Position numbers and translations under genes: made by a program. The notes beneath the pieces were generated by a model. The model saw only the letters and a list, made by a program, of their open reading frames with translations, ran no database searches and was not told the origin of the DNA. Of a DNA stretch of 64,000 bases, positions 1 to 64,000 are shown piece after piece. Source of the DNA: Carettochelys insculpta. Lineage: Eukaryota; Chordata; Testudines; Carettochelyidae. The DNA lies in assembly GCF_033958435.1 (NCBI RefSeq), contig NC_134137.1, forward strand, positions 251,022,501 to 251,086,500. Reading direction: 5' to 3'. Position 1 is the stretch's first letter; every line of letters starts with the position of its first letter.

Positions 1-2500
1 AATCTGCTGAAGAACGTAATGGCCATCCTGGGTCAGACCAGTGGTCTATCTGTCCCAGTATCCTGTCCTCCGACACTGACCAGGGCCAGATGATTCAGAG
101 GAAATGAACACAACAGGGTGATTATTAAGTGATCCACCTTCTGTCTTCCAGTCTCCTCTTCTGGAAGTTTTAGTTTAGGGATACCCTAAGAATGGTGTTG
201 CATCTCTGACCATCATTGGTAATAGCCATTGATGGACCTATCCTGCAGGGTTTTGTCTCAGTCTTTTTAGAATCCACTTATAGTTTTGACCTTCACAATG
301 CCCTCTGGCAACAAGTTCCACAGGTTGACTGTGTGTAATGTGTATTTATGTCTGTTTTAAATAGATTGACTATTAATTTAACTGGGTGACCCAGAGATCT
401 CATGTTGAGTGAAAGGGTAAATAGCATTTTTACTCAGTTTTTCTACATCATTCGTGATTTTATAGACAGGTAGTTGTCTCATGTCTAAAATGTCCCAGTC
501 TTTTCAATCTCTCTTCATATGGTTATTGTTCCATCTATCTAATTATCTTACTGACCTTCTCTGTACCTTTGCCAATATATCTTTTCTGAGCTGAGCTGGC
601 TATAACAGTGTGCAGTATTACAGGTGTGGTCGTACTATGGATTTATATAGTGACATTTTAATATTTTCCATTTTATTATTTGTCCCTGTTCTAATGGTTC
701 CTAACATTGTTAGCTTTTCTGACTTCCACTTCACACTGAAAGGACATTTTCAGAGAACTATCCTCTGTGAACCCAAGATTGCTTTCTTGAGTGGTAACAG
801 CTAATTTAGACACTATCATTTTGTACATATAGGACAGATTATGCTTTGTACATTGCACATACCAACACTGAATTTCATCTGCCATAGTTGTTGTGTTTTG
901 TGACTCTTTGCAGTCATCTTTGGAGTTAACTGTCATAAAGAATTCTGTATTGCCTCCAACCTTTGCCACTTCATTATTTACTCACTTTTCCAGATCATTT
1001 ATGAATATGTTGAGCAGAACTGGTCCCAGTTCAGATCCTTTGGAATCCCCTATTTACCTCTCTTCACTGTGAAAATTGGCCATGTATCCCCAACCTTTGT
1101 TTCCTGTCTTTTATCCATCCCTCTTATCACATAATTGCTTAGTTTGTTTAAGAGTCTTTGCTGTGAAACCTGCTAACAGATTTCCTGAAAGTCCAATTGC
1201 ACTATATCCACTGGGTCACCCATGTGAACATGTTTGTGGACCTCCTCAAAGAAGTCTAATATATTGGTGAGGCATTATTTCCCTACTAAAGCCATGTTGA
1301 CTTTTCCTCGTTGCATCATGGTCAACTACTTCGCTGGTAATTCTGTTCTTTGCTATAGTTTCAATCTCTTTGCCTGGTATTGAAGTTAGGTTTACCAGCC
1401 CATAATTGCCAGGATTGTCTGCAGAGCTTATTTTAAAAATCTAAGTTACAATAGGTATCATCCAGGCATCTGCTATAGAGGTCTGATTTAAGCTTATCAG
1501 CGTGCTCTGAAGCCTCCTCTTTTGACATCTCAGCATGGGAGAGTATCTCAGATTTGTTGCCTAAAAGAGATGTCTCAGGATATAGGGATCTCCCTTTGCA
1601 TCTTCTTCAGTGAAGACTGATGCAAACAATTCATTTAGCTTCCCCTCAGTGGCCTTGTCTTGCTTGATTGGTTGCCCCTTATTCTCCCATTGCAGCCCCT
1701 GGTTAACTGTCAGGCTTCCATCTTCCGATGTGTTTTTTTTTTAAAACAATGCTGCTAGTTTTGTCTCTTCTGCTTGTTGGTCTTCAGATTATTTTTTGCA
1801 TAATTACATCTTTACACTTGACTTGCCAGAGTTTAGTCCCCCTTTCCATTTATTTAGTTGCTTTTTAATTTCAATTTTTAAAGGATTGGCTGGGAGGGTT
1901 GCCTCTGACTTCCTGTTTTACTCTATTTTTCCATTATGGTGGCATTTTTTGGTTCACATAAATTTTATTTGGACTACACATTTAGTTTCAGCCTCTATTT
2001 TCAAAATAGTTTCCATGCAGCTTGCACCATTTGCACCTTCTGACTTTCTTTTCATTTCTGTTCAACTTATCTTCCTCTTTCTTGTGGAGTTTTCCTTTTT
2101 GAAATCAAATGCTAACTTGGTGGGTTTACTCGGTATTTTCTCCTCTACAAGAATGGTAAATTTAATTACATTGTGGTCACTAACACTGAGCAGTTCAGCC
2201 ATATTCACCTCTTAGACCAGATCCTGCGCTCCACTTAAGCATAAATCTAGAACAGCCTCTCCCCTTGCAGGTTCCAGGATGAGCTGTTTCAAACAGCAGT
2301 CATTAATGGCGTCTAGAAATTTTAACTCTCTGTCCTGAGGTGACATGACCCCAGCTAGTGTTGGGAGAGCTGAAATCCCACATTATTGAGTTTTCTTGTT
2401 TTGTAGCTTGTCCAATCTCCCTGAGCATTTCGCAACCACTGTCACTATCTGGGTCAGGTTGTCTGTAATATAGTCCTCCCGCTATACTATTTTTATTCAT
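1..2500 (-). mobile_element. CR1/L2-like LINE, 3' part, decayed
   Basis: This is the 3' portion of a jockey-superfamily non-LTR retrotransposon lying antisense to the window. Near position 13 it begins with the 3' untranslated region, recognisable from the stretch reading 'ctgggtcagacc' and 'ccacaggttgactgtg'. Moving right it passes through the reverse-transcriptase coding region in reverse. On the minus strand at 691-969 a partly open frame shows the C-terminal pattern of this RT family (AVTTQESNLGF, then SSLKMSFQC, then VRKANN). The element is interrupted by many stops and frameshifts and cannot be active. It aligns by eye with the second, longer copy at 27450-30120, which supports the family call. 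The 5' end, with the endonuclease domain, is missing, as is usual for 5'-truncated LINE insertions. Whether it should be labelled CR1 or L2 needs a repeat library. Confidence 0.8.
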
Positions 2501-4266
2501 TCATGTGATTTGTCTTCATACACATTCTTCATACAGGGATGAAGAAAAAATACACTTGATGGAACTCCCATTTTAAAAAAATGCACTGGACTTCTGAAAA
2601 ATACAATAATTTAAATAAAGCATATACAATTTCCTTTTATTTAAAAAAAATTGAGTTAATGACCTAAGCAACACCAGGTGAATCTGCTAATAATTAATAA
2701 CAGTAATGATTCGTATGGAGCCAAGAAGTCTATGAATGGCAAGTCTGTGGTTTATCAATAATTGGGCTGCACATCAATAATCCATTCTTACTGATTGCTT
2801 CTGGTGTACCACTAAACTAACAACTCTTCCTTTCTGGTTAGCAAATACCCCTACACATTCATCCTCCCAGTTCCTTTACAAAGATTCTTGACCCCAAACT
2901 GAGGCTTCTCCTTTTTAAAACTAACTAACTAACTAACTAAACACATTCCTGATCCTCCAAATCTCACAACTTTTTCATTTTCTTGGTCATCTATATAAGC
3001 ACATAAACAACTGATAAACACATGCAGCAACATGTTTTAGGGATCACCTGATGGTCACAGCTGAATATCTAAGTGCATAAATTCCCTTCCAGTTGCATTG
3101 GGACAAAAAGTAAAGAGCTAAATTCGCAGAATGCCAGGATCTCAGAAGAGCATTCTCTCTGCTTTGTTTGCCAGGCTGTTTTTAGTTAGAAAGAGAGAGA
3201 GGCGTCATCAGCTCCAAAATGTGAGGGTTTCAGCACCTGGGGGTCAGGTTTAAGTTAGCTGGTATAACTCCATTGATTTCAATATCTGTGCATCATGGTG
3301 AGGCTCTGTAGCTTGGGCTTATCTCCAGTTTGAAGGGAAAACGAAGGCAAAATGCTGGTATTTTGTCTTGCAATAGGGTTGTCTCATATACTGTGTACAG
3401 TAAAAAAATAAAAGTGACCTCTGCTGTATCATCAGTTCAAGCAGAGGCAAAGAAAAATCTCCTCGGCATTCAGTATCATTTATCAGTGTACTCTTCTGTC
3501 TACCTGTTCTCCCAGTGGAAAAGATCCTCTTCTCAAACTTCATTTCTGAAACTTTGGGGAAAAATCGTGCAAGCCTTTAAAATGGATGGTTTTAATTTCT
3601 GGAAAATGAGCAAAAGTCTCCTACTCTCAGATCTGTCTCGTCAGCTCTTCTTACCTCAAGCAACTGCAGCATGGATTTGCTGTGCACTGAATGAGGTTGC
3701 TTTGTGGTGGTATGCAGTTTCTGCAGCCTATCCCAGAGGCAGACTACATTTTATATGTGGGTTTACTGATTCTTGTACCTAAAGCACATTGCAGGTACTT
3801 GAAGACTAAAAGTGGTGTGTAAATGTAATACAATTTTTTTAATACATAGGGGCAGATTTTCAGCTGAGCATTTACTTCAAAGAACTCAGGCAGGTATGTA
3901 TCTACTGGGTGTCTAGCTTGTATACCAACACCATTTATTTTAAAGACTTTAAAGAACAACCCCCTCCCCACCTGCCCAACCTCAAACAGTGGAGGTCACA
4001 TAGAAACCAAATTTTCTTCTTCTAGTGATTGCTCATATTTATTCCATATGCACCGCCTGCCCTCCCGCCCCCAGTTCCTTCTCGCCACAGTGCCAGTCAT
4101 TGGAACCCTTGCTTTCTCTGTTCAAATGATTAGCTAGTAGCCTACTGTAGTGTATATAGTTCCCGAAGAAGTGTCAGTAGTTTTAGTATTTGATAGCTAG
4201 TCTTTGTGTTTACATTAAAATCCAAGGTGGGGCTTTCTGTCCCCCATAGCACCTAGGTGCTGGGGA
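2501..4266. other. Unassigned non-coding DNA with a short TAAC repeat
   Basis: No credible gene is visible. The only ordered feature is a short (CTAA)n run at about 2920-2941. The frames at 3330-3782 on the plus strand and 3319-3543 on the minus strand resemble nothing I know and have no exon-like borders; I treat them as chance. Confidence 0.5.
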
Positions 4267-5810
4267 ATGCCTGGCTCCCCAGGCTTTAAGACTTGTTCAA
4301 AATGTAGCAAACATAAGTCCAAAAGTGACCCTCATTCGGGCTGTTTGATTTGCTTGGAGGAAGGACACTTGCGTGATTCCTGTCCTATTTGTAAGGCCTT
4401 TAAGCCCAGAACTTTGAAAGACAGGTCCCAACTCCTTAAAGTCCTCTAATGGAGGCGGCTTTTAAGCCTCAAGAATCTCCAGCAGGAGCAGAGAGTGGAG
4501 CCTCCTTGGTTCAAAGTGCACTGGCGCTGTTGATTACGGTGCCGCCTAAGGAGTCTCAGCACCGGGAGCAGCTGCAGGTACCGTTGCTTTCTCGATGCAG
4601 TAGGAGTAAATCTCCAGTGCTGAAGAAGAGGAGGAGGCATGAGAGGCATTGCTCACTGAAGTCAAAGTGGGTCAGTCTCAAGTCCAAGGCTCTGGGGCGC
4701 ACTGTCGAAGGGCAGGAGGTGCATACATTGAAGCCGGTGCAGAGCAGGAGCCCACATGTGCTGGACTTGCACTCAATGCTGGGGCCATTTCGAGTGGCAA
4801 AAGGACTTCTTCAGATGGCGTTGCCGGGTTCTTCTCATCTATGGAGGACAGACACCATAGCACTGAAATGGAGTGATCAAAGCTCATGGGCATGACACCG
4901 GCGCCAACCCCTGTGCTCACATCAACGCCAGCACTGACACCGTATCTGGTGCTGAGCACTCTGGTGCTGACCAAGCAGACTGTGGGCCAGTTGCAGGTGC
5001 CCTATGCTCTGGCACCGGCACCACCCTCGGTGCACACATTGGCGCCAACTCCAATGGCCCCACAGTGGTTATCTGCCCCTGAGTTGGCATCAGAGTTGGG
5101 CTCCTTCTACTCGAGTTCCAGACAGAGCAGGAGCTTGAGAAGGTCATACCGTAGCCATCACAGGCACTGGAGTTGTCGCTTGGACAATATGGGTTGGCCT
5201 CTGGCTTTGCAGGCAACTCAGCAATGGCCCTTCTGGACCCCACTGGCATTTCATGAGGTGCAGGGCCAGGCTGTTGGAGTGCCTTTAACGGTGCTGGGGG
5301 CCCCACTGATCCCACACTTGGCACCATCAACATTGCTGAGCACCCCACCACTAGAACAAAGACAGGAAGCAGTAGTCATTGTGGAGCCACCTGCATCTAC
5401 CTCGTTGGCATCAACCTCGGCACCATTGTCAGTGTCGTCACAGTGGGACTGGACCCCTTCGGTGCCATCCATAATTGTACCTCTGGTGCCGATGGGGCAA
5501 GCACCAGCCCAGGGACTGGCCACCCACTCAAGTGATGGGAACGGTAATGGTGCCATTTGTGCCACCTGTTGTGGAGTTTTCTGGCCAGCCAGTGCCTATG
5601 TCAGCTCCGCCTATGGTGCCCACCAGTTTTCCCATAATTTCCATGGGGGGCCAAGTGCCTGAGCAGGTCACTACTGCCCTGCCCTTCCAAATGGAGGCAC
5701 AAGGGCTCTCATCTTCTTCCTCCCGGGCTGAGGTGGTAGTGGGCTCCTTGACCTCACCTGCATTGGAGGATGTCAGAGAACTGCACTGACAGCTGCGAAG
5801 AAGGTGGAAA
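4267..5810 (+). pseudogene. DIRS-like retrotransposon gag remnant
   Basis: The first frame (4267-4449, 60 codons) carries a cysteine/histidine knuckle: CSKCSK, then DPHSGCLICL, then EGHLRDSCPIC, followed by a basic RTLKDR motif. I associate this spacing, with DPH between the Cys pairs, with the gag-like ORF of DIRS-type (tyrosine-recombinase) retrotransposons in vertebrates. The frame ends at a stop that overlaps an ATG (TAATG), and a second frame (4449-4895) continues with a serine/lysine-rich basic region including SPVLKKRRRHERH. A third segment (about 4886-5662), then a fourth (5475-5789), give a Pro/Ala/Val-rich low-complexity region and a C-terminal piece ending LEDVRELH, like the helix that ends DIRS gag proteins. 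The frame changes mean the copy is broken. No reverse transcriptase, RNase H or recombinase follows. The family call is inferred from motifs and could be another gag-bearing element. Confidence 0.55.
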
Positions 5811-6018
5811 GCACTCAATGGAAGCTTGCCGTGCTACTTTGCTACTGGTCAGTGGGCAAAAGGCTAACTGAAAATCCAAATAAACATCCCAACAAATGGT
5901 TCTTCTGTCCCAGTTGGCCTATACTGAAGTTTCCTGGTTTTCACTCCTACTCTCAGGCCTGCAGAATTCCTATCTGCCCATAAGCTGAGCACTACCTCAT
6001 TGGGCTTTCTCCCTCCAG

Positions 6019-6180
6019 GATCTTGTCCTTCGAGCCAACCTGCCTGGTCTCCAAGTGAAGAAATACTACAACTCAGCTGCTAGAGGCAGGAGGGAGCTGA
6101 GCACACAGATCCAGGAATGTGGCCTGGTGCATCAGCTGCTGCTCGTCATCCCAAACCTGCACTACTATATGATCTCACAA
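6019..6180 (+). CDS. Candidate internal exon of an unrecognised gene
   Basis: A pyrimidine-rich tract ending in CAG (6016-6018) precedes 162 bases open in phase 0, exactly 54 codons, followed by GTCAGT at 6181-6186. The peptide starts DLVLRANLPGLQVKKYYNS and ends NLHYYMISQ; its composition is balanced and unlike low-complexity chance frames. I do not recognise the protein. An intron of only 99 bases (6181-6279) would join it, still in phase 0, to the open segment at 6280-6453. It lies just downstream of the DIRS-like gag remnant and could be part of an unidentified element or an old host gene copy rather than a live gene. The donor has C at +3 instead of a purine, which weakens it. No start codon is defined upstream. 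Confidence 0.25.
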
Positions 6181-6279
6181 GTCAGTATTTGTTTCTCAGA
6201 CCCCAAAGCAGCACTCCGCCACCTGCCACTTCTCTGTGGATACCACCAACCTTGAATTGTTTTTTGTTGTGTTCCACAG

Positions 6280-6453
6280 CGCTGTTTCCTTCATGTCCCC
6301 TGCTGCAGCAGCGAGTCCTTACTGTGGCTCTGCCACTACCGGAGGATCATTTGTTTTGCGTCTGAAATGTATGGGGCAATAGTGCAGAGCTGTGAAGTCT
6401 TCATGTTTCCATCAAAGAGGCAGACAGTGCAGCATGGGATTGTGGGATTTTAA
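6280..6453 (+). CDS. Candidate terminal exon paired with 6019-6180
   Basis: A T-rich run and a CAG at 6277-6279 form a good acceptor. The following frame, in phase with the exon at 6019-6180, stays open for 57 codons (beginning RCFLHVPCCSSE, with a Cys-rich start and later VFMFPSKRQTV) and ends at a TAA near 6453. I do not recognise the protein. The joined reading frame would be 111 codons with a 99-base intron. It may equally be a chance frame in repeat-derived DNA. Confidence 0.2.
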   Translation, partial: RCFLHVPCCSSESLLWLCHYRRIICFASEMYGAIVQSCEVFMFPSKRQTVQHGIVGF

Positions 6454-7079
6454 AGAAATTGTGAAAACTATGGGAAGGAAAAGGGTGCGTGATGGAAACT
6501 TGACTCTTTATTCCCAGTCACTCCTGCACACTTCATTTCTGCCCCACTATACCCTACCAAAGTGTCCCAAAAGGTAGTTCTGTGAGCAATGGTGAATTGC
6601 ACAATGTGCAGCTTATCCATGGGGTAGGTACTGCATTATACATTACCGCAGCCACTCCTAGTGAGTGCCTGCAGTACCAAGGCAAGAAACCGAGTATTCA
6701 TGAGTGATACACCAAATGCAGCAAATGTCAAGGCTGCTCTATATGGGTGTATTGTGGGGCAACACAGTTCAATGATCTAGAAAGATAGCCTGATGCTTTT
6801 ATGCTGCTCTTTGACACTATCATTTTGAGGATGGAGTCTAATACAGCATAAGCTTAAAAATATGAATAAATCATACTGTCAAAATGGCATGATGATCATC
6901 AAATAGAATCAATTTTTGCTTAAATAATAAGTGGAGTCATGGTGAATTTAACTGAAAAGTATTCCATATAACTTCTATGAGTTGTTAGCCTCTGTTGTAA
7001 GACATTTACAAAAGTACAAGTATTGCTAGAAATTGATGAAGAGAGAGACAACCAAATGCCAAAAAAGAGTAAATTTTCA

Positions 7080-7490
7080 CTGTGGTGAAGATTAACAGTG
7101 AACGGATTTAAGGACCTTTACCATGATGTGGTGTTTACCCTCTTTAATAATGACATCAAAAGAGGGTGAGCAATAAAATGACAACATTTGCACATGATGC
7201 AAAGTAGTTTAGGCCAGTGGAAAACAGAGAAGACTGAAGAATTTCAGAAGGTTCTATCAAAAGAAGGCAGACAGGCACTACGATAGCAAATGAAATTTAC
7301 TGTTGTCAAATGGAAGGTAGTGAATGCTGGAAGGAATGAGTTAACTACTCTTAACCATTGCTGAGTTATATGTAAATCGTAACTCCCAGGAAAAATACAC
7401 GTTCATAACGGTGGACACAGCTCAGTGAAAATCTCTGCTTAATGTACAACAGCAGTCAAAAAAGTAAACCATGTTAGGACAGGTAAGTAA
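7080..7490 (+). mobile_element. CR1/L2-like LINE fragment, RT region
   Basis: This is a decayed plus-strand piece of the same RT region seen in the large minus-strand LINEs. The text around 7140-7210 corresponds to the 'FADD' active-site neighbourhood, now mutated (gcacatgatgcaaagtag), and 7250-7470 covers the thumb region, ending near 'cagcagtcaaaaaagtaaac'. It is too mutated to give an open frame. Orientation is opposite to the copies at 1-2500 and 27450-30120. Confidence 0.5.
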
Positions 7491-7782
7491 GTGGGCAGAA
7501 AATAATGAGTGCTATCTTGAGGAGTTTATTAATTGCATTTTGGGTTGATCTATTTTTAGCTTGGGTCCTACCACCCAAAATAAAAAGATGTACTTTTAAC
7601 TCTCCAATTTTGTGTAATTGGTGAGTTTGTGTCTAAAAATACTTCATATCTGATGAGATTCCTGCCAATGGGGCGGCGGAGGTTGTTCTAGGTAAATGAT
7701 CATAAACATAACCATGTATGGAGACTGGATTATAATAATTATTTTCCCTTTGCATATGAGGATTTCAGACCACTGAAACAAG

Positions 7783-7816
7783 ATTAATTAATTAATTAAT
7801 TAATTAATTAATTAAT
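7783..7816. repeat. (TTAA)n microsatellite
   Basis: About eight uninterrupted ATTA/TTAA units directly abut a SINE-like remnant at 7817-7990, the usual position for a microsatellite seeded at a retroposon tail. Confidence 0.9.
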
Positions 7817-7990
7817 AGCCTCATAATGCCCTTATGAATTAGATATTATTAAACCAAGACACAGAAAAATTGTGTGACTTTCCCGAGATCACACAGCAAA
7901 TCAATGGCAGATCTAGTTACAGAATTCAGGATTCCACTTGACACCCACCCGACCTCTAGCTACTAGATCACGTACTTTTGAAATACAATT
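7817..7990. repeat. MIR/CORE-SINE-like remnant
   Basis: The run 'gacacagaaaaattgtgtga' followed by 'gatcacacagcaaatcaat' and a 'ctctagctactagatcac' tail follows the familiar pattern of MIR-type amniote SINEs (gaggcacagagaggt, ggtcacacagc, ccactggacca). It is old and decayed. Confidence 0.45.
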
Positions 7991-9568
7991 TCTTTCTTAT
8001 TCCTCTATGGGATGTTTTTCCCAGACTCAGTTCCCATCTCTCCAAGTACAAAAAGTGACTTGTGGCCAAGATTTTTTTTTTTTTGCCTGTGAAAAATCTG
8101 TGCTTCTTACAGTATGCCTTTTCAGTAAATAACGGAGAGCTGGAGTTGAACAGAATGTGTTTTAGGTACACTAGAAACAGTGCTTCTCAAGGACTGGCAG
8201 CCACTTAAAGTTGAATTCTGCCTTGTGTGTGCATACCTGTCCTCTGGAAATCTGTAGGACCCAGGACAGCACATGCCTCTTACGGGGGTTTTGGAATCTT
8301 TTCAGAAGAAGCACAGTATAAGTCAGCAAACACTATTGCTAATAATGATCTCCGAGCCTGAGCCCACAGCCCATCTAAGACTTCCTATTGACCTCAACAG
8401 GGTTTGAATCAAAGCTCTATACCCTCCACCCAGTGCGTGCTTTAGCATTAGCATCATCAGTGTTATGACTTGACACCTGTTTCAGTGGTCTAAAAATTAA
8501 TTTTAAAATTTCCATATAATCATTTAAAGCAACAATCAAAGAATGCTACTTGACTTTGCCATGTGTATACTTGTATATGGACTGGAACCTGGAGTTAATT
8601 TACAGATTAAAAGGTCATGATGATATCAGCTTCTTGCCACATATTTTTGGGAAGGGTGGTGGAAAAGTAAGTTCCGCCTTCCCATTTCAGTATGTAAAAC
8701 AATAAATTAATCTGACATTTCACTTTGTGAGAGTTTAATACAGTGAACTCTTTCATATCTGGCATTCTATCATCCAGAAGTCTCAAATAACCACATTTTA
8801 ACCATAAGTAAATTTTAGCTACGTTTTCCATAAGTACAATGTAGTGACAATAAATACATCATAAGATTCCAGTGCACAATACTACTGTTGTTGGTAAATA
8901 AAGTACTCTGCACACATTTTTGTTTGTTTTCTAATGTCTAATCTTGTTTTTCTTTAGTGTTATGCATTGCTAGGTATACTTCTGTATTACCCAGAATATT
9001 TAAATATCCAGCTACCTTATGGTCCCAGGGTTGCTGAATATGAAAGAGTTTACTGTATATTGGTACATTGAAACATGCCATTATGTCCCCAGTTCAGTTC
9101 ATTTTAATTTTTGAAATATTTATTTATTTTCCTAAAGTGAATACTAGTGAATTTAGGATGCCTCTGTATTTGGGGACTCAATTTTGAGACCTTTCAAGGG
9201 GGTCTGATTTTCAAAAGATGGGCACCCATCACTCTCTGAAAATGAGGTCTCTCTACAATGCCTAACATTGTCAGTCAGTTTGTCACCACTAATATAATAC
9301 CATTTTGTCTGATACCTTTTGAGCTAGGGACCTTCTACGCCTTCCATTGTCTAGTGTCACTTTCATAAGAAAGAAGTCAGGGGAAGTGCTAGATGGCTCA
9401 AAGAATTAGTAATGACTAAGAGTACTAATTTGACCACTGGGATGCTGCTCAGAATTTCAAAATAAGTGAATAATGTGAATGAATTGGTGATCTTAGCCCA
9501 GTTCCTAGTGAATAACTGGTGACAGAACTCTCACCATCCTCCCTACTGGCTACCTTGTGGCAATCTCA
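7991..9568. other. AT-rich DNA without recognisable genes
   Basis: No gene-like frame. A T-rich run occurs near 8070. A short piece near 9190-9260 (ttttcaaaagatgggcacccat) resembles common, unclassified turtle foldback repeats, but no ends can be defined. Confidence 0.45.
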
Positions 9569-10129
9569 GGCTGTGTCTACACTACGAGCTAAAATCAAAT
9601 TTATTAAAATTGATTTATTAACTCTGGGTTTTATCCATTCAATTGTGAGCATCCTGACCTTCCCACACGCTTCCCACAAAATCGACTTATTGCTGCCACA
9701 CACAAGTAGCTTAAATCGACTGCTGCAGCAGTGTATTATGGGAACCTATCCCACAGTTCCCTGAGCCCTAGAGCATTCTGGCTATTTTCATTGATGCAGC
9801 ATGGGAAAAAATGCCCTACAAGTAGGTGAGGGTATCTGATGACATCTTCCCACATTGCATTCCCCTCTTTCCACTGCCGTGTTAAACAAATGTCCCTTTT
9901 TCCAGACAGGGCCTGGCTTGCCTTTGTAACAGATGTGCTTTTTATAAACTGAGGGGAGCAGGATAGTAAACCTGTCCCAGCTGACAGGTTTTTGAAAACG
10001 GGATGCAAAAGCCCTGGATCTTTGCAGGTTTGGAGCTGGATTTAGACCTCCAGGCAGAGAAAACCCTCAGAAGAATGTTTTGAAGTAGGCACTGGTGCTA
10101 CACTGAAAACTGCATTGAATCATTGAAAC

Positions 10130-10700
10130 AATTACAGGTCAGCGCAACTAAAAGACCCCAGACTATAGCCCAGACTATAACCGGCCCTGAAAATCATGAC
10201 TGCCCAGGGAAACCCACCAGCAGCCCCTATTAATGGTGTGCCTAGGCTTTGCCTTTGATTGTTTGGACCTGAAGCTGGATTTAGGCCTCCTGGAAAAGAA
10301 GACCCTTAAAAGTAGATGTTTAAGTAGACATGGGTGCTACACTGAATCTGCAATGAATCATTGAAACAGTTATGGCTCGGGGCAGCTAAAAGACCTCTGG
10401 CTACAGCCAGCCCTGAAAATCATGTCCACCGAGAGAGACTTCCCCCATGCAGCTGAAAGACCCCAGACTACAGCCAGCTTTGGACCTGCCAAAGAAGACC
10501 CTCAGAACAAGAATATTCCTTGCTGCAAGCCTTGCTTGGAGAGCTGTGGTAATTGTGTTGCTACTACATTGCCTTCATTGAAGCAGCTTTGGCTCAGGGT
10601 GGCTAAAAGATGCCCGGCTACAGACAGCCCCCAAAAATCATGACCACTGAGGGAAACATCCCCCATGTAGCTAAAAGACCTCAGACTACAGCCAGCAGCC
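10130..10700. repeat. Imperfect direct repeats inside the 2-kb element
   Basis: Several decayed copies of a unit run through here, with the recurring words 'gctaaaagacc', 'gactacagccag' and 'aaaatcatgac/tccac', at roughly 10145, 10385, 10455, 10600 and 10670. The spacing is irregular, so this is an old expansion rather than a clean minisatellite. Confidence 0.6.
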
Positions 10701-10771
10701 AAAACCAGCGACCCTCACTGCGTGCAAGGCACCTGGCATCTTGCGCAGCACATCCTTTTATTGGTTCGGAG

Positions 10772-11085
10772 TCAAGCCATGTGATGCGGCTGGGTGCAGG
10801 AAAGTTCCAGACTGTGTGGCACCTCTGGGGTGGAGAGAAGGGAGGGGATGTGGGGTTTAGGGCAAAATGTAAGTGGCTGAAAAGAAGTTTCTCGTTCAAG
10901 CACGACCCCCCACCCACAGACTAGCTGCTACGTGATGTGGGTGAGGGAAAGTTCCAGAATGCATGGCGCCTCTCAGGGAGGGCAGGGAGGGGATGTGAGG
11001 GCCAGGACAACATGTAAATGGCTGAAAAGAAGTTTCTCATCCTATCAGACAAGCATGACCCCCACCCACAGCCTAGCTGACACAT
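10772..11085. repeat. Tandem duplication, unit about 155 bp, two copies
   Basis: Copy one (about 10772-10930) and copy two (about 10932-11085) share 'ggaaagttccaga', 'gagaggggatgtg'-like text, 'aaatggctgaaaagaagttt' and 'acccccacccacag'. The duplication lies wholly inside the Harbinger-type element. Confidence 0.75.
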
Positions 11086-11596
11086 GGTGCTGGGGGTGGG
11101 GGGGGGCAGTGCAATATAAAAGGCAGCTAGCAGGGGTATACCCAGAACCACAGATCCCACAGCCACACTACCAGCAAACAAAAAGAGAGATTTTTTTTTT
11201 CAGCCTCTCATGACCCTACAGCCACAGGCTTCCAGGTGCCAGATTGAAATGGACTTCCTGTTACCTAATTCCTCTGCACCTGAGAGCAGTGGAGATGGAA
11301 AAGGCCAGACCAGAGACCTGTGGGGCATTGTGGGGCACATACGGAACATGTCTGTAGGCTAATGAATTCAGTTTAAAGACATGGTGCTGCCTCAATATCC
11401 TTCATTTGCAATTTTAATATCAATATTTGGAATTGTGATATCGATATTATGTCGATTTTAGTGCACTGTAAATCGAATTAATGGAATTTACAGTGAATAC
11501 AGACACTTGGAAAAATCAGGTTACATGACTTAAAATTGATATTATCTCATAGTGTAGACATATGCTCAACAGAAGGACCAGCACCTGAACACATAA

Positions 11597-12305
11597 GCCA
11601 TGTCTACATGTGCACGCTACTTCGAAGTAGCGGCACTAACTTCGAAATAGCGCCCGTCACGGCTACACGCGCCGGGCGCTATTTCAATGTTAACATCGAC
11701 GTTAGGTGGTGAGACGTCGAAGCCACTAACCCCATGAGGGGATGGGAATAGCGCCCTACTTCGAAGTTGAACGTTGAAGTAGGGCACGTGTAGACGATCC
11801 GCATCCCGCAACATCGAAATAGTGGGGTCCGCCATGGTGGCCATCAGCTGAGGGGTTGAGAGACGCTCTCTCTCCAGCCCCGGCGGGGCTCTATGGTCAC
11901 CGTGTGCAGCAGCCCTTAGCCCAGGGCTTCTGACTGCTGCTGCTGCAGCTGGGGATCCATGCTGCATGCACAGGGTCTGCAACCAGTTGTCGGCTCTGTG
12001 GATCTTGTGTTGTTTAGTGCAACTGTGTCTGGGAGGGGCCCTTTAAGGGAGCGGCTTGCTGTTGAGTCCGCCCTGTAACCCTGTCTGCAGCTGTGCCTGG
12101 CACCCTTATTTCGATGTGTGCTACTTGGGCGTGTAGATGTTCCCTCACAGCGCCTATTTCGATGCGGTGCTGCGCAACGTCGATGTTGAACGTCGACGTT
12201 GCCAGCCCTGGAGGACGTGTAGACATTATTCATCGAAATAGCCTATTTCGATGTCGCTACATCGAAATAAGCTACTTCGATGTAGGCTTCACGTGTAGAC
12301 GTAGC
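11597..12305. mobile_element. Harbinger-type MITE rich in TTCGAA-like motifs
   Basis: The left end gccatgtctacatgtg and the inverted right end (revcomp gctacgtctacacgtg) match. Just inside them, both ends carry ACTTCGAAGTAGC-like or ACATCGAAGTAGC-like sequence. The interior is unusually CpG-rich for this window, with many TTCGAA, TCGATG and GACGTC words, suggesting a relatively young insertion. It lies only 31 bases from the end of the previous element. Candidate target duplication is TAA on the left and TAT on the right (one mismatch). The minus-strand frames at 11617-12233 are fortuitous. Confidence 0.7.
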
Positions 12306-14293
12306 TATAGTTGAATAGTCCCTCCAGGTCAGAGTTGAGGCAAATCTGCTGACTGCCGTGGCAGATATTTCCATTGCTACTTTATCAGTTCTGTGGCTGA
12401 GACTTTAGTCTCCTCCTACACCATTCATGAGCACTTCAGTCATTCTGGGGAAAGGAAAATTAAATAATGACACTTTAGAGAGGATTGGTTTAATGCTATA
12501 TGCACTTACTCTGCCTGTAAAATTTACCAGGAATCTTGTTTTTCTTTTGCAGCCTAATTTAGGCGGAGTGATGTACTTAGGTTCCCCGGCACCTGCTGGC
12601 TCTGCTCTGCAGAAGTACTCTGTCAATTCACCTTACATCTTCAGTCTGCCAAACAAAGCTTCTTTTACACCCACCACCGCTTCCTCTAAAACTTAACTCA
12701 GAATCTATGAGTATGAGTGTATGTTTGGGGAAAAGGGGCTTAATGCTCTGCAACAAAAATAGTAGCGTGGCTCATGGCTTCAGGCAAAGAGGGGGCTGAG
12801 TTGTTGAGTGACACTAGAATTTAAATGTTATTTCTTTGAGGACCACGGGAGGGCAAGATCCAGTCCACGGGCTGGGTCTGGCCCACTGAGCTGTTCAATC
12901 CAGCGCATACCCCTACGCATGGAGGAGCACCACTCAAAGCAGCTAGCTGCTCCTTGTGGTTCTGCACTGCAGAGTGAGTGTGGAGGCTTTGTTCAGTCTT
13001 TCCCTCCCCCCAGCAAAATCTGTCAGCTCTCAATGGCTGGTTTCCAGCCACTGGGAACTGAGAAATTTTACTAGAGGTGGAGCAGTGCACAAAGACACCC
13101 CTGCAGCACAGAGAGCCACATGGAGTTGTCTAGAGCTCGAAGCTTGCCTGAAAAAGCTGTTGGTCAGGAGCTACTTAGGTAAGTACCTCCTAGCCACAGC
13201 CTGCCTCTGTCATCCCCCTCCTGCACCTCAGCTGCCTCCTAGACCCTGCACTCCCTCCTACACCATTCCCCCAAGCCAGAATCCTCTCCTGCATCCCAAT
13301 CCCCTGCACCAGGTCACAACCTCCCTCTTCACCCAAACTCCTTCTCAAACCCCTGCTCCTTCCTGCACCCCAGTCCCCTACCCCAAGCTCCCTTCTGCAC
13401 CCTACCTCCACCCCACATTCCCTCCATAGAAAAGGGCAGCCCTTGACCACTTACAAAAACCCCAGAGTAGCCCCTCATCAAAAATTATTGTCCACCCTGG
13501 TATAGACTGATATGTACCAGAAAGTTTTTCACTATTATCAATACATTTTATTGATTATATATTTGGAATGACAATAGAGTGTATATAATATGTAAAATAT
13601 TATATAAAGCATGTGTGTGTGTGTGTGTAATATGCCATTCTTTGTTTTAAAGGGGAAAAACATTTAACTACACAAGCAAATATCTTTAGAAAAAAACCTT
13701 ATTTTGATTGCACAGGGAAAAGAGATGTTTAAAACTATGTTCAATGTATTATTTCTTGTACTGTGAATTTATTTTCCTCTTTTACAACTATCAGATCCAC
13801 TGGAGGCAGCTGATAGCTGAAAATGGATAGGAAAAGTTGACTCACAAGTGTGTCCTCAAGGCCAGCAGTGAGTAATGATCATGGAATATCATAGCATGAT
13901 CGTGGAATAAAAACTGGGTAGCCAAACCAATAGATTGTGACTGCCCAGGTAAGGAGATTCCATTGGTCAGATCTATCCCCAGGACAGAATTTATTTTGAG
14001 ACGGATTTTAGATGCAAAATTCAGATCCTAACTTGCTTCAGATTTGGGAATGTCGACATCTTGGCTTTTGACTCTGCTAATTTATGAGGACAGCAGTCTG
14101 CTTTAAAATTTTGTATCCATATATAGCTGCAAATGTCCTCAAAATTTGTCCTGTTTGGATTCAAGTTTCATTTCATTTCTGTCTCCAGTTAAGCTTATGC
14201 ATAACTTCTTCCACAGACCTCCACTTCTTTTATAAGATGCTAGGAAATGCTGAGCTACAGTTGAAATTGGTAGGAATTTCAGGTACTCGGAAG
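12306..14293. other. Mixed old repeats: pyrimidine-rich block and TG run
   Basis: A repeat of unknown class seems to occupy about 12830-13505, from 'ggaccacgggagggcaagat' to 'aattattgtccaccctgg'. Its right half (13200-13435) is a degenerate C-rich repeat built on 'cctgcaccccaatcccct'-like words. A short (TG)n run lies at 13612-13628. The proline-rich frames here are by-products of the C-rich repeat. Confidence 0.4.
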
Positions 14294-14479
14294 CAGTTGT
14301 CCCTGTAAGCTGAGTATTTGGGCGGGCACCCAGGACAGCTTCAAGTGACACCTGACTAATCAAAGAGCGCCCATAGCCGACAGCATGTGTTTCTACTGGT
14401 GTTATGCATCCACACATCCCTAGGTGCACGTAACAAAATTTATTCCACACACGCTGGAAAAAACTTAGCGGGAACACTG
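14294..14479. mobile_element. hAT-like MITE, copy 1
   Basis: The ends read CAGTTGTCCCTGTAAGCTGA on the left and GCGGGAACACTG on the right, an imperfect inverted repeat of CAGTGTTCCC. Two further copies of the same family occur at 30616-30801 and 46842-47028, sharing 'gtgtttctact' and 'gattagcagtgcaccc' type text. The 8-base flanks (ctcggaag and ctcagcac) agree only in part, so the target duplication has decayed. Confidence 0.6.
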
Positions 14480-15239
14480 CTCAGCACCTCTCAGGATCAG
14501 ACTTGTGCACGAGACATTGAGTCATGAATGCAGTTGGAAAAAAGGATCTAGAAACATTCAAATGTCCCATAAGCCTTTGCAAATATGAAAATATGAGGCT
14601 TTTTTTTTTTTGGAAGTAGCTTAGCTGATAACCAAAGAGAGCCTGCTTGACTTCAGTAGTGCAGAAACAGCCAGCCAGATGCTTTGTTAATCCTTCAAAA
14701 GACATCAAGAGGAAAATGTTTGATGCCCGCCCTTCATATCACATTTTCTCATTTTATATTTTCCATTACTCTGTATTCACAATCTCTAATTTATCAGTCT
14801 TTTTTTGGGTCAATCAAGTTGTTACTGTCTTATGGAAAAAGATAAATATAATTTTAAAATCTTCATTGTTCAGTAGTTATTAGTACCCTGTATAAAATGA
14901 TTTCTAATTACATACAATAAAACATATTATTTCATCACGAGGGATTTATTTTCCTGTTTCTCATAAAACTTCCTACTTTTTACAATAAAATATACATGCT
15001 TACTAACAAAGGGCCAAATCCTGGAAAAACTTACTACCTCGTGCCCTTCTTACTACAGAGAGCACAGGCAACTGCAAAGGAAAGTAGAAGCAAAAAGAAT
15101 CACAAGACAGATTCTGTTAATGCCTGAAGGGTGGCCACTGGTGCCATTTTGCAACCATGTTCATTTCTCGTGCAAAGCACAGCTGATGACAGCAAAGTAC
15201 AGTTTCCAACTGCTGTTTTGTTTAGCTCCACATGTGACC

Positions 15240-15360
15240 TTACAACATACCTCTATTGTCTACTTAAATTGTGAACTCTTTGAGGCAAGGACCAGCTTTT
15301 CTTCTGTATTTGTGCAGCACCTAGCACAGCACATCTCGATCCATGGCTAGAGCTCTGAGA
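15240..15360 (+). repeat. SINE-like 3' end (CTAGCACA family)
   Basis: The text 'gtgaactctttgaggcaagg' followed by 'tgtgcagcacctagcaca' is a widespread amniote repeat. An inverse-orientation copy lies at 49765-49885, confirming repetition inside the window. Confidence 0.55.
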
Positions 15361-15756
15361 TGCTGCAGGAACACCAATAGTGATAATACATTCCCATGCG
15401 CGGTGTGGAGGGAAAACAGCCTGTTGCTGCATCCCTGGTAGCTTTCTTTTGCTGTCTTTTGGTTTGTTTTATGCTGTTTATGGAGGATAGTGCATGGTGG
15501 GAGGGAACTGGCTTTGATTACACCTTTCTGTGAGGCTCAATTCTCCAACAAAGCCTGATCCAGTGCCCCTGGAAGTGACTGGAAAGATGCTGATTAAATA
15601 TAGAGTGAGCATGGTGTACACAAAACACACAAGTAATTGATGTGACATTATTTCCTCCCCCAGTGCTCTTGATGACCACCTCCTGGCAGAACATTTACCT
15701 TCATTTCTGCTGGCTACCATGAGACAAGTCCACATTTTTTCCTGATATGCACAATT

Positions 15757-16060
15757 ATGATATTGACCCAAGGAGGCAAAGAAATTGTTTAGGGTGGGTC
15801 CAGCTATAACTAAGGGTAAAGGGAGGAAACTGAGCAGAGAAACATTTAGACTGAATCTCAAGAAAAACATCCTAACACTGAAGTCTATTAGGTTGTGGAA
15901 TAATCTCCCGAAGGAAATGGTGGAACCTTATCAATGAGTCATTTCAACCCAGAGAGGACAAAGCATAGAGTGTAGGGAACAGTCATGCACTGGAAGAGAA
16001 TGGAAAGAGTGAGCTCATTGGTCTTTTCCATCTCTAATCTCTATCATCCCCGCAGACCTC
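15757..16060 (+). mobile_element. CR1-like LINE 3' end
   Basis: The end of the RT ORF can be followed on the plus strand in the pattern 'ggttgtggaataatctcccg' and 'aaatggtggaacc', matching the conserved C-terminal 'R.WN.LP..VV' segment and the following 3' UTR of CR1-type LINEs. The frame is broken. Confidence 0.55.
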
Positions 16061-18170
16061 AGTTTGTTTTTTATTCTGGAAGAAAATTGGTCTGAAAATA
16101 CAATGCAAGTTGTAATGATGCTTCCTAGGGAAAAGAAAAAACCACCCTAAATAATTCTTTGAGTGCAGGAGCCATGGAAATGCTTTTTAAATCAACTTGG
16201 ATCACATGTAGTACGTTAACGAGTTTAGAGTAACCTTCTTTTTCATCAGCACAGCCAGATTATGTGTCTGTCCTGGCAGCAGTTTTCCTGCAAACGGATG
16301 AAACATCAGGATATTCCAGCCAGATTAGTGTAGATTGGTTCCAGGAATGAGTCTGCAAGGACAGATCATCACCTGCAGCCAATCAGTGTAGCTTTGTTCA
16401 TTTTCGTGCAGAGCTGCACCAGTTTACAGCTGGCCTACTTACTGTTAAAATGATGCATTTTAACTTCCATTTTAATCAAAGTTTTGCTGAAAGGAAGCAC
16501 AGTTGCTTTTACATTTTATTAAAATCTTTCCACTTGGGGTTTACATTTTGCTGACTTAAAATTCCCTTTGTCATTTGCTTTGGCCATCGTGTTCTGCGCC
16601 TCCTGCTCCAAAGAGTTGGGAGCCTATATTGCATAAATGAGTGTATCAAGTATGTATAGCAATTTGGTATCCTTAAACAGCCTGTGCTATATCCATGTCA
16701 TATTCTTGTCATTTTTTAGCTAAACTCATAAGCTTGCCACCTCTATTTTTAAATAATTATATTGAAATAATAGTAATAATGTTGCTGGCATATCTTATAT
16801 AATGTGAGTCGTTTTGCACCATACATCCCTAGAAAGTGTCAAGATACCATGCGGATAGATGTGTCATAAGAACTTGAATAAGAGGTAATTTGTTACCTTA
16901 AAAATTTGAAGAATCTTGTGGCTTGGTTGGAGCTAGTAATTGCTGGAAAGGCAAAGGATGCAGTTTGACAGCTTACCACGCTAACACGCACATGTAATAA
17001 TGTTCCAGTGAAGACAAGGGTGGTTTTTAGTGAGCTCCTGCTGCCAAATGCCCAAAGGGTGGTGGCACTTTGTGATGTGAATGCCCAAAATAGGCACTGG
17101 GGGACACTATCCCAGTCGGTACTAACAGGAGGCAGAAATGACAGGATAAATTGGAGAACTGAAGGAAATAATGCAAAGAGATCCGAGGAAGTCCAAATAT
17201 ACCTAGCTTCCTCTCTGGCCTGAAGAACATGCTGAACATGAGACACTTCTGAAATACCCCCGACCTCAGCAATTTTGCCTGACTCTTGGTGCCCTCTGGG
17301 CACAGCCTAGGTGCCTTGCTGTGACAGTGTATGAGAGCCAAAACGCTGCCTTACCAGACCATGGGTGGAATTTCTTGGAATGGACACAGCAGTGACAGAC
17401 CAGTTCGAAGGCTGCCTAATTTAAGGAGGACAGACGAGGTAGTGCAATAACATCTTTTAATGGACCAGTTTCCGTGGGTGGGAGATCCATGCTTCCAAGC
17501 TACCCAGACCTCTTCTTCAGGCCCAAACCTGGGAAGAGCTACATGTATTTCAAGTAGCTTGTTTTTGTGGGGCCACAAAAATATATTACCTCACCCAGCT
17601 CATCCCTCTGATATCCTGAGGCTGCCCATAACAACTTAGCATAGGACAATATCATGATTTACACAAGGCTGTTTTTGTCCCCAATCATTCCAGAATCCCT
17701 CCAGCATTGTGCTCGGGCTTAAAGCTGCCTTTGCCGTGAGCTGTGCCTTCGCTGCCCTGCCTAGAGGTGTGCAAAACATAGCCTCCAGCTTTGGCTTTGA
17801 GGGGATTTCTTCAGCCACTGGACAGCCTCCAAGATTGCAGGACTTTTGGTGGTGGATACCTCAATGCTGGCAGGTGCAGGCACATTGACCATGAATGAGG
17901 TATTCAGTGGAACAGAAGCATTCTAAACAGATGGAGCCTGTCTAAGCAGGCCCCCAGAACAGATAATTCTTGAGCTCATTGTTTGGGGTCACCTTAAATT
18001 TGGGGTCTGTCTTAATTAAAAAATATTTCATTTCTTTCCCCCCCCACTCGTCTCGTGGCTGAGATAGTAGGTGAGGGCAGGGGCTGTGTCAGCCAAGAGG
18101 AGGATATCAGCCAGACTTTTCAATAGTGTAGGCAGGTGTGTGGCTCCCACAAGTTCCCATGGTCAAATTA
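16061..18170. other. Non-coding DNA with one repeat-tail fragment
   Basis: No gene is supported. At about 17420-17540 lies 'ggtagtgcaataacatcttt' followed by 'tcttcttcaggcccaaacc', a dispersed amniote repeat of the same general style as the 'cttcttcag' elements listed below. The minus-strand frames at 16893-17341 show no family motif. Confidence 0.4.
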
Positions 18171-18179
18171 GAGGAACCA

Positions 18180-18660
18180 GGGGAAGAAGGCAGCTGCAGG
18201 GAAGAAGGATACGCCTATGAGCATGACTCGGGGGGTGGGGGGGGGATGGAAGAAGACAAGCAATAAGCTGGGGTGGGGAAAGGAATGAGAAAGGGGGAAA
18301 GGCAATCTAGGGAACAAGAGTAGGGTGGGGAAGGAGACCGAGATGCAGCTACCAGGGCAAGTGAGACTGACAAGGGAGCACCACAGGAGGGTCTGGCTGA
18401 GGAGATGAAGGGGATGAGAGTAGCAAAAGGAGAAACATGGGGGTGAATAAGCACTGACACACACGGGAAAGGATGGGGAGCCCTGGTGAAGGGGGATTGG
18501 GGATAAAAAGACACAAGGGACAACAAAGAGTGGGGAGAGAGATGGTAGAAAAAAGAAGTGAAAATAAAAGGGAGAAAGAGAATTAACTGAGCGGAGGAAA
18601 TGTCATAGAGACCAAAGAAAAAATAAACTTGGAAGGGAAAGGGGGCAAGAAAAGCCAAAT
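18180..18660. repeat. Polypurine tract, about 480 bp
   Basis: The plus strand is dominated by A and G here, with runs such as 'gggggtggggggggg' near 18231-18245 and many ggaga and gaagg words. This strong strand asymmetry creates long Ser/Pro/Phe-rich frames on the minus strand (18168-18658), which I reject as genes. Confidence 0.7.
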
Positions 18661-19629
18661 GTGACCTGCAGGTTCATAGACTGTATTTCATGGCTTCACA
18701 TTGACACGTCTTTTATATTTTCCTGTCAGAATGGAGCAACTGAAAGGAGCAGAGGAATCAAATTGATGGGCTTCCTGAGGCCCTGCAAGTGAAGGCGGGC
18801 AGAGCAAAGCTTTGGGAAATGTGTGGGATTGGGCCCAGAGCTGGGGATTGGGACCTGTAGCCCCTTTCCCAGCTCCCCCCGCCCCACGCTCAGTTTTTCT
18901 GCCCTTCCCTCAGTGAAACTCATTCCCAGTTAACCTGATTTACATCATTACGCTGACAACAGTGCACTCTGGTGGCCAAGTGAGGATGAGTCAGAAGGAA
19001 GAGCCACCCATGAATGTGTGACGCTGCACTCCAGTTTGTGGCAGAGGTTTAATTCATTTCTTTCATTTTCACAGGGCTGTGAAACTTCATGCTTCCAATT
19101 TGCAACTGCGTTTGTAATAGCAAAGAATGTTTTAAAACTGTATCATTACAAAGCATTACCGCACATACATTAGTGCCTTAGTACAAACCCCTCTGAGAAC
19201 CAACTTTCCAGTGTCATTTTCCTGCACGTCTGCCAAACAGTCCCTGGCAAGAACCATCTGTGATGTCTTATGGGGGCATTTCTCGGTCACACTTTCCACA
19301 GAGTAACTAAAAACTGTGCTGTAAAACATAAGGCATCAGCACACATGGCTTGGGTTTTCACATAAATACATTAGAGTTTCTAGAATAAATTATGACATCC
19401 CCCTGGTTTTATTCTTTCAGACTCCATCTGCATCTTGAGCTAATCAGACCCCTAGAAAAAATTAAGATCTGTTATAAACTATTCCGCTAATGCTTCAATG
19501 TATAATTTTCTTTGTGGTGGACCATTGGTGCTTAACAGTACCTCAGATAGGTACTGTTAATGTTAATGTCTAGGGGATAAGACAACAGCTCTGGTAAACA
19601 ATTTCCTCGTTACAATATAGTTTTTAACA

Positions 19630-19865
19630 GTGAGGCTATTTAACTATTGTAACAGCCTCCCAAAAGTAGTGGTGGGGTCTCCATCTTTTCATGGCATTAG
19701 ATCAACTCTGACATCAAGCCAGGATGCCCTTCAGGAAGATGTTAATGGGTTCTGTACAGGAGTAAGTGGCTGCGAGTCTATGGCCAGTGTTAAACAGCCG
19801 GTCAGATTAGATAAACTCATTGTCCCTTCTGGCCTCAAAAAAATCTACGAAAAATTCACCTAAGT
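19630..19865 (+). mobile_element. CR1-like LINE 3' end, second copy
   Basis: 'acagcctcccaaaagtagtg' corresponds to the conserved end of the CR1 RT ORF, and the following text to 'ttagataaactcattgtccc' plus 'ttctggcctcaaa' matches the CR1 3' untranslated end. The 77-codon frame here is only the tail of that ORF. Confidence 0.5.
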
Positions 19866-20075
19866 GCATTATTATGGGAAAATTCCAAGAGGGCAATTAC
19901 CCTTTGATTACTTAAACTCCCCCAAGGGCTATAAGCACATGTGATATTTCTCACTTCCTATCCTAAACTCATGAGCAGTATATCTGTGCACACTTCAATA
20001 GCTGCCTTTAATTTTCCTGGTGCCTTTCTAACAAAGAGAGACTCTAGGTATTGGGCTTGATGCAGGAAACACTAA

Positions 20076-20501
20076 GGCTACAGTTCCACTGCAGAGATCT
20101 GTCGACAGAAGTCATTGTCAGAAGAGATTTCCCGACAAAACTTCTGTCCACAGAGTTCGGTCACACACAAAAGCCAATCAGAAGCTCCCCTCTGTTAACA
20201 GAGCAGCCAGACTGCCCAGCTGCTCTGTCTCAACAAAACAGGCACCCAGAAGCACAGCAAACAGGGCTGCCCAGTGTTCTGGGTGCCCTGTCCGTCGAAA
20301 GAAGGTGCCCCAGAGCATCCAAACAGTTTTTTGTTGACAGAATCTGTCAACAGCAGCATTACGCCTCATGGCTGAGAGGCAAAATGCTACTGGTGGAAGT
20401 GCTGAGTTTTGTCAACAAATGCATTTTGTGGGCGAATGTTCCACCAGTTTTGTCTCCAAAACAGGGTTTTGTCGGCAGAACTCACTAGTGTAACCATAGC
20501 C
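20076..20501. mobile_element. Harbinger-type MITE, GTCGACAGAAG family, copy 1
   Basis: The element starts GGCTACAGTTCCACTG and ends CTAGTGTAACCATAGCC. The subterminal sequence atctgtcgacagaag recurs in inverted form near the right end. Both sides are flanked by TAA (20073-20075 and 20502-20504), a typical TWA target duplication of Harbinger transposons. A second family member lies at 41961-42407. The 145-codon frame is not a gene. Confidence 0.8.
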
Positions 20502-21214
20502 TAAGAGGAAGTCTCTGCTGTGAGTGATGTCATCATCCCCTCCAGACTTTGACTTTGTGATTCAAGTGATTGTCTTAACGTGTGCAATGCACCACAAGTA
20601 GCACCTGACCAGGATTCATCAACAAACTTGGCCCAGTGGCTAGACGATTAGCTTGTCTAGGCTGGGGAGGTAAACATGAATGTTGCTCCATGCCTGCCAC
20701 TCTAGTGGTGAGCAAGGTAATCCCATGGCCCAGATTCTGCCATTTCTTATTCATATTACTCAGTCTTTCAGTTTGTGAATCAGACCAGCCTACCAAAATC
20801 AATGGGGACATCTGCAAAGCAAGGTACAAGGTAGTATAAGCAGGGGAACCAGAATTTGGCCCTCTATTTTTCATTTTCCACTAGTATAAAAATCTATAGT
20901 TACAGGTAGATTATACTGTCAGTTTTAACCTCACACTTTTGATGGTTCTAACTTTCTCAGTCAAATTTATTTTGGATTGAGATGTGCCTGCTTGGGCTCA
21001 GCACAAAAGTTCATGAGGTGTAGAAGGAAATTTAAGAAAATTCAGTTCAGTGTAGGTTTGTGATTTGTTTTTTTATTTTGTCTGGTGAAGCAGGGAAACT
21101 GCCCACCAGCATGGAAGGCACTAGAAAGAGCCTTTAGGCCCAACAAGCCATTCTCTATTAATCTTGCAGTCCATGCCAGGTCAAGAGTAGAGAGGAAAGA
21201 TCGGAATGTATGAG

Positions 21215-21690
21215 GACAGGAGCTACAGTGAAATCCTCTTTATCAGGTTCTCCGCACGATTCCTGATTTTATAAACCTGTATCATACATCCTGATAGTCT
21301 TCTCTTTTCTAAGCTGTGCAGTCCTGGTCTTTTTAATGTCTTCTCACATGGAAGCTGTTTCACACATAATTTTTGTTGCCCTTGTTTGTACAATTTCCAC
21401 TTCTAACATGCCTTGTTTTGAGATGGGGCAACCAGAATTGCACAGAGTATACAAGCTATGGACATTCTATGGACATATTTGGTGGCATTATGATATTTTT
21501 TCTTTTATTAGCTATGTCTTTCCTAATGATGCCTAACATGCTGTTAGCTTTTTGACTGCCATTGCACTTTAAGAAGATGTTCTTGGCAAATTATTTCTGA
21601 TGACACTAAGAGCTCTTTCAAGTATGGGAACAGCTAATTTATAGCCTATCATCTTGCATGCATAGTTGGATGTCATAAACATGCAAAATA
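21215..21690 (-). mobile_element. CR1/L2-like LINE fragment, decayed
   Basis: Text such as 'tttttgttgcccttgtt', 'ttttgagatggggcaacc' and 'cctaacatgctgttagcttt' matches the RT/3' region also present at 500-830 and 28020-28300, in the same minus orientation. Divergence is high, so this is one of the oldest copies here. Confidence 0.65.
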
Positions 21691-23655
21691 TTACCAGTTC
21701 AGTTGATGGTGTTAACAAACACACAAAGAAAAAGCGTTTGTGATTATTAACTGAGGGCTGGGTGGAGTCTTTATTGTAAGGAAAGCAGCTGAGAGCATGC
21801 ATATTTGGAATGGAAAGACTGACACTATAGAATGTCTTTGTAGATCAGAGAAAACAAAGTTAGCTCACTCTGATTTGCCTTAATTTCCCAGCAGGTGCAC
21901 AGCTGTACAGCCAGCAAGCTTCTAAGAGTATCAGTGTTAGGCTTCTGATCAAAGAACATACGGTGACAACAAGAGTAGAAAGAGAAGCTTATATTTTAAA
22001 GGTGCATTTATTGCATTAATCATATGTCAGTTCTGTACTCTCACTGCAGTAAGTGCTCTAATTACTAATATTTTAGGCACGTAAGTTACATTAATTTACA
22101 CACATAAACGGTGTTGTAAAAACCAGAAAACATTGGTACTGAAATGGTTGCCAAGAAACCATAGGCCACCTGTTAGATGAGACATGAGGCAACTATAGAC
22201 AAGCAACAAATTAAGTGAATGCCATAGAAAAGAAATTAGCTTTCCCTAGTACCCTGGACCCTTTCCCTCAGGTTCTATCTGTATGATACATCCACATACA
22301 CTAAAATATACTCATTTGTAAAATTGACAGTCAAATCATTGTAGCTTTGATTCACCCTAAGTTTAAGAACTAGAAAGAGCCAACTTGATGGCAATCTAGG
22401 GAAGATGGTTGTCCTAACAATGATGCTCTCCATAACCTTGTCCAGTAGCTATGCTCTTCATAGCCTTCCCTGATGGGACATGCTTGCTGCAGGAGTTAAC
22501 TCCATTCTATGGGCTAAAGAGGTCACCTGCCCACTTACCCCTGCTGGAAATGCTCCATCTGGGAACCAGGTATGAAGGGGAGCAGCTTGGCTCAGGGTTT
22601 GTCTCACTGCCAAAGAGGGAGGATTCAAGTTACCAATACCAACCAAGGAGCTGCTGAAGCCCCAGACCAGGAAAGTTAGATGCTCCAAGTCCCAGGAAGA
22701 TGCTCCAGAAGGGTTGGAACTGCTGGGAGCAGCACTGGCTGAAGAGCCCAAAGAAGCTCAGACCACCACATTAGGGAAGTATCCCAGTGGGCCTGGTCAT
22801 TGTGCTGGGTGGCATTGGCATGTGTGGTCTGTGGTGAGCACAGTTGCCATTTCAAGGCTATGGGCTAGGACCCCTTATCCTTTCTCCCAGCCGCTCTTAG
22901 TTGGCAGCCCATTTCCTTGGCTCTGGCCATTCAGTCCTCCAGCCATGCTGAGCAGGGCAGCCATAGCTGACTTGGGCTCCTAGGCCCCACTACTGTGAAA
23001 TTAAAGAGTGATCATGCAGAATTAGCTGTGCAGCTAAAACATTCTTACCCCAACCACACAGGGGATGGGGAACAGTGGTCGTGACACTTACACATAGCTC
23101 CTTTTCAGATCTGAGGGTGGCTCAGCATGCCATCCCAACTACAACGCATTGGTGGCCCTGGGGAAAAATGCCAACACAGGCTCCGTGGAAGGCAGCAATG
23201 TTGACAGAAGCAGCCAGCTCAAAACATGACAGACATCAATTGTCAGACTCCTTTCTGAGCCCAAAAATAATAGTGCTTGGATAGCAGCTGTTACCAAGCT
23301 ATTTTGATGGTTGTATTTCCTAATAAAGGTATTTTTGTATTCTTGTATTCCAAATGTGTGGTATTGCTGAGGCTGAGTACTGCCCCTGCCTTCAACTAAC
23401 CATGAATGGGCTCTTGTAAGCCAATATGAAGGGCCTGCTCTGGCCAGCAGTAAGCAGTAATTTCCTCATCCTCTATTTCCAGATCACCTATAGTAGCAAA
23501 ATATTCAGACTGGGAGAAATTCACATTGGTGCAGGGGGCCCACGCAAAACCAGTGCTGTGCTTAAATTGCACTCTAAACCTATTTTGAGGGTTAAATGGT
23601 GCATACACTCTGTGAAGAGTTTGGAAATGAATGGAACTATTCTTGTATAGGCAAG
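21691..23655. other. Non-coding, with a GC-richer stretch at 22440-23345
   Basis: No recognisable protein. The stretch 22440-23345 is richer in GC and ends with 'cctaataaaggtatttttg', a polyadenylation-like AATAAA at about 23322. It could be the end of an old retroelement, but no paired terminal repeat was found. Confidence 0.35.
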
Positions 23656-23658
23656 AGA

Positions 23659-23942
23659 GGGTATGTCTATACTTGAGGGGAGTGTTGGTGCACCATGACT
23701 AATCTGGAGATTGATTTTGCTGCGTGTGTGAAGATGTGGCAAAGTAGATCTCTCTGGGCTCAGCTGTTGAACCTGGTATTCTATGCTGACGCACAGAGTA
23801 AGGGACTTCAGTGCGAGCCCAAAGAGCCCTGATCTATACCAGGGAAGAAAGTCGATCTGGATATATCAATTCTAGCTATGCAAATAGCATGGCTAGAATT
23901 ATGTATCTGGAATTGACTTTGATCCCTAGTGTAGACCAGGCC
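23659..23942. mobile_element. Harbinger-type MITE with AGA duplication
   Basis: Left end GGGTATGTCTATACTTGAGG and inverted right end (revcomp GGCCTGGTCTACACTAGGGA) match approximately. Flanks are AGA at 23656-23658 and 23943-23945. A local foldback 'attctagctatgcaaatagc' with 'atggctagaatt' lies in the right half. Confidence 0.7.
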
Positions 23943-24307
23943 AGAGGCTAATAAGGGGTAGGGGGTTTTGGTTAGGAGATTTGCAACTGGTATATAGAAT
24001 GGATTTGTTGGATATAGTGCCCATTTGCATGCTAGTGTTTGGACAATACACTGTTTGGCAGGCTGTCCTACAGCCAGTACTGGGTCTATCAACTAGGAAT
24101 TTGCAATTTTAAAGTTTTTAAGGACTTTCTCTGTGGGGAAGACATTTGTGTTTTCTAAATGGCTTTATGAATATACCTCTGGGATTGGTGCAGAAGTCCT
24201 TCGAGTATTCTAAGCAACCACAAACACTTCTATAAAGTCTTTTGCAGACCTGTATTTATATCTCTGGAGGGTAAAGTTCCAGATGGCTCACCTACTGCAG
24301 TCTCTCA

Positions 24308-24582
24308 GGGCTTGTTTTCACTACTGTTCTACAGTGGTACCACTGCAATTAATGCAGTGGCATCAGTTTAGCTGGTCTGGTGAAAACTCAATGAGTTGAC
24401 AGGAGAGAGCTCTCTCTGTGACATAATTAATCCCCCTCAGCGAGAGGTGGAAACTACATTGATATGAGAGCATCTCCCATCGATATAGCGTGGTGTAGAT
24501 ACTATATTAAGTCGATGTAAGTTACTTTACACCACAGAGAGATTTAATGTCTGTGAACTTAAATGTTTGTGTAGACAAGGCC
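24308..24582. mobile_element. Harbinger-type MITE with TCA duplication
   Basis: Ends GGGCTTGTTTTCACTA and (inverted) GGCCTTGTCTACACAAAC. TCA occurs immediately outside both ends (24305-24307 and 24583-24585). No coding capacity. Confidence 0.7.
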
Positions 24583-24899
24583 TCAGTCTCCATCACTTGT
24601 CTGCTTCTATCACCTGGAAATTTGAAGCATTGGAATTTGCTTTCAGAAGTTACTTCACACACAGTTTTGTTGTTGTTCCCTCATCCTCCCTTCCCCCTCC
24701 TCACCTCCGACGAATGTACTGATGCTTTGGAAGAAAGTACTGATGCTAATGGAAAGCGTAAGCACCAGCTGTTTGCCAATGTGGAAGTCAAAGTAGCTGC
24801 TTTTAAAGAATGCCTCTGCACTGTGAGAAATGAACACTGGAGATGACTTAGTAAAAATGACAATATCAAACTATGTGCTGCTCTAGTTAAGTACAACCC

Positions 24900-26095
24900 T
24901 GTGATGGGGTGTGGTCACAGAAGACCTATTGGGATGGTCCCCAGTGTGCTGGTCAGGCCACTGACACCTGTCTTCTTGCTGTCTGGGGCTCTGCATCACC
25001 TTGTGCATCTCAGCCAGATCTTCTGGTCTCCCCCAGCAAAGGCACAGAGTTGGGGTTAAAAACCCCCTGCAAAGCAATGCAGACACTAATTAACCACAGC
25101 TCTGGGGAAGTGCAGCTTTAGGGCACAGCAACTGGGAAATCAACCTCCAGGAGGAATCAAAGGCTCAAATGTATCTGTCTGTCTCAGTGCAAAAGTTTTG
25201 CACAGTGAGGGCTCATTAGGGTAAGCTCCCTTTATCAATGAAAGGAAGATATGCCCTCCCCAAGTAATAACTATTTCCACTGGGTTTGATGATAAGTAAA
25301 AGAATTTTTATTAAGCAAAAATGTAGGATTTAAGTGATTATAAGAAAACAGGCAGATCAAAGTGAATTAACAAATTAAAACAAAAGAAAATGCATAGCTA
25401 GGTCCATTCCACTAAGGATCTAGATGCATGTGAGTTCTTAGCCTAAATGGCTGTTCCTATATCAGGTGAAAGCTTCAAGTCAGAAAAAATCCTGTCTTGA
25501 CCTGGGTCTCCAGTATGCTGTAAAGCTTTTCTGTTTCTCCTCAGGGTATATCAGGGAATTTCCAAGGCAGGCTGAAGACAAAGATGGAGGAACCTCCGTG
25601 CCTTCTTTATATTTGTGCCCCTGTGGAGGGAATTACATTTTTCTTGCTGTATAAAAGCATGCTCAAGATGGAGATTGTCACATGAATGAATCATCTGTTC
25701 CTGTCCTTTTCAGGCAAATAGCCATTGTCTATTTGCTGGTCTGAACATAGACACCAAAGTTCTTCCGATGTGGATTGGACCCATTAAAGGGGTCAGACAA
25801 GTATAGCTATTTCCCTAACAAGCCATCCTCTCACAATAGGGTAGTCATACACCTCTCTTGAGGTCTTCACATAGACAAACATTTGAAACACAAATATGTA
25901 GACAATAATTATAACTTCAACTACAAAAATCATACATGCACAAAAATAAAATTTAAAGATCTAACAGATTATACCATCAAAAATAATAGGTTACTAGAGG
26001 TATTTTGTCCAAAGCATCTCTGAATTATGCATATTTACATTCATAACCTATAGTCAAAAAAGCAAGGGGTGGAGTGGCGGGGCGTGGTCATCACA
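24900..26095 (-). mobile_element. Solo LTR of a retroelement
   Basis: A 1196-bp unit begins TGTGATG and ends CATCACA, the TG...CA signature of a long terminal repeat, and is flanked by perfect 5-bp duplications AACCC (24895-24899 and 26096-26100). On the minus strand a TATA box (ATATAAAG, around 25607-25614) lies about 300 bases upstream of an AATAAA signal (around 25310), which fits a U3-R-U5 order and sets the orientation. No internal coding region or second LTR remains, so it most likely formed by LTR-LTR recombination. Class (retrovirus-like or Gypsy) cannot be decided from an LTR alone; 5-bp duplications fit either. Confidence 0.75.
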
Positions 26096-26164
26096 AACCC
26101 TATCATGGACTGAAAAAAAGATGGGTGTTGAAACTGTTAAGAACAGCATCACTACCAGGAGGCA

Positions 26165-27360
26165 TAGTGTAGTGGGGGGCGGGGTGGCCACCCCACTACC
26201 TGGAAGAGGAGGACCCCTTCCAGAAGCCATTTTGTGTTGAACCTGGCCCCTCCGAGTCACCTGACTGGAAGTCAGAAGGTGGGGCTGGGCCTATAGAAGC
26301 CCAGACTGCGGACTCAGTTGGGGCTGAGCCTCCAGAGGGGCCAGAGGACGGCTCTGGGCTCCCAGCCTGGGAGATGGAGGACCAGCTGAGGGAGGCCAAG
26401 TCCTGGATTGGGCTGCCTAGGCCCCTGCCGGTCCTGACAACCCAGGACCCCCAGCAGAACCATCCTAGGGAAGACCAGCCAGACCCGGAGGACCAACTGG
26501 AGTACCCACTGCAGCGTGCTCCCCGAACCAGCCTGAGGACACATAACTGAGATGCCATGCAGGACTGGACTTGGGCTGCCCAGACCCCAGCTGGACTTGT
26601 TACCCCACAAGCCTCAAGACGTCAGGTAGACTTTGGATATGTGCCGGGGGAAGACCGAGAGTGGCCCAGGGGATAGACAGGACCTTTAAAGGTCCTTGGG
26701 CAGCATGTTGCAGTCTGGATTTCCCTGCTGACCTGCGCAGCAGGCTGCACAGCTGCAACCAGGGCCCCTGAGCTAGGACGCAGTGGAGCAGGCGGGTCTG
26801 TGTCGTTGCTGCCACCCACTTGCCGGGTGGCAGCCTACCCACTCTCTGCCAGCACAGGCAGAGTGTTGTGACTGTGTGCTGCCCCGCCCTGAGCTAGGGC
26901 CTGGGCCATGATGAGACTGTTTGCTGCCCCGCCCTGAGCTAGGGCCTGGGCTACAGTGAGACTGTTTGATGTTTGCTGCCCCACCTTGAGTTAAGGCCTG
27001 GGCAGCCCATGAGACTCTGCTATTGTTGCCCTGCCCTGCACCAGGGGCTGGGCTTTCTTGGGCTTGTTGCCCCACCCTGAGCTAAGGCCAGGGGCTGCCA
27101 AAGACTGAGGGCTTGTTGTCACCCTGACCTAGGGCTAGGCCTGGACTTTTGAGCTAATTTCCCCCAGCACCTGCCTGAGTTAAGGCAGGGGGCTTGAACT
27201 GTTGCCTCTCACCCACTTGAGGTAAAGTGGGAACCCTTTCCTCCAAATGAGTGACTTGGGGATTGGTGGACTCGTGGCAGTGGGGCAGGATGGCTGCCCA
27301 CTGACCTGGAAAGGGAGGACCACTTACAGGAGCCTCAACCACCTACAGTAGCTTAAACAG
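26165..27360 (+). repeat. GC-rich repeat block with near-terminal similarity
   Basis: Text near 26180-26235 (ggtggccaccccactacctg, then gaggaccccttccag) recurs in diverged form at 27285-27335 (gatggctgcccactgacctg, then gaggaccacttacag). This suggests a unit bounded by direct repeats, perhaps a retroelement terminal region; 'gggcctatagaagcccag' at about 26287 resembles a mutated TATA box. The proline/glycine-rich frames on both strands are composition artefacts. Confidence 0.45.
26866..27155. repeat. Minisatellite, about 45-55 bp unit, six copies
   Basis: Units share 'gctgccccgccctgagctag' followed by 'ggcctgggc'. The first two units (about 26869-26958) are nearly identical; later ones diverge, so expansion was most recent at the left end. 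Confidence 0.8.
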
Positions 27361-27449
27361 TCCACTAATCTTTCACCATCCAGGTTAAAGCACAGACCTA
27401 TTAATGTGTCCACGCACTAGAAGGTTCTTCTTTTGAAACTTTGAAATGA

Positions 27450-30120
27450 AGACATAAGACCATAAGAATGTGTATACTGGGTCAGAACAAAGGTCCATCC
27501 AGCCCAGTACCCTGTCTGCCGACATGGGCTGATGCCATGTGCCCCAAAGGGAGTGGAATGAACAGGTAACAATCAAGCAATCTCTCTCCTGCCATCCATC
27601 TCCAGCTTCTGACAAACAGAGGCTAGGGGCACCACTCCTTACTCATCCTGGCTAATAGCCATTAATGGACCTAACCTCCATGAATGTATCAAGCTCTTTT
27701 TTTAAACCCTGTTATAGTCCTAGCCTTCACAGTCTCCTCTGGCAAGTTGTTCCACAGGTTGACTGTGCGTTGTGTGAAGAAAAACTTCCTTTTATTTGTT
27801 TTAAATCTGCTGCCCGTTAACTTCATTTGGTGTCCTCTAGTTCTGATATTACAGGAACAAGTAAATAATTTTCCTTGTTCACTTTCTCCACATCACTCAT
27901 AATTTTATATACCTCTATCATATCCCTGCTTAGTCTCCTCTTTCCTACGATGAAAAGTCCTAATGTTTTAAAATCTTTCTTCATATGGGACTCATTCCAA
28001 ACCCCTAAACATTTTAGTTGCCCTTTTCTGAACCTTCTGTAGTGCCATTATGTCACTTTTGAGATTAGGAGACCACATCTGTGCGCAGTATGTGGACATA
28101 CCATGGTTATATATAAGAGCAATAAGATGTTCGTTTTATTCTCTATCCCTTTTTAAATGATTCCTAACATCCTGTTTGCTTTTTTGACTGCTGCAGCACA
28201 CTGTGTGGATACTTTCAGAGAACTATACACAATGATGCCAAGATCTTTTTCCTTTTTAGTTGTTGCTAAATTAGCCCCCATCATTCTGTATGTATGGGGG
28301 GGGTGTTATTTTTTCCAGTGTGTATGACTTTACATTCAGCCACATTAAATTTCATCTGCCATTTTATTGACCAATCTCTCAGTTTTGTGAGATATTTTTG
28401 AAATTCTTCAGTCTGCTTTGGTCTTAACTGTCTTGAACAGTTTTGTATTGTCTGCAAACTTTGCCACCTCACAGTTTACCCCTTTCTCCAGATCATTTAT
28501 GAATAAGCTGAATAAGATTTGTCCTAGGACTGACCCTTGGGGAACACCACTCTCTCCACTCTGAAAGTTTACCATTTATTTCTACCCTCTGTTTCCTGCC
28601 TTTTAACCAGTTCTTAGTCCATGAACGGATCTTCCCTCTTATCCCATGACAATTTATGTAAGAGCCTTTGGTGAGGGATTTTGTCAAAGGCTTTCTGGAA
28701 ATCCAAGTACACTATGGGCTTGTCTACACTACTACCTTCCTTCGAAGGAAGGATGGTAATTAGGGTGTTGGGAGTTTACTAATGAAGTGCTGCCATGCAC
28801 AGGCAACACTTCATTAAGCAAATTCCCCCCCAGCCCCGCGGCAGCTTTGAAGTTTTAAACTTCGAAGTACTGGCATGCGTCTAGCTGCAGCACACCCGCT
28901 GGTACTTTGAAGTGGAGTAAGGGGACTTCAAAGTTGCCCTGGCACTTCAAAGTACCAACATGTGAGCTGCGGCTAGATGCATGCCGGTACTTCGAAGTTG
29001 CTGGGCGGGGGGAGGGAAATTTGCTTAATGAAGTGCTGCCCATGCACAGCAGCACTTCATTAGTAAACTCCCAACACCCTAATTACCATCATTCCTTTGA
29101 AGGAAGGTGGTAGTATAGACAAGCCCTATATGTACTGGACTCCCTTTATCCACGTTTGTTGATCTCTTCAAAGTACTTTAATAGATTAGTAAGACATGAT
29201 TTCCCTTTATAGAAACCATGTTGACTTTTCCCCAACAACTTATGTTCTTCTAGGTGTCTGACAATTTTATTCTTTACTACGGTTTCAATTAATTTGCCTG
29301 GTACCAACATTAGTCTTACCGGTCTGTAATTGCTGGGATCACCTCTAGAGCCCTTTTTAAATATTGGCTTTACATTAGCTATCTTCCAGTCATTGAGTAC
29401 AAAATGATTTAAAGGATAGGTTACAAACCACAGTTAATAGTTCTGCAATTTCACATCTGATTTCTTTCAGAACTCTTGGGTGAAAGCCATATGGTCCCAG
29501 TGACTATGTTAAGTTTATCAGTCAGTTCCAAACCTCTTCTAATGACACCTCAATCTTGGACAATTCCTTTTGTAGCTGGATCTTCTAGGGGCCCCACTGG
29601 TTGTCTAGCAAGCTTCCTGTTTCTAATGTACTTAAACTTTGTTACTGCTTTTTGAGTTTTCAGCTAGCTGTTCTACAAACTCCATTTTGGCTTTTCTTAT
29701 TGCATTTTTACATTTAATTTGGCAACGTTTATGCTCCTTTCTATTTTTCTCACTAGTATTTAACATCCACTTTTTAAAAGTTGCCTCTTTATTTCTCACT
29801 GCTTCTTTTACATGGTTGTTAAGCCACGGTGGCACTTTCCTGGGTCTTTTACCATGTTTTTTAATTTGAGATATATATTTAAATTGGGCGTCTAGTATGG
29901 TGTCTTTGAAAAGTTTCCATGCAGCTTGCAGGGATTTTACTTTAGTCACTGTACCTTTTAATTTCCATTTAACTAACCATCTCATTTTTCCACAGTTCCC
30001 CTTTCTGAAATCAAGTGTCCAGACAAGTATCCAGTTACAATATGGTTACAAATGGTGTTTGTATACATTCTAGTGCACCAGGATGGTTATTTAGGTATTC
30101 TGGCAGTTTAACTTGTGCTT
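27450..30120 (-). mobile_element. CR1/L2-like LINE, longest copy, split by a MITE
   Basis: This minus-strand LINE runs from its 3' end near 27450 (gaccataagaatgtgtatac) to a 5' truncation near 30120. On the minus strand, 29632-29985 encodes a basic linker region upstream of the RT (with AWKLFKDTILDAQFKYI and VPPWLNNHVKEAVRNKE). Next, 28493-28687 encodes an RT segment (NWLKGRKQRVEINGKLSEW) and 28281-28472 the thumb (DWSIKWQMKFNVAECKV). Frameshifts and stops separate the pieces, so the element is dead. A foldback MITE (28716-29126) interrupts it; removing the MITE and one TAT restores continuity with the copy at 1-2500. This copy is better preserved than the one at 1-2500. Confidence 0.85.
28716..29126. 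mobile_element. Foldback Harbinger-type MITE inside the LINE
   Basis: The ends are GGGCTTGTCTACACTACTAC and its complement GTAGTATAGACAAGCCC. The inverted similarity continues through almost the whole 411 bp (for example gggtgttgggagtttactaa against ttagtaaactcccaacaccc), so a single strand could fold into one long hairpin. The trinucleotide TAT lies on both sides (28713-28715 and 29127-29129). TTCGAA and TTTGAAG words are frequent. Confidence 0.85.
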
Positions 30121-30615
30121 GGGGGCAGAGGTAAGGATTTGATACTGTATCATATTTTTATTCCTTGCTCCCAGCAGCTAGACAAAGTTTGAGATGTTGC
30201 AGGATTGTTTTCAATTTAGATGAGAAATCAGTCAGCTATATTCTTGGGACAACCTCATCTATTTGCAAAAAAAATGACCACAAAGGCCTGTTTCCCTAAA
30301 CACAGTACAGCCAAGGGACAGCATGCTCAATTCTGCTCCCACAGCAAGCTCTCTGTGCAAGACGCTCCATCTCTGTTATCTCCAAGGCTCACGCTCACAA
30401 TTCCTCCTCATCCCCTTATATTTCTGCTGTCTCCTACGCACGCAGCCTACAACCAGTCTCCTAGCCCTTTGAAGCCATAGAATACATCTCTCACCTACCA
30501 TGCAGCCTATTGTCTTGGCAGGCCCCACATTGTCTTCAGGACCAACTCCCAACTAAATCATCCCAGCCAGGGCCTTGTCACTTTGTGTATTTGTTACTAC
30601 ATAAAGGACTATTTA

Positions 30616-30801
30616 CAGTGTTCCCTGTAAGCTGGGCGCTTGTGTGGCCACCCAGGAGAGATTCAGGTACAGCTCTGTTGATTAGCAGTGCACCCACAGC
30701 CAGCAATGTGTGTTTCTACTGCTGATGCACATTGGCAGATGCCTCAGCACCCATAAATATCTTTTTCCATGCATGAATGGGAAAAATTAGAGGGAACCTA
30801 G
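30616..30801. mobile_element. hAT-like MITE, copy 2
   Basis: Begins CAGTGTTCCCTGTAAGCTGG and ends near AGAGGGAACCTAG, with the same interior words as the copies at 14294 and 46842. Flanking 8-mers do not match, so the target duplication has been lost. Confidence 0.6.
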
Positions 30802-31202
30802 AAGAGAACTTGACTTCGTCTCTGGAACCTGAAAAAGAACTTGATACGTCCATTGGGTTTACAGAGGTCTGTGATTGTCTTTGGACCCAAGACTCCACTT
30901 ATGACAACCATTCACATCTTCCAGCATGCCAATTTATTTAAATCAATGCAATGCATGAGTTTGTCCTTAGGGTGAATTATTCTTTATTATGTACTTTAAT
31001 TATTATAAGGCTTATGATAGGCACCGTGTGAAACTGGTCGGTTAACCAATAAATGCATTCAATCACAGAGGTGGCAGTATGGATTGTGTGAATTAGGTTT
31101 TAGTGCCATTCAGAAATAGCCACAGTTCAGTAGTTGTTGGCTGGCAATTGATACACCTGCACCAGTGCTGACTCTGGCCTATGGTGAATAATAGCACATA
31201 TA

Positions 31203-31575
31203 GGCTGTGTCTACACTAGCCAAAAACTTCGAAATGGCTATTTCGAAATTTACTAATGACGCGCTGAAATACATATTCGGGGCCTCATTAGCATGTGGGC
31301 AGCAGCAGCACTTCGAAATTGACGCGGCTCACCACCGCGCGGCTCGTCCAGATGGGGCTCCTTTTCGAAAGAACCCCGCCTACTTTGAAGTCCCTTTATT
31401 GCCATCTGCTTATAGGAATAAGGGGACTTCGAAACAGGTGGGGTCCTGTCAAAGAGGAGCCGTGTCAATTTCGAAGAGTCGTGGCCGCCCGCATGCTAAT
31501 GAGGCGCTGAATATGTGTTTCATTAGTAAACTTTGCATGGCCATTTCGAAGTTTTTGGCTAGTGTAGACATAGCC
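31203..31575. mobile_element. TTCGAA-family Harbinger-type MITE, ATA duplication
   Basis: Left end GGCTGTGTCTACACTAGCC and right end GGCTAGTGTAGACATAGCC are inverted repeats followed inside by aaaaacttcgaaatggc. ATA flanks both ends (31200-31202 and 31576-31578). The interior holds a second inverted repeat (acttcgaaattgacgcggct against cgtgtcaatttcgaagag). The plus-strand 129-codon frame simply runs through the element. The related copy at 45024 shares most of the sequence. Confidence 0.85.
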
Positions 31576-33066
31576 ATAGGCATTTATACTAATTAAGATG
31601 ACACTTACTCCTTTTTTTCCACTGGGATAATCGCTGATTAGCTCCTCCAGTGCAAATCCCATCTTGCAATTATCTAAACTTAAGAGTCAGCACAGATACA
31701 GCTAATATTCAATTTAATTCTTCCTGTATGGGAACAAGGTCTAAGACAGTGTGGGAAAGCTGAGGCAATTCCTATTCACCCTACCTCAGCCCGACAATGA
31801 AGAACAAACTGGAACCCCAAAAATGTAAGCCTAACTACTCAGGGTTAATTTTTTCACATGCCAGGATTTGAGCACCGCTTAGTTCTTTCACTAAGAATGT
31901 GGCAGTCTAAAATATTCAAAACTATACATACATTAACTGGACTCCTTTGGCATACCTGTGAGAGTGGAAAACAGCGTAAACACTCCAGAAGCAACGTGAC
32001 ATTTGATGCAATTTGACTAACAGCATGGTATAAATATTTAAATTTGACTCATAGACCTTAGTCTCCATTGCCCATCACCTTCAGTAGTCATTGATACCAC
32101 TGCAAAGTAAGTATAAAATGCAACCCATCTGAGTTAGGGGCAGTTGATACTCACTTTATGCCAGAGTGAATGACTGCACAATGGATAAACAAGCTCACAT
32201 AATTTTATGGAATGGCAAAGCTAATAGTGTAAAATGTCTTACCACCTGGTCTAGCACATAGCACACTTAGGCTATGTCTATACAGCAAAGTTATTTCAGA
32301 ATAACAGCTGCTATTCCAAAATAACTTTGCAAGCAACTACACAGCAAAACTGGTATATTGAAATAATTTCAAAATAGCAGGTGGTTTATTTTGATTTCTG
32401 TAAAACTCATTCTATGAGGAGCAGTACCTATTCCAAAATAGAAATTTCAGAATACGGGCTGTATAAACAGGGACAAGGAGCTATTTCAAAATAGGGGGCC
32501 TCCAGCCACACCAGGGTGCCCTGCTGGCCAATCAGTGTGGCTGCTCTATTTCAAAATAGCTGAGTGCTATTTCCATACGCATTTTGGCCGCGTCTACACT
32601 ACCAAATTCTTTCCAAAGATTTTGCAAAAGAAGGGGCTCTTTGGAAAGATCCCACAGAATGTCTACACACAAAATCTGCTCTTCCGCTCCTGGATCAGGA
32701 AGAGTGCTTTCTTCTGAAAGAACCTTTAGGAAAAAAAGTGTGTATAGATGCTCCATGGAGCGCTCTTTTGAAAGAACAATCCTGCATGGGCTGGCCAGCT
32801 GGGGCATGGGGACTCCCTGTCCAGAGATAGTAGAGCTCTATGCTCCCCACGTCTGGCTGCTTTTAAAGCTGCAGGGTCCCAGAAACCCTGTGGCAGGGAG
32901 CTGAGAGCATGGAGGCAGCAAGGAGGGAAGCCTCATAACCCCACGCCCTCACAGTCACTCCTGCGGTGACCTGAGCCATGATTTTGGCCAGGTAGCTGCC
33001 CCTCAAGCCACAGGAACTCCCCAAGGAGTCAGCTGAGGAGTCACAGGAGCTCACCTTGGACCCCAA

Positions 33067-33579
33067 ATGGAGTGCCCCCTCCTGGACAGAGCCAGATCTC
33101 TGGACCTCCTAGGGCTCTGGCACAAGGAGGAGGTAGGTCCTCCAGGACACCACCAGTGGAATGCCCCCACCTATGCCTGGCTGACCACTGGCCTGGCTGC
33201 CCAACGTCACCCTGCCCAGACCACTGATCAGGTCCGGTGTGAGGTCAAGGAGCTGAAGCAAGCCTGTATGCAGGTCCAGAACAGTGCCAGGCGGTTGGGG
33301 CAGGCACCAACCAGCTGCCCATATTATTGGGAGCTGCATGGGCTCTTCGCTGCACCCTCCTGGACACGGCAGTCCTGAAGGTCCCTGATGCACTGGAGTG
33401 GGAGCCAGGTCCAGATAGGGACCAGCTGGGATCCTCCAGCTAGGCCAGGGAGCCTCAGCCAGACCTGAAAGTCTGATGTCCTGTCTGAGGACAACTCCTC
33501 ATGATCATAGTGCACTCCAGCTTCTCCAGCTGTGCACCCTTGAGCCAGGCATCCCCTGACATCCCTGAGGGCCCCTCAG
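33067..33579 (+). pseudogene. Harbinger Myb/SANT-like protein, exon 1 (broken)
   Basis: In Harbinger elements this partner protein binds DNA and helps bring the transposase to the nucleus and the element ends. The frame opens with an ATG at 33067 and runs to 33378. Residues 9-40 (RSLDLLGLWHKEEV and following) match the first helix of a trihelix/MADF-like Myb domain. TTDQVRCEVKELKQA and then CPYYWELHGLF match the third helix and the C-terminal 'C.FY.EL..IL' signature. A frameshift after residue about 95 moves the continuation to another frame. The exon would end at 33579, where CAG|GTAAGT is an ideal donor. The Trp and Lys/Glu pattern is largely kept, but one core tryptophan segment (PGHHQWNAPTYAWL) is diverged from the usual form. 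The gene is inactive here but easily assigned. Confidence 0.65.
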
Positions 33580-33997
33580 GTAAGTGCCCGGTGCTTCACA
33601 TTCCCTGGGCATGTGGGCATGGCCACAAGTGACACTCAGCACTCACTCCCCTAAACATCCTGCATGTATGTGTGGCCAGGGACGAGAAGGGCCAGGCTGC
33701 ACCCAGCATGTCCAGCACACATGCAGGGACCCCTCCTGTGCCCAGATGAACCCTCCCACCCACAAGCCCATTCCCTGGGGGGTTCAGGGGGCCCTGTAAT
33801 GTTCAGCCCATCCCCAAGGCGGCACACAGGCCATGTTTGGCAGAGCCCACCATGAAGGGCACATGTCACCACTCCCAGCACATCCACGTCCCTCAGCCCA
33901 GGGCTGAGGGCAGCTGCCCTTGGGGGGCAGGGGGCACAGTGCCTGAAGCCAGGCTGTGGGACTGATGTGCCATCTTTCTCCCCTCCTTCCTTTCCAG

Positions 33998-34480
33998 CTG
34001 CACCATCCAAGGGCAGAGCAAGCCCCAGCACAAGCCCAGTGCCACCCAGCCCCATCCAGGGTGTCAGGCCTCCATGTCTGGGAGGGATGGCAGAGAGGGC
34101 CATGCCACCCCCACCCCTGGCACCCAGGCAGGCCCGCAGATGGAAGACATGTCACTGAGGGAAGGAGAATGACCCTACACAGCCACTCTCTGTCACTGGA
34201 ACATCCTGGGGGCGCAGCAGCTGGCGCCGGAGAAGACCGACCTGGCCTGGTGGCAGGAGACGTGGACGGAGACCGTGGGCATGCTCCGTACAGTGAGCAT
34301 AGCCCTCTTTGCGCTGCCTGCCCAGCCTCCCACCACCCACTCTGCTGTCCTTCCCACTGTCCCCCTGCCTCTGATGCCCTCGCTGCCCTGTTCCCGCAAA
34401 TCTGCCCCCGCCACCTTATGGGGCTTCACAGCCTGGATCATGGCCAGGCTGGGCCCTGATGAAGCAGACCCACTGCTGAG
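33998..34480 (+). pseudogene. Second exon of the Harbinger Myb-like gene (putative)
   Basis: A pyrimidine-rich tract ending TTTCCAG (33991-33997) makes a strong acceptor, 418 bases after the donor at 33580. The following Pro/Ser-rich text and the segment around EHPGGAAAGAGEDRPGL resemble the variable tail of these accessory proteins. Frames shift more than once, so the reading frame is not intact. No family motif fixes the assignment; position and splice sites carry it. Confidence 0.4.
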
Positions 34481-34840
34481 GCTGAGCCCACTGCACACCC
34501 TGCATGTCTCTATCTCCCTGTGCCCCAAGCCCCATCCCAGCCCTGACGGGGACCCCATACCCAAGGTGGGAGGGGCTCCCACCATGGCCATGGCACCTAG
34601 CCCTCCACCCCGTCAGAGGACTAAGGCCCCACCCCCATCACAGCCACCCCTCAAGTTCTGGTGCTCCCACCCCTTCTCCCAGCACACCCCCAATGTATAT
34701 AGTTCCCCACTGTTCATAGGTCTAGGCTTTCTGTTCTGTTTCAAAGAGTTCCATATAGCTTATATACATTGTTTATTGTCCTACAGATTTTACAGGGTTC
34801 ATGTACATTGGTTTTGTTCTCAAATTTCTAGGTGTTTTTT

Positions 34841-34846
<6 letters not shown>

Positions 34847-34880
<34 letters not shown>
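34847..34880. repeat. (CA)n microsatellite
   Basis: An uninterrupted run of about 17 CA units begins after 'tttttatata', between the two convergent Harbinger genes. Confidence 0.95.
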
Positions 34881-34884
<4 letters not shown>

Positions 34885-35045
34885 TTACTTTTGGCAACAC
34901 CCCCATGTACCTCATTTGTAGGAGGTCAGGGTGAGAGGTGGATGGGTGGGAGGGGTTGTGGTGAGGACAGGGTGGGGCTGTGGGCCAGGGCAGCCTGCAG
35001 GTGGTGCCCAGGGATAGGTCACTTGGTCCTGTGAGTGAAAGCCTC

Positions 35046-35757
35046 CTACAGGGCCTTTGGAATCCACAGCCCCATCACGAAGCACCTGGCAGTCAGGTGA
35101 TTCAGTGGGCCAGCCTCAGCCATCCAGCCCTGGGGGAAGATGTCTTCCTTTACCTCTATGAGATTGTGGAGGACACAGTAGGCCCCCATGACGTGGGGGA
35201 TGTTCTCCACTCCAACGTCTAGGTGCATCAGGAGGTAGTTGAATCTCTTGTTCAGGCAGCCAAAGGCACACTCCACAGGGGCAACATGCCCTGGCAAGAT
35301 GGCCATTGAAGAGCTGCTGGGTGGGAGACGGGTGGCTCATGTACCACTACATCAGCCAGGCTGCAGGGGGTAGGCTGTGTCACCCACTATGCAGGGGAGC
35401 ATAGCAATGTCCCCGATGATGCGCTCCCACTGGGGGATGTATGTCCTGGCCTCCATCCTCCAGTAGAGGCCCGAGTTCTGGAGGATGTGTTCATCATGCA
35501 TCCGGCCTAACCAGCCCACATACAGATCCATAAACTGGCCCCAATGGTCCACCACTGCCTAAAGTATGATGGAATGATACCTTCCAATTCCCGTAGCAGC
35601 TCCCACCGTGCCCTGGGGCATGGGTGGCAAGGTGCGTGCTGTCAATGGCCCCAAAGTACTGGGGGAAGCTGAGGGTGGCGATTCCCATGATAGGAGCATC
35701 CGGGTCCCTGATGTGCACCACCCTCCAGAGCAGCACCCAGTTGATGGCCCACACAGC
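35046..35757 (-). pseudogene. Harbinger DDE transposase, exon 2 (broken)
   Basis: This is the catalytic part of a HARBI1-like transposase, which cuts and rejoins the element at trinucleotide targets. Reading leftward from the acceptor at 35757, the first piece carries YFGAIDSTHLATHAPGH with the first catalytic Asp. The second (35352-35555) has DLYVGWLGRMHDEHILQ with the second Asp and GDTAYPLQPG. The third (35046-35306) has VECAFG with the catalytic Glu, then NIPHVMGAYCVLHNLIE. These motifs occur in the right order, so the family call is firm. At least three frame breaks (near 35560, 35370 and 35290) inactivate it; the break near 35370 falls in the place where the family has a PW pair. The human relative HARBI1 is a domesticated member, but this copy is an ordinary dead transposon gene. 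Confidence 0.8.
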
Positions 35758-36049
35758 CTGTGGGGGACAGGGAATGGCTATGCTCACAGGGTTGGCCAGG
35801 GTGCTCCTGCCCACTTCTGGGCCCCGCTCCCTCGGGCCTCTAGGGCACCCCCACCCCTCCCACAAGGCTGCCTCTCTGGCAACAGGCCTGTTTATGGGTG
35901 GAATTTAATGGTCCCCTGGAGCTGGGCCTCCCCACCTCCCCTATCCTGTCTCCTTACTCCCCTGAGCCAACCCCCGTGGGTCACCCTACTCTGGTGCCCC
36001 AAGCCTCACCTCCTCCCCATGCCTAGCTTGTGGACGGGGCATGCCTTAC

Positions 36050-36320
36050 CTCAAGGACTATGACCCCAACCGTGGACTTGCCCAACCTGTACTGCTGCCT
36101 GACAGAGTGGTAGCTGTCCGGGGTGGTGAGCTTCCAAACAACCATGGCCACATTCTTCTCCACCCTGGCAGTGGGCCACATCTGGGTGTCCTAGATTCAG
36201 AGGATGGGGGCGAGCTGGCTGCAGATTTGCACGAAGGTGTCCTTCTTCATGCAGAGAGTCTGCAGCCAGTGTGTGTTGTCCCACTCAGCCAGGATCACAC
36301 GGTTGCACCAGTCGGAGCTC
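36050..36320 (-). pseudogene. Harbinger DDE transposase, exon 1 (broken)
   Basis: On the minus strand, the text encodes LQTLCMKKDTFVQICSQL, then, after stop codons near 36190, KNVAMVVWKLTTPDSYHSV and GKSTVGVIVLEV. These match the N-terminal helical region of HARBI1-like transposases, including the conserved W.L.T.D.Y.SV and GKSTV segments. The exon ends at 36050 with GAG|GTAAGG, and the intron (36049 down to 35758, 292 bases) ends CCCCCACAG before exon 2. The stop codons show that this copy is not functional. Confidence 0.7.
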
Positions 36321-36948
36321 ACTGGGTAGCTCCACGCAGGCTGAATGACCTGGGGAGGGTGCAGCAGGGGCTATGGTGGGTTGGGGACCCCACAGCCAAA
36401 TCCTGGCCACCACAGCAGGTGGAGGATGGCCACCAGGAGGGTAGCCAGCAAGCGAGCCAGGGTGAGCCTGAAGGTCCACAGCTGCTCTGGGTCCATGGCT
36501 CTGAGGGCTGAGCTTCAGGACATGCCACGGGCTCTGTGAGGCTGTGTGCAGCACAGCCGGCCTGAGCAGCAAGTGTAGGGAGCGGGTGTTTGGAACGGGC
36601 CTGCTAAGGGACCGTGTGGCCAGAGCTCCGAGAGGGGCTTTCTGACCATGTGACGCCATTGGAGGTGTTTTCTGGCCTGTTCTTTCGACAGAGTGCCCAG
36701 GGCGGTGTGGACACACACTTTCAAAAGTATAGCTCACTCTTTTGATCTGCTTTTTATGTTGGATGTGACCTTTTGAAAGATGATCTTCTCGATGGTCTCT
36801 TCCGCAAGATCATTGTTCGAAAGATCCCTGTAGCGTAGATACTGCCTCTGTGCGTAGATGTGCTATTTCAAAATAAGCACTTCAGAGAAAACCTCTTCTG
36901 TAACAGTTTAGTCTGAAATAACGCTACTGTGTAGACATAGCCTAAGAG

Positions 36949-37551
36949 AAAGCAGTCAAGTAGCACTTTGAAGACTAGCAAAATAGTTTATTAGGTGAGC
37001 TTTTGTGGGACAGACCCACTTCTTCAGACCACAGCCAGACCAGAACAGACTCAATATTTAAGACACAGAGAACCAAAAACAGTAAGCAAGGTGGACAAAT
37101 CAGAAAAAAATGATCAAGGTGAGCAAATCAGAGGGGCGGGGGGGAAGGTCAAGAATTAGATTAAACCAAGTATGCGGACGAGCACCTATAGTGACTCAGA
37201 AAATTCCCATCCCGGTTCAAACCACGTGTTACTTAAAGTGCTACTTGACTTAGTTTCAACTGGGATGGGAATTTTCTGAGTCACTATAGGGGCTCATACT
37301 TGGCTTAATCTAATTCATGACCTTTCCCCCCGCCCCAATTTGCTAACCTTGATCATTTTTTTCTGATTTGTCCTCCTGGACTGTTTTTGATTCTCTGTGC
37401 CTTAAATATTGAGTCTGTTCTGGTCTGGTCTGAAGAAGTGGGTCTGTCCCACGAAAGCTCACCTAATCAATTATTTTGCTAGTCTTTAAAGTGCTACTTG
37501 ACTGCTTTTTGTTTTGATAGTATATAGCCTAGCATGGCTCCCTCTCTGTTA
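36949..37551. mobile_element. Palindromic retroelement, possibly Penelope-like, 12-bp TSD
   Basis: Two arms of roughly 270 bp (about 36949-37215 and 37258-37525) are near-perfect inverted copies around a spacer of about 40 bases. Each arm contains gacagacccacttcttcag and aagctcacctaat or their complements. The unit is flanked by the 12-mer atagcctaagag (36937-36948 and 37552-37563). Single-arm copies of the same family lie at 46652, 57527 and, more diverged, 44513 and 60683. Head-to-head arms and variable target duplications are known in Penelope-like elements; that class assignment is my inference, since no reverse transcriptase is present. Confidence 0.65.
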
Positions 37552-37563
37552 ATAGCCTAAGAG

Positions 37564-40500
37564 GTTTCAGTAATAACACCTACGGCATTCTTGAGGGAGA
37601 GCAAATGTAACATCCTTGTATACAGAGACTAATGAGTTAAATACAAATCTAGGAATGATTTAACATAATTAGGTTTAAACTATAATGCAGCACTCACATG
37701 CAAGAGTGTTTTTCCATATAAATCCACCCTTGTCCTCATATAAGTCTGCTTTGCATTTCTAGCTTAAACAGCTGCAGAACAGATTTTTTACAATTTCTGT
37801 GGCTGGGAGGATATTCTTAGGTAAAGCTGGCTGAAATATTTTGGATTTTGATGAATTTCTGATATTTAGGGAGGGAAAGTGACAAAGTTGACATTTATGT
37901 ATCATTTGTTTCCCCTTTTGGGCCTGCTCTCTAACTAGGAATTGAGAAAAATACCTTTGACCTGTAGGTTGCTGGGTCAAGTTCAGCATATGACAGTAAG
38001 ACTGTCATTTACTATCATGTAATGACAGTTGAGTGGACTAGGTGGAATGAGTTTAATGGTCTTGCTCCATTCCTGGGAGACAAGTGTTTGTTAAAAAAAA
38101 TGGCATGAATAAGTAACTTTGCTGGCAGAATCGGCAGCAATGCCAAGTAATGACTGGGCCTAGAGACTGCCCAAAAGATCCTGTAACCCTCTGAGAAAGT
38201 CCCTCCCACAAGGGGTTAAAACACTTCAGGGAGGGCAGTGCATGATGAAATTTATCCTGCTGCTGCCTACCCGGTACAGAGTGGAGAAAGCTCCAGTCTC
38301 CAGGACTGCTAACTCAGCCAGCACCTTTCACAACCCCACCATTCACGCACCACTGCAACTTTAAATACGTAATAACTTCATTAACCATTAATTTCCTGGC
38401 ATTCACAGTGTTTGCAACATGACCTCACTGATGGGAAAGGAGTGTTTACACTGAGTTAAATGCACACAGCAAATTTAGACACCTCATCCCAAGACATTCT
38501 AAAGGAAGCCGACTGCCAGACTTGTTCAGGATGTCTGCGTTGCTTTGTTTGCTTATCTGTCACAATTCTAAAATGGACAGGGTGAGTAAGAAATCCTCTC
38601 ACAGGTAGGGGGCACCCTGTCACTAAAATCCAAAGTTCTTTCAAAAGTTGGGAGGAAGCATGATTATACTAGCTATTAATCAGTCATTTTGAGCAGCCTG
38701 ATTTTTGGCTTGTACTATTTTTTGGAGAAGTTATTTAATGCCAAAAATAGGGCAATGTCAGACCTCTAGGCATTTACAAAGTCCAATTACTGAGATCATT
38801 TTTGCTGGCTTACCTAGCTCATGAGTAGCCTCTGATGAATAGATGCTATTTCTTCAGGATATAAAGCCAGAAATAATATTTTGCTGTTGCAGAGTGAGAA
38901 TTTGGGATGTTAAAGGCTGCTCTGGGCTCCTTTTTCCTTACCATTTTCCTATATCAATACTGAAACAACGATTCAAAAAGAGTTCTATGCAAAGGAAGAT
39001 CTTAACTTTTGGCCTTTGCCACAACAATACTCAATGGTGAGTACCATTTCTTTTTCTGGGCATGCAAATAAAACAGCTCCCCAACACAAAGCCACTGACA
39101 CTTCTGATTAGTGTTAAGACCTTTGCTTATTTAATTTGCGTCTCCCTCACATCCCCTCTGAGAACAAATCCTTTGACAGCTTGTCCAGTTGTCATGATCA
39201 TGGATTGCTTCCAAGCATATAATCTCAAGTAAGAGCTCTCCATTACAATCTTAGATAATGTATTGACTTATGGTAATGGACAACATTTAAACCTCAGTAT
39301 AAGATGACTGGAAAAGATCTGTTGAAAATGTTCTTCCCCACCCAGGTCTCACGCATTCACTTGGGATTTTTCCCCACTGTTTTTGGCCTGAATGTATAAC
39401 CATATGTGGGCTTATGATTTGGGTTCAATCCATATGTGGGTTTGGCCCCATGCAAGTTCAAGACTTGTCCTATAGAAAGCCAATCAGCCTTTGAAGTTTT
39501 GCAAAATCTTACATAAAATATCCTTGGAAAGAGTTGCAATAGGGTCATTGGGGATATTTTTTGTATTTTCTCACTTTAGTCTATTACAAAAATAATTGTA
39601 GGAAAGCAAATGTATTGAGACATTGGCTCTCACTGCCTATTCATATCCTGAAGCAGTAACTCGCATACAGCGCTCACAATCCTGTTTTTGCAAGTCTGTT
39701 GCAGGGATCAGCTTTACATTCTCTGTGTATACCAGACTCCTTTTTGTGAACTGAGTTCGGGGTGCTCTGTAAAAGCAGAGTCAGGGCCTTTCTGTAAATA
39801 AATGAAAGGATAATTGCTAAATGTGTGGTCAGATCCAACTTGAAACAATACACTGAGAGCCATTCCCAGCAACAAAAGTGAAGGAAAACAAAACAAAAAA
39901 AAAGTAGAGGAGATGGTAGTAGCAGCTTTTTCTAGCTGACTCTGCTGTAAGTGCAGGCATGTGTATATTTATATAAACCAGCAGGCTACTTTCCTCACAC
40001 TTCAGAGCAAAAACAGGACAGCTAATATTTTTAAAATAAGCAGTTTAAGCAGTTCTCAATCAGACTGGGATACAAAAGTCAAAAAGTACAAAAATATAAT
40101 TTACAGTAGCTTCCATTTTCAGGCCAGATCCTCTGCCGGCATAAATCAGTGTACCTCTGCTAAAGTCCTGTGCGCATTGAACCAGGCCCTTTCTCCCCAT
40201 CCGATAGTAGAATGCACAGATTTTCTAATGGCTGACATTGCTATTTTCCTTGGCTGTTTTTGCCATCATGATCCTACACTGAAGCCAAAATTTAGAAAAA
40301 ACACCAAGAAATCATGAAGTGTCAAAATATATCTTACTTTACTTTCTGTGTGTTAGAGTTCAGGTCTCCAGGTATTTCGTCACAGCTATGCAAGCTAGAA
40401 GTAGCCCTTTATAATGAAAAAACCTGAGATTTTCATAATTTCATAATTCTAGGGTTTGGGACTTTTACAAACACCAAATGGTGGGAGACTCATGTGACTT

Positions 40501-41957
40501 GGTGATACACTTTACATACCAAAACAACTGGAAACATTTCATTCTCCAGGTACATCATGGGACAGTTAAATGCTTGATCTTGATTGTCCCTTCAACCTTC
40601 CAGCCAGAATTAGGAATAAGTGGAAACTGGGCAGATTACAGATAAATTATCTTTTATGAAGCCTCTTAGGAGAATCTTTGGCCAGAGGGAAAATCTCTGC
40701 TGGTACAATTCCAAGGGAATGCTAGGGATGTTGAGATTCCAGGCACCAGCGTAGCTGTGGAAGCACCAGGCCTCTGAATGAATAGCCACACTCTGGGAAC
40801 CTGTCAGATATGGGGGCAGGCACAGTGACTTATTCTGCAGCGATGGGTGGGGATTGCCCACTCCCCTCCAACAGAATAACAGGAAAGAGACTCAAAAGAC
40901 TATTCTCAAAGACATTTCCTTCTCCAGAGTCACACATGGGGAAAGAGGATTTAGTCTGTTGTAAGGAAGTAGGATAGCAATGTTACTACTATATCTGGTC
41001 AATATTTGGAATTTCTGCCCCATGGGAAATTCCAAGATTTCAAAATTTAGTGTCAGGATGACGACACAAAATTGAAATTTTAGATTTTTTTCATGGAACA
41101 ACATTTTGAAAATAATTTTAGATCTTATTGAAATAGCTCAATGGGGCTGAAATGTATTGTTTTGATAAGGCCTATCCTTTTAATTTGTATTCCATCACGA
41201 CAAAAGTCAAAATGATAAAGTCCAAAGGAAACATTTTAGTGAGAAGTTAGCAAAATCTCTATATTCATAAAAAAGTTTCAATTTAATCAAATCAGAATTC
41301 TTTTGAGGGAATTTTCAACCAGCTCTAGTAAACACATTTACATCACTTTTTAGAAAGAAAATTAGACTTGAAAGGATTTTATCAGTAAATGTCAATGAAC
41401 ATTGATGTCATCATGCACACAACCCAGTGGAAAAAGATTTCCATTGATAAGAAGAAAAATTTACAATTAAGAAAAGCACTGACTGAAAACTTATCAAAGT
41501 TTGATTTATAACTAAAATGTTGACATGATGTCATCAGTTTTTATTTCAACAATTATAAAAGCTTTAACTTTTTGAATCACATCTGATGTTGATAAATGAG
41601 TGTCAGGAGCTCCTGTTTCCTGCAACAAAATAAATCAATTAAAAACAAATGCTTAAAATAAACATTGATATTGGCCCTCATTTATGAAAAATTAATTCTG
41701 CCATGCCTAAGTAAAATATAAAATTAGAATAGAGTGTTTCTTAATGTCTTGCTGTAGTAGAAGTGCTGGGCACAGGACACTGTTTTAACATTTTCTGAAC
41801 AGAGTACTTGGGAAGTGAGGAGCTAAGAAAATTCACTTTCTCCTCCGCTAAACTATCTGCTTATCATCAGGCATTAAATATGCAGCATCTTCCTGCTGGA
41901 GAATGTATTTCTTGCCTCCTCGCCCTCTCAACAATCCACCCCGAACTCCTCTCTGTC
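37564..41957. other. AT-rich intergenic or intronic DNA
   Basis: No gene-like frame, strong splice-bounded exon or well-ended repeat was found. Short pieces such as 40120-40180 (gccagatcctctgccggcat) resemble a common turtle foldback repeat also seen near 48740. This 4.4-kb stretch is one of the least structured in the window. Confidence 0.5.
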
Positions 41958-41960
41958 TTT

Positions 41961-42407
41961 GGCTATGTCTAGACTAGAGGGATCTGTCAGCAGAAGTTTT
42001 TGTTGGAAGATATCATCGGACAAAACTTCTGGCGACAGATCGTGGCCAGACTGCAGGGCAGATTGCAAGAGCAATCCATTCAGTCGACAGAGAGAGGACA
42101 GAATGTCTGACCTCTCTGTCGGCAAACCAGCAAATCAGAAGCACAGCAGACAGGGCTGCCCAGCGTCCCAGAAACCCTGTCTGTCAACAGAGGGTCCTCC
42201 TGGAACGTCCAGACCAGCTTTCTGTTGACAGATCTCTGTCGACAGAGGCATTCTTCCTTGTGGCGAGTGAAGTGCCGCTGTTGACAAAAGTGCTACTTAC
42301 TGTCACAGCTTACTGCCCACACAACATTCTTGGGAATCTGGACGCCCAGGGGGTTTTGTCAACAAAACGGCTGGTTTGCTGACAAACCTTCTAGTTTAGA
42401 CGTAGAC
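41961..42407. mobile_element. Harbinger-type MITE, GTCGACAGAAG family, copy 2
   Basis: Left end GGCTATGTCTAGACTAGAGG; right end CTAGTTTAGACGTAGAC, an imperfect inverted repeat. TTT flanks both sides (41958-41960 and 42408-42410). Interior words (tctgtcagcagaag, gacaaaacttctg, cccagcgt) match the copy at 20076-20501. Confidence 0.75.
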
Positions 42408-42699
42408 TTTCTGTGGTTTGCACTATCATCGTCACTGAATGTATTACAACACACAACTGACGTCCACAATTCAGAAACCTTTGTTTATCTTTCCCACCCC
42501 ACCCCTGCGGAATTCCAAAAATATACCAAGGAGCATGTGTGACGTCAAGCCCTTCAATACAGCCAAGATGGACCTGACTTGGGAAGTCTGGCGCTGGAGC
42601 TGAGTTCTCCAAAAGTTACCCCAGTGCAGGGTGTTCCCTTAATTTGGACCCTAACTTCTTCAGAGAAGGGTGGGCAAAAGGGAACGTTTGCAACGTGGG

Positions 42700-44150
42700 T
42701 ACGGCTTCAGACTCCCCTTCTGAGAGGTCTGGGTTTGGAAGTCCCTCGCTTAATGCCTCCCACAGGTGTGTGCAACGACCCACTCTGTATTTGTACTGGT
42801 GCACCGGTGAGCGGCGGAGGCACGCAAGCATTCGTGCAGCTCAACCTGGGTTTGCAAAACTGGCTGTTGCAGGGACCGAGCCAGGCAAAGTGTCTCCGCC
42901 ATGTGACTAAAAGGCTGCTGAGTTCAAAGCCGGCCCGGCGCCTGCAGGGCAATCACCCGTGCGCGTTCCCGCGGCGAACCTAGAGCCTGCCTGTTCTCCG
43001 GGTTGCTGCCAGGGCGGCGGCTCCAGCTGTGCGGCTGGAGGAGGGCGCGGGGACTGCTCCGCCGCCGCCCAGAAGTCCTGTATGCAAAGCAGCCGGGACG
43101 CGGCGACCAATCAGGCGCGGGCCTCCGCCGTAGTATTTATAGCCCGTATTTAAAGAGCCCTTGGGAGTCTCTCCTTCGCTCAGCTGGGCGGCGGCGGCGC
43201 GGCCGGAGTGCGGCTGGGGGTGGGGCGCTGGGGGTAGCGTCTCTGCTCGGAGCCCTGCTGGCTCTGCCCACCCGCCCCCAGTGTTGGGGGGAGCAGCAAT
43301 TCCAGCCCTGCTCCTGGCACCGTTGTCGTGCGAGGGACTCGGGCGTGGGCAGCCTGCCAACAAAATACCGCGCTGGAGCCATAACCCCAGGCTGCTTCCC
43401 CGGGGCTTGCCCAGCCTGTGCAACAGGATCCGGCCTGTTAACTCATTCGGGGGCGGAGGAGGGGGCTGGGTGGGGCAGCAGCTGGCGCCTCTGAGGTACC
43501 GAATCGCTGGGGGGAAGGGGTCCCAGCTGCACGTCGGCCCATACGCGTCACTGAGGGGCTGCTGGGGGGCGCAGCGCCGAGCAGGCTTTACCAGACCCCC
43601 CGCGCCGGGGGGAGAGGCGGGGCCGCCTGTCGCCGCCAGAGAAAGCAGCGAGCCCCCGTGCGAGCGGGGCGGAAAGCCGCCCTGCCGGTCCCCCCCGGCG
43701 TGGCCCAGGCAGGCCCTAAGGAAGCGTGGGAGAAAGAAGTGGCGGCCCCTCGCACCGGGGGGAGGGGTGGGTCCGCTCAGGGGGAGGCTGGGGAGTGCAG
43801 CTGCTGGCTGATTAGATTAAAGCCCGTCAGCGGAGCTGGCCACGTCACGCTGACACGTACTTGGGCCGTGAAACTTTGGCCGCTGAGAGGCAGCGCGGTG
43901 AGCTGCTGCCAAGGCCCCGCGTGTCCCGGAGTTCGGCTGCACCGGGGCTGATTCGCGCCCTGCGTGAGTGGGGAAGCGCAGGGAAAGAACTTCGGCTGCA
44001 GAGCAGGGCGTGGGGGAGTCTCGCCTTCGGCACTTCCCAGGGAAACGGCTTGGCCTGTACCCTCTCTTGCCTCACCCCCCAGGGACGTGTTACTTACCCT
44101 TCTCTCGGGGGCAGGTACCTTTCTCCCAGGACTTAGAAGAGAGAGGGGCT
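42700..44150. promoter_or_regulatory. CpG island, probable host gene promoter
   Basis: CpG is abundant over about 1.4 kb, in sharp contrast to the CpG-poor surroundings, with dense cggcgg, gcgcgg and ccgccg words between 42900 and 44000. This is the only long CpG-rich stretch outside young transposons and indicates an unmethylated vertebrate promoter. The core promoter boxes lie near 43105-43154. The long open frames here (for example 43161-43811) are expected from GC-rich DNA and do not resemble a known protein. A good donor, CTGC|GTGAGT, at about 43962-43967 could end a non-coding or partly coding first exon. I cannot name the gene; its coding exons are either outside the window or too short to see. 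Confidence 0.7.
43105..43154 (+). promoter_or_regulatory. CCAAT box and paired TATA boxes
   Basis: GACCAATCAG at 43105-43114 is a consensus NF-Y/CCAAT site. TATTTATA at 43134-43141 and TATTTAAA at 43147-43154 are two TATA-like boxes 13 bases apart. A transcription start around 43165-43185 on the plus strand would fit, within 'tctctccttcgctcag'. An octamer-like TATGCAAAG lies upstream at 43081-43089. All are seen directly; their use is inferred. Confidence 0.6.
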
Positions 44151-45020
44151 CTGGTTCTCATAGATACACTGAGGAGTTCTTTGGGTGAAACTGGGCTACA
44201 GGCTGAACCTCTCTAACCCAGAACTCTCTAGTCAGGCAACATCCCTCATCTAGCCTGATTTTTGTTATCATGGGTGTGGTCAAGTTTCCTGTGGTCCCCT
44301 AAAGTTTGCATTCAGCCGCCAGCCCTGGCTCTCAGTGTTCTGTGCTGTTATTTAACTCTAATTTACCCCTAAATGATTTGAGAGCCCAGTAAGCCTTGGT
44401 GGTGTTGGTAATATGCTAGACAATTGACTTCCTGTGGGCTGGCAGATTCTCATTTAGCACCAGTCAGGTCCCAAGCGTGCCAGACAAAAGTTCAGCCTGT
44501 ACAATAATTCCAGGGAATAGTTGTGTTAGTCTGTAGCTTCACAAAAACAAGCAGTCTTATAGCACCTCAAAGACTAACCTATGTATGTATTAGGTAATGC
44601 ACTTTCATGGGTAACATCTCAATTCACTGTTGGCCCAGCCCTCTTAGCTGCTCCTTCAACTCCCACCACTTTCAGTGATACTGGATGGTGATTGCATCAG
44701 ATAAGCAGTGCTCATCTCTGTGGGATCAGGCTCCAGCATCCTGCCCCTGACAGACACATGCACTTACAATTGCCTTTGACATCCATAATCTGACATTAAA
44801 CACTGATTCTCCATAGCCTTGCCCCTTGTGAAGCCACTGATGTGTGCAGAATAACTGGGAAATGCTACCTTTGCATGCCGGGAAATGCCTGCCCAAGTTG
44901 TAGGGGACTGGAGAATCAGGGCCTAAACCTTCAAACCAGTGCTGCTAAGCCATATTTACTCAATACACTTCAAACAGCAAGGTTTGGCCAATGCAGTTTT
45001 ACAGGACTCTAGTATATATC
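44151..45020. other. Non-coding, with a retroelement-tail fragment
   Basis: At 44513-44615, 'gtgttagtctgtagcttcac' followed by 'agcacctcaaagactaac' and 'gcactttcatgggtaac' is a diverged minus-orientation copy of the repeat family that forms the palindrome at 36949. The rest shows no feature. Confidence 0.5.
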
Positions 45021-45023
45021 TCT

Positions 45024-45289
45024 GCCTGTGTCTACACGTGCCCCAAACTTCGAAATGGCCATGCAAATTCCCATGTGGGAATAAGGGGACTTCGAAGTAG
45101 GCGGGGTCCTTTCGAAAAGGAGCCCCGTCTGGACGCGCCGCACGGCGGCAAGGAGCGTCAATTTCGAAGCACGGCTGCCGCCCGCATGCTAATGAAGCGC
45201 TGAATATGCATTTCAGCGCTTCATTAGTAAACTTCGAAATGGCCATTTGCATGGCCATTTCGAAGTTTGGGGCACGTGTAGACACAGCC
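45024..45289. mobile_element. TTCGAA-family Harbinger-type MITE, TCT duplication
   Basis: Ends GCCTGTGTCTACACGTGCCC and, inverted, GGCTGTGTCTACACGTGCCC, followed on both sides by caaacttcgaaatggccatg. TCT flanks both ends (45021-45023 and 45290-45292). High identity between the two ends and retained CpG make it one of the youngest insertions here. Confidence 0.85.
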
Positions 45290-45671
45290 TCTGAGAATAA
45301 GGTTTAGTTTGAATAGAAAGTTTACATCTACAATAGAACCCCTAATTTAGAAATTGATTAGCAACTGAGGAATTCATAAAATCAAAAAAGTTTATAAAAC
45401 TGAACAGCTCCCAATTACACTGCTTACGGCACATAAGTTATCAGCTGGTCAGTGATCATGTGCCTAATCAGTGGTAGCAACGGTATACACGGTGTGCCTG
45501 AGTTTTCTTTGAGAGAAATACAGCTCTGCTTTGCTGCCTGTTCTCCAGGGTATGTCTATACTACAGCAGCACTATTCTGCCATAGCAACACCATAGCAGA
45601 CATTTCTTACATCAACACAAGGCTTTTTTCCTCACTGATGTTGTTAGTTCTCTGAATGGTGGTAGCTACTG

Positions 45672-46830
45672 TGATGGACTTCACTGGGGTGCAGCCTGGA
45701 ACTGGGATACCACTAAGCCCTCTGGCATACCAGTCTGGGGCTCCCTCTCAAACTATGTGGCTGACAAACTGCAGACCACTCCTGGTCCTGCACTCACACA
45801 AATCTTTACATCAGCAGAGTCCCATCCAGATGAAGTTACCTGAATGCTTCTCCTCAGCCATAGATGAACTAACAATAGAGAGGCTTCAGCCAGCTCCCCC
45901 ACCCCACACCCCAGCCTAGGGCAACACAGCTGTACTGTCTTGCCCTGGTCAAAACCCTGACCAGTGCAAGTTTAGTATGCAGTATGCCCCTTCTTCCGTA
46001 TGGTGAGGGCAATGTACAAGCCCCTGTTCCTAAGTAGACTTCGGTTTGCACTTCAAATACATGATTTCAGGTAAAAATATAAAAAACTGATTAACTACAG
46101 AAAGGTGGGTTGTGTAATTATAAGGAATAGCATACAGATCAGAGCAGATTACCTAAGAAATAAAACAAAATGCAATCTATATGTAGGATTCGACTCAAGC
46201 AGCATCTCATCCAGTTAACTAGTACAAGCAGCTTACAGCTTTTGCTTACACAAGCAGGAAATCTTCCGTCTCTCCTGAGATTTCCTTCTACACTTCAATC
46301 TTAGTTCCACAGGTTCTTTCAGGTGCTGTGTTTTAGGCAAGTGAAGCCAAGTGGTGATATCACTTCCCCTCTTTTATAGCTTCTTGCTTGCTGGAAAGGT
46401 CTTTGCTTATGATTGGAGGGTGCATCCCTCTCCCCTCCCCACCTCAGACACACCCCACATTCAGCAACCTCCATTGCCATTGTGCTCCCTCTGGGAAGCC
46501 TCCTTTGTTAACAATTCCTAAGATAGTTCCTGTGGATTTCCTTTAATGGAGCCATTAGCACTGTCTAGCTTGCTTGTTGTTGTGCCTGAAAGGAAGTTGT
46601 GAGTGTTTCCAACTTCACAATGTATTTCAGTAACACACACACAACAGAACTGTTCTGGTCTGGCTATGGTCTGAAGAAGTGGGTCTGTCCCATGAAAGCT
46701 CACCTAATAAACTATTTTGCTAGTCTTTAAAGTGCTACTTGACTGCTTTTTGTTTTGATAGTGTATAGACTAGCACGGCTTCCTCTCTGTTACTATACAA
46801 CAGAACTTCCTAACTTCACATACCACCACA
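45672..46830 (-). mobile_element. LTR-like fragment, interrupted
   Basis: The left end TGTGATGGACTTCACTGGGG resembles the TGTGATG start of the solo LTR at 24900. On the minus strand a TATA box (TATAAAAG at about 46372-46379) lies upstream of the rest, in the same orientation as that LTR. The right end near 46830 is uncertain and I could not find a matching 5-bp duplication. A retroelement tail interrupts it at 46652-46796. Confidence 0.45.
46652..46796 (+). mobile_element. Tail copy of the palindrome-forming repeat
   Basis: The sequence from 'gttctggtctggctatgg' through 'gaagaagtgggtctgtccc' to 'ggcttcctctctgttactat' corresponds to the right arm of the 36949-37551 palindrome. It is flanked by the 11-mer acaacagaact (46641-46651 and 46797-46807), which shows it moved as a 5'-truncated single arm. 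Confidence 0.75.
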
Positions 46831-46841
46831 GCATGTACCAT

Positions 46842-47028
46842 CAATGTTCCCTATACACTTGTGTGGCTCAGAGGAGATTAAAATACTGTCCGGCTGATTA
46901 GCAGAGTGCCCACAGTAGGTTTTTTGTTTTTCCTTGTGGAGCACATTTATATATGCCATAGTGCACATAAAAATTCATTCTACACATGGCTGGAAAAAAT
47001 CCACATATGGATGGAAAAGGGAACATTG
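46842..47028. mobile_element. hAT-like MITE, copy 3
   Basis: Starts CAATGTTCCCTATACACTTG and ends AAGGGAACATTG, the same inverted-end family as 14294 and 30616. The interior shares 'ctgattagcagagtgcccac'. Confidence 0.65.
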
Positions 47029-48734
47029 CATGCAGTCTGATGGACTATTAATATTCAACAAATCAAGACCTTTAAAATGATATGCACAAAGCATACTTTG
47101 TACCAAACATATGTTGATTACATGATGGGGTGAATATAAGAGTGGTACATGGAGGTGAAAGTGGGTGGGTATGGCATACTGGCAAGAGGCAGCTTCCGGT
47201 ACAGGTCCATACACAGCTGGCATAGGACAGCAGCACATTCACATTGATGCTAATTTTGCTCCCCTCCCCCTGGCTCCCAGTCAGTATCCCTACTGGTAGG
47301 GTCCAATAGCGCTGCCGGTCTGTACGGGCAGGGCTGACGATGGGAGAGAAGTGGAAAGCAAAAGAGGCAGCTGCCCAGCAATTTAAAAGGACCTGGAGCT
47401 CTCAGCTGCCACTCCTACAGCTGGTGCCCAAGTGCTTCAAAGCCCTGAGGGAGCCACAGGGCTCCCAGCTGCCTCAGATCCTGCTATAGTGTCCATGAAG
47501 AGCTGGCTGGGGGAGTCCAGTTCCAAGGCCCTGTCCTTTTAAAGGCCCAGAGCTCCCCCCCCGCCCCCGCCCCACCTTGCGCAGGGTTCAGACACCCTCA
47601 TAGCTGTGTACTGCTAAGTCGCAGTACTTTAATCCCTGGTGCCAGCGTGTTGCTTTGGGGCACGAAGCGTCACAGCTAGGGCAATGGAAGCACGAGTTGA
47701 AGGCATTGTTCTTCATTCTGCCTAGTGGTCTGTGCTTTGAGAAATCCTTTTGGACTGTCAATCAATAAGAGAGTGTGGAAGTCAGCGCTGTGAAAAATGT
47801 CATGGCCTGAGTGCAGTCACCAGGCAAATCTAATTTGTAAGTGTAGACCTGAGTTGACCTCATGAGCAAAAACCCATGCCCCCTGAGTGCCATGCTGTGT
47901 TTATACCAGCCTAACTCCCACACGGATACTCTTACTGCCTCTTGGGGTGGTGGATCAGCTACACAGCTGAGAGAAGACATCCCGCTGGTTTAGGAGCACT
48001 TTCACTAATGAGTAAGAGCAGGGCTGTCCAGAGGGGGCTGTAGGACTGGAACAACCTCTCCATGCCCCCCACCCCTCCCCACTACTTCCCTAAACCCAGC
48101 TCCTGCTCCATCCCCACCTCTCTCTTTTGCCCCCTCCTCTGAGCAGTGCAGCCCTGGGGGAACATAGTGCCTGCGGTGGAGGTAGCTGGATTCCCACTCA
48201 TCCATGCCACTACTCACCACTTGGGCAGCGGAAGCTGGAGTGGCCCAGCAGCCTGCCCCACCCCATCATACTGCCCTCCTGGCCCACTGCACCCCACGTC
48301 TCCGTGGTGGTGGGAAGCAGAGTGCTCTGGGGCTGGAGCATTCTGTTTCCCACTGCTTCGGAGAAGCCACACACAGCAGGCCAGGAGATTGAGCGGGAGC
48401 AGGGTGGAGCAGGCTACTGGGGTGTTCCAGCTCCCCCTGCCCACGTGGTGGGTGGCAGGGCAGGAAAACCCTGCCACTGTCATGCACCAGGCCCTGTAAT
48501 CCTACAAGTCCTCAAGTGGTGGTGGTGGGGGGAAGTCAAGCATCCTACATCTAGAGGGGAAATTGGTGCCTATGAGTAGTCAGTCATAAGATCCATGTGC
48601 ATAAAATCAGAGTTCTACTGTGCATAGTTTACTGGTATTTGTAGAAAGTGTTTTATCGTTCAGTGCAAATGCTCACTTGGAAATGTAAGCGGCACTTGCC
48701 TATGATGCTATTCCTATAGTGTGCTTTTTTAAGG
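47029..48734. other. GC-richer non-coding DNA
   Basis: No protein family is recognised. Between 47330 and 48540 the DNA is G/C-rich with long frames on both strands (for example 48127-48579 plus and 48214-48483 minus), typical of composition rather than coding. It may be repeat-derived but no ends could be identified. Confidence 0.4.
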
Positions 48735-48835
48735 GTAAGATCAGATCCTCATCTGATATAAATCAGCATAGATCTATTGACTTCCTTGGAGTAACACTGA
48801 TATACACCAGCTGGCCCACTTGGATCTGGCCCATT
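48735..48835. repeat. Short foldback repeat
   Basis: 'gatcagatcctcatctgata' with 'taaatcagcatagat' is answered by the inverted 'actgatatacaccagctggc' and 'ggatctggccc', giving an imperfect hairpin about 100 bp long. Related single arms occur near 40120 and 51950. Confidence 0.55.
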
Positions 48836-48880
48836 TGTTTCAACATTTTCAGCTATAATATTTTAAAGTTAAAACATATG

Positions 48881-49248
48881 GGGCTCGTCTACACTAGCTC
48901 CCTCCCTCGAAAGGGGCACGCTAATCAGCCCGATGGGAGAATAGCAGTGAGGTGCCACGCTGCAGCATATGCAGTGCCTCATTAGCATAATTCCTACCAT
49001 GCAATTTTCGAAGTTCCCTTACTCCAAAAATGTTTTGGGAGTAAGGGAACTGCGAAGCTGTGCGGATACTTTGAAGTGCCTGTGGCCGCGCTGCTTGCCA
49101 CCACTTTGAAGTGAGCAATTTCAAAGTTTGTGGAGCAGGAATTATGCTAATGAGGTGCTGCATATGCAGCATGGTATCTCATTGCTGTTCTCCCATCGGG
49201 CTGATTAGCATGCCCCCTTCGAAGGAGGGGGCTAGTGTAGATGAGCCC
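48881..49248. mobile_element. Foldback Harbinger-type MITE
   Basis: Ends GGGCTCGTCTACACTAGCTC and, inverted, GGGCTCATCTACACTAGCCC. The inverted similarity continues (gctaatcagcccgatgggag against ctcccatcgggctgattagc) through much of the 368 bp. Flanking trinucleotides are ATG and ATA, one mismatch. Structure matches the MITE at 28716. Confidence 0.8.
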
Positions 49249-52200
49249 ATAACCTGTCAAATGGTTACAGTGGAGACAATTAGTTCTGTGTTTAAAATCG
49301 TATGGTGATAATATTTTTCATCTGCATAGTGTTTGAACTTCTCTATACCAGCACCCTTGGGACCTAACCAGTGCTTAAGGAGAGAATTCGCTGGACCACG
49401 GGAGGTCAATATTGTCTAGGAGCATTATCAACACTTCCACTACTTACTGGGCTCTTAGAAGATTGATTATTATTCTTTTCAGTTTCATCATACATGAGTC
49501 TTGCAATGTTGCGTCAAGAACTGCTGTGACATTAAAGTGGATGAAATGGTGCAGACAGGTAATTAAGTATCTTCTTTATATGCTGATTTTTCTTTAAGAA
49601 AAACAATATTGAGTGAAATATGCACCAGCACCTCATAGTTGCGGTGATTTTTTTGATGTATACAAAACAGACACCCACCTCCCCAATGACCTGTTGTACA
49701 AAGTTAAAGTAACAAGGTACTGTTGATGAAGAAAAGAGATAATTTAATATAAGAGTTTAAATGAAATTATTATTACTTGTATTACCATAGCACCTAGTCA
49801 TGGTACAGACTCCCTCATTGTGCTAGGTGCTATACAAACAGAGCAGAAAGATGGTCCCTGCCCCAAGGTGCTTGCCGGCTACATCTACAGCGAGGGCATT
49901 TTACCAATATAAAATTACCAGTACACCATAGTGGCAAATGCTCAGTGTGCACGTAGCACCAACTTAGACTCCTTTACACATCATTAGAGTCAATGTAAGT
50001 AGGTCAAATGGCTTCTGAGTACAAGAGAACCAGAGTATAAGGAAGACTGCTTTATGTCATTGAATTTGGCTCGCAGCCTGTATAAGGCAAGGATAATTTG
50101 GGACAGGATCTTGACAAGGAGAGAGCCAGTTGAAATTCTTGGGAAAGGGTGGAAAAGATTGTGCTTTGCACTAATGGACAAAGAAACCTGTAATAGAATC
50201 AATCAGACAAACTTTACGGTGGAAATACAAGAATAAGATCTGCCTGTTGGAGATAGTCCTTAATGTAGTTTTCATAGCATTGTTATGAAACAATTACATT
50301 AGTTATGAATCCAGTGTCTTGGGTGCTACATTCATGTCATTGGGAACCATACTCCTCCCATCTGTTTGCATTCTGGGACACTTTTCTCAGGTGTGCATTG
50401 TAAATCCATGAACTATAATTATTCCTTTATACAAGCTTAAATTCTAGAAATAAATTCAGGCTGTGCTGTGGAAAGTCTAAGTACTGTATTGGATGTAAGG
50501 CTACAATACCTAGCTAAAGACAATTGTTTGGTGGTAAGTAAGCCCTCAGGTTCATGTGCACTGTGCTATCTTTTCAATATATTCAGCTGGTCAGAAGGGA
50601 AAAATAAATCTAGGCTAGGAACTAGGGTTGCTGGGACTGAATCATGATTTCTGTGCATAAGTTGTTTGCTATTATCTTTGCCTGGGTGAAGCAATCTAGT
50701 TGTAATTTTTAACGATAATGCACATCCATGTTTCTGACACATAAGTTAATTCCAAGATATGGTTTATCTATCTCTTTAACTTCATTTTCTCAAAAATAAT
50801 ACAAACAATCGTGTTTTGCGTGTGTATAGAACACTTCATCCAATGATTTCACAGCACTTTACGATGATAGGATCCTATGGTGCAAGCTTGCATGTAAGTA
50901 GTTCCAAAATGGACCCCCTTATGTGAGTAAGGTTACTTATGTAAGTAGGGGTTTGCAGGATCAAGTCCACACACTAGTTAATCCTGGCCCTGCCATTCTG
51001 AGCAAAATAAATAATAATATTCCTTCTTTTTTTTTTTTTATTTTCTCAGCTAGGAAAGCAGGGAAAGAACTGGCTAAAAGTAGCTTCCTGACATGGGTGT
51101 TTCTGTTTTGGGGCAGTTAACATGGAAAATGGGTGACTCAAAGTTTGTTGCCCAAAAACTGAGGCACTCAGGATAAGACAGCATTTCTGCAAGGAGACTA
51201 CATGACTTTCCCAAAGTCTTCCAGCAACCCATTGGCAGAGAGCAAGGCAAGGGCTCGAATTCAGAAGTGCTTTGTCCTTCCCCTGCATCTGTAATATAAT
51301 CCTGCCCACACTCCCCTTCATATTTCAAGCACTGAGATGAAATTTGCCACTACACTGTGTTGAAGTCCATTACAACAAACTGTAAAATGTAGTTTTGCAA
51401 GTTGTATTTCCTCTTATGTTGTATTTCTGTAAGACAAGAAAGCTCACTCGATGTCAGATACTGGTAGATCCTCAACCTGAGCAAGTAGCTGTGACTACCC
51501 CATTGATGCTACTTGTGGACTAAGGTACGACTCAGCAAGGATACGGATGGCAGAATTTGGCCCTGAGTGAACAAATATTAGTATTGCAAGTTAGAAGAGA
51601 CCTTTCACTGAGAAAATAATGAGTTTACCCAGGTAAAAATAAGTTTTCCATTTTCAGCGAAAGTAAACAATAAAAGCTCTCTCAACTAAGCAAACAGCAG
51701 TGCTGTTGTTTAATGTGTTCTTAATGTCAAGGTTCATTTATTTTTCCATTAAAGAAAATGTGTTCAGTAGGTCAGGGTGGATGGTTCCACACTTTGAACT
51801 ACAGTAACTGGCACTCACTCGTGAACTGTCTCAGCATTTCCTGTTGTTGCTGCCAGTAAAAGAAAATAACAGTACAGTACTGGATTTTTCTGGGAGAAGG
51901 TATCTCATTGGTTAAAGTAAACAAGTGTCTTTTGGATTCCTTGGATATAGAGTGCCACTTCAGCTGATATAAACTAACACTGGAGGTCCACTGAAGTCAC
52001 GGGTGTCGAGCTATGCTGAGTTACACAAGCAAAAAACCAGGCACCCTCAGATATGGAACGAATAGGAAGCAGTGCATTGGTTCCATTTGTGAGACTGGTT
52101 TTCATTCTGATGCTTTGAAACAGAATGGTACTTGCCAGATGAAAAGCTGCCTGAGTCTGCTTACTGGAGTAGTTCTATTGACAAATCATGTCCATAAAGG

Positions 52201-53214
52201 TCACAAGAATAGGTCACATAAAACGGTTGCTAAATCTCTTTTCTCATTGGTTTTCAAAGCAAAAACTTTCCATCTTCGATGGTCCATCTTGAATGTATTA
52301 GAAGCCTCTGGTACTTGAATAATCCCAAGACTAAACCACAGAATCAGTTCTGAATATTTAGTGCATTATATACACATGACATTTACATAAACCATGGCTG
52401 TTGCTGACAAAAGGTGGGATGCTTTTGTTTTTGCTTGGTCAATTGTGAAGTAAGTGGAATTGCACCCGGAATGAATTTGACCCAGTGCTTACAATATATC
52501 CTATCTGTGAAAGCAAAACAATAATAATCAGAATCACTGTTTAATCTCAGTGAAAAATAGCTTTTGCAAATCTGGGAGAACATGTTCACGTGTGTGGTGG
52601 AGGAAGGGATGACATACAAATAAAGAATATTTTGTTTTACATCTGATATGGTGTTTCAATAGCACAATGGCTGAGTTGTGATTGATCAAGCCATTATTTT
52701 TCTTCACTTCCTGGATGAAGTGTGTGCAAGCACTTTTAGCATGATTTCTTGTGCAGACAGTTCTGAAATCCATTTTCTTCGAATACTTAATATGTACAAC
52801 TGTGAAATTTGCTTTCTGTCAACATTTCTGCCAGCTCAACATCTCAGATATCTGCAAAAAGCAAACACAAAAAAGGGGTGTGAAAACAGACAAAGAAAAT
52901 TAATTTAACAAATTGAATGAACAGATTTAAGAAATGGATGTATCTGTTTAGCTTTAATGGCCTCTTCATACCCTGGAGCTCTCATGGGCGTGAACAAAAC
53001 CTTCTAAGCCCATCAATCCCTGATTTTTACTCAGAGAATGAAATGTAGAAGCAAAACCACAGACTACATGATACAAGTAAAAGCAGATAACTAGTAGCAT
53101 ACTAGATACTTCATTTTAACTCTAAAAATTTCAAGCTATTTTTGTAATGTAGTCTCTACTCAATAACAAATTGATTTGAAAATAATGTTGAGAGCCAACC
53201 ATTCTAGTCAATAT
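49249..53214. other. AT-rich DNA with old SINE pieces
   Basis: An inverted copy of the CTAGCACA SINE-like repeat lies at 49765-49885 (ccatagcacctagtcatgg, then gtgctaggtgctatacaaac). A MIR-like piece lies at about 51150-51300 (aaaactgaggcactcagg, then gactttcccaaagtcttcca). A T-run occurs near 51030. No gene is supported. Confidence 0.45.
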
Positions 53215-53415
53215 GACACAGCTCCTCTGGGGTCTTATTCCTTAGCCTGTTGATGATTTCCTGTGTTATCTTGGGGAAATGATTACATTTCTCTGTGCCC
53301 TAGTTTCCCCAGCTGCTAAATGGAGACCCTCCACTGGACAAGGCTACTTTTAGCTTTAATTAATCAATTTTGCAAAATGATTTGAGAGCTGCTGATGAAA
53401 GCTATTACCTATAAA
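53215..53415 (+). repeat. MIR/CORE-SINE-like copy
   Basis: 'ttatcttggggaaatgatta' and 'tctctgtgccctagtttccc' followed by 'cagctgctaaatgg' is the classic MIR core pattern, and 'ttgagagctgctgatgaaag' is the tail common in reptile copies. Confidence 0.7.
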
Positions 53416-53539
53416 AGTGCAAAATCTTCTCTGGTTTGCTCTCCTCTGCCACTTCTCAGAGTCAGAAAGCAGTCCTTGCCAATGTACATTTCCTCAGAAA
53501 TATGTCCAGCATAAAGTGAAACTGTTACTGTGAACACTA

Positions 53540-54785
53540 CTCCTGGGAGAATTCTGCACCAAAAAGTTAAAAATTTTGCACACGATATTTTAAAATTCTG
53601 CATTTTTGTCAAAATAACACAATATAATCAAGCTGGTCTCAATCATTTTGGTAATTTATTTGAACTACGTTACAACGGATGGAGAACAGGAGTGGGGAGC
53701 TTTGGAGGAAATACCCAACCCCCTCAAATAGAAATGTAGCTAGTATTGACCATTTACTTCCAGTTATTTATCAATGAATACATGCAGCCATATGCTCAGT
53801 GTTACATCATAGCCAAATGAAGAGCAAGTGAGGGCTGAGGACTCACACTCAGAATTTATGTTGGATATTGGCCACCTCTCTAAAGGTCAGGAACATATAG
53901 TACATGTAGAACATTTTGATGGGAAATATGTTCGGTCCAAAAATTTAGACCAATTGTAATCACAAAAGAACCGTAGGCATTTATAAGGTCATCCTGTCCC
54001 TTACAATAAGGCTCCTTTACAACACTCTAGCAGTGCCAAGGAGACTTAAAAATTTTACATCAGTTTTATACTTCTGAGCAAATTCACTAAGAACAATGGG
54101 AATAATTCGCTAAACAGGCAGTCTGCTACATTCTGCTCTGTCTCTGGGAACACAAGCCAACCACAAACACATACCTCTTTAGAAACACCCCAGCGTCCTG
54201 CTCCTCTTTGCTGAGCATGCTGCAATGGTGAACGAAAGGGACAAAGGCCAGGTTTATACTACATAAAAAAAAATTCATATAAGATATGCAACTCCAGCTA
54301 CATGAATTGTGTAGCTGTTGTCACTGTATCTTAAATCGATTTCTCCTGTTGTCCCCACAGTGGGAGGTTGACAAGGAGAAACTCTTGCATCGACTTCCCT
54401 TATTCCTCATGACAAAGAGCAGTATCAGGGTTGATAGTGGAGCCCTGATAGTTTGATTTAGTGCAGCCCCATTAGGTGTGCTGAACTGAGCACCAGAAGA
54501 CTGACCACCACCGCACTGAGCTTCTGGTAAGTGTAGATGTACCCAGTGTATTAGATTTCTCTCTTACACGCATGACTGCACAGCCTCTTCCACAGCAGTA
54601 ATTTCTGTCTCTATTGGCTACTCTGGGTACTCAGACAGGCCTGCCTGTACTGCTGAGGAGGCAGATCATGGCTGCTATTGTGGCTTCACTACTCCTTCAG
54701 AAGTCATTTTACTGCAGGGGAGCAAAGAAATCTGTGGGGGCCATGAATTCTGCACACGTGCAGTGATGCAGAATTCCCCCAGGAG
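53540..54785. mobile_element. Mariner/Tigger-like non-autonomous element
   Basis: Ends CTCCTGGGAGAATTCTGCAC and, inverted, CTCCTGGGGGAATTCTGCAT match over at least 20 bases and are flanked by TA on both sides (53538-53539 and 54786-54787), as for Tc1/mariner-superfamily insertions. No transposase is visible. A Harbinger-type MITE of about 300 bp (54246-54544) is nested in it. Confidence 0.65.
54246..54544. mobile_element. Old Harbinger-type MITE nested in the mariner-like element
   Basis: Left end GGCCAGGTTTATACTACA and inverted right end GGGTACATCTACACTTAC agree in outline only. The flanking trinucleotides (AAA and AGT) do not match. The family call rests on the GTCTACAC-like end and size. 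Confidence 0.45.
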
Positions 54786-55080
54786 TAGAAAATGTTAGCT
54801 GTGATGCTTTCGTGCACAGTCATACCCACTAACAGCTAATAGTCATTCTCAAAGTTGGGTTCTTAAACTCCTGAAACCTTCTCCATGGATTATGCTGGGG
54901 TGGAATTCACCAGAACAGCACTTTGGCTGAATGGAAGATTCCATATTGTTATCAAAATGGCGTCCTTTGCACACCGTGACACTGCACATACCATGTATGA
55001 GAGCTCATGTTGTCAGGGGCATTCCCACACTAATGCTACTTGCTTATTCAGGATTATACCCAGTCGCTGAGGGTTTAGAA

Positions 55081-56618
55081 CAAGAATGTCAAACATGCAG
55101 CCCAGGGGCTGCATACAGTTCAATCGCATTTTTTTGAAGACTGCGACTATAAGTTGATAAAGTATATAAGTGTGGCCTGCACAGCTGCCTTGCCCCCTGC
55201 CTGCCTGTGTGAGGAGCTGACCAGAAGCCACTGCTGGGCACGAGGACCTGCGGGTGGCCAGCCTCTGAGCCATGTACTCCAGGAACATCAACAGCAGCAG
55301 CCCCAGCCCAGGGCCCAGCCCAGGGCAGCAGGAAAAGCACAGGGACCTGCCCCTCTTCAGCCCCAGCACCTACAAGCTCCTGGCATTGCTCATTGCCACC
55401 ATCAGCATCCTGGGCTTGTGCCACACTCTGCTGGTACTGGTTCTGTATGCTCACTTCCACCACCTGCACACCCCCACCCACCTCTTCCTGCTCAACATCA
55501 GCCTCCCCCATCGCTGGGCCTGGGGCATAGCTGGCTGCCTCTGGGACGGCTTCAGCAACAGTCTCTTTGGTAAGGCAGGGAGCCCCCTCTGCCCCTTCCT
55601 CACCATGTCACCCACTACTAGCCTCTTCCCACCATACTCCATCTTCCCCCCTATTGCCATACATTCCCCATCAGAGGTAGATTAGTGGGTCTCAGGGCCC
55701 TGAGCCACAGCACATGCCCCCTGCCTTTGTACTCCTGTCAGGGAGATGGGGTCAGGGCTTGGGGGTATGCCCCACTCTCCAGCAGGAGTGCCAGGCAGGC
55801 AGAGCAGGTTGGGCACAGGGCTACCTATTCTTATGGGGCTCCAAATTGGATGGAACCCCTCTTCTTAGCAGGCTGGCTCCATGGCTAATCCACCACTGCC
55901 CCCTGTCATTACCTACCTCACCATAAACTCACTCCATTTCCCACCAGCCCTTCTCACTTTCTCTTTCCCCAGCCCCATCCTCCCACAGCCCCTCTACCCA
56001 CTTTCGGTACAATCGTCTTTTCTCTCATTTCACTTTCTAGGTCCAACCTGCATCCACACGTCATCCTCTGCCTTCCACCATCACCTTACCCCACCACTAT
56101 CCCCTTGCCCCCCAATACTACAGCATACTCTATCTCATCTTCTCCCCACCCTCTCCAAATCCTCCATCTGAACAGCTGTCTCTCCATACTATCAGGGTAT
56201 TTTCCCCATACTTCTACTGACTCTGTTCCATTTTATCTGTCCACTGACATATTCCGCCAGTTTCGTTCTCTTATTGATACTGTTTCCCCACCACCTCTCC
56301 TTCCTTTTTCCACCAGCACCTTAAATTTATATTTAAATGAAAAATTATTAAATATGAGCAAACAACAATTTTACACATCAAATTTTATGAACTATTAATG
56401 AAATTATAAAACAATAAAATTCATATTATTCAATTATCAATTAAATTATTGTGTTATATTCAAACAAAACCTGAAAAAATATAAAACATATCTAAAACAT
56501 AATCTACAATAATAAATAATTATGACTTTCTTATAGAAGTACATTTTCTTTGGTGGCCCTGAAAGCTATCCGTTTTCAGTTGTGTGACCCTCAGTAGGCT
56601 TTGAGTTTGACATACCTG
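55081..56618 (+). mobile_element. hAT-type element carrying an opsin exon
   Basis: The left end CAAGAATGTCAAACATGCAG and the inverted right end CAGGTATGTCAAACTCAAAG form terminal inverted repeats of the CAGGGGTGTCAAAC type used by hAT transposons. The 8-mer gtttagaa stands directly outside both ends (55073-55080 and 56619-56626), a perfect hAT-size target duplication. The outer parts, about 55081-55170 and 56340-56618, look like ordinary non-autonomous hAT sequence, the right part being very AT-rich. The middle holds a GC-richer block with an OPN3-like first exon (55272-55569) and apparent intron sequence after it. No hAT transposase is present. The unit of 1538 bp therefore appears to have moved as a whole with captured host DNA. 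Confidence 0.75.
55272..55569 (+). pseudogene. OPN3: OPN3-like (encephalopsin) first exon, defective copy
   Basis: Encephalopsin is a non-visual, G-protein-coupled opsin. The frame opens at ATG 55272 ([10 protein letters not shown]), and shows an extracellular Ser/Pro-rich N-terminus and [20 protein letters not shown] leading into transmembrane helix 1 ([13 protein letters not shown]). After the loop [12 protein letters not shown] it continues to [18 protein letters not shown], where the cysteine expected to form the extracellular disulfide is kept. This matches the beginning of vertebrate OPN3. The coding part ends at 55569 in phase 1 with a consensus donor (TTTG|GTAAGG). Two defects stand out: about 20 residues of helix 2 that normally follow NISL, including the conserved Asp, are missing without a frame change, and the conserved Asn of helix 1 is replaced (GLCHTLLV). 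Exons 2-4, with the retinal-binding Lys, are not in the window. It lies inside a hAT-type unit, so I read it as a captured fragment, not the functional locus. Confidence 0.75.
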
Positions 56619-56626
56619 GTTTAGAA

Positions 56627-57526
56627 CAACTTTTTCTGCCATAGATGTCAAGAAACTTATGTATGAAAATTAAAGGGATTTGGACCATTTAGTCAGATTC
56701 CAAAGGGGGAAGTGTGAGAACCACTGACCTAGCTCATTGTGATACAACGCTCTGGAATAGCTAGCGTATGAAAGGCTCCATTCTGTTCTCCTTCTGTATG
56801 TTATAGCCCTGAGTTAAAAGTGGATATTTGCTCATATGCCTATATGAAAGGAATATTAAACTAAGTTTTAAAATAGGAGAAGAGCCAAAACCACAACCCC
56901 ATGACTTGTGGCTGTTTGAATTCCAAATCTGTATTTTGCAGACTGCTTTGGCCAATACTACAAATACAGACTGAACCAATCTTGTCCGACACCCCGAGGC
57001 TCTGACCGGTGCCAAATCAGCACCCCTCACCTGGCCATGCGTGCTGATTAGACTCAGCTGTGGCTGACTCCTAACAAGGCCCCACCTGCCTGCCTAATTG
57101 GGTTTACTCAGGGAACAGAAAAGCATTAGCCCACCATCCGGATTATCTGCCGTCCATCAGGTCCCTGCATTGGTATCCCCATCTGGCTCCCTTATTCCAG
57201 CCCGTTGACCCCCACACCCATTCCTGTTTTCTTTTTAGTTGTCCCCCACATTCATTTGGGAACCATGTCATTTTAATGTATTCCCCACTCTCAAGGGGGA
57301 CCTTTTAGTTGAGCCTCCAATAGGATCAGGTCCCTGCAGCCTACAGGCAGTCTGCCACACCTGTTATAGAGGCTACTTCAGCATCTAACTATACACTATT
57401 CTCCACAGATCTGCTCCATATTTTTGTGGCAGATTCCTCCCCACTCCTTGTCCAGAGATTCCCAGCACCCAGTCAAGTTACTTGATACATTTATTGCATA
57501 TATATATGACATTAACACCATGAGAG
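56627..57526. other. Non-coding, no feature seen
   Basis: Ordinary AT/GC mixed DNA without recognisable coding or repeat ends. The minus-strand frame at 56761-57030 has no family motif. Confidence 0.4.
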
Positions 57527-57660
57527 TAACAGAGAGGTAGCTGTGCTCGTCGGTATTCTAACAAAACAAAACAGCAGTCATGTAGCACTTCAAAGACTAA
57601 CAAATGATTTATTAGGTGATCAGCTTTCGTGGGACAGACCCACTTCTTCAGATCTACAGC
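57527..57660 (-). mobile_element. Tail copy of the palindrome-forming repeat
   Basis: Begins 'taacagagaggtagctgtgc' (the complement of the family's ctctctgtta end) and continues through 'gcacttcaaagactaac' and 'cgtgggacagacccacttct'. It is a minus-orientation copy of the 36949-37551 family. The 5' end is indistinct. Confidence 0.7.
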
Positions 57661-58214
57661 ATTTCCAGTAAAGACTGACAGTGGTATAGTACAGAGGTCG
57701 AAAAAAAATTGCAATAAAAACTGACAAATCAAATACATGAACTGAAGGAGTGTGGTGAGGAGTGGGGATGTCCTTAGTGAGGACAGCCAGATAAGTCAAT
57801 CGTAGATACGTTGATTCCAGATACTCAACTGCCCTAGCTGGAATTGTGTATCTAGGATCAATTTTTAGGTCTAGTGTAAACCCCCACTTAGTATAAATTT
57901 CATTTAACAGGAACACATTTTGTGACTGTAAAAGAATTAAGTTTTGCTTAATTAGGTGTTGATAAGGCATTAAATTCACAAGATCCCTCTTTTAAGAAGG
58001 AAATTGCTACATAAGGTTTAAAGAAAAAGGATTAAAGATGTAATGTGAATCTCTACATTGCTTTTGTTCTTATCTTATTTTGTTCTTATATTTTTACCAA
58101 GTAGGGCATTTTTTTCAACTTTTAAACAAATGATCATGTCTGAAAAGGGTTGTCTGCTTACTTGTGACAGTGAGCTATTGACATGGAGTAGATTCTATAG
58201 CACATTTTTTTATG

Positions 58215-58440
58215 TGAGGGAGTGTTGTCTAGAGGTTACAGCACAGACTGTGGGCACTGAGAGTCTGGTATATATTTGCACCTCTGCTACTAACTTGGCA
58301 TGTGAATTTAGGCAAGTTATTTAAATCCTGTGCATCTATTTCCCCATCTTTAAAGCTGGGGTGGTAATACTCCATTCAGGGAAAAGAAAAAAAAAAAGAA
58401 CGCTTTGTGATCCTCTGCTGAGAAATGTTATCTCTGTCAT
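58215..58440 (+). repeat. MIR/CORE-SINE-like copy
   Basis: 'gtctagaggttacagcacag' (tRNA-like head), 'atttaggcaagttatttaaa' and 'tttccccatctttaaagctg' (core), and 'cgctttgtgatcctctgct' (tail) follow the order of MIR-type SINEs. It is more complete than the copy at 53215. Confidence 0.7.
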
Positions 58441-58664
58441 TATGCCTCAACTTGATGCATAGCATTGACTCTGTCACGGGCCAACATGTCAGGATGGCTG
58501 ATAATCTCAACCCAATATTCCAACCAAGGGTGCCAGGATAGGAAAGAAAAACTGGAAGTCGTTAAAGTATTTACAGTCTCTGAAATTGATCGTACTGGCA
58601 TCAGATTTCATTCATATTATTGTTTCACAATCAGCACATTGTCATTCGTCTGACCAACCGTCCT

Positions 58665-59690
58665 CCTTTATCCAGACTTAGGACAGGCAAGGATATCAAT
58701 GACAATGCAGAGGCAGCAGTGAGAATGTGCAGGGAGTTGTGAAGTTGGTTTAGAACGAGTAGAGGTATGAGACAAGGAGATCTGATATCGCCAAGTGTCT
58801 TCATCACGCACCTAGAGACAGTGATAGACAAGATCAAGGAAGAAGTAGAAGGGATATCTGTGTACGGGATGAGAATCAACAACTTGAGATTCATGGATGA
58901 TATAGTTATCATTGAAGAAGATGAAGAGAAGCTGGCGAGAACGGTGCAGGAGCTAAACGAGGAAGGGAAGTGGTACGAACTGATTGTGAACTTCGATAAA
59001 ACAAAAACACTGGTATTTGGAGATAAGGAAATAGGAAGGAAGATCAGTGTAGATGGGATCGAACAAGAGAACTTAGAGAAGTTCACATATTTGGGAAGCA
59101 ACATAACATATGATCTAGACCGTAAGAAGGAAATAGTGACTAGAATAGCGAAAGCAAGAGTGAATTTGAAGGCGATGGATAAGATCTGGAAAAGCAAAGT
59201 GATTACTTAGGAATGAAACTGAGCATCTTGAAAACGTGTATTCAGCAGCATGTTGTACAGATGTAAGACATGGGTGATAACGAAAGATTCGAAAGGAAGG
59301 ATATTGGCATTTGAGAGAAGTTGTTATAGGAAGATCCTGAGAATAGGATGGATGCAGAAGGTCATCAATGAGGCATTATATAAGAAGACACAGCCGAAAG
59401 AGAACCTACTGCAGAAGGTTATACAATGCAAGTTACAGCTATTCGGGCATATCTGTAGAATGAACAACGAATGGAAAATCAAGACTCTGCTATTCAGCAT
59501 ATTGGACAGTTTGAATAGGAGAGGCAGACCCCACAAAGAGTGGGTAGATGATACAGTAGATTGGTGAGGAGCTAGATTACAGAAACTAAGCCACTCTGCA
59601 CTGGACAGGGAAAGATGGAAGGAAATAGTGAGGGAGGCATCAGACATCCATGGGCACTGAGCCCATGGATGTTATGATGAGGATGATTTG
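58665..59690 (+). pseudogene. RTE-like LINE reverse transcriptase, C-terminal part
   Basis: The reading frame resumes after a stop near 58738 and is open from about 58740 to 59210. It shows RGMRQGDLISPSVF (RT motif before the active site), then NNLRFMDDIVIIEEDEEKL, where the catalytic YADD-type box is FMDD at 58890-58901. NFDKTKTLVFG and FTYLGSNIT follow as the thumb region. A frame break near 59210-59250 leads to a second frame with YRCKTWVITKD, FERSCYRKILRI, LQLFGHICRMN and RRGRPHKEWVDD, the C-terminal block typical of RTE-clade proteins. An in-frame stop at about 59565 separates the last residues, which end at 59660. The following 'ggatgttatgatgaggatga' looks like a decayed (GAT)n tail, as expected for RTE elements. 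The copy is 5'-truncated and dead; the clade is inferred from these motifs. Confidence 0.8.
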
Positions 59691-60682
59691 CAATTGGGGT
59701 CCAGCTGCAAGTTATATACAGTAGGAGGAGAGGTTGTTTCAAGACACAGAGGGAAGGGTTTGATAACTCAGCTTGGACTCTAGAAAGGAGAAAGCTCTGT
59801 GCCTATTTATACCCTGAAAAAGCCCATTATAGACAGACTGAGCATCTGAATGTGAACCTGTGTTCCCATCTGTCACACCCATCTGCCTCTACTACACCAC
59901 AGCTGTAACAAGCTCTGGCTTTCCTCTGAACCAAATCATGCAATCTTTACTCAGGCTAAACTTCCATTGGCTCTGGTGAGAGTTTTGCCCATTGAGGGTT
60001 ATTGGATACGCTCCATAAAGTCCTATTTTGGGTTTTGGTCTGTATGGGTGGTAGAGGGAAGCTTAATTGTTTTTATACAGGGTAGGAGCATCATAATTTT
60101 AAAAATTGCTACAGAATCAAGTCAGTACCCATTTTACTGTCAGACTTTGTTCTCTGGAGACCCAAAAGGCTGACAGTCTTAACGTGACATTTGCATTCTT
60201 GCATGTCTACCAAAAGATCTACAGACAGATAGTGTGTTCACTGTAACTGTGAGTCAGCATTTACTGTCAGTGAGTAAAGTATATGACTCTAGCACCTGTC
60301 TGATGTCTGGTTTTGTATCAGACAGAGTTGATGGTGGAAGATAAAAGAAAGATAAACATGAATCTGTTCCTTCCCATGAGTGATTTACTTTTTCTTTTAC
60401 TATAGTAAGAAACCAAAAGCTGTTGTCAGGGACGCTTACCAAAACAGAGCCAGTGAACTCACAGCCTTGTGCAGGTGTCTGAGGTCTCTTCCTGGTTACA
60501 GAAGACATTTGTGTTTTGAGGAGTGTGCTCTGAGGATAGGACTGGAAGCCAGTAATTCTTACATTGACTCTTTCTGTGGCCCTGAGGCTTTCCTTTTTAG
60601 TCTCTGTCTCACGTTTTGCTGTTAAATGAGAATAATTCTATTTATTTATAGGGACATTGTGAAGATGAGTTTATTATTTAGG
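59691..60682. other. Non-coding, SINE-like scrap only
   Basis: The text at about 60590-60670 (gctgttaaatgagaataatt, then gggacattgtgaagatgag) resembles the right part of a MIR-like SINE. No gene is supported. Confidence 0.4.
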
Positions 60683-60900
60683 TAATCTCAGCCATGTTAA
60701 TCTGTAGCTTCACAAAAAACAAGCAGTCCTGTAGCACATCAAAGACTAACAATTTTGTTTATTAGGTAATGAGCTTTCCTAGGTGAGACACACTTCATCT
60801 GATTTGGACCAGAAATAAGTATCCTGGGTTTATATAATTGGAGGGGGGGAAGGGAAGGGAAAAAAAGAGGAGGCAGGGAGTCACGTGTCATTAATAGGAC
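60683..60900 (-). mobile_element. Diverged copy of the palindrome-forming repeat family
   Basis: 'gttaatctgtagcttcacaa', 'gcacatcaaagactaac' and 'ggtgagacacacttcatctg' match the subfamily also seen at 44513, in minus orientation. A purine-rich run (60840-60880) follows. Confidence 0.6.
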
Positions 60901-63644
60901 CTGTGCAAGAAGTAAATTCAGTTAAGTGGGACAGGGGCCATTGATATTTGCAGGTTGTTTTTAGTTTATTAACTCTAAAGCACCTTATAGGTGAAAAAAA
61001 ACTTTTCAAGTCCCATGTCTTTTTGTCAGGAAGGTACCAGTGAACATATAATCAAAAATAAGACTAAGAATCACATATGTAAAAGGCAGAGCAAGGAGCT
61101 TACCCTGCATCTGGCACAGCTGTGCAGTTACCAGATGCAAAGATAGGATAAACCAAGGCATCACGGGACACCTTAGCCATCTGAGTAAAATTCTGAGAAC
61201 CTGTTTTTTTCCTGTAGGATGAATGGCAACCGACTGAACTGCTTCTTCATATGTGCTGAAGGCACCTAGTAAAATTGCCATAGTCATCATCATTTTTAGA
61301 ACTAAATGCAAAATTTGTTTCAGCTTATTGAGGGTAAGCTAAATTCCTCCTCCCCACACATGGACACACAACACCCACCACCCACCGACATGCAAACAAA
61401 CCTATAAGAGACGCCTAATGATTTTTCTGACAGGCTGCCAAAGAAGAAAGGGAGATTGTTACTGAACTTCTATTTTTAAATGCTTGGGCGGTGCTAACAT
61501 GCTACGTTTTAGGAGACTATATAAGTACTGAGATAGAATCTGAGATAACTCCCACAGCATCACTGACACAAGTTTAAATAGCTGGATTATGAAATGCTCC
61601 ACCTCAATGGTGATCATTAGCAGAAGAGTAGGTTCTGGTCCATGGTGATGCTTGCATAAACATCCTTGTACTTAGTCACCTTGTTAATTACAAGCAGGAT
61701 AAAATTATCGTAGCTACTCTCCCACCACTTTGTTTTGCATGAAGCCAAGCCCCTCGATACTAACAATGCCAGTGTACTATATTTTGGATTGTGGCTTAGT
61801 GTAATGATGAAATTGTTTCTTTTCATAGAAACTTTTAAAAGTCCATCCCTCTGAGTGGGAGGTGAAACAGCTGACACTTGTTGCAAAAGGATATATTTTT
61901 GGTAGCGTTGAGCTCTTGACATACTTTTTAAGGTGCCTCCACCAAAGTCATTTTACTGTTGCAGGAGCAATTTTCTGTCCAACTTTGTTTTTGCTTGAGG
62001 AGTTAATATCAATCCTATCCCAAGACAGTAGAGAACAGAGGGAAATATAACACCACTTACACTCCCATATATTTCATATAATACCTCTCCTTACCCTCAG
62101 GCTGGATGGTGTAAGCGTAGGCCGGTACTGAACAAGATTCCCTATATACCTCCCTCAGTGCCTCTCAATGGGGGCTTATGATATTCAGGGTCGTTTGTGG
62201 ACTTCTTGTAAGTAGATCTGGCCAGCTGTCTCCAAGTGTTTGGTGGTTTTGTGATGTAGACAAATGGGGCCTAGGATGAACTACCAGATATCTTTTTGCT
62301 CATGGCCTAAATCAAGATGTGAACCAAGGATGACACTGGTTCAAAGTGGAATGTGGAGAAGTAGCATAGAAGCCTAATCATCAGGTGTGAAACATCCAGG
62401 GCTCAATCCAGAGGTGAGATTTAGGAGGTCAAACACGGTATAACATGCACCTTCTTCCGGCTGTCAGCCACCAGCTCAGTCAGCCTTCAATGGCCAAGTT
62501 CTAGCTTCCGCTGAGCTGCACTTAGCAGAGGACATGAAGCAAGAGGAAGATGATTCCAAGCGACCTCTCTGCTGTCTTGGTCCTTTGACTGACAAGGGGC
62601 CTAAAAGCTGCTCTCTATTGCTCAGCTAAAATGGCCGCCTACAGATTGTTTTGTCAGCCAGGGTTTGCTGGAGCGCAGGAGGCATTGAACAGCCAGCTTG
62701 AGAACAGTCTCTAAGTTTGGGAGGGAGCAGGTATCATAGAGCTGATTCCTTTACTGTCAGAGGACTCCCTCAAAGCTCTTTTGGGGCAGCTCTTTGTCAC
62801 CAAGGAGCAATGCAAAGGGGACAAAGCTAAGGTCCAGGGGACGACACTTGGACTTGCATCTACTTAAGGCTGGGTATCTTGTATCTTCTCACGTATGATT
62901 CCTCTATTTGTCTCACTGGGTCCGCCTAAGGGAGTCTAAGCTGGAGTAATTGACCTAAGGACGGAGCCATAAAAGGCAGGCTGCAAGAAAAGATAACAGT
63001 AAGTTAAAGTAAGAGGTGACCTATTTTAATTTATACCAGTTTATACCCTCCTGTTTGGTTTTACTGCACTGCCTGACCCCTCAGAATGTAAATCACACCA
63101 GCTGAGAGTCAGTTAGATCCACCACTGAATTTGGTCCCTAGAGTCTGTGGAACCACCAGTTCACACCCTAGCAGGGTTTACTTGCCCTTGTGTACAAACT
63201 GAATCCATATAATCTGCATGGAACTTATTTGGATGAGACCTTAACAGTAGTATTCCAGGAGATCAAAGGTCTTATGGCAATTTTGGTTTGTTTCTGTGTT
63301 CTGAGTCAAAATGTCCCCTCCCTGTGTCATTAGATGGCGAGTTCTGTGCTGGTTGGTTGATTGTCTCGCAAAGCTAGCTGCATTTCATTGGTTCTGCACA
63401 ACTGTGTTAACAAATGCTTTAGGCTGGAAGGTGCTGTATGCACATACTGGTCAGATCTTCAGCTAATACAAACTGATGTAGTTATTTTGCTTTCAGTGGA
63501 CCTATGCCAAATATATATGAGCTCAGGATATGGCCATAAAACATTAGTATTAAAATTCTCATTACCTAGGTTTCAGTATTTAAGGTTTATTACATAAATC
63601 CGTTACTCTTGAATGTGAAAGAGGCCCATGAACATTAATGATGT
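60901..63644. other. Non-coding, no feature seen
   Basis: No gene, strong promoter or bounded repeat recognised. The frames at 61006-61311 and 61617-61922 on the minus strand lack known motifs and splice context. Confidence 0.45.
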
Positions 63645-63775
63645 AACTAAGGGTGCTGGAGGTGCTGCTGCACCCCCTGGCGAGAAGTACTTTCCATTAT
63701 TTATATATAGGCTTGACAGTTTGATTCAGTGGTTCCCAACACCCCCACTGTAGAAATTGTTCCAGTGCTCCTGCC
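63645..63775. repeat. Short unclassified turtle-type repeat
   Basis: 'agggtgctggaggtgctgct' and 'gcaccccctggcgagaagta' are followed by 'gtggttcccaacacccccac' and 'aattgttccagtgctcctgc'. The ends agtgctcctg and gggtgctgga are partly complementary, suggesting a small DNA-transposon relic. Confidence 0.45.
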
Positions 63776-64000
63776 TGTGAACAATTTAAAGAGGGAGGGG
63801 ACTTGCACATCTCATATTTCTTTGTCTGTCAGAATGGAAGCAGATTTTTTTTAAATTATGCAAATACAAAATACTGGCCCAAACCAATCTTTCTCTTATT
63901 TTCTTTTTAATCTGCAAAACTTGGTTATTAACACTTTTCTCTTTTTTAAAAAAAAATTGCTAAAAATATTATCCTAGTATGAGGGCTTTGACTGCCAAGT

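Follow-up and report, generated by a model that had tools for sequence, protein, structure and literature searches.

The Pack-MULE and Pack-TYPE elements are non-autonomous DNA transposons that carry pieces of genes, often their G+C-rich 5' ends, and they are found mostly in plants and in superfamilies other than hAT. For animals, gene capture by cut-and-paste transposons is described as leading mostly to single-copy structures that arose without transposition, and a survey of 100 genomes reports only four multicopy cases (PMC8277862). Among the latter, Pack-hAT-N8_XT of the western clawed frog has hAT ends around a piece from the 5' part of a host gene (291 bp of the CAPSL 5' UTR) and is described with several insertions on three chromosomes, distinct duplications and a parent gene lying elsewhere; the discussion of the same paper gives five copies for one frog Pack-TIR case (PMC8277862). 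Another case is Ssk-FB4 of Drosophila melanogaster, a nearly whole host gene that was captured and moved several times, for which an origin by template switching (FoSTeST) has been proposed; the account describes it as young, polymorphic, thought to be functional and not of hAT type, with 2 bp of microhomology at its junctions and an insertion of 45 bp to which a de novo origin is ascribed (PMC8277862). Mar is a Drosophila MITE from the Buster group of hAT elements that is non-autonomous, has short inverted ends and makes 8-bp duplications of the form nnnTAnnn; it is presented as the product of internal transposon deletion, and host gene cargo is unmentioned in the portion of the text describing it (PMC3517528).

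The locus studied here lies at positions 55081 to 56618 of the window, by which we mean the whole 64-kb stretch of turtle DNA (Carettochelys insculpta) that was analysed. This unit is very probably one copy of a multicopy, non-autonomous Pack-hAT carrying a piece of the opsin gene OPN3, likely captured by template switching and then likely spread in a single burst by hAT transposase. It shares its short inverted ends and target preference with Mar, from which it differs in carrying OPN3. A multicopy Pack-hAT is a known kind of element (PMC8277862), which occurs here at an unusually high copy number; what sets the turtle family apart is its scale, a coding exon with its splice donor, an inverted piece at one junction and the later death of its parent gene. 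Compared with the frog element, the turtle one comprises about 1.2 kb with coding exon, donor and intron sequence, at 53 places; compared with Ssk-FB4, its copies are old, decayed and star-like in their relationships, and the extra piece at its junction can be traced to the parent locus, where it lies in the opposite orientation. No report of OPN3 on a transposon was found among the titles and abstract beginnings of the papers listed from one open-licence library.

The anatomy of the window copy is collected in table 1. Its left end, CAAGAATGTCAAAC, and its right end read on the other strand, CAGGTATGTCAAAC, form terminal inverted repeats of 14 bp that are identical at 12 positions, and the unit is flanked on both sides by GTTTAGAA without a mismatch. 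The perfect duplication and the matching inverted ends that the earlier note had described are thus present as claimed, except that the terminal motif is ATGTCAAAC rather than the GTGTCAAAC given there. In windows simulated with the dinucleotide composition of the real one, structures with identical 8-bp flanks, at most two mismatches in the 14-bp ends and a spacing of 150-6000 bp were encountered 3 times in 60, or about 0.05 per window; the reversed window retains the same structures and is consequently unusable as a control. Two further equally good pairs of ends in the window lie inside palindromic repeats.

Table 1. Features of the OPN3-bearing element and its flanks in the window
Feature	Position	Strand
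Left 8-bp target-site duplication GTTTAGAA	55073..55080	
Left terminal inverted repeat, 12/14 vs right	55081..55094	+
Element left end (family consensus 1-107)	55081..55189	+
Captured OPN3 5' flank, about 110 bp of family consensus missing in window copy	55190..55271	+
Captured OPN3 exon 1 coding part, open frame, 54-bp in-frame TM2 deletion	55272..55569	+
Splice donor GTAAGG at native exon 1 boundary, phase 1	55570..55575	+
Captured OPN3 intron 1 start, colinear with native C3 up to 69568496	55570..56287	+
Inverted OPN3 intron 1 piece (native C3:69568508-69568542, opposite strand), right border	56288..56320	+
hAT right arm, A+T-rich, 93% identical to consensus	56321..56618	+
Right terminal inverted repeat	56605..56618	-
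Right 8-bp target-site duplication GTTTAGAA	56619..56626	

The coding part, which had been noted as an OPN3-like exon with an ATG and a consensus donor, is indeed exon 1 of OPN3: it matches turtle opsin-3 with an E value of 1e-32 in tblastn and falls within the group of turtles plus alligator (support 97/96) together with turtle OPN3, on a long branch and with an unusual letter make-up, so that the sequence by itself makes a turtle host likely. Its second membrane helix (TM2) is 18 codons short, and its observed/expected CpG ratio is 0.08. When the fragment and the frame of the family consensus were used as protein queries, all matches retrieved were OPN3-like proteins; among the 44 collected, the stretch over TM2 has 38 residues in 42, 37 in one and an off-pattern form in one, and the deletion is seen in none. 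The exon fragment gave no Pfam hit and only weak GPCR matches in a sequence search of the PDB, and Pfam recognised no transposase in five frames lying in the element or running across it, which is what a non-autonomous copy should show. Exons 2-4 of OPN3 were not found within the window; an E 1e-7 match to a tuatara query meant to contain exons 2-4 turned out to be exon 1 itself, the query having been cut from a point inside that exon. Further copies of the arms, exon or intron in the window are limited to short weak matches. Nothing was found for the right end in viral and prokaryote collections or for OPN3 in the viral collection, as expected, nor for the window in Rfam at gathering scores. 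An account of the amino acid changes by CpG decay (a CpG transition is involved in 6 of the 10 changes at sites invariant among turtles) was superseded by the alignment of copies described below.

Inverted ends and a duplication are insufficient on their own as proof of mobilisation, because most single-copy animal cases are explained by gap filling (PMC8277862), a point on which the earlier reading needs correcting. The 2.18-Gb assembly containing the window was searched, and the counts that follow are lower bounds. With the 1538-bp unit as query, the best 40 of 725 first-look candidates were scored, the window included, many of the 725 probably sharing just one arm; 13 of the 39 other scored places have an unbroken match that runs from near query position 130 to the right end, at 74-83%, and the others are partial. 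A protein search with exon 1 added 11 places with an identity of at least 49%, once weaker matches (22-42%) that seem to be other receptor genes had been excluded, and a DNA search with a 340-bp part of the intron, scoring the best 40 of 50 first-look candidates, added two. OPN3-derived cargo is accordingly listed at 53 places besides the native gene, and the family is probably not much larger, since the intron part produced just 50 candidates. Forty-two of the 53 copies were read, including that of the window, while nine of the 11 others were found by one search and two by two. Exon 1 is present, at least in part, in 39 of the 42. A family consensus of 1642 bp, built from 25 copies, has the ends CAAGCATGTCAAAC and CAGGCATGTCAAAC, which are identical at 13 of 14 positions.

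Evidence for the movement of these copies comes from their target sites. Both ends could be located in 31 of 40 copies tested (nine were not placeable), and in 17 of these 31 the flanking 8-mers agree at six or more of eight positions; when right flanks were shuffled among copies in 5000 trials, 1.9 copies on average and at most 8 reached this level, and 43 of 930 cross pairs of flanks did so. All 17 duplications are distinct from one another. They are centred on TA, with A at position 5 in 34 of 34 flanks and T at position 4 in 31 of 34, in agreement with the target consensus of Buster-group hAT elements, nnnTAnnn (PMC3517528). The 8-bp length of the duplications is itself a hAT feature, as are the short terminal inverted repeats, which range from 5 to 27 bp in this superfamily (PMC3517528). 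The 14 copies with placed ends that fall below six of eight, and those with unplaced ends, may reflect errors in end placement or later deletions. Among 80 flanks of 300 bp taken from 40 copies there is one matching pair, a left flank against a right one; hence, similarity stops at the ends of the element.

Where did the cargo come from? The native OPN3 gene lies at C3:69567495-69602068, on a contig other than that of the window, with exons 1-4 in order and exon 1 placed 21 kb upstream of exon 2. Positions 123-1304 of the family consensus are colinear with this locus at 73% over 1231 columns, and the parental segment, C3:69567366-69568542, comprises about 1.2 kb of 5' flank, exon 1, donor and the start of intron 1. 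Since the colinear match includes both the 5' flank and intron sequence, genomic DNA was captured and not a copy of the mRNA. In 90 kb at the native locus the hAT arms have just 26-28-bp matches, with E values of about 0.007. The earlier note had proposed that the 5' end of OPN3 was captured and mobilised as a unit, to be judged by a genome search and by comparison with the true locus: the search yielded many dispersed copies with shared ends, cargo and inverted junction and with distinct duplications, while the comparison found an ordered gene devoid of hAT arms, and both uphold the proposal.

The native gene, over C3:69567480-69602075, is a pseudogene in this genome. Its exon 1 has one extra G, exon 3 has a frameshift (by eye, at a T run) and an inserted inverted-repeat element of 0.7 kb, and exon 4 contains two stops, a TGA near its start and a later TAG. 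The extra G is present in none of the 39 exon-bearing copies, so that the captured form likely predates this lesion and the native gene probably decayed later than the capture. CpG is still frequent in the 800 bp that precede the native ATG (observed/expected 0.84), which argues against strong germline methylation there and consequently against silencing of the parent by the repeats.

The right border of the cargo has a peculiar structure. Consensus positions 1304-1338 correspond to native intron positions 69568508-69568542 on the opposite strand, at 33 of 35 positions, the near edge of this inverted piece lying 12 bp beyond the last base copied forward, 69568496. It is the sole match of the inverted piece at 24 or more of 35 positions in 90 kb at the native locus, and in the intron search a separate inverted match appeared at the native locus only, among the 40 scored places. 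The piece is kept at 23 or more of 35 positions in 38 of the 42 aligned copies, and was not seen in L039, L041, L066 and L071; of these, L066 and L071, which have a complete TM2, match the consensus only to positions 1029 and 802, respectively. Forward and inverted templates share the word TACC, and the inverted template shares ACC or more with the hAT arm. We infer that the right junction was made by template switching in which the strand was briefly reversed. On the left, hAT arm and cargo meet at some point within consensus positions 61-122.

Relatives of the element that have no cargo were sought with a query of joined arms, which gave 793 first-look candidates; of the best 40 scored, 34 are right-arm places outside the listed cargo places. 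Seven of these 34 showed a left end as well, and all seven, when read, were without the OPN3 piece: they have the left end of the family up to about position 60, a G+C-rich middle and the right arm of the family. The hAT element thus exists independently of its OPN3 cargo. The exact progenitor is not among the seven relatives read, given their differing middle and a left-arm match that extends only to about position 60. At the right junction, where the family consensus carries GCACCTTAAA, ACCTTAAA is found in four of the seven relatives, one of which has GCACCTTAAA; the word ACC is present there in only four of the seven. The middle of these cargo-free copies (L076-L082) is tandem-like, with GGGAGCC in some; this word occurs again where the OPN3 match starts on the left, a possible microhomology.

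In evolutionary terms, the copies look old and unconstrained. The TM2 segment of 63 nt is complete in 5 of the 39 exon-bearing copies, whereas 27, including that of the window, share a 9-nt remnant left by the 54-bp in-frame deletion, and 7 have other losses. In a tree built from 33 copies and the native sequence (nine of the 42 were dropped as partial or poorly aligned), inner branches account for 2.4% of the total length; such a star shape is likely that of a single burst, and short inner branches of this kind are expected to leave complete and deleted TM2 forms unseparated, as they are. Within the small groups of this tree, support is highest (98.2/98) for the pair of L019 and L036, which lie 4 Mb apart on the same contig (C10:32.1 Mb and C10:28.3 Mb), as after a late transposition or a duplication. 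The median distance to the consensus outside CpG sites is 0.114 for the 33 copies and 0.119 for all 42 rows. Turtles have a slow substitution rate, of the order of 1e-9 per site per year, and a rough age of the order of 100 million years follows from this rate. Divergence at codon positions 1, 2 and 3 is 0.098, 0.090 and 0.092 in the 33 well-aligned copies, and the coding part (about 0.093) is slightly less diverged than the intron part (0.107), in values uncorrected for base make-up; when all 42 rows are taken, exon-less ones included, the codon positions give 0.144, 0.135 and 0.148 and the intron part 0.143. The ATG is kept in 19 of 39 copies, the donor GT in 32, GTAAG in 24, and ATG together with GT in 18. 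A frame open from the first ATG to the donor exists in 5 of 39, and the OPN3 frame is kept throughout only in the window copy and in L042, the latter with an upstream ATG. The window copy differs from the consensus by 28 substitutions, distributed slightly unevenly over the codon positions (7/7/14); random placement of these substitutions preserves an open frame in 23% of trials, so that its openness is unremarkable. The prevalence of the TM2 deletion and the lack of constraint by codon position make the exon look like cargo rather than a working part of an opsin.

The capture and spread probably proceeded as follows. A replication fork in a hAT copy would have switched into the 5' region of OPN3 and copied about 1.18 kb forward, then reversed for some 35 bp on the other strand before returning to the right arm of the hAT element, the right-side switches occurring at short shared words, namely TACC and then ACC, or GCACC in one relative. 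The chimera would have been moved in trans by a hAT transposase made elsewhere, with a preference for sites with a central TA. The in-frame TM2 deletion would have arisen in a master copy, whose deleted version made most of the insertions read; the copies would then have decayed without constraint on their frame, and native OPN3 likely broke after the capture. Such a spread requires no function of the exon. The family shows what characterises Pack-TIRs, with arms that also exist without the OPN3 piece and a parental copy elsewhere without the ends, and what characterises the multicopy ones, with 53 places, 17 distinct duplications and a junction common to 38 of 42 copies.

The most serious rival of this scenario concerns its first step: the cargo might have entered a resident hAT copy by gap filling during break repair, without transposition or fork switching, and have been mobilised later. 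Gap filling is held to explain most single-copy animal cases, microhomology included (PMC8277862), and the order of forward piece, inverted piece and hAT arm also fits synthesis-dependent repair or other break repair with template switching; yet the multicopy cases are described as either misfitting gap filling or having no close enough outgroup (PMC8277862), and gap filling favours near templates, while the window copy sits on another contig than the native gene, although the founder need not have been this copy. We regard this origin as possible but doubtful. Gap filling directly at the window, producing a single-copy Pack-TIR with ends and duplication inherited from an older hAT insertion, is the sort of event assumed for most animal Pack-TIRs (PMC8277862); as an explanation of this locus it is extremely unlikely, and is refuted by the copy number and by a junction that recurs among copies with distinct duplications. 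That this unit is the true OPN3 gene, into which hAT ends have intruded, might be imagined from an exon 1 with ATG and donor, and is next to impossible: inverted ends and a perfect duplication surround the exon, exons 2-4 are not found beside it, and the multicopy matches together with the ordered gene on C3 refute the idea.

The copies might also have multiplied by segmental duplication or another route, with the hAT ends as mere passengers, a reading that could draw on the 14 of 31 copies in which no good target duplication is seen. It is highly improbable and was rejected, given flanks that share one match among 80, duplications that are distinct and TA-centred, and right arms that also occur at places without listed cargo. 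A role for the carried exon, by which copies would serve as portable first exons or promoters of host genes, is compatible with the retention of GTAAG in 24 of 39 copies and of ATG plus GT in 18, with the open frame and uneven substitutions of the window copy, with the slightly lower divergence of coding than intron sequence, and with the chimeric transcripts reported for some Pack-TIRs (PMC8277862). It is unlikely all the same, since codon positions diverge alike over 33 copies and nearly a quarter of random placements of substitutions also leave the window frame open. Judging from sequence, there is likewise a small chance that a portable OPN3 start was scattered before the death of the parent and that some copies still begin chimeric host transcripts; if this were true, part of a lost opsin would survive as the first exons of other genes.

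Under transposase-driven spread after template switching, the family would constitute a single capture present at 53 listed places and carrying a coding exon with its donor, in which the right border is a readable record of the event, a bit of the parental intron copied backwards. With this record, comparative data can put the proposed origin of multicopy Pack-TIRs by fork switching to the test. Moreover, the copies preserve a form of OPN3 exon 1 free of the frameshift that affects the native gene.

Other repeats are present in the window. TTCGAAG-rich palindromic elements lie at 31202-31596, 45013-45303, 28706-29136 and 48881-49248, some with GTGTCTACAC-like ends; the ends of these palindromic elements resemble those of the insertion in native OPN3 exon 3, with a 40-bp match at 45254-45293. 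On the minus strand, 704 bp at 11602-12305 are 91% identical to that inverted-repeat element of exon 3. Copies of an inverted-repeat element, at 36944-37513 and 46650-46795, are about 94% alike, which suggests a rather young insertion. A reverse transcriptase fragment (RVT_1, E 1e-15) lies at 58743-59210 and is followed at 59232-59567 by a frame without Pfam hit that appears LINE-like by eye.
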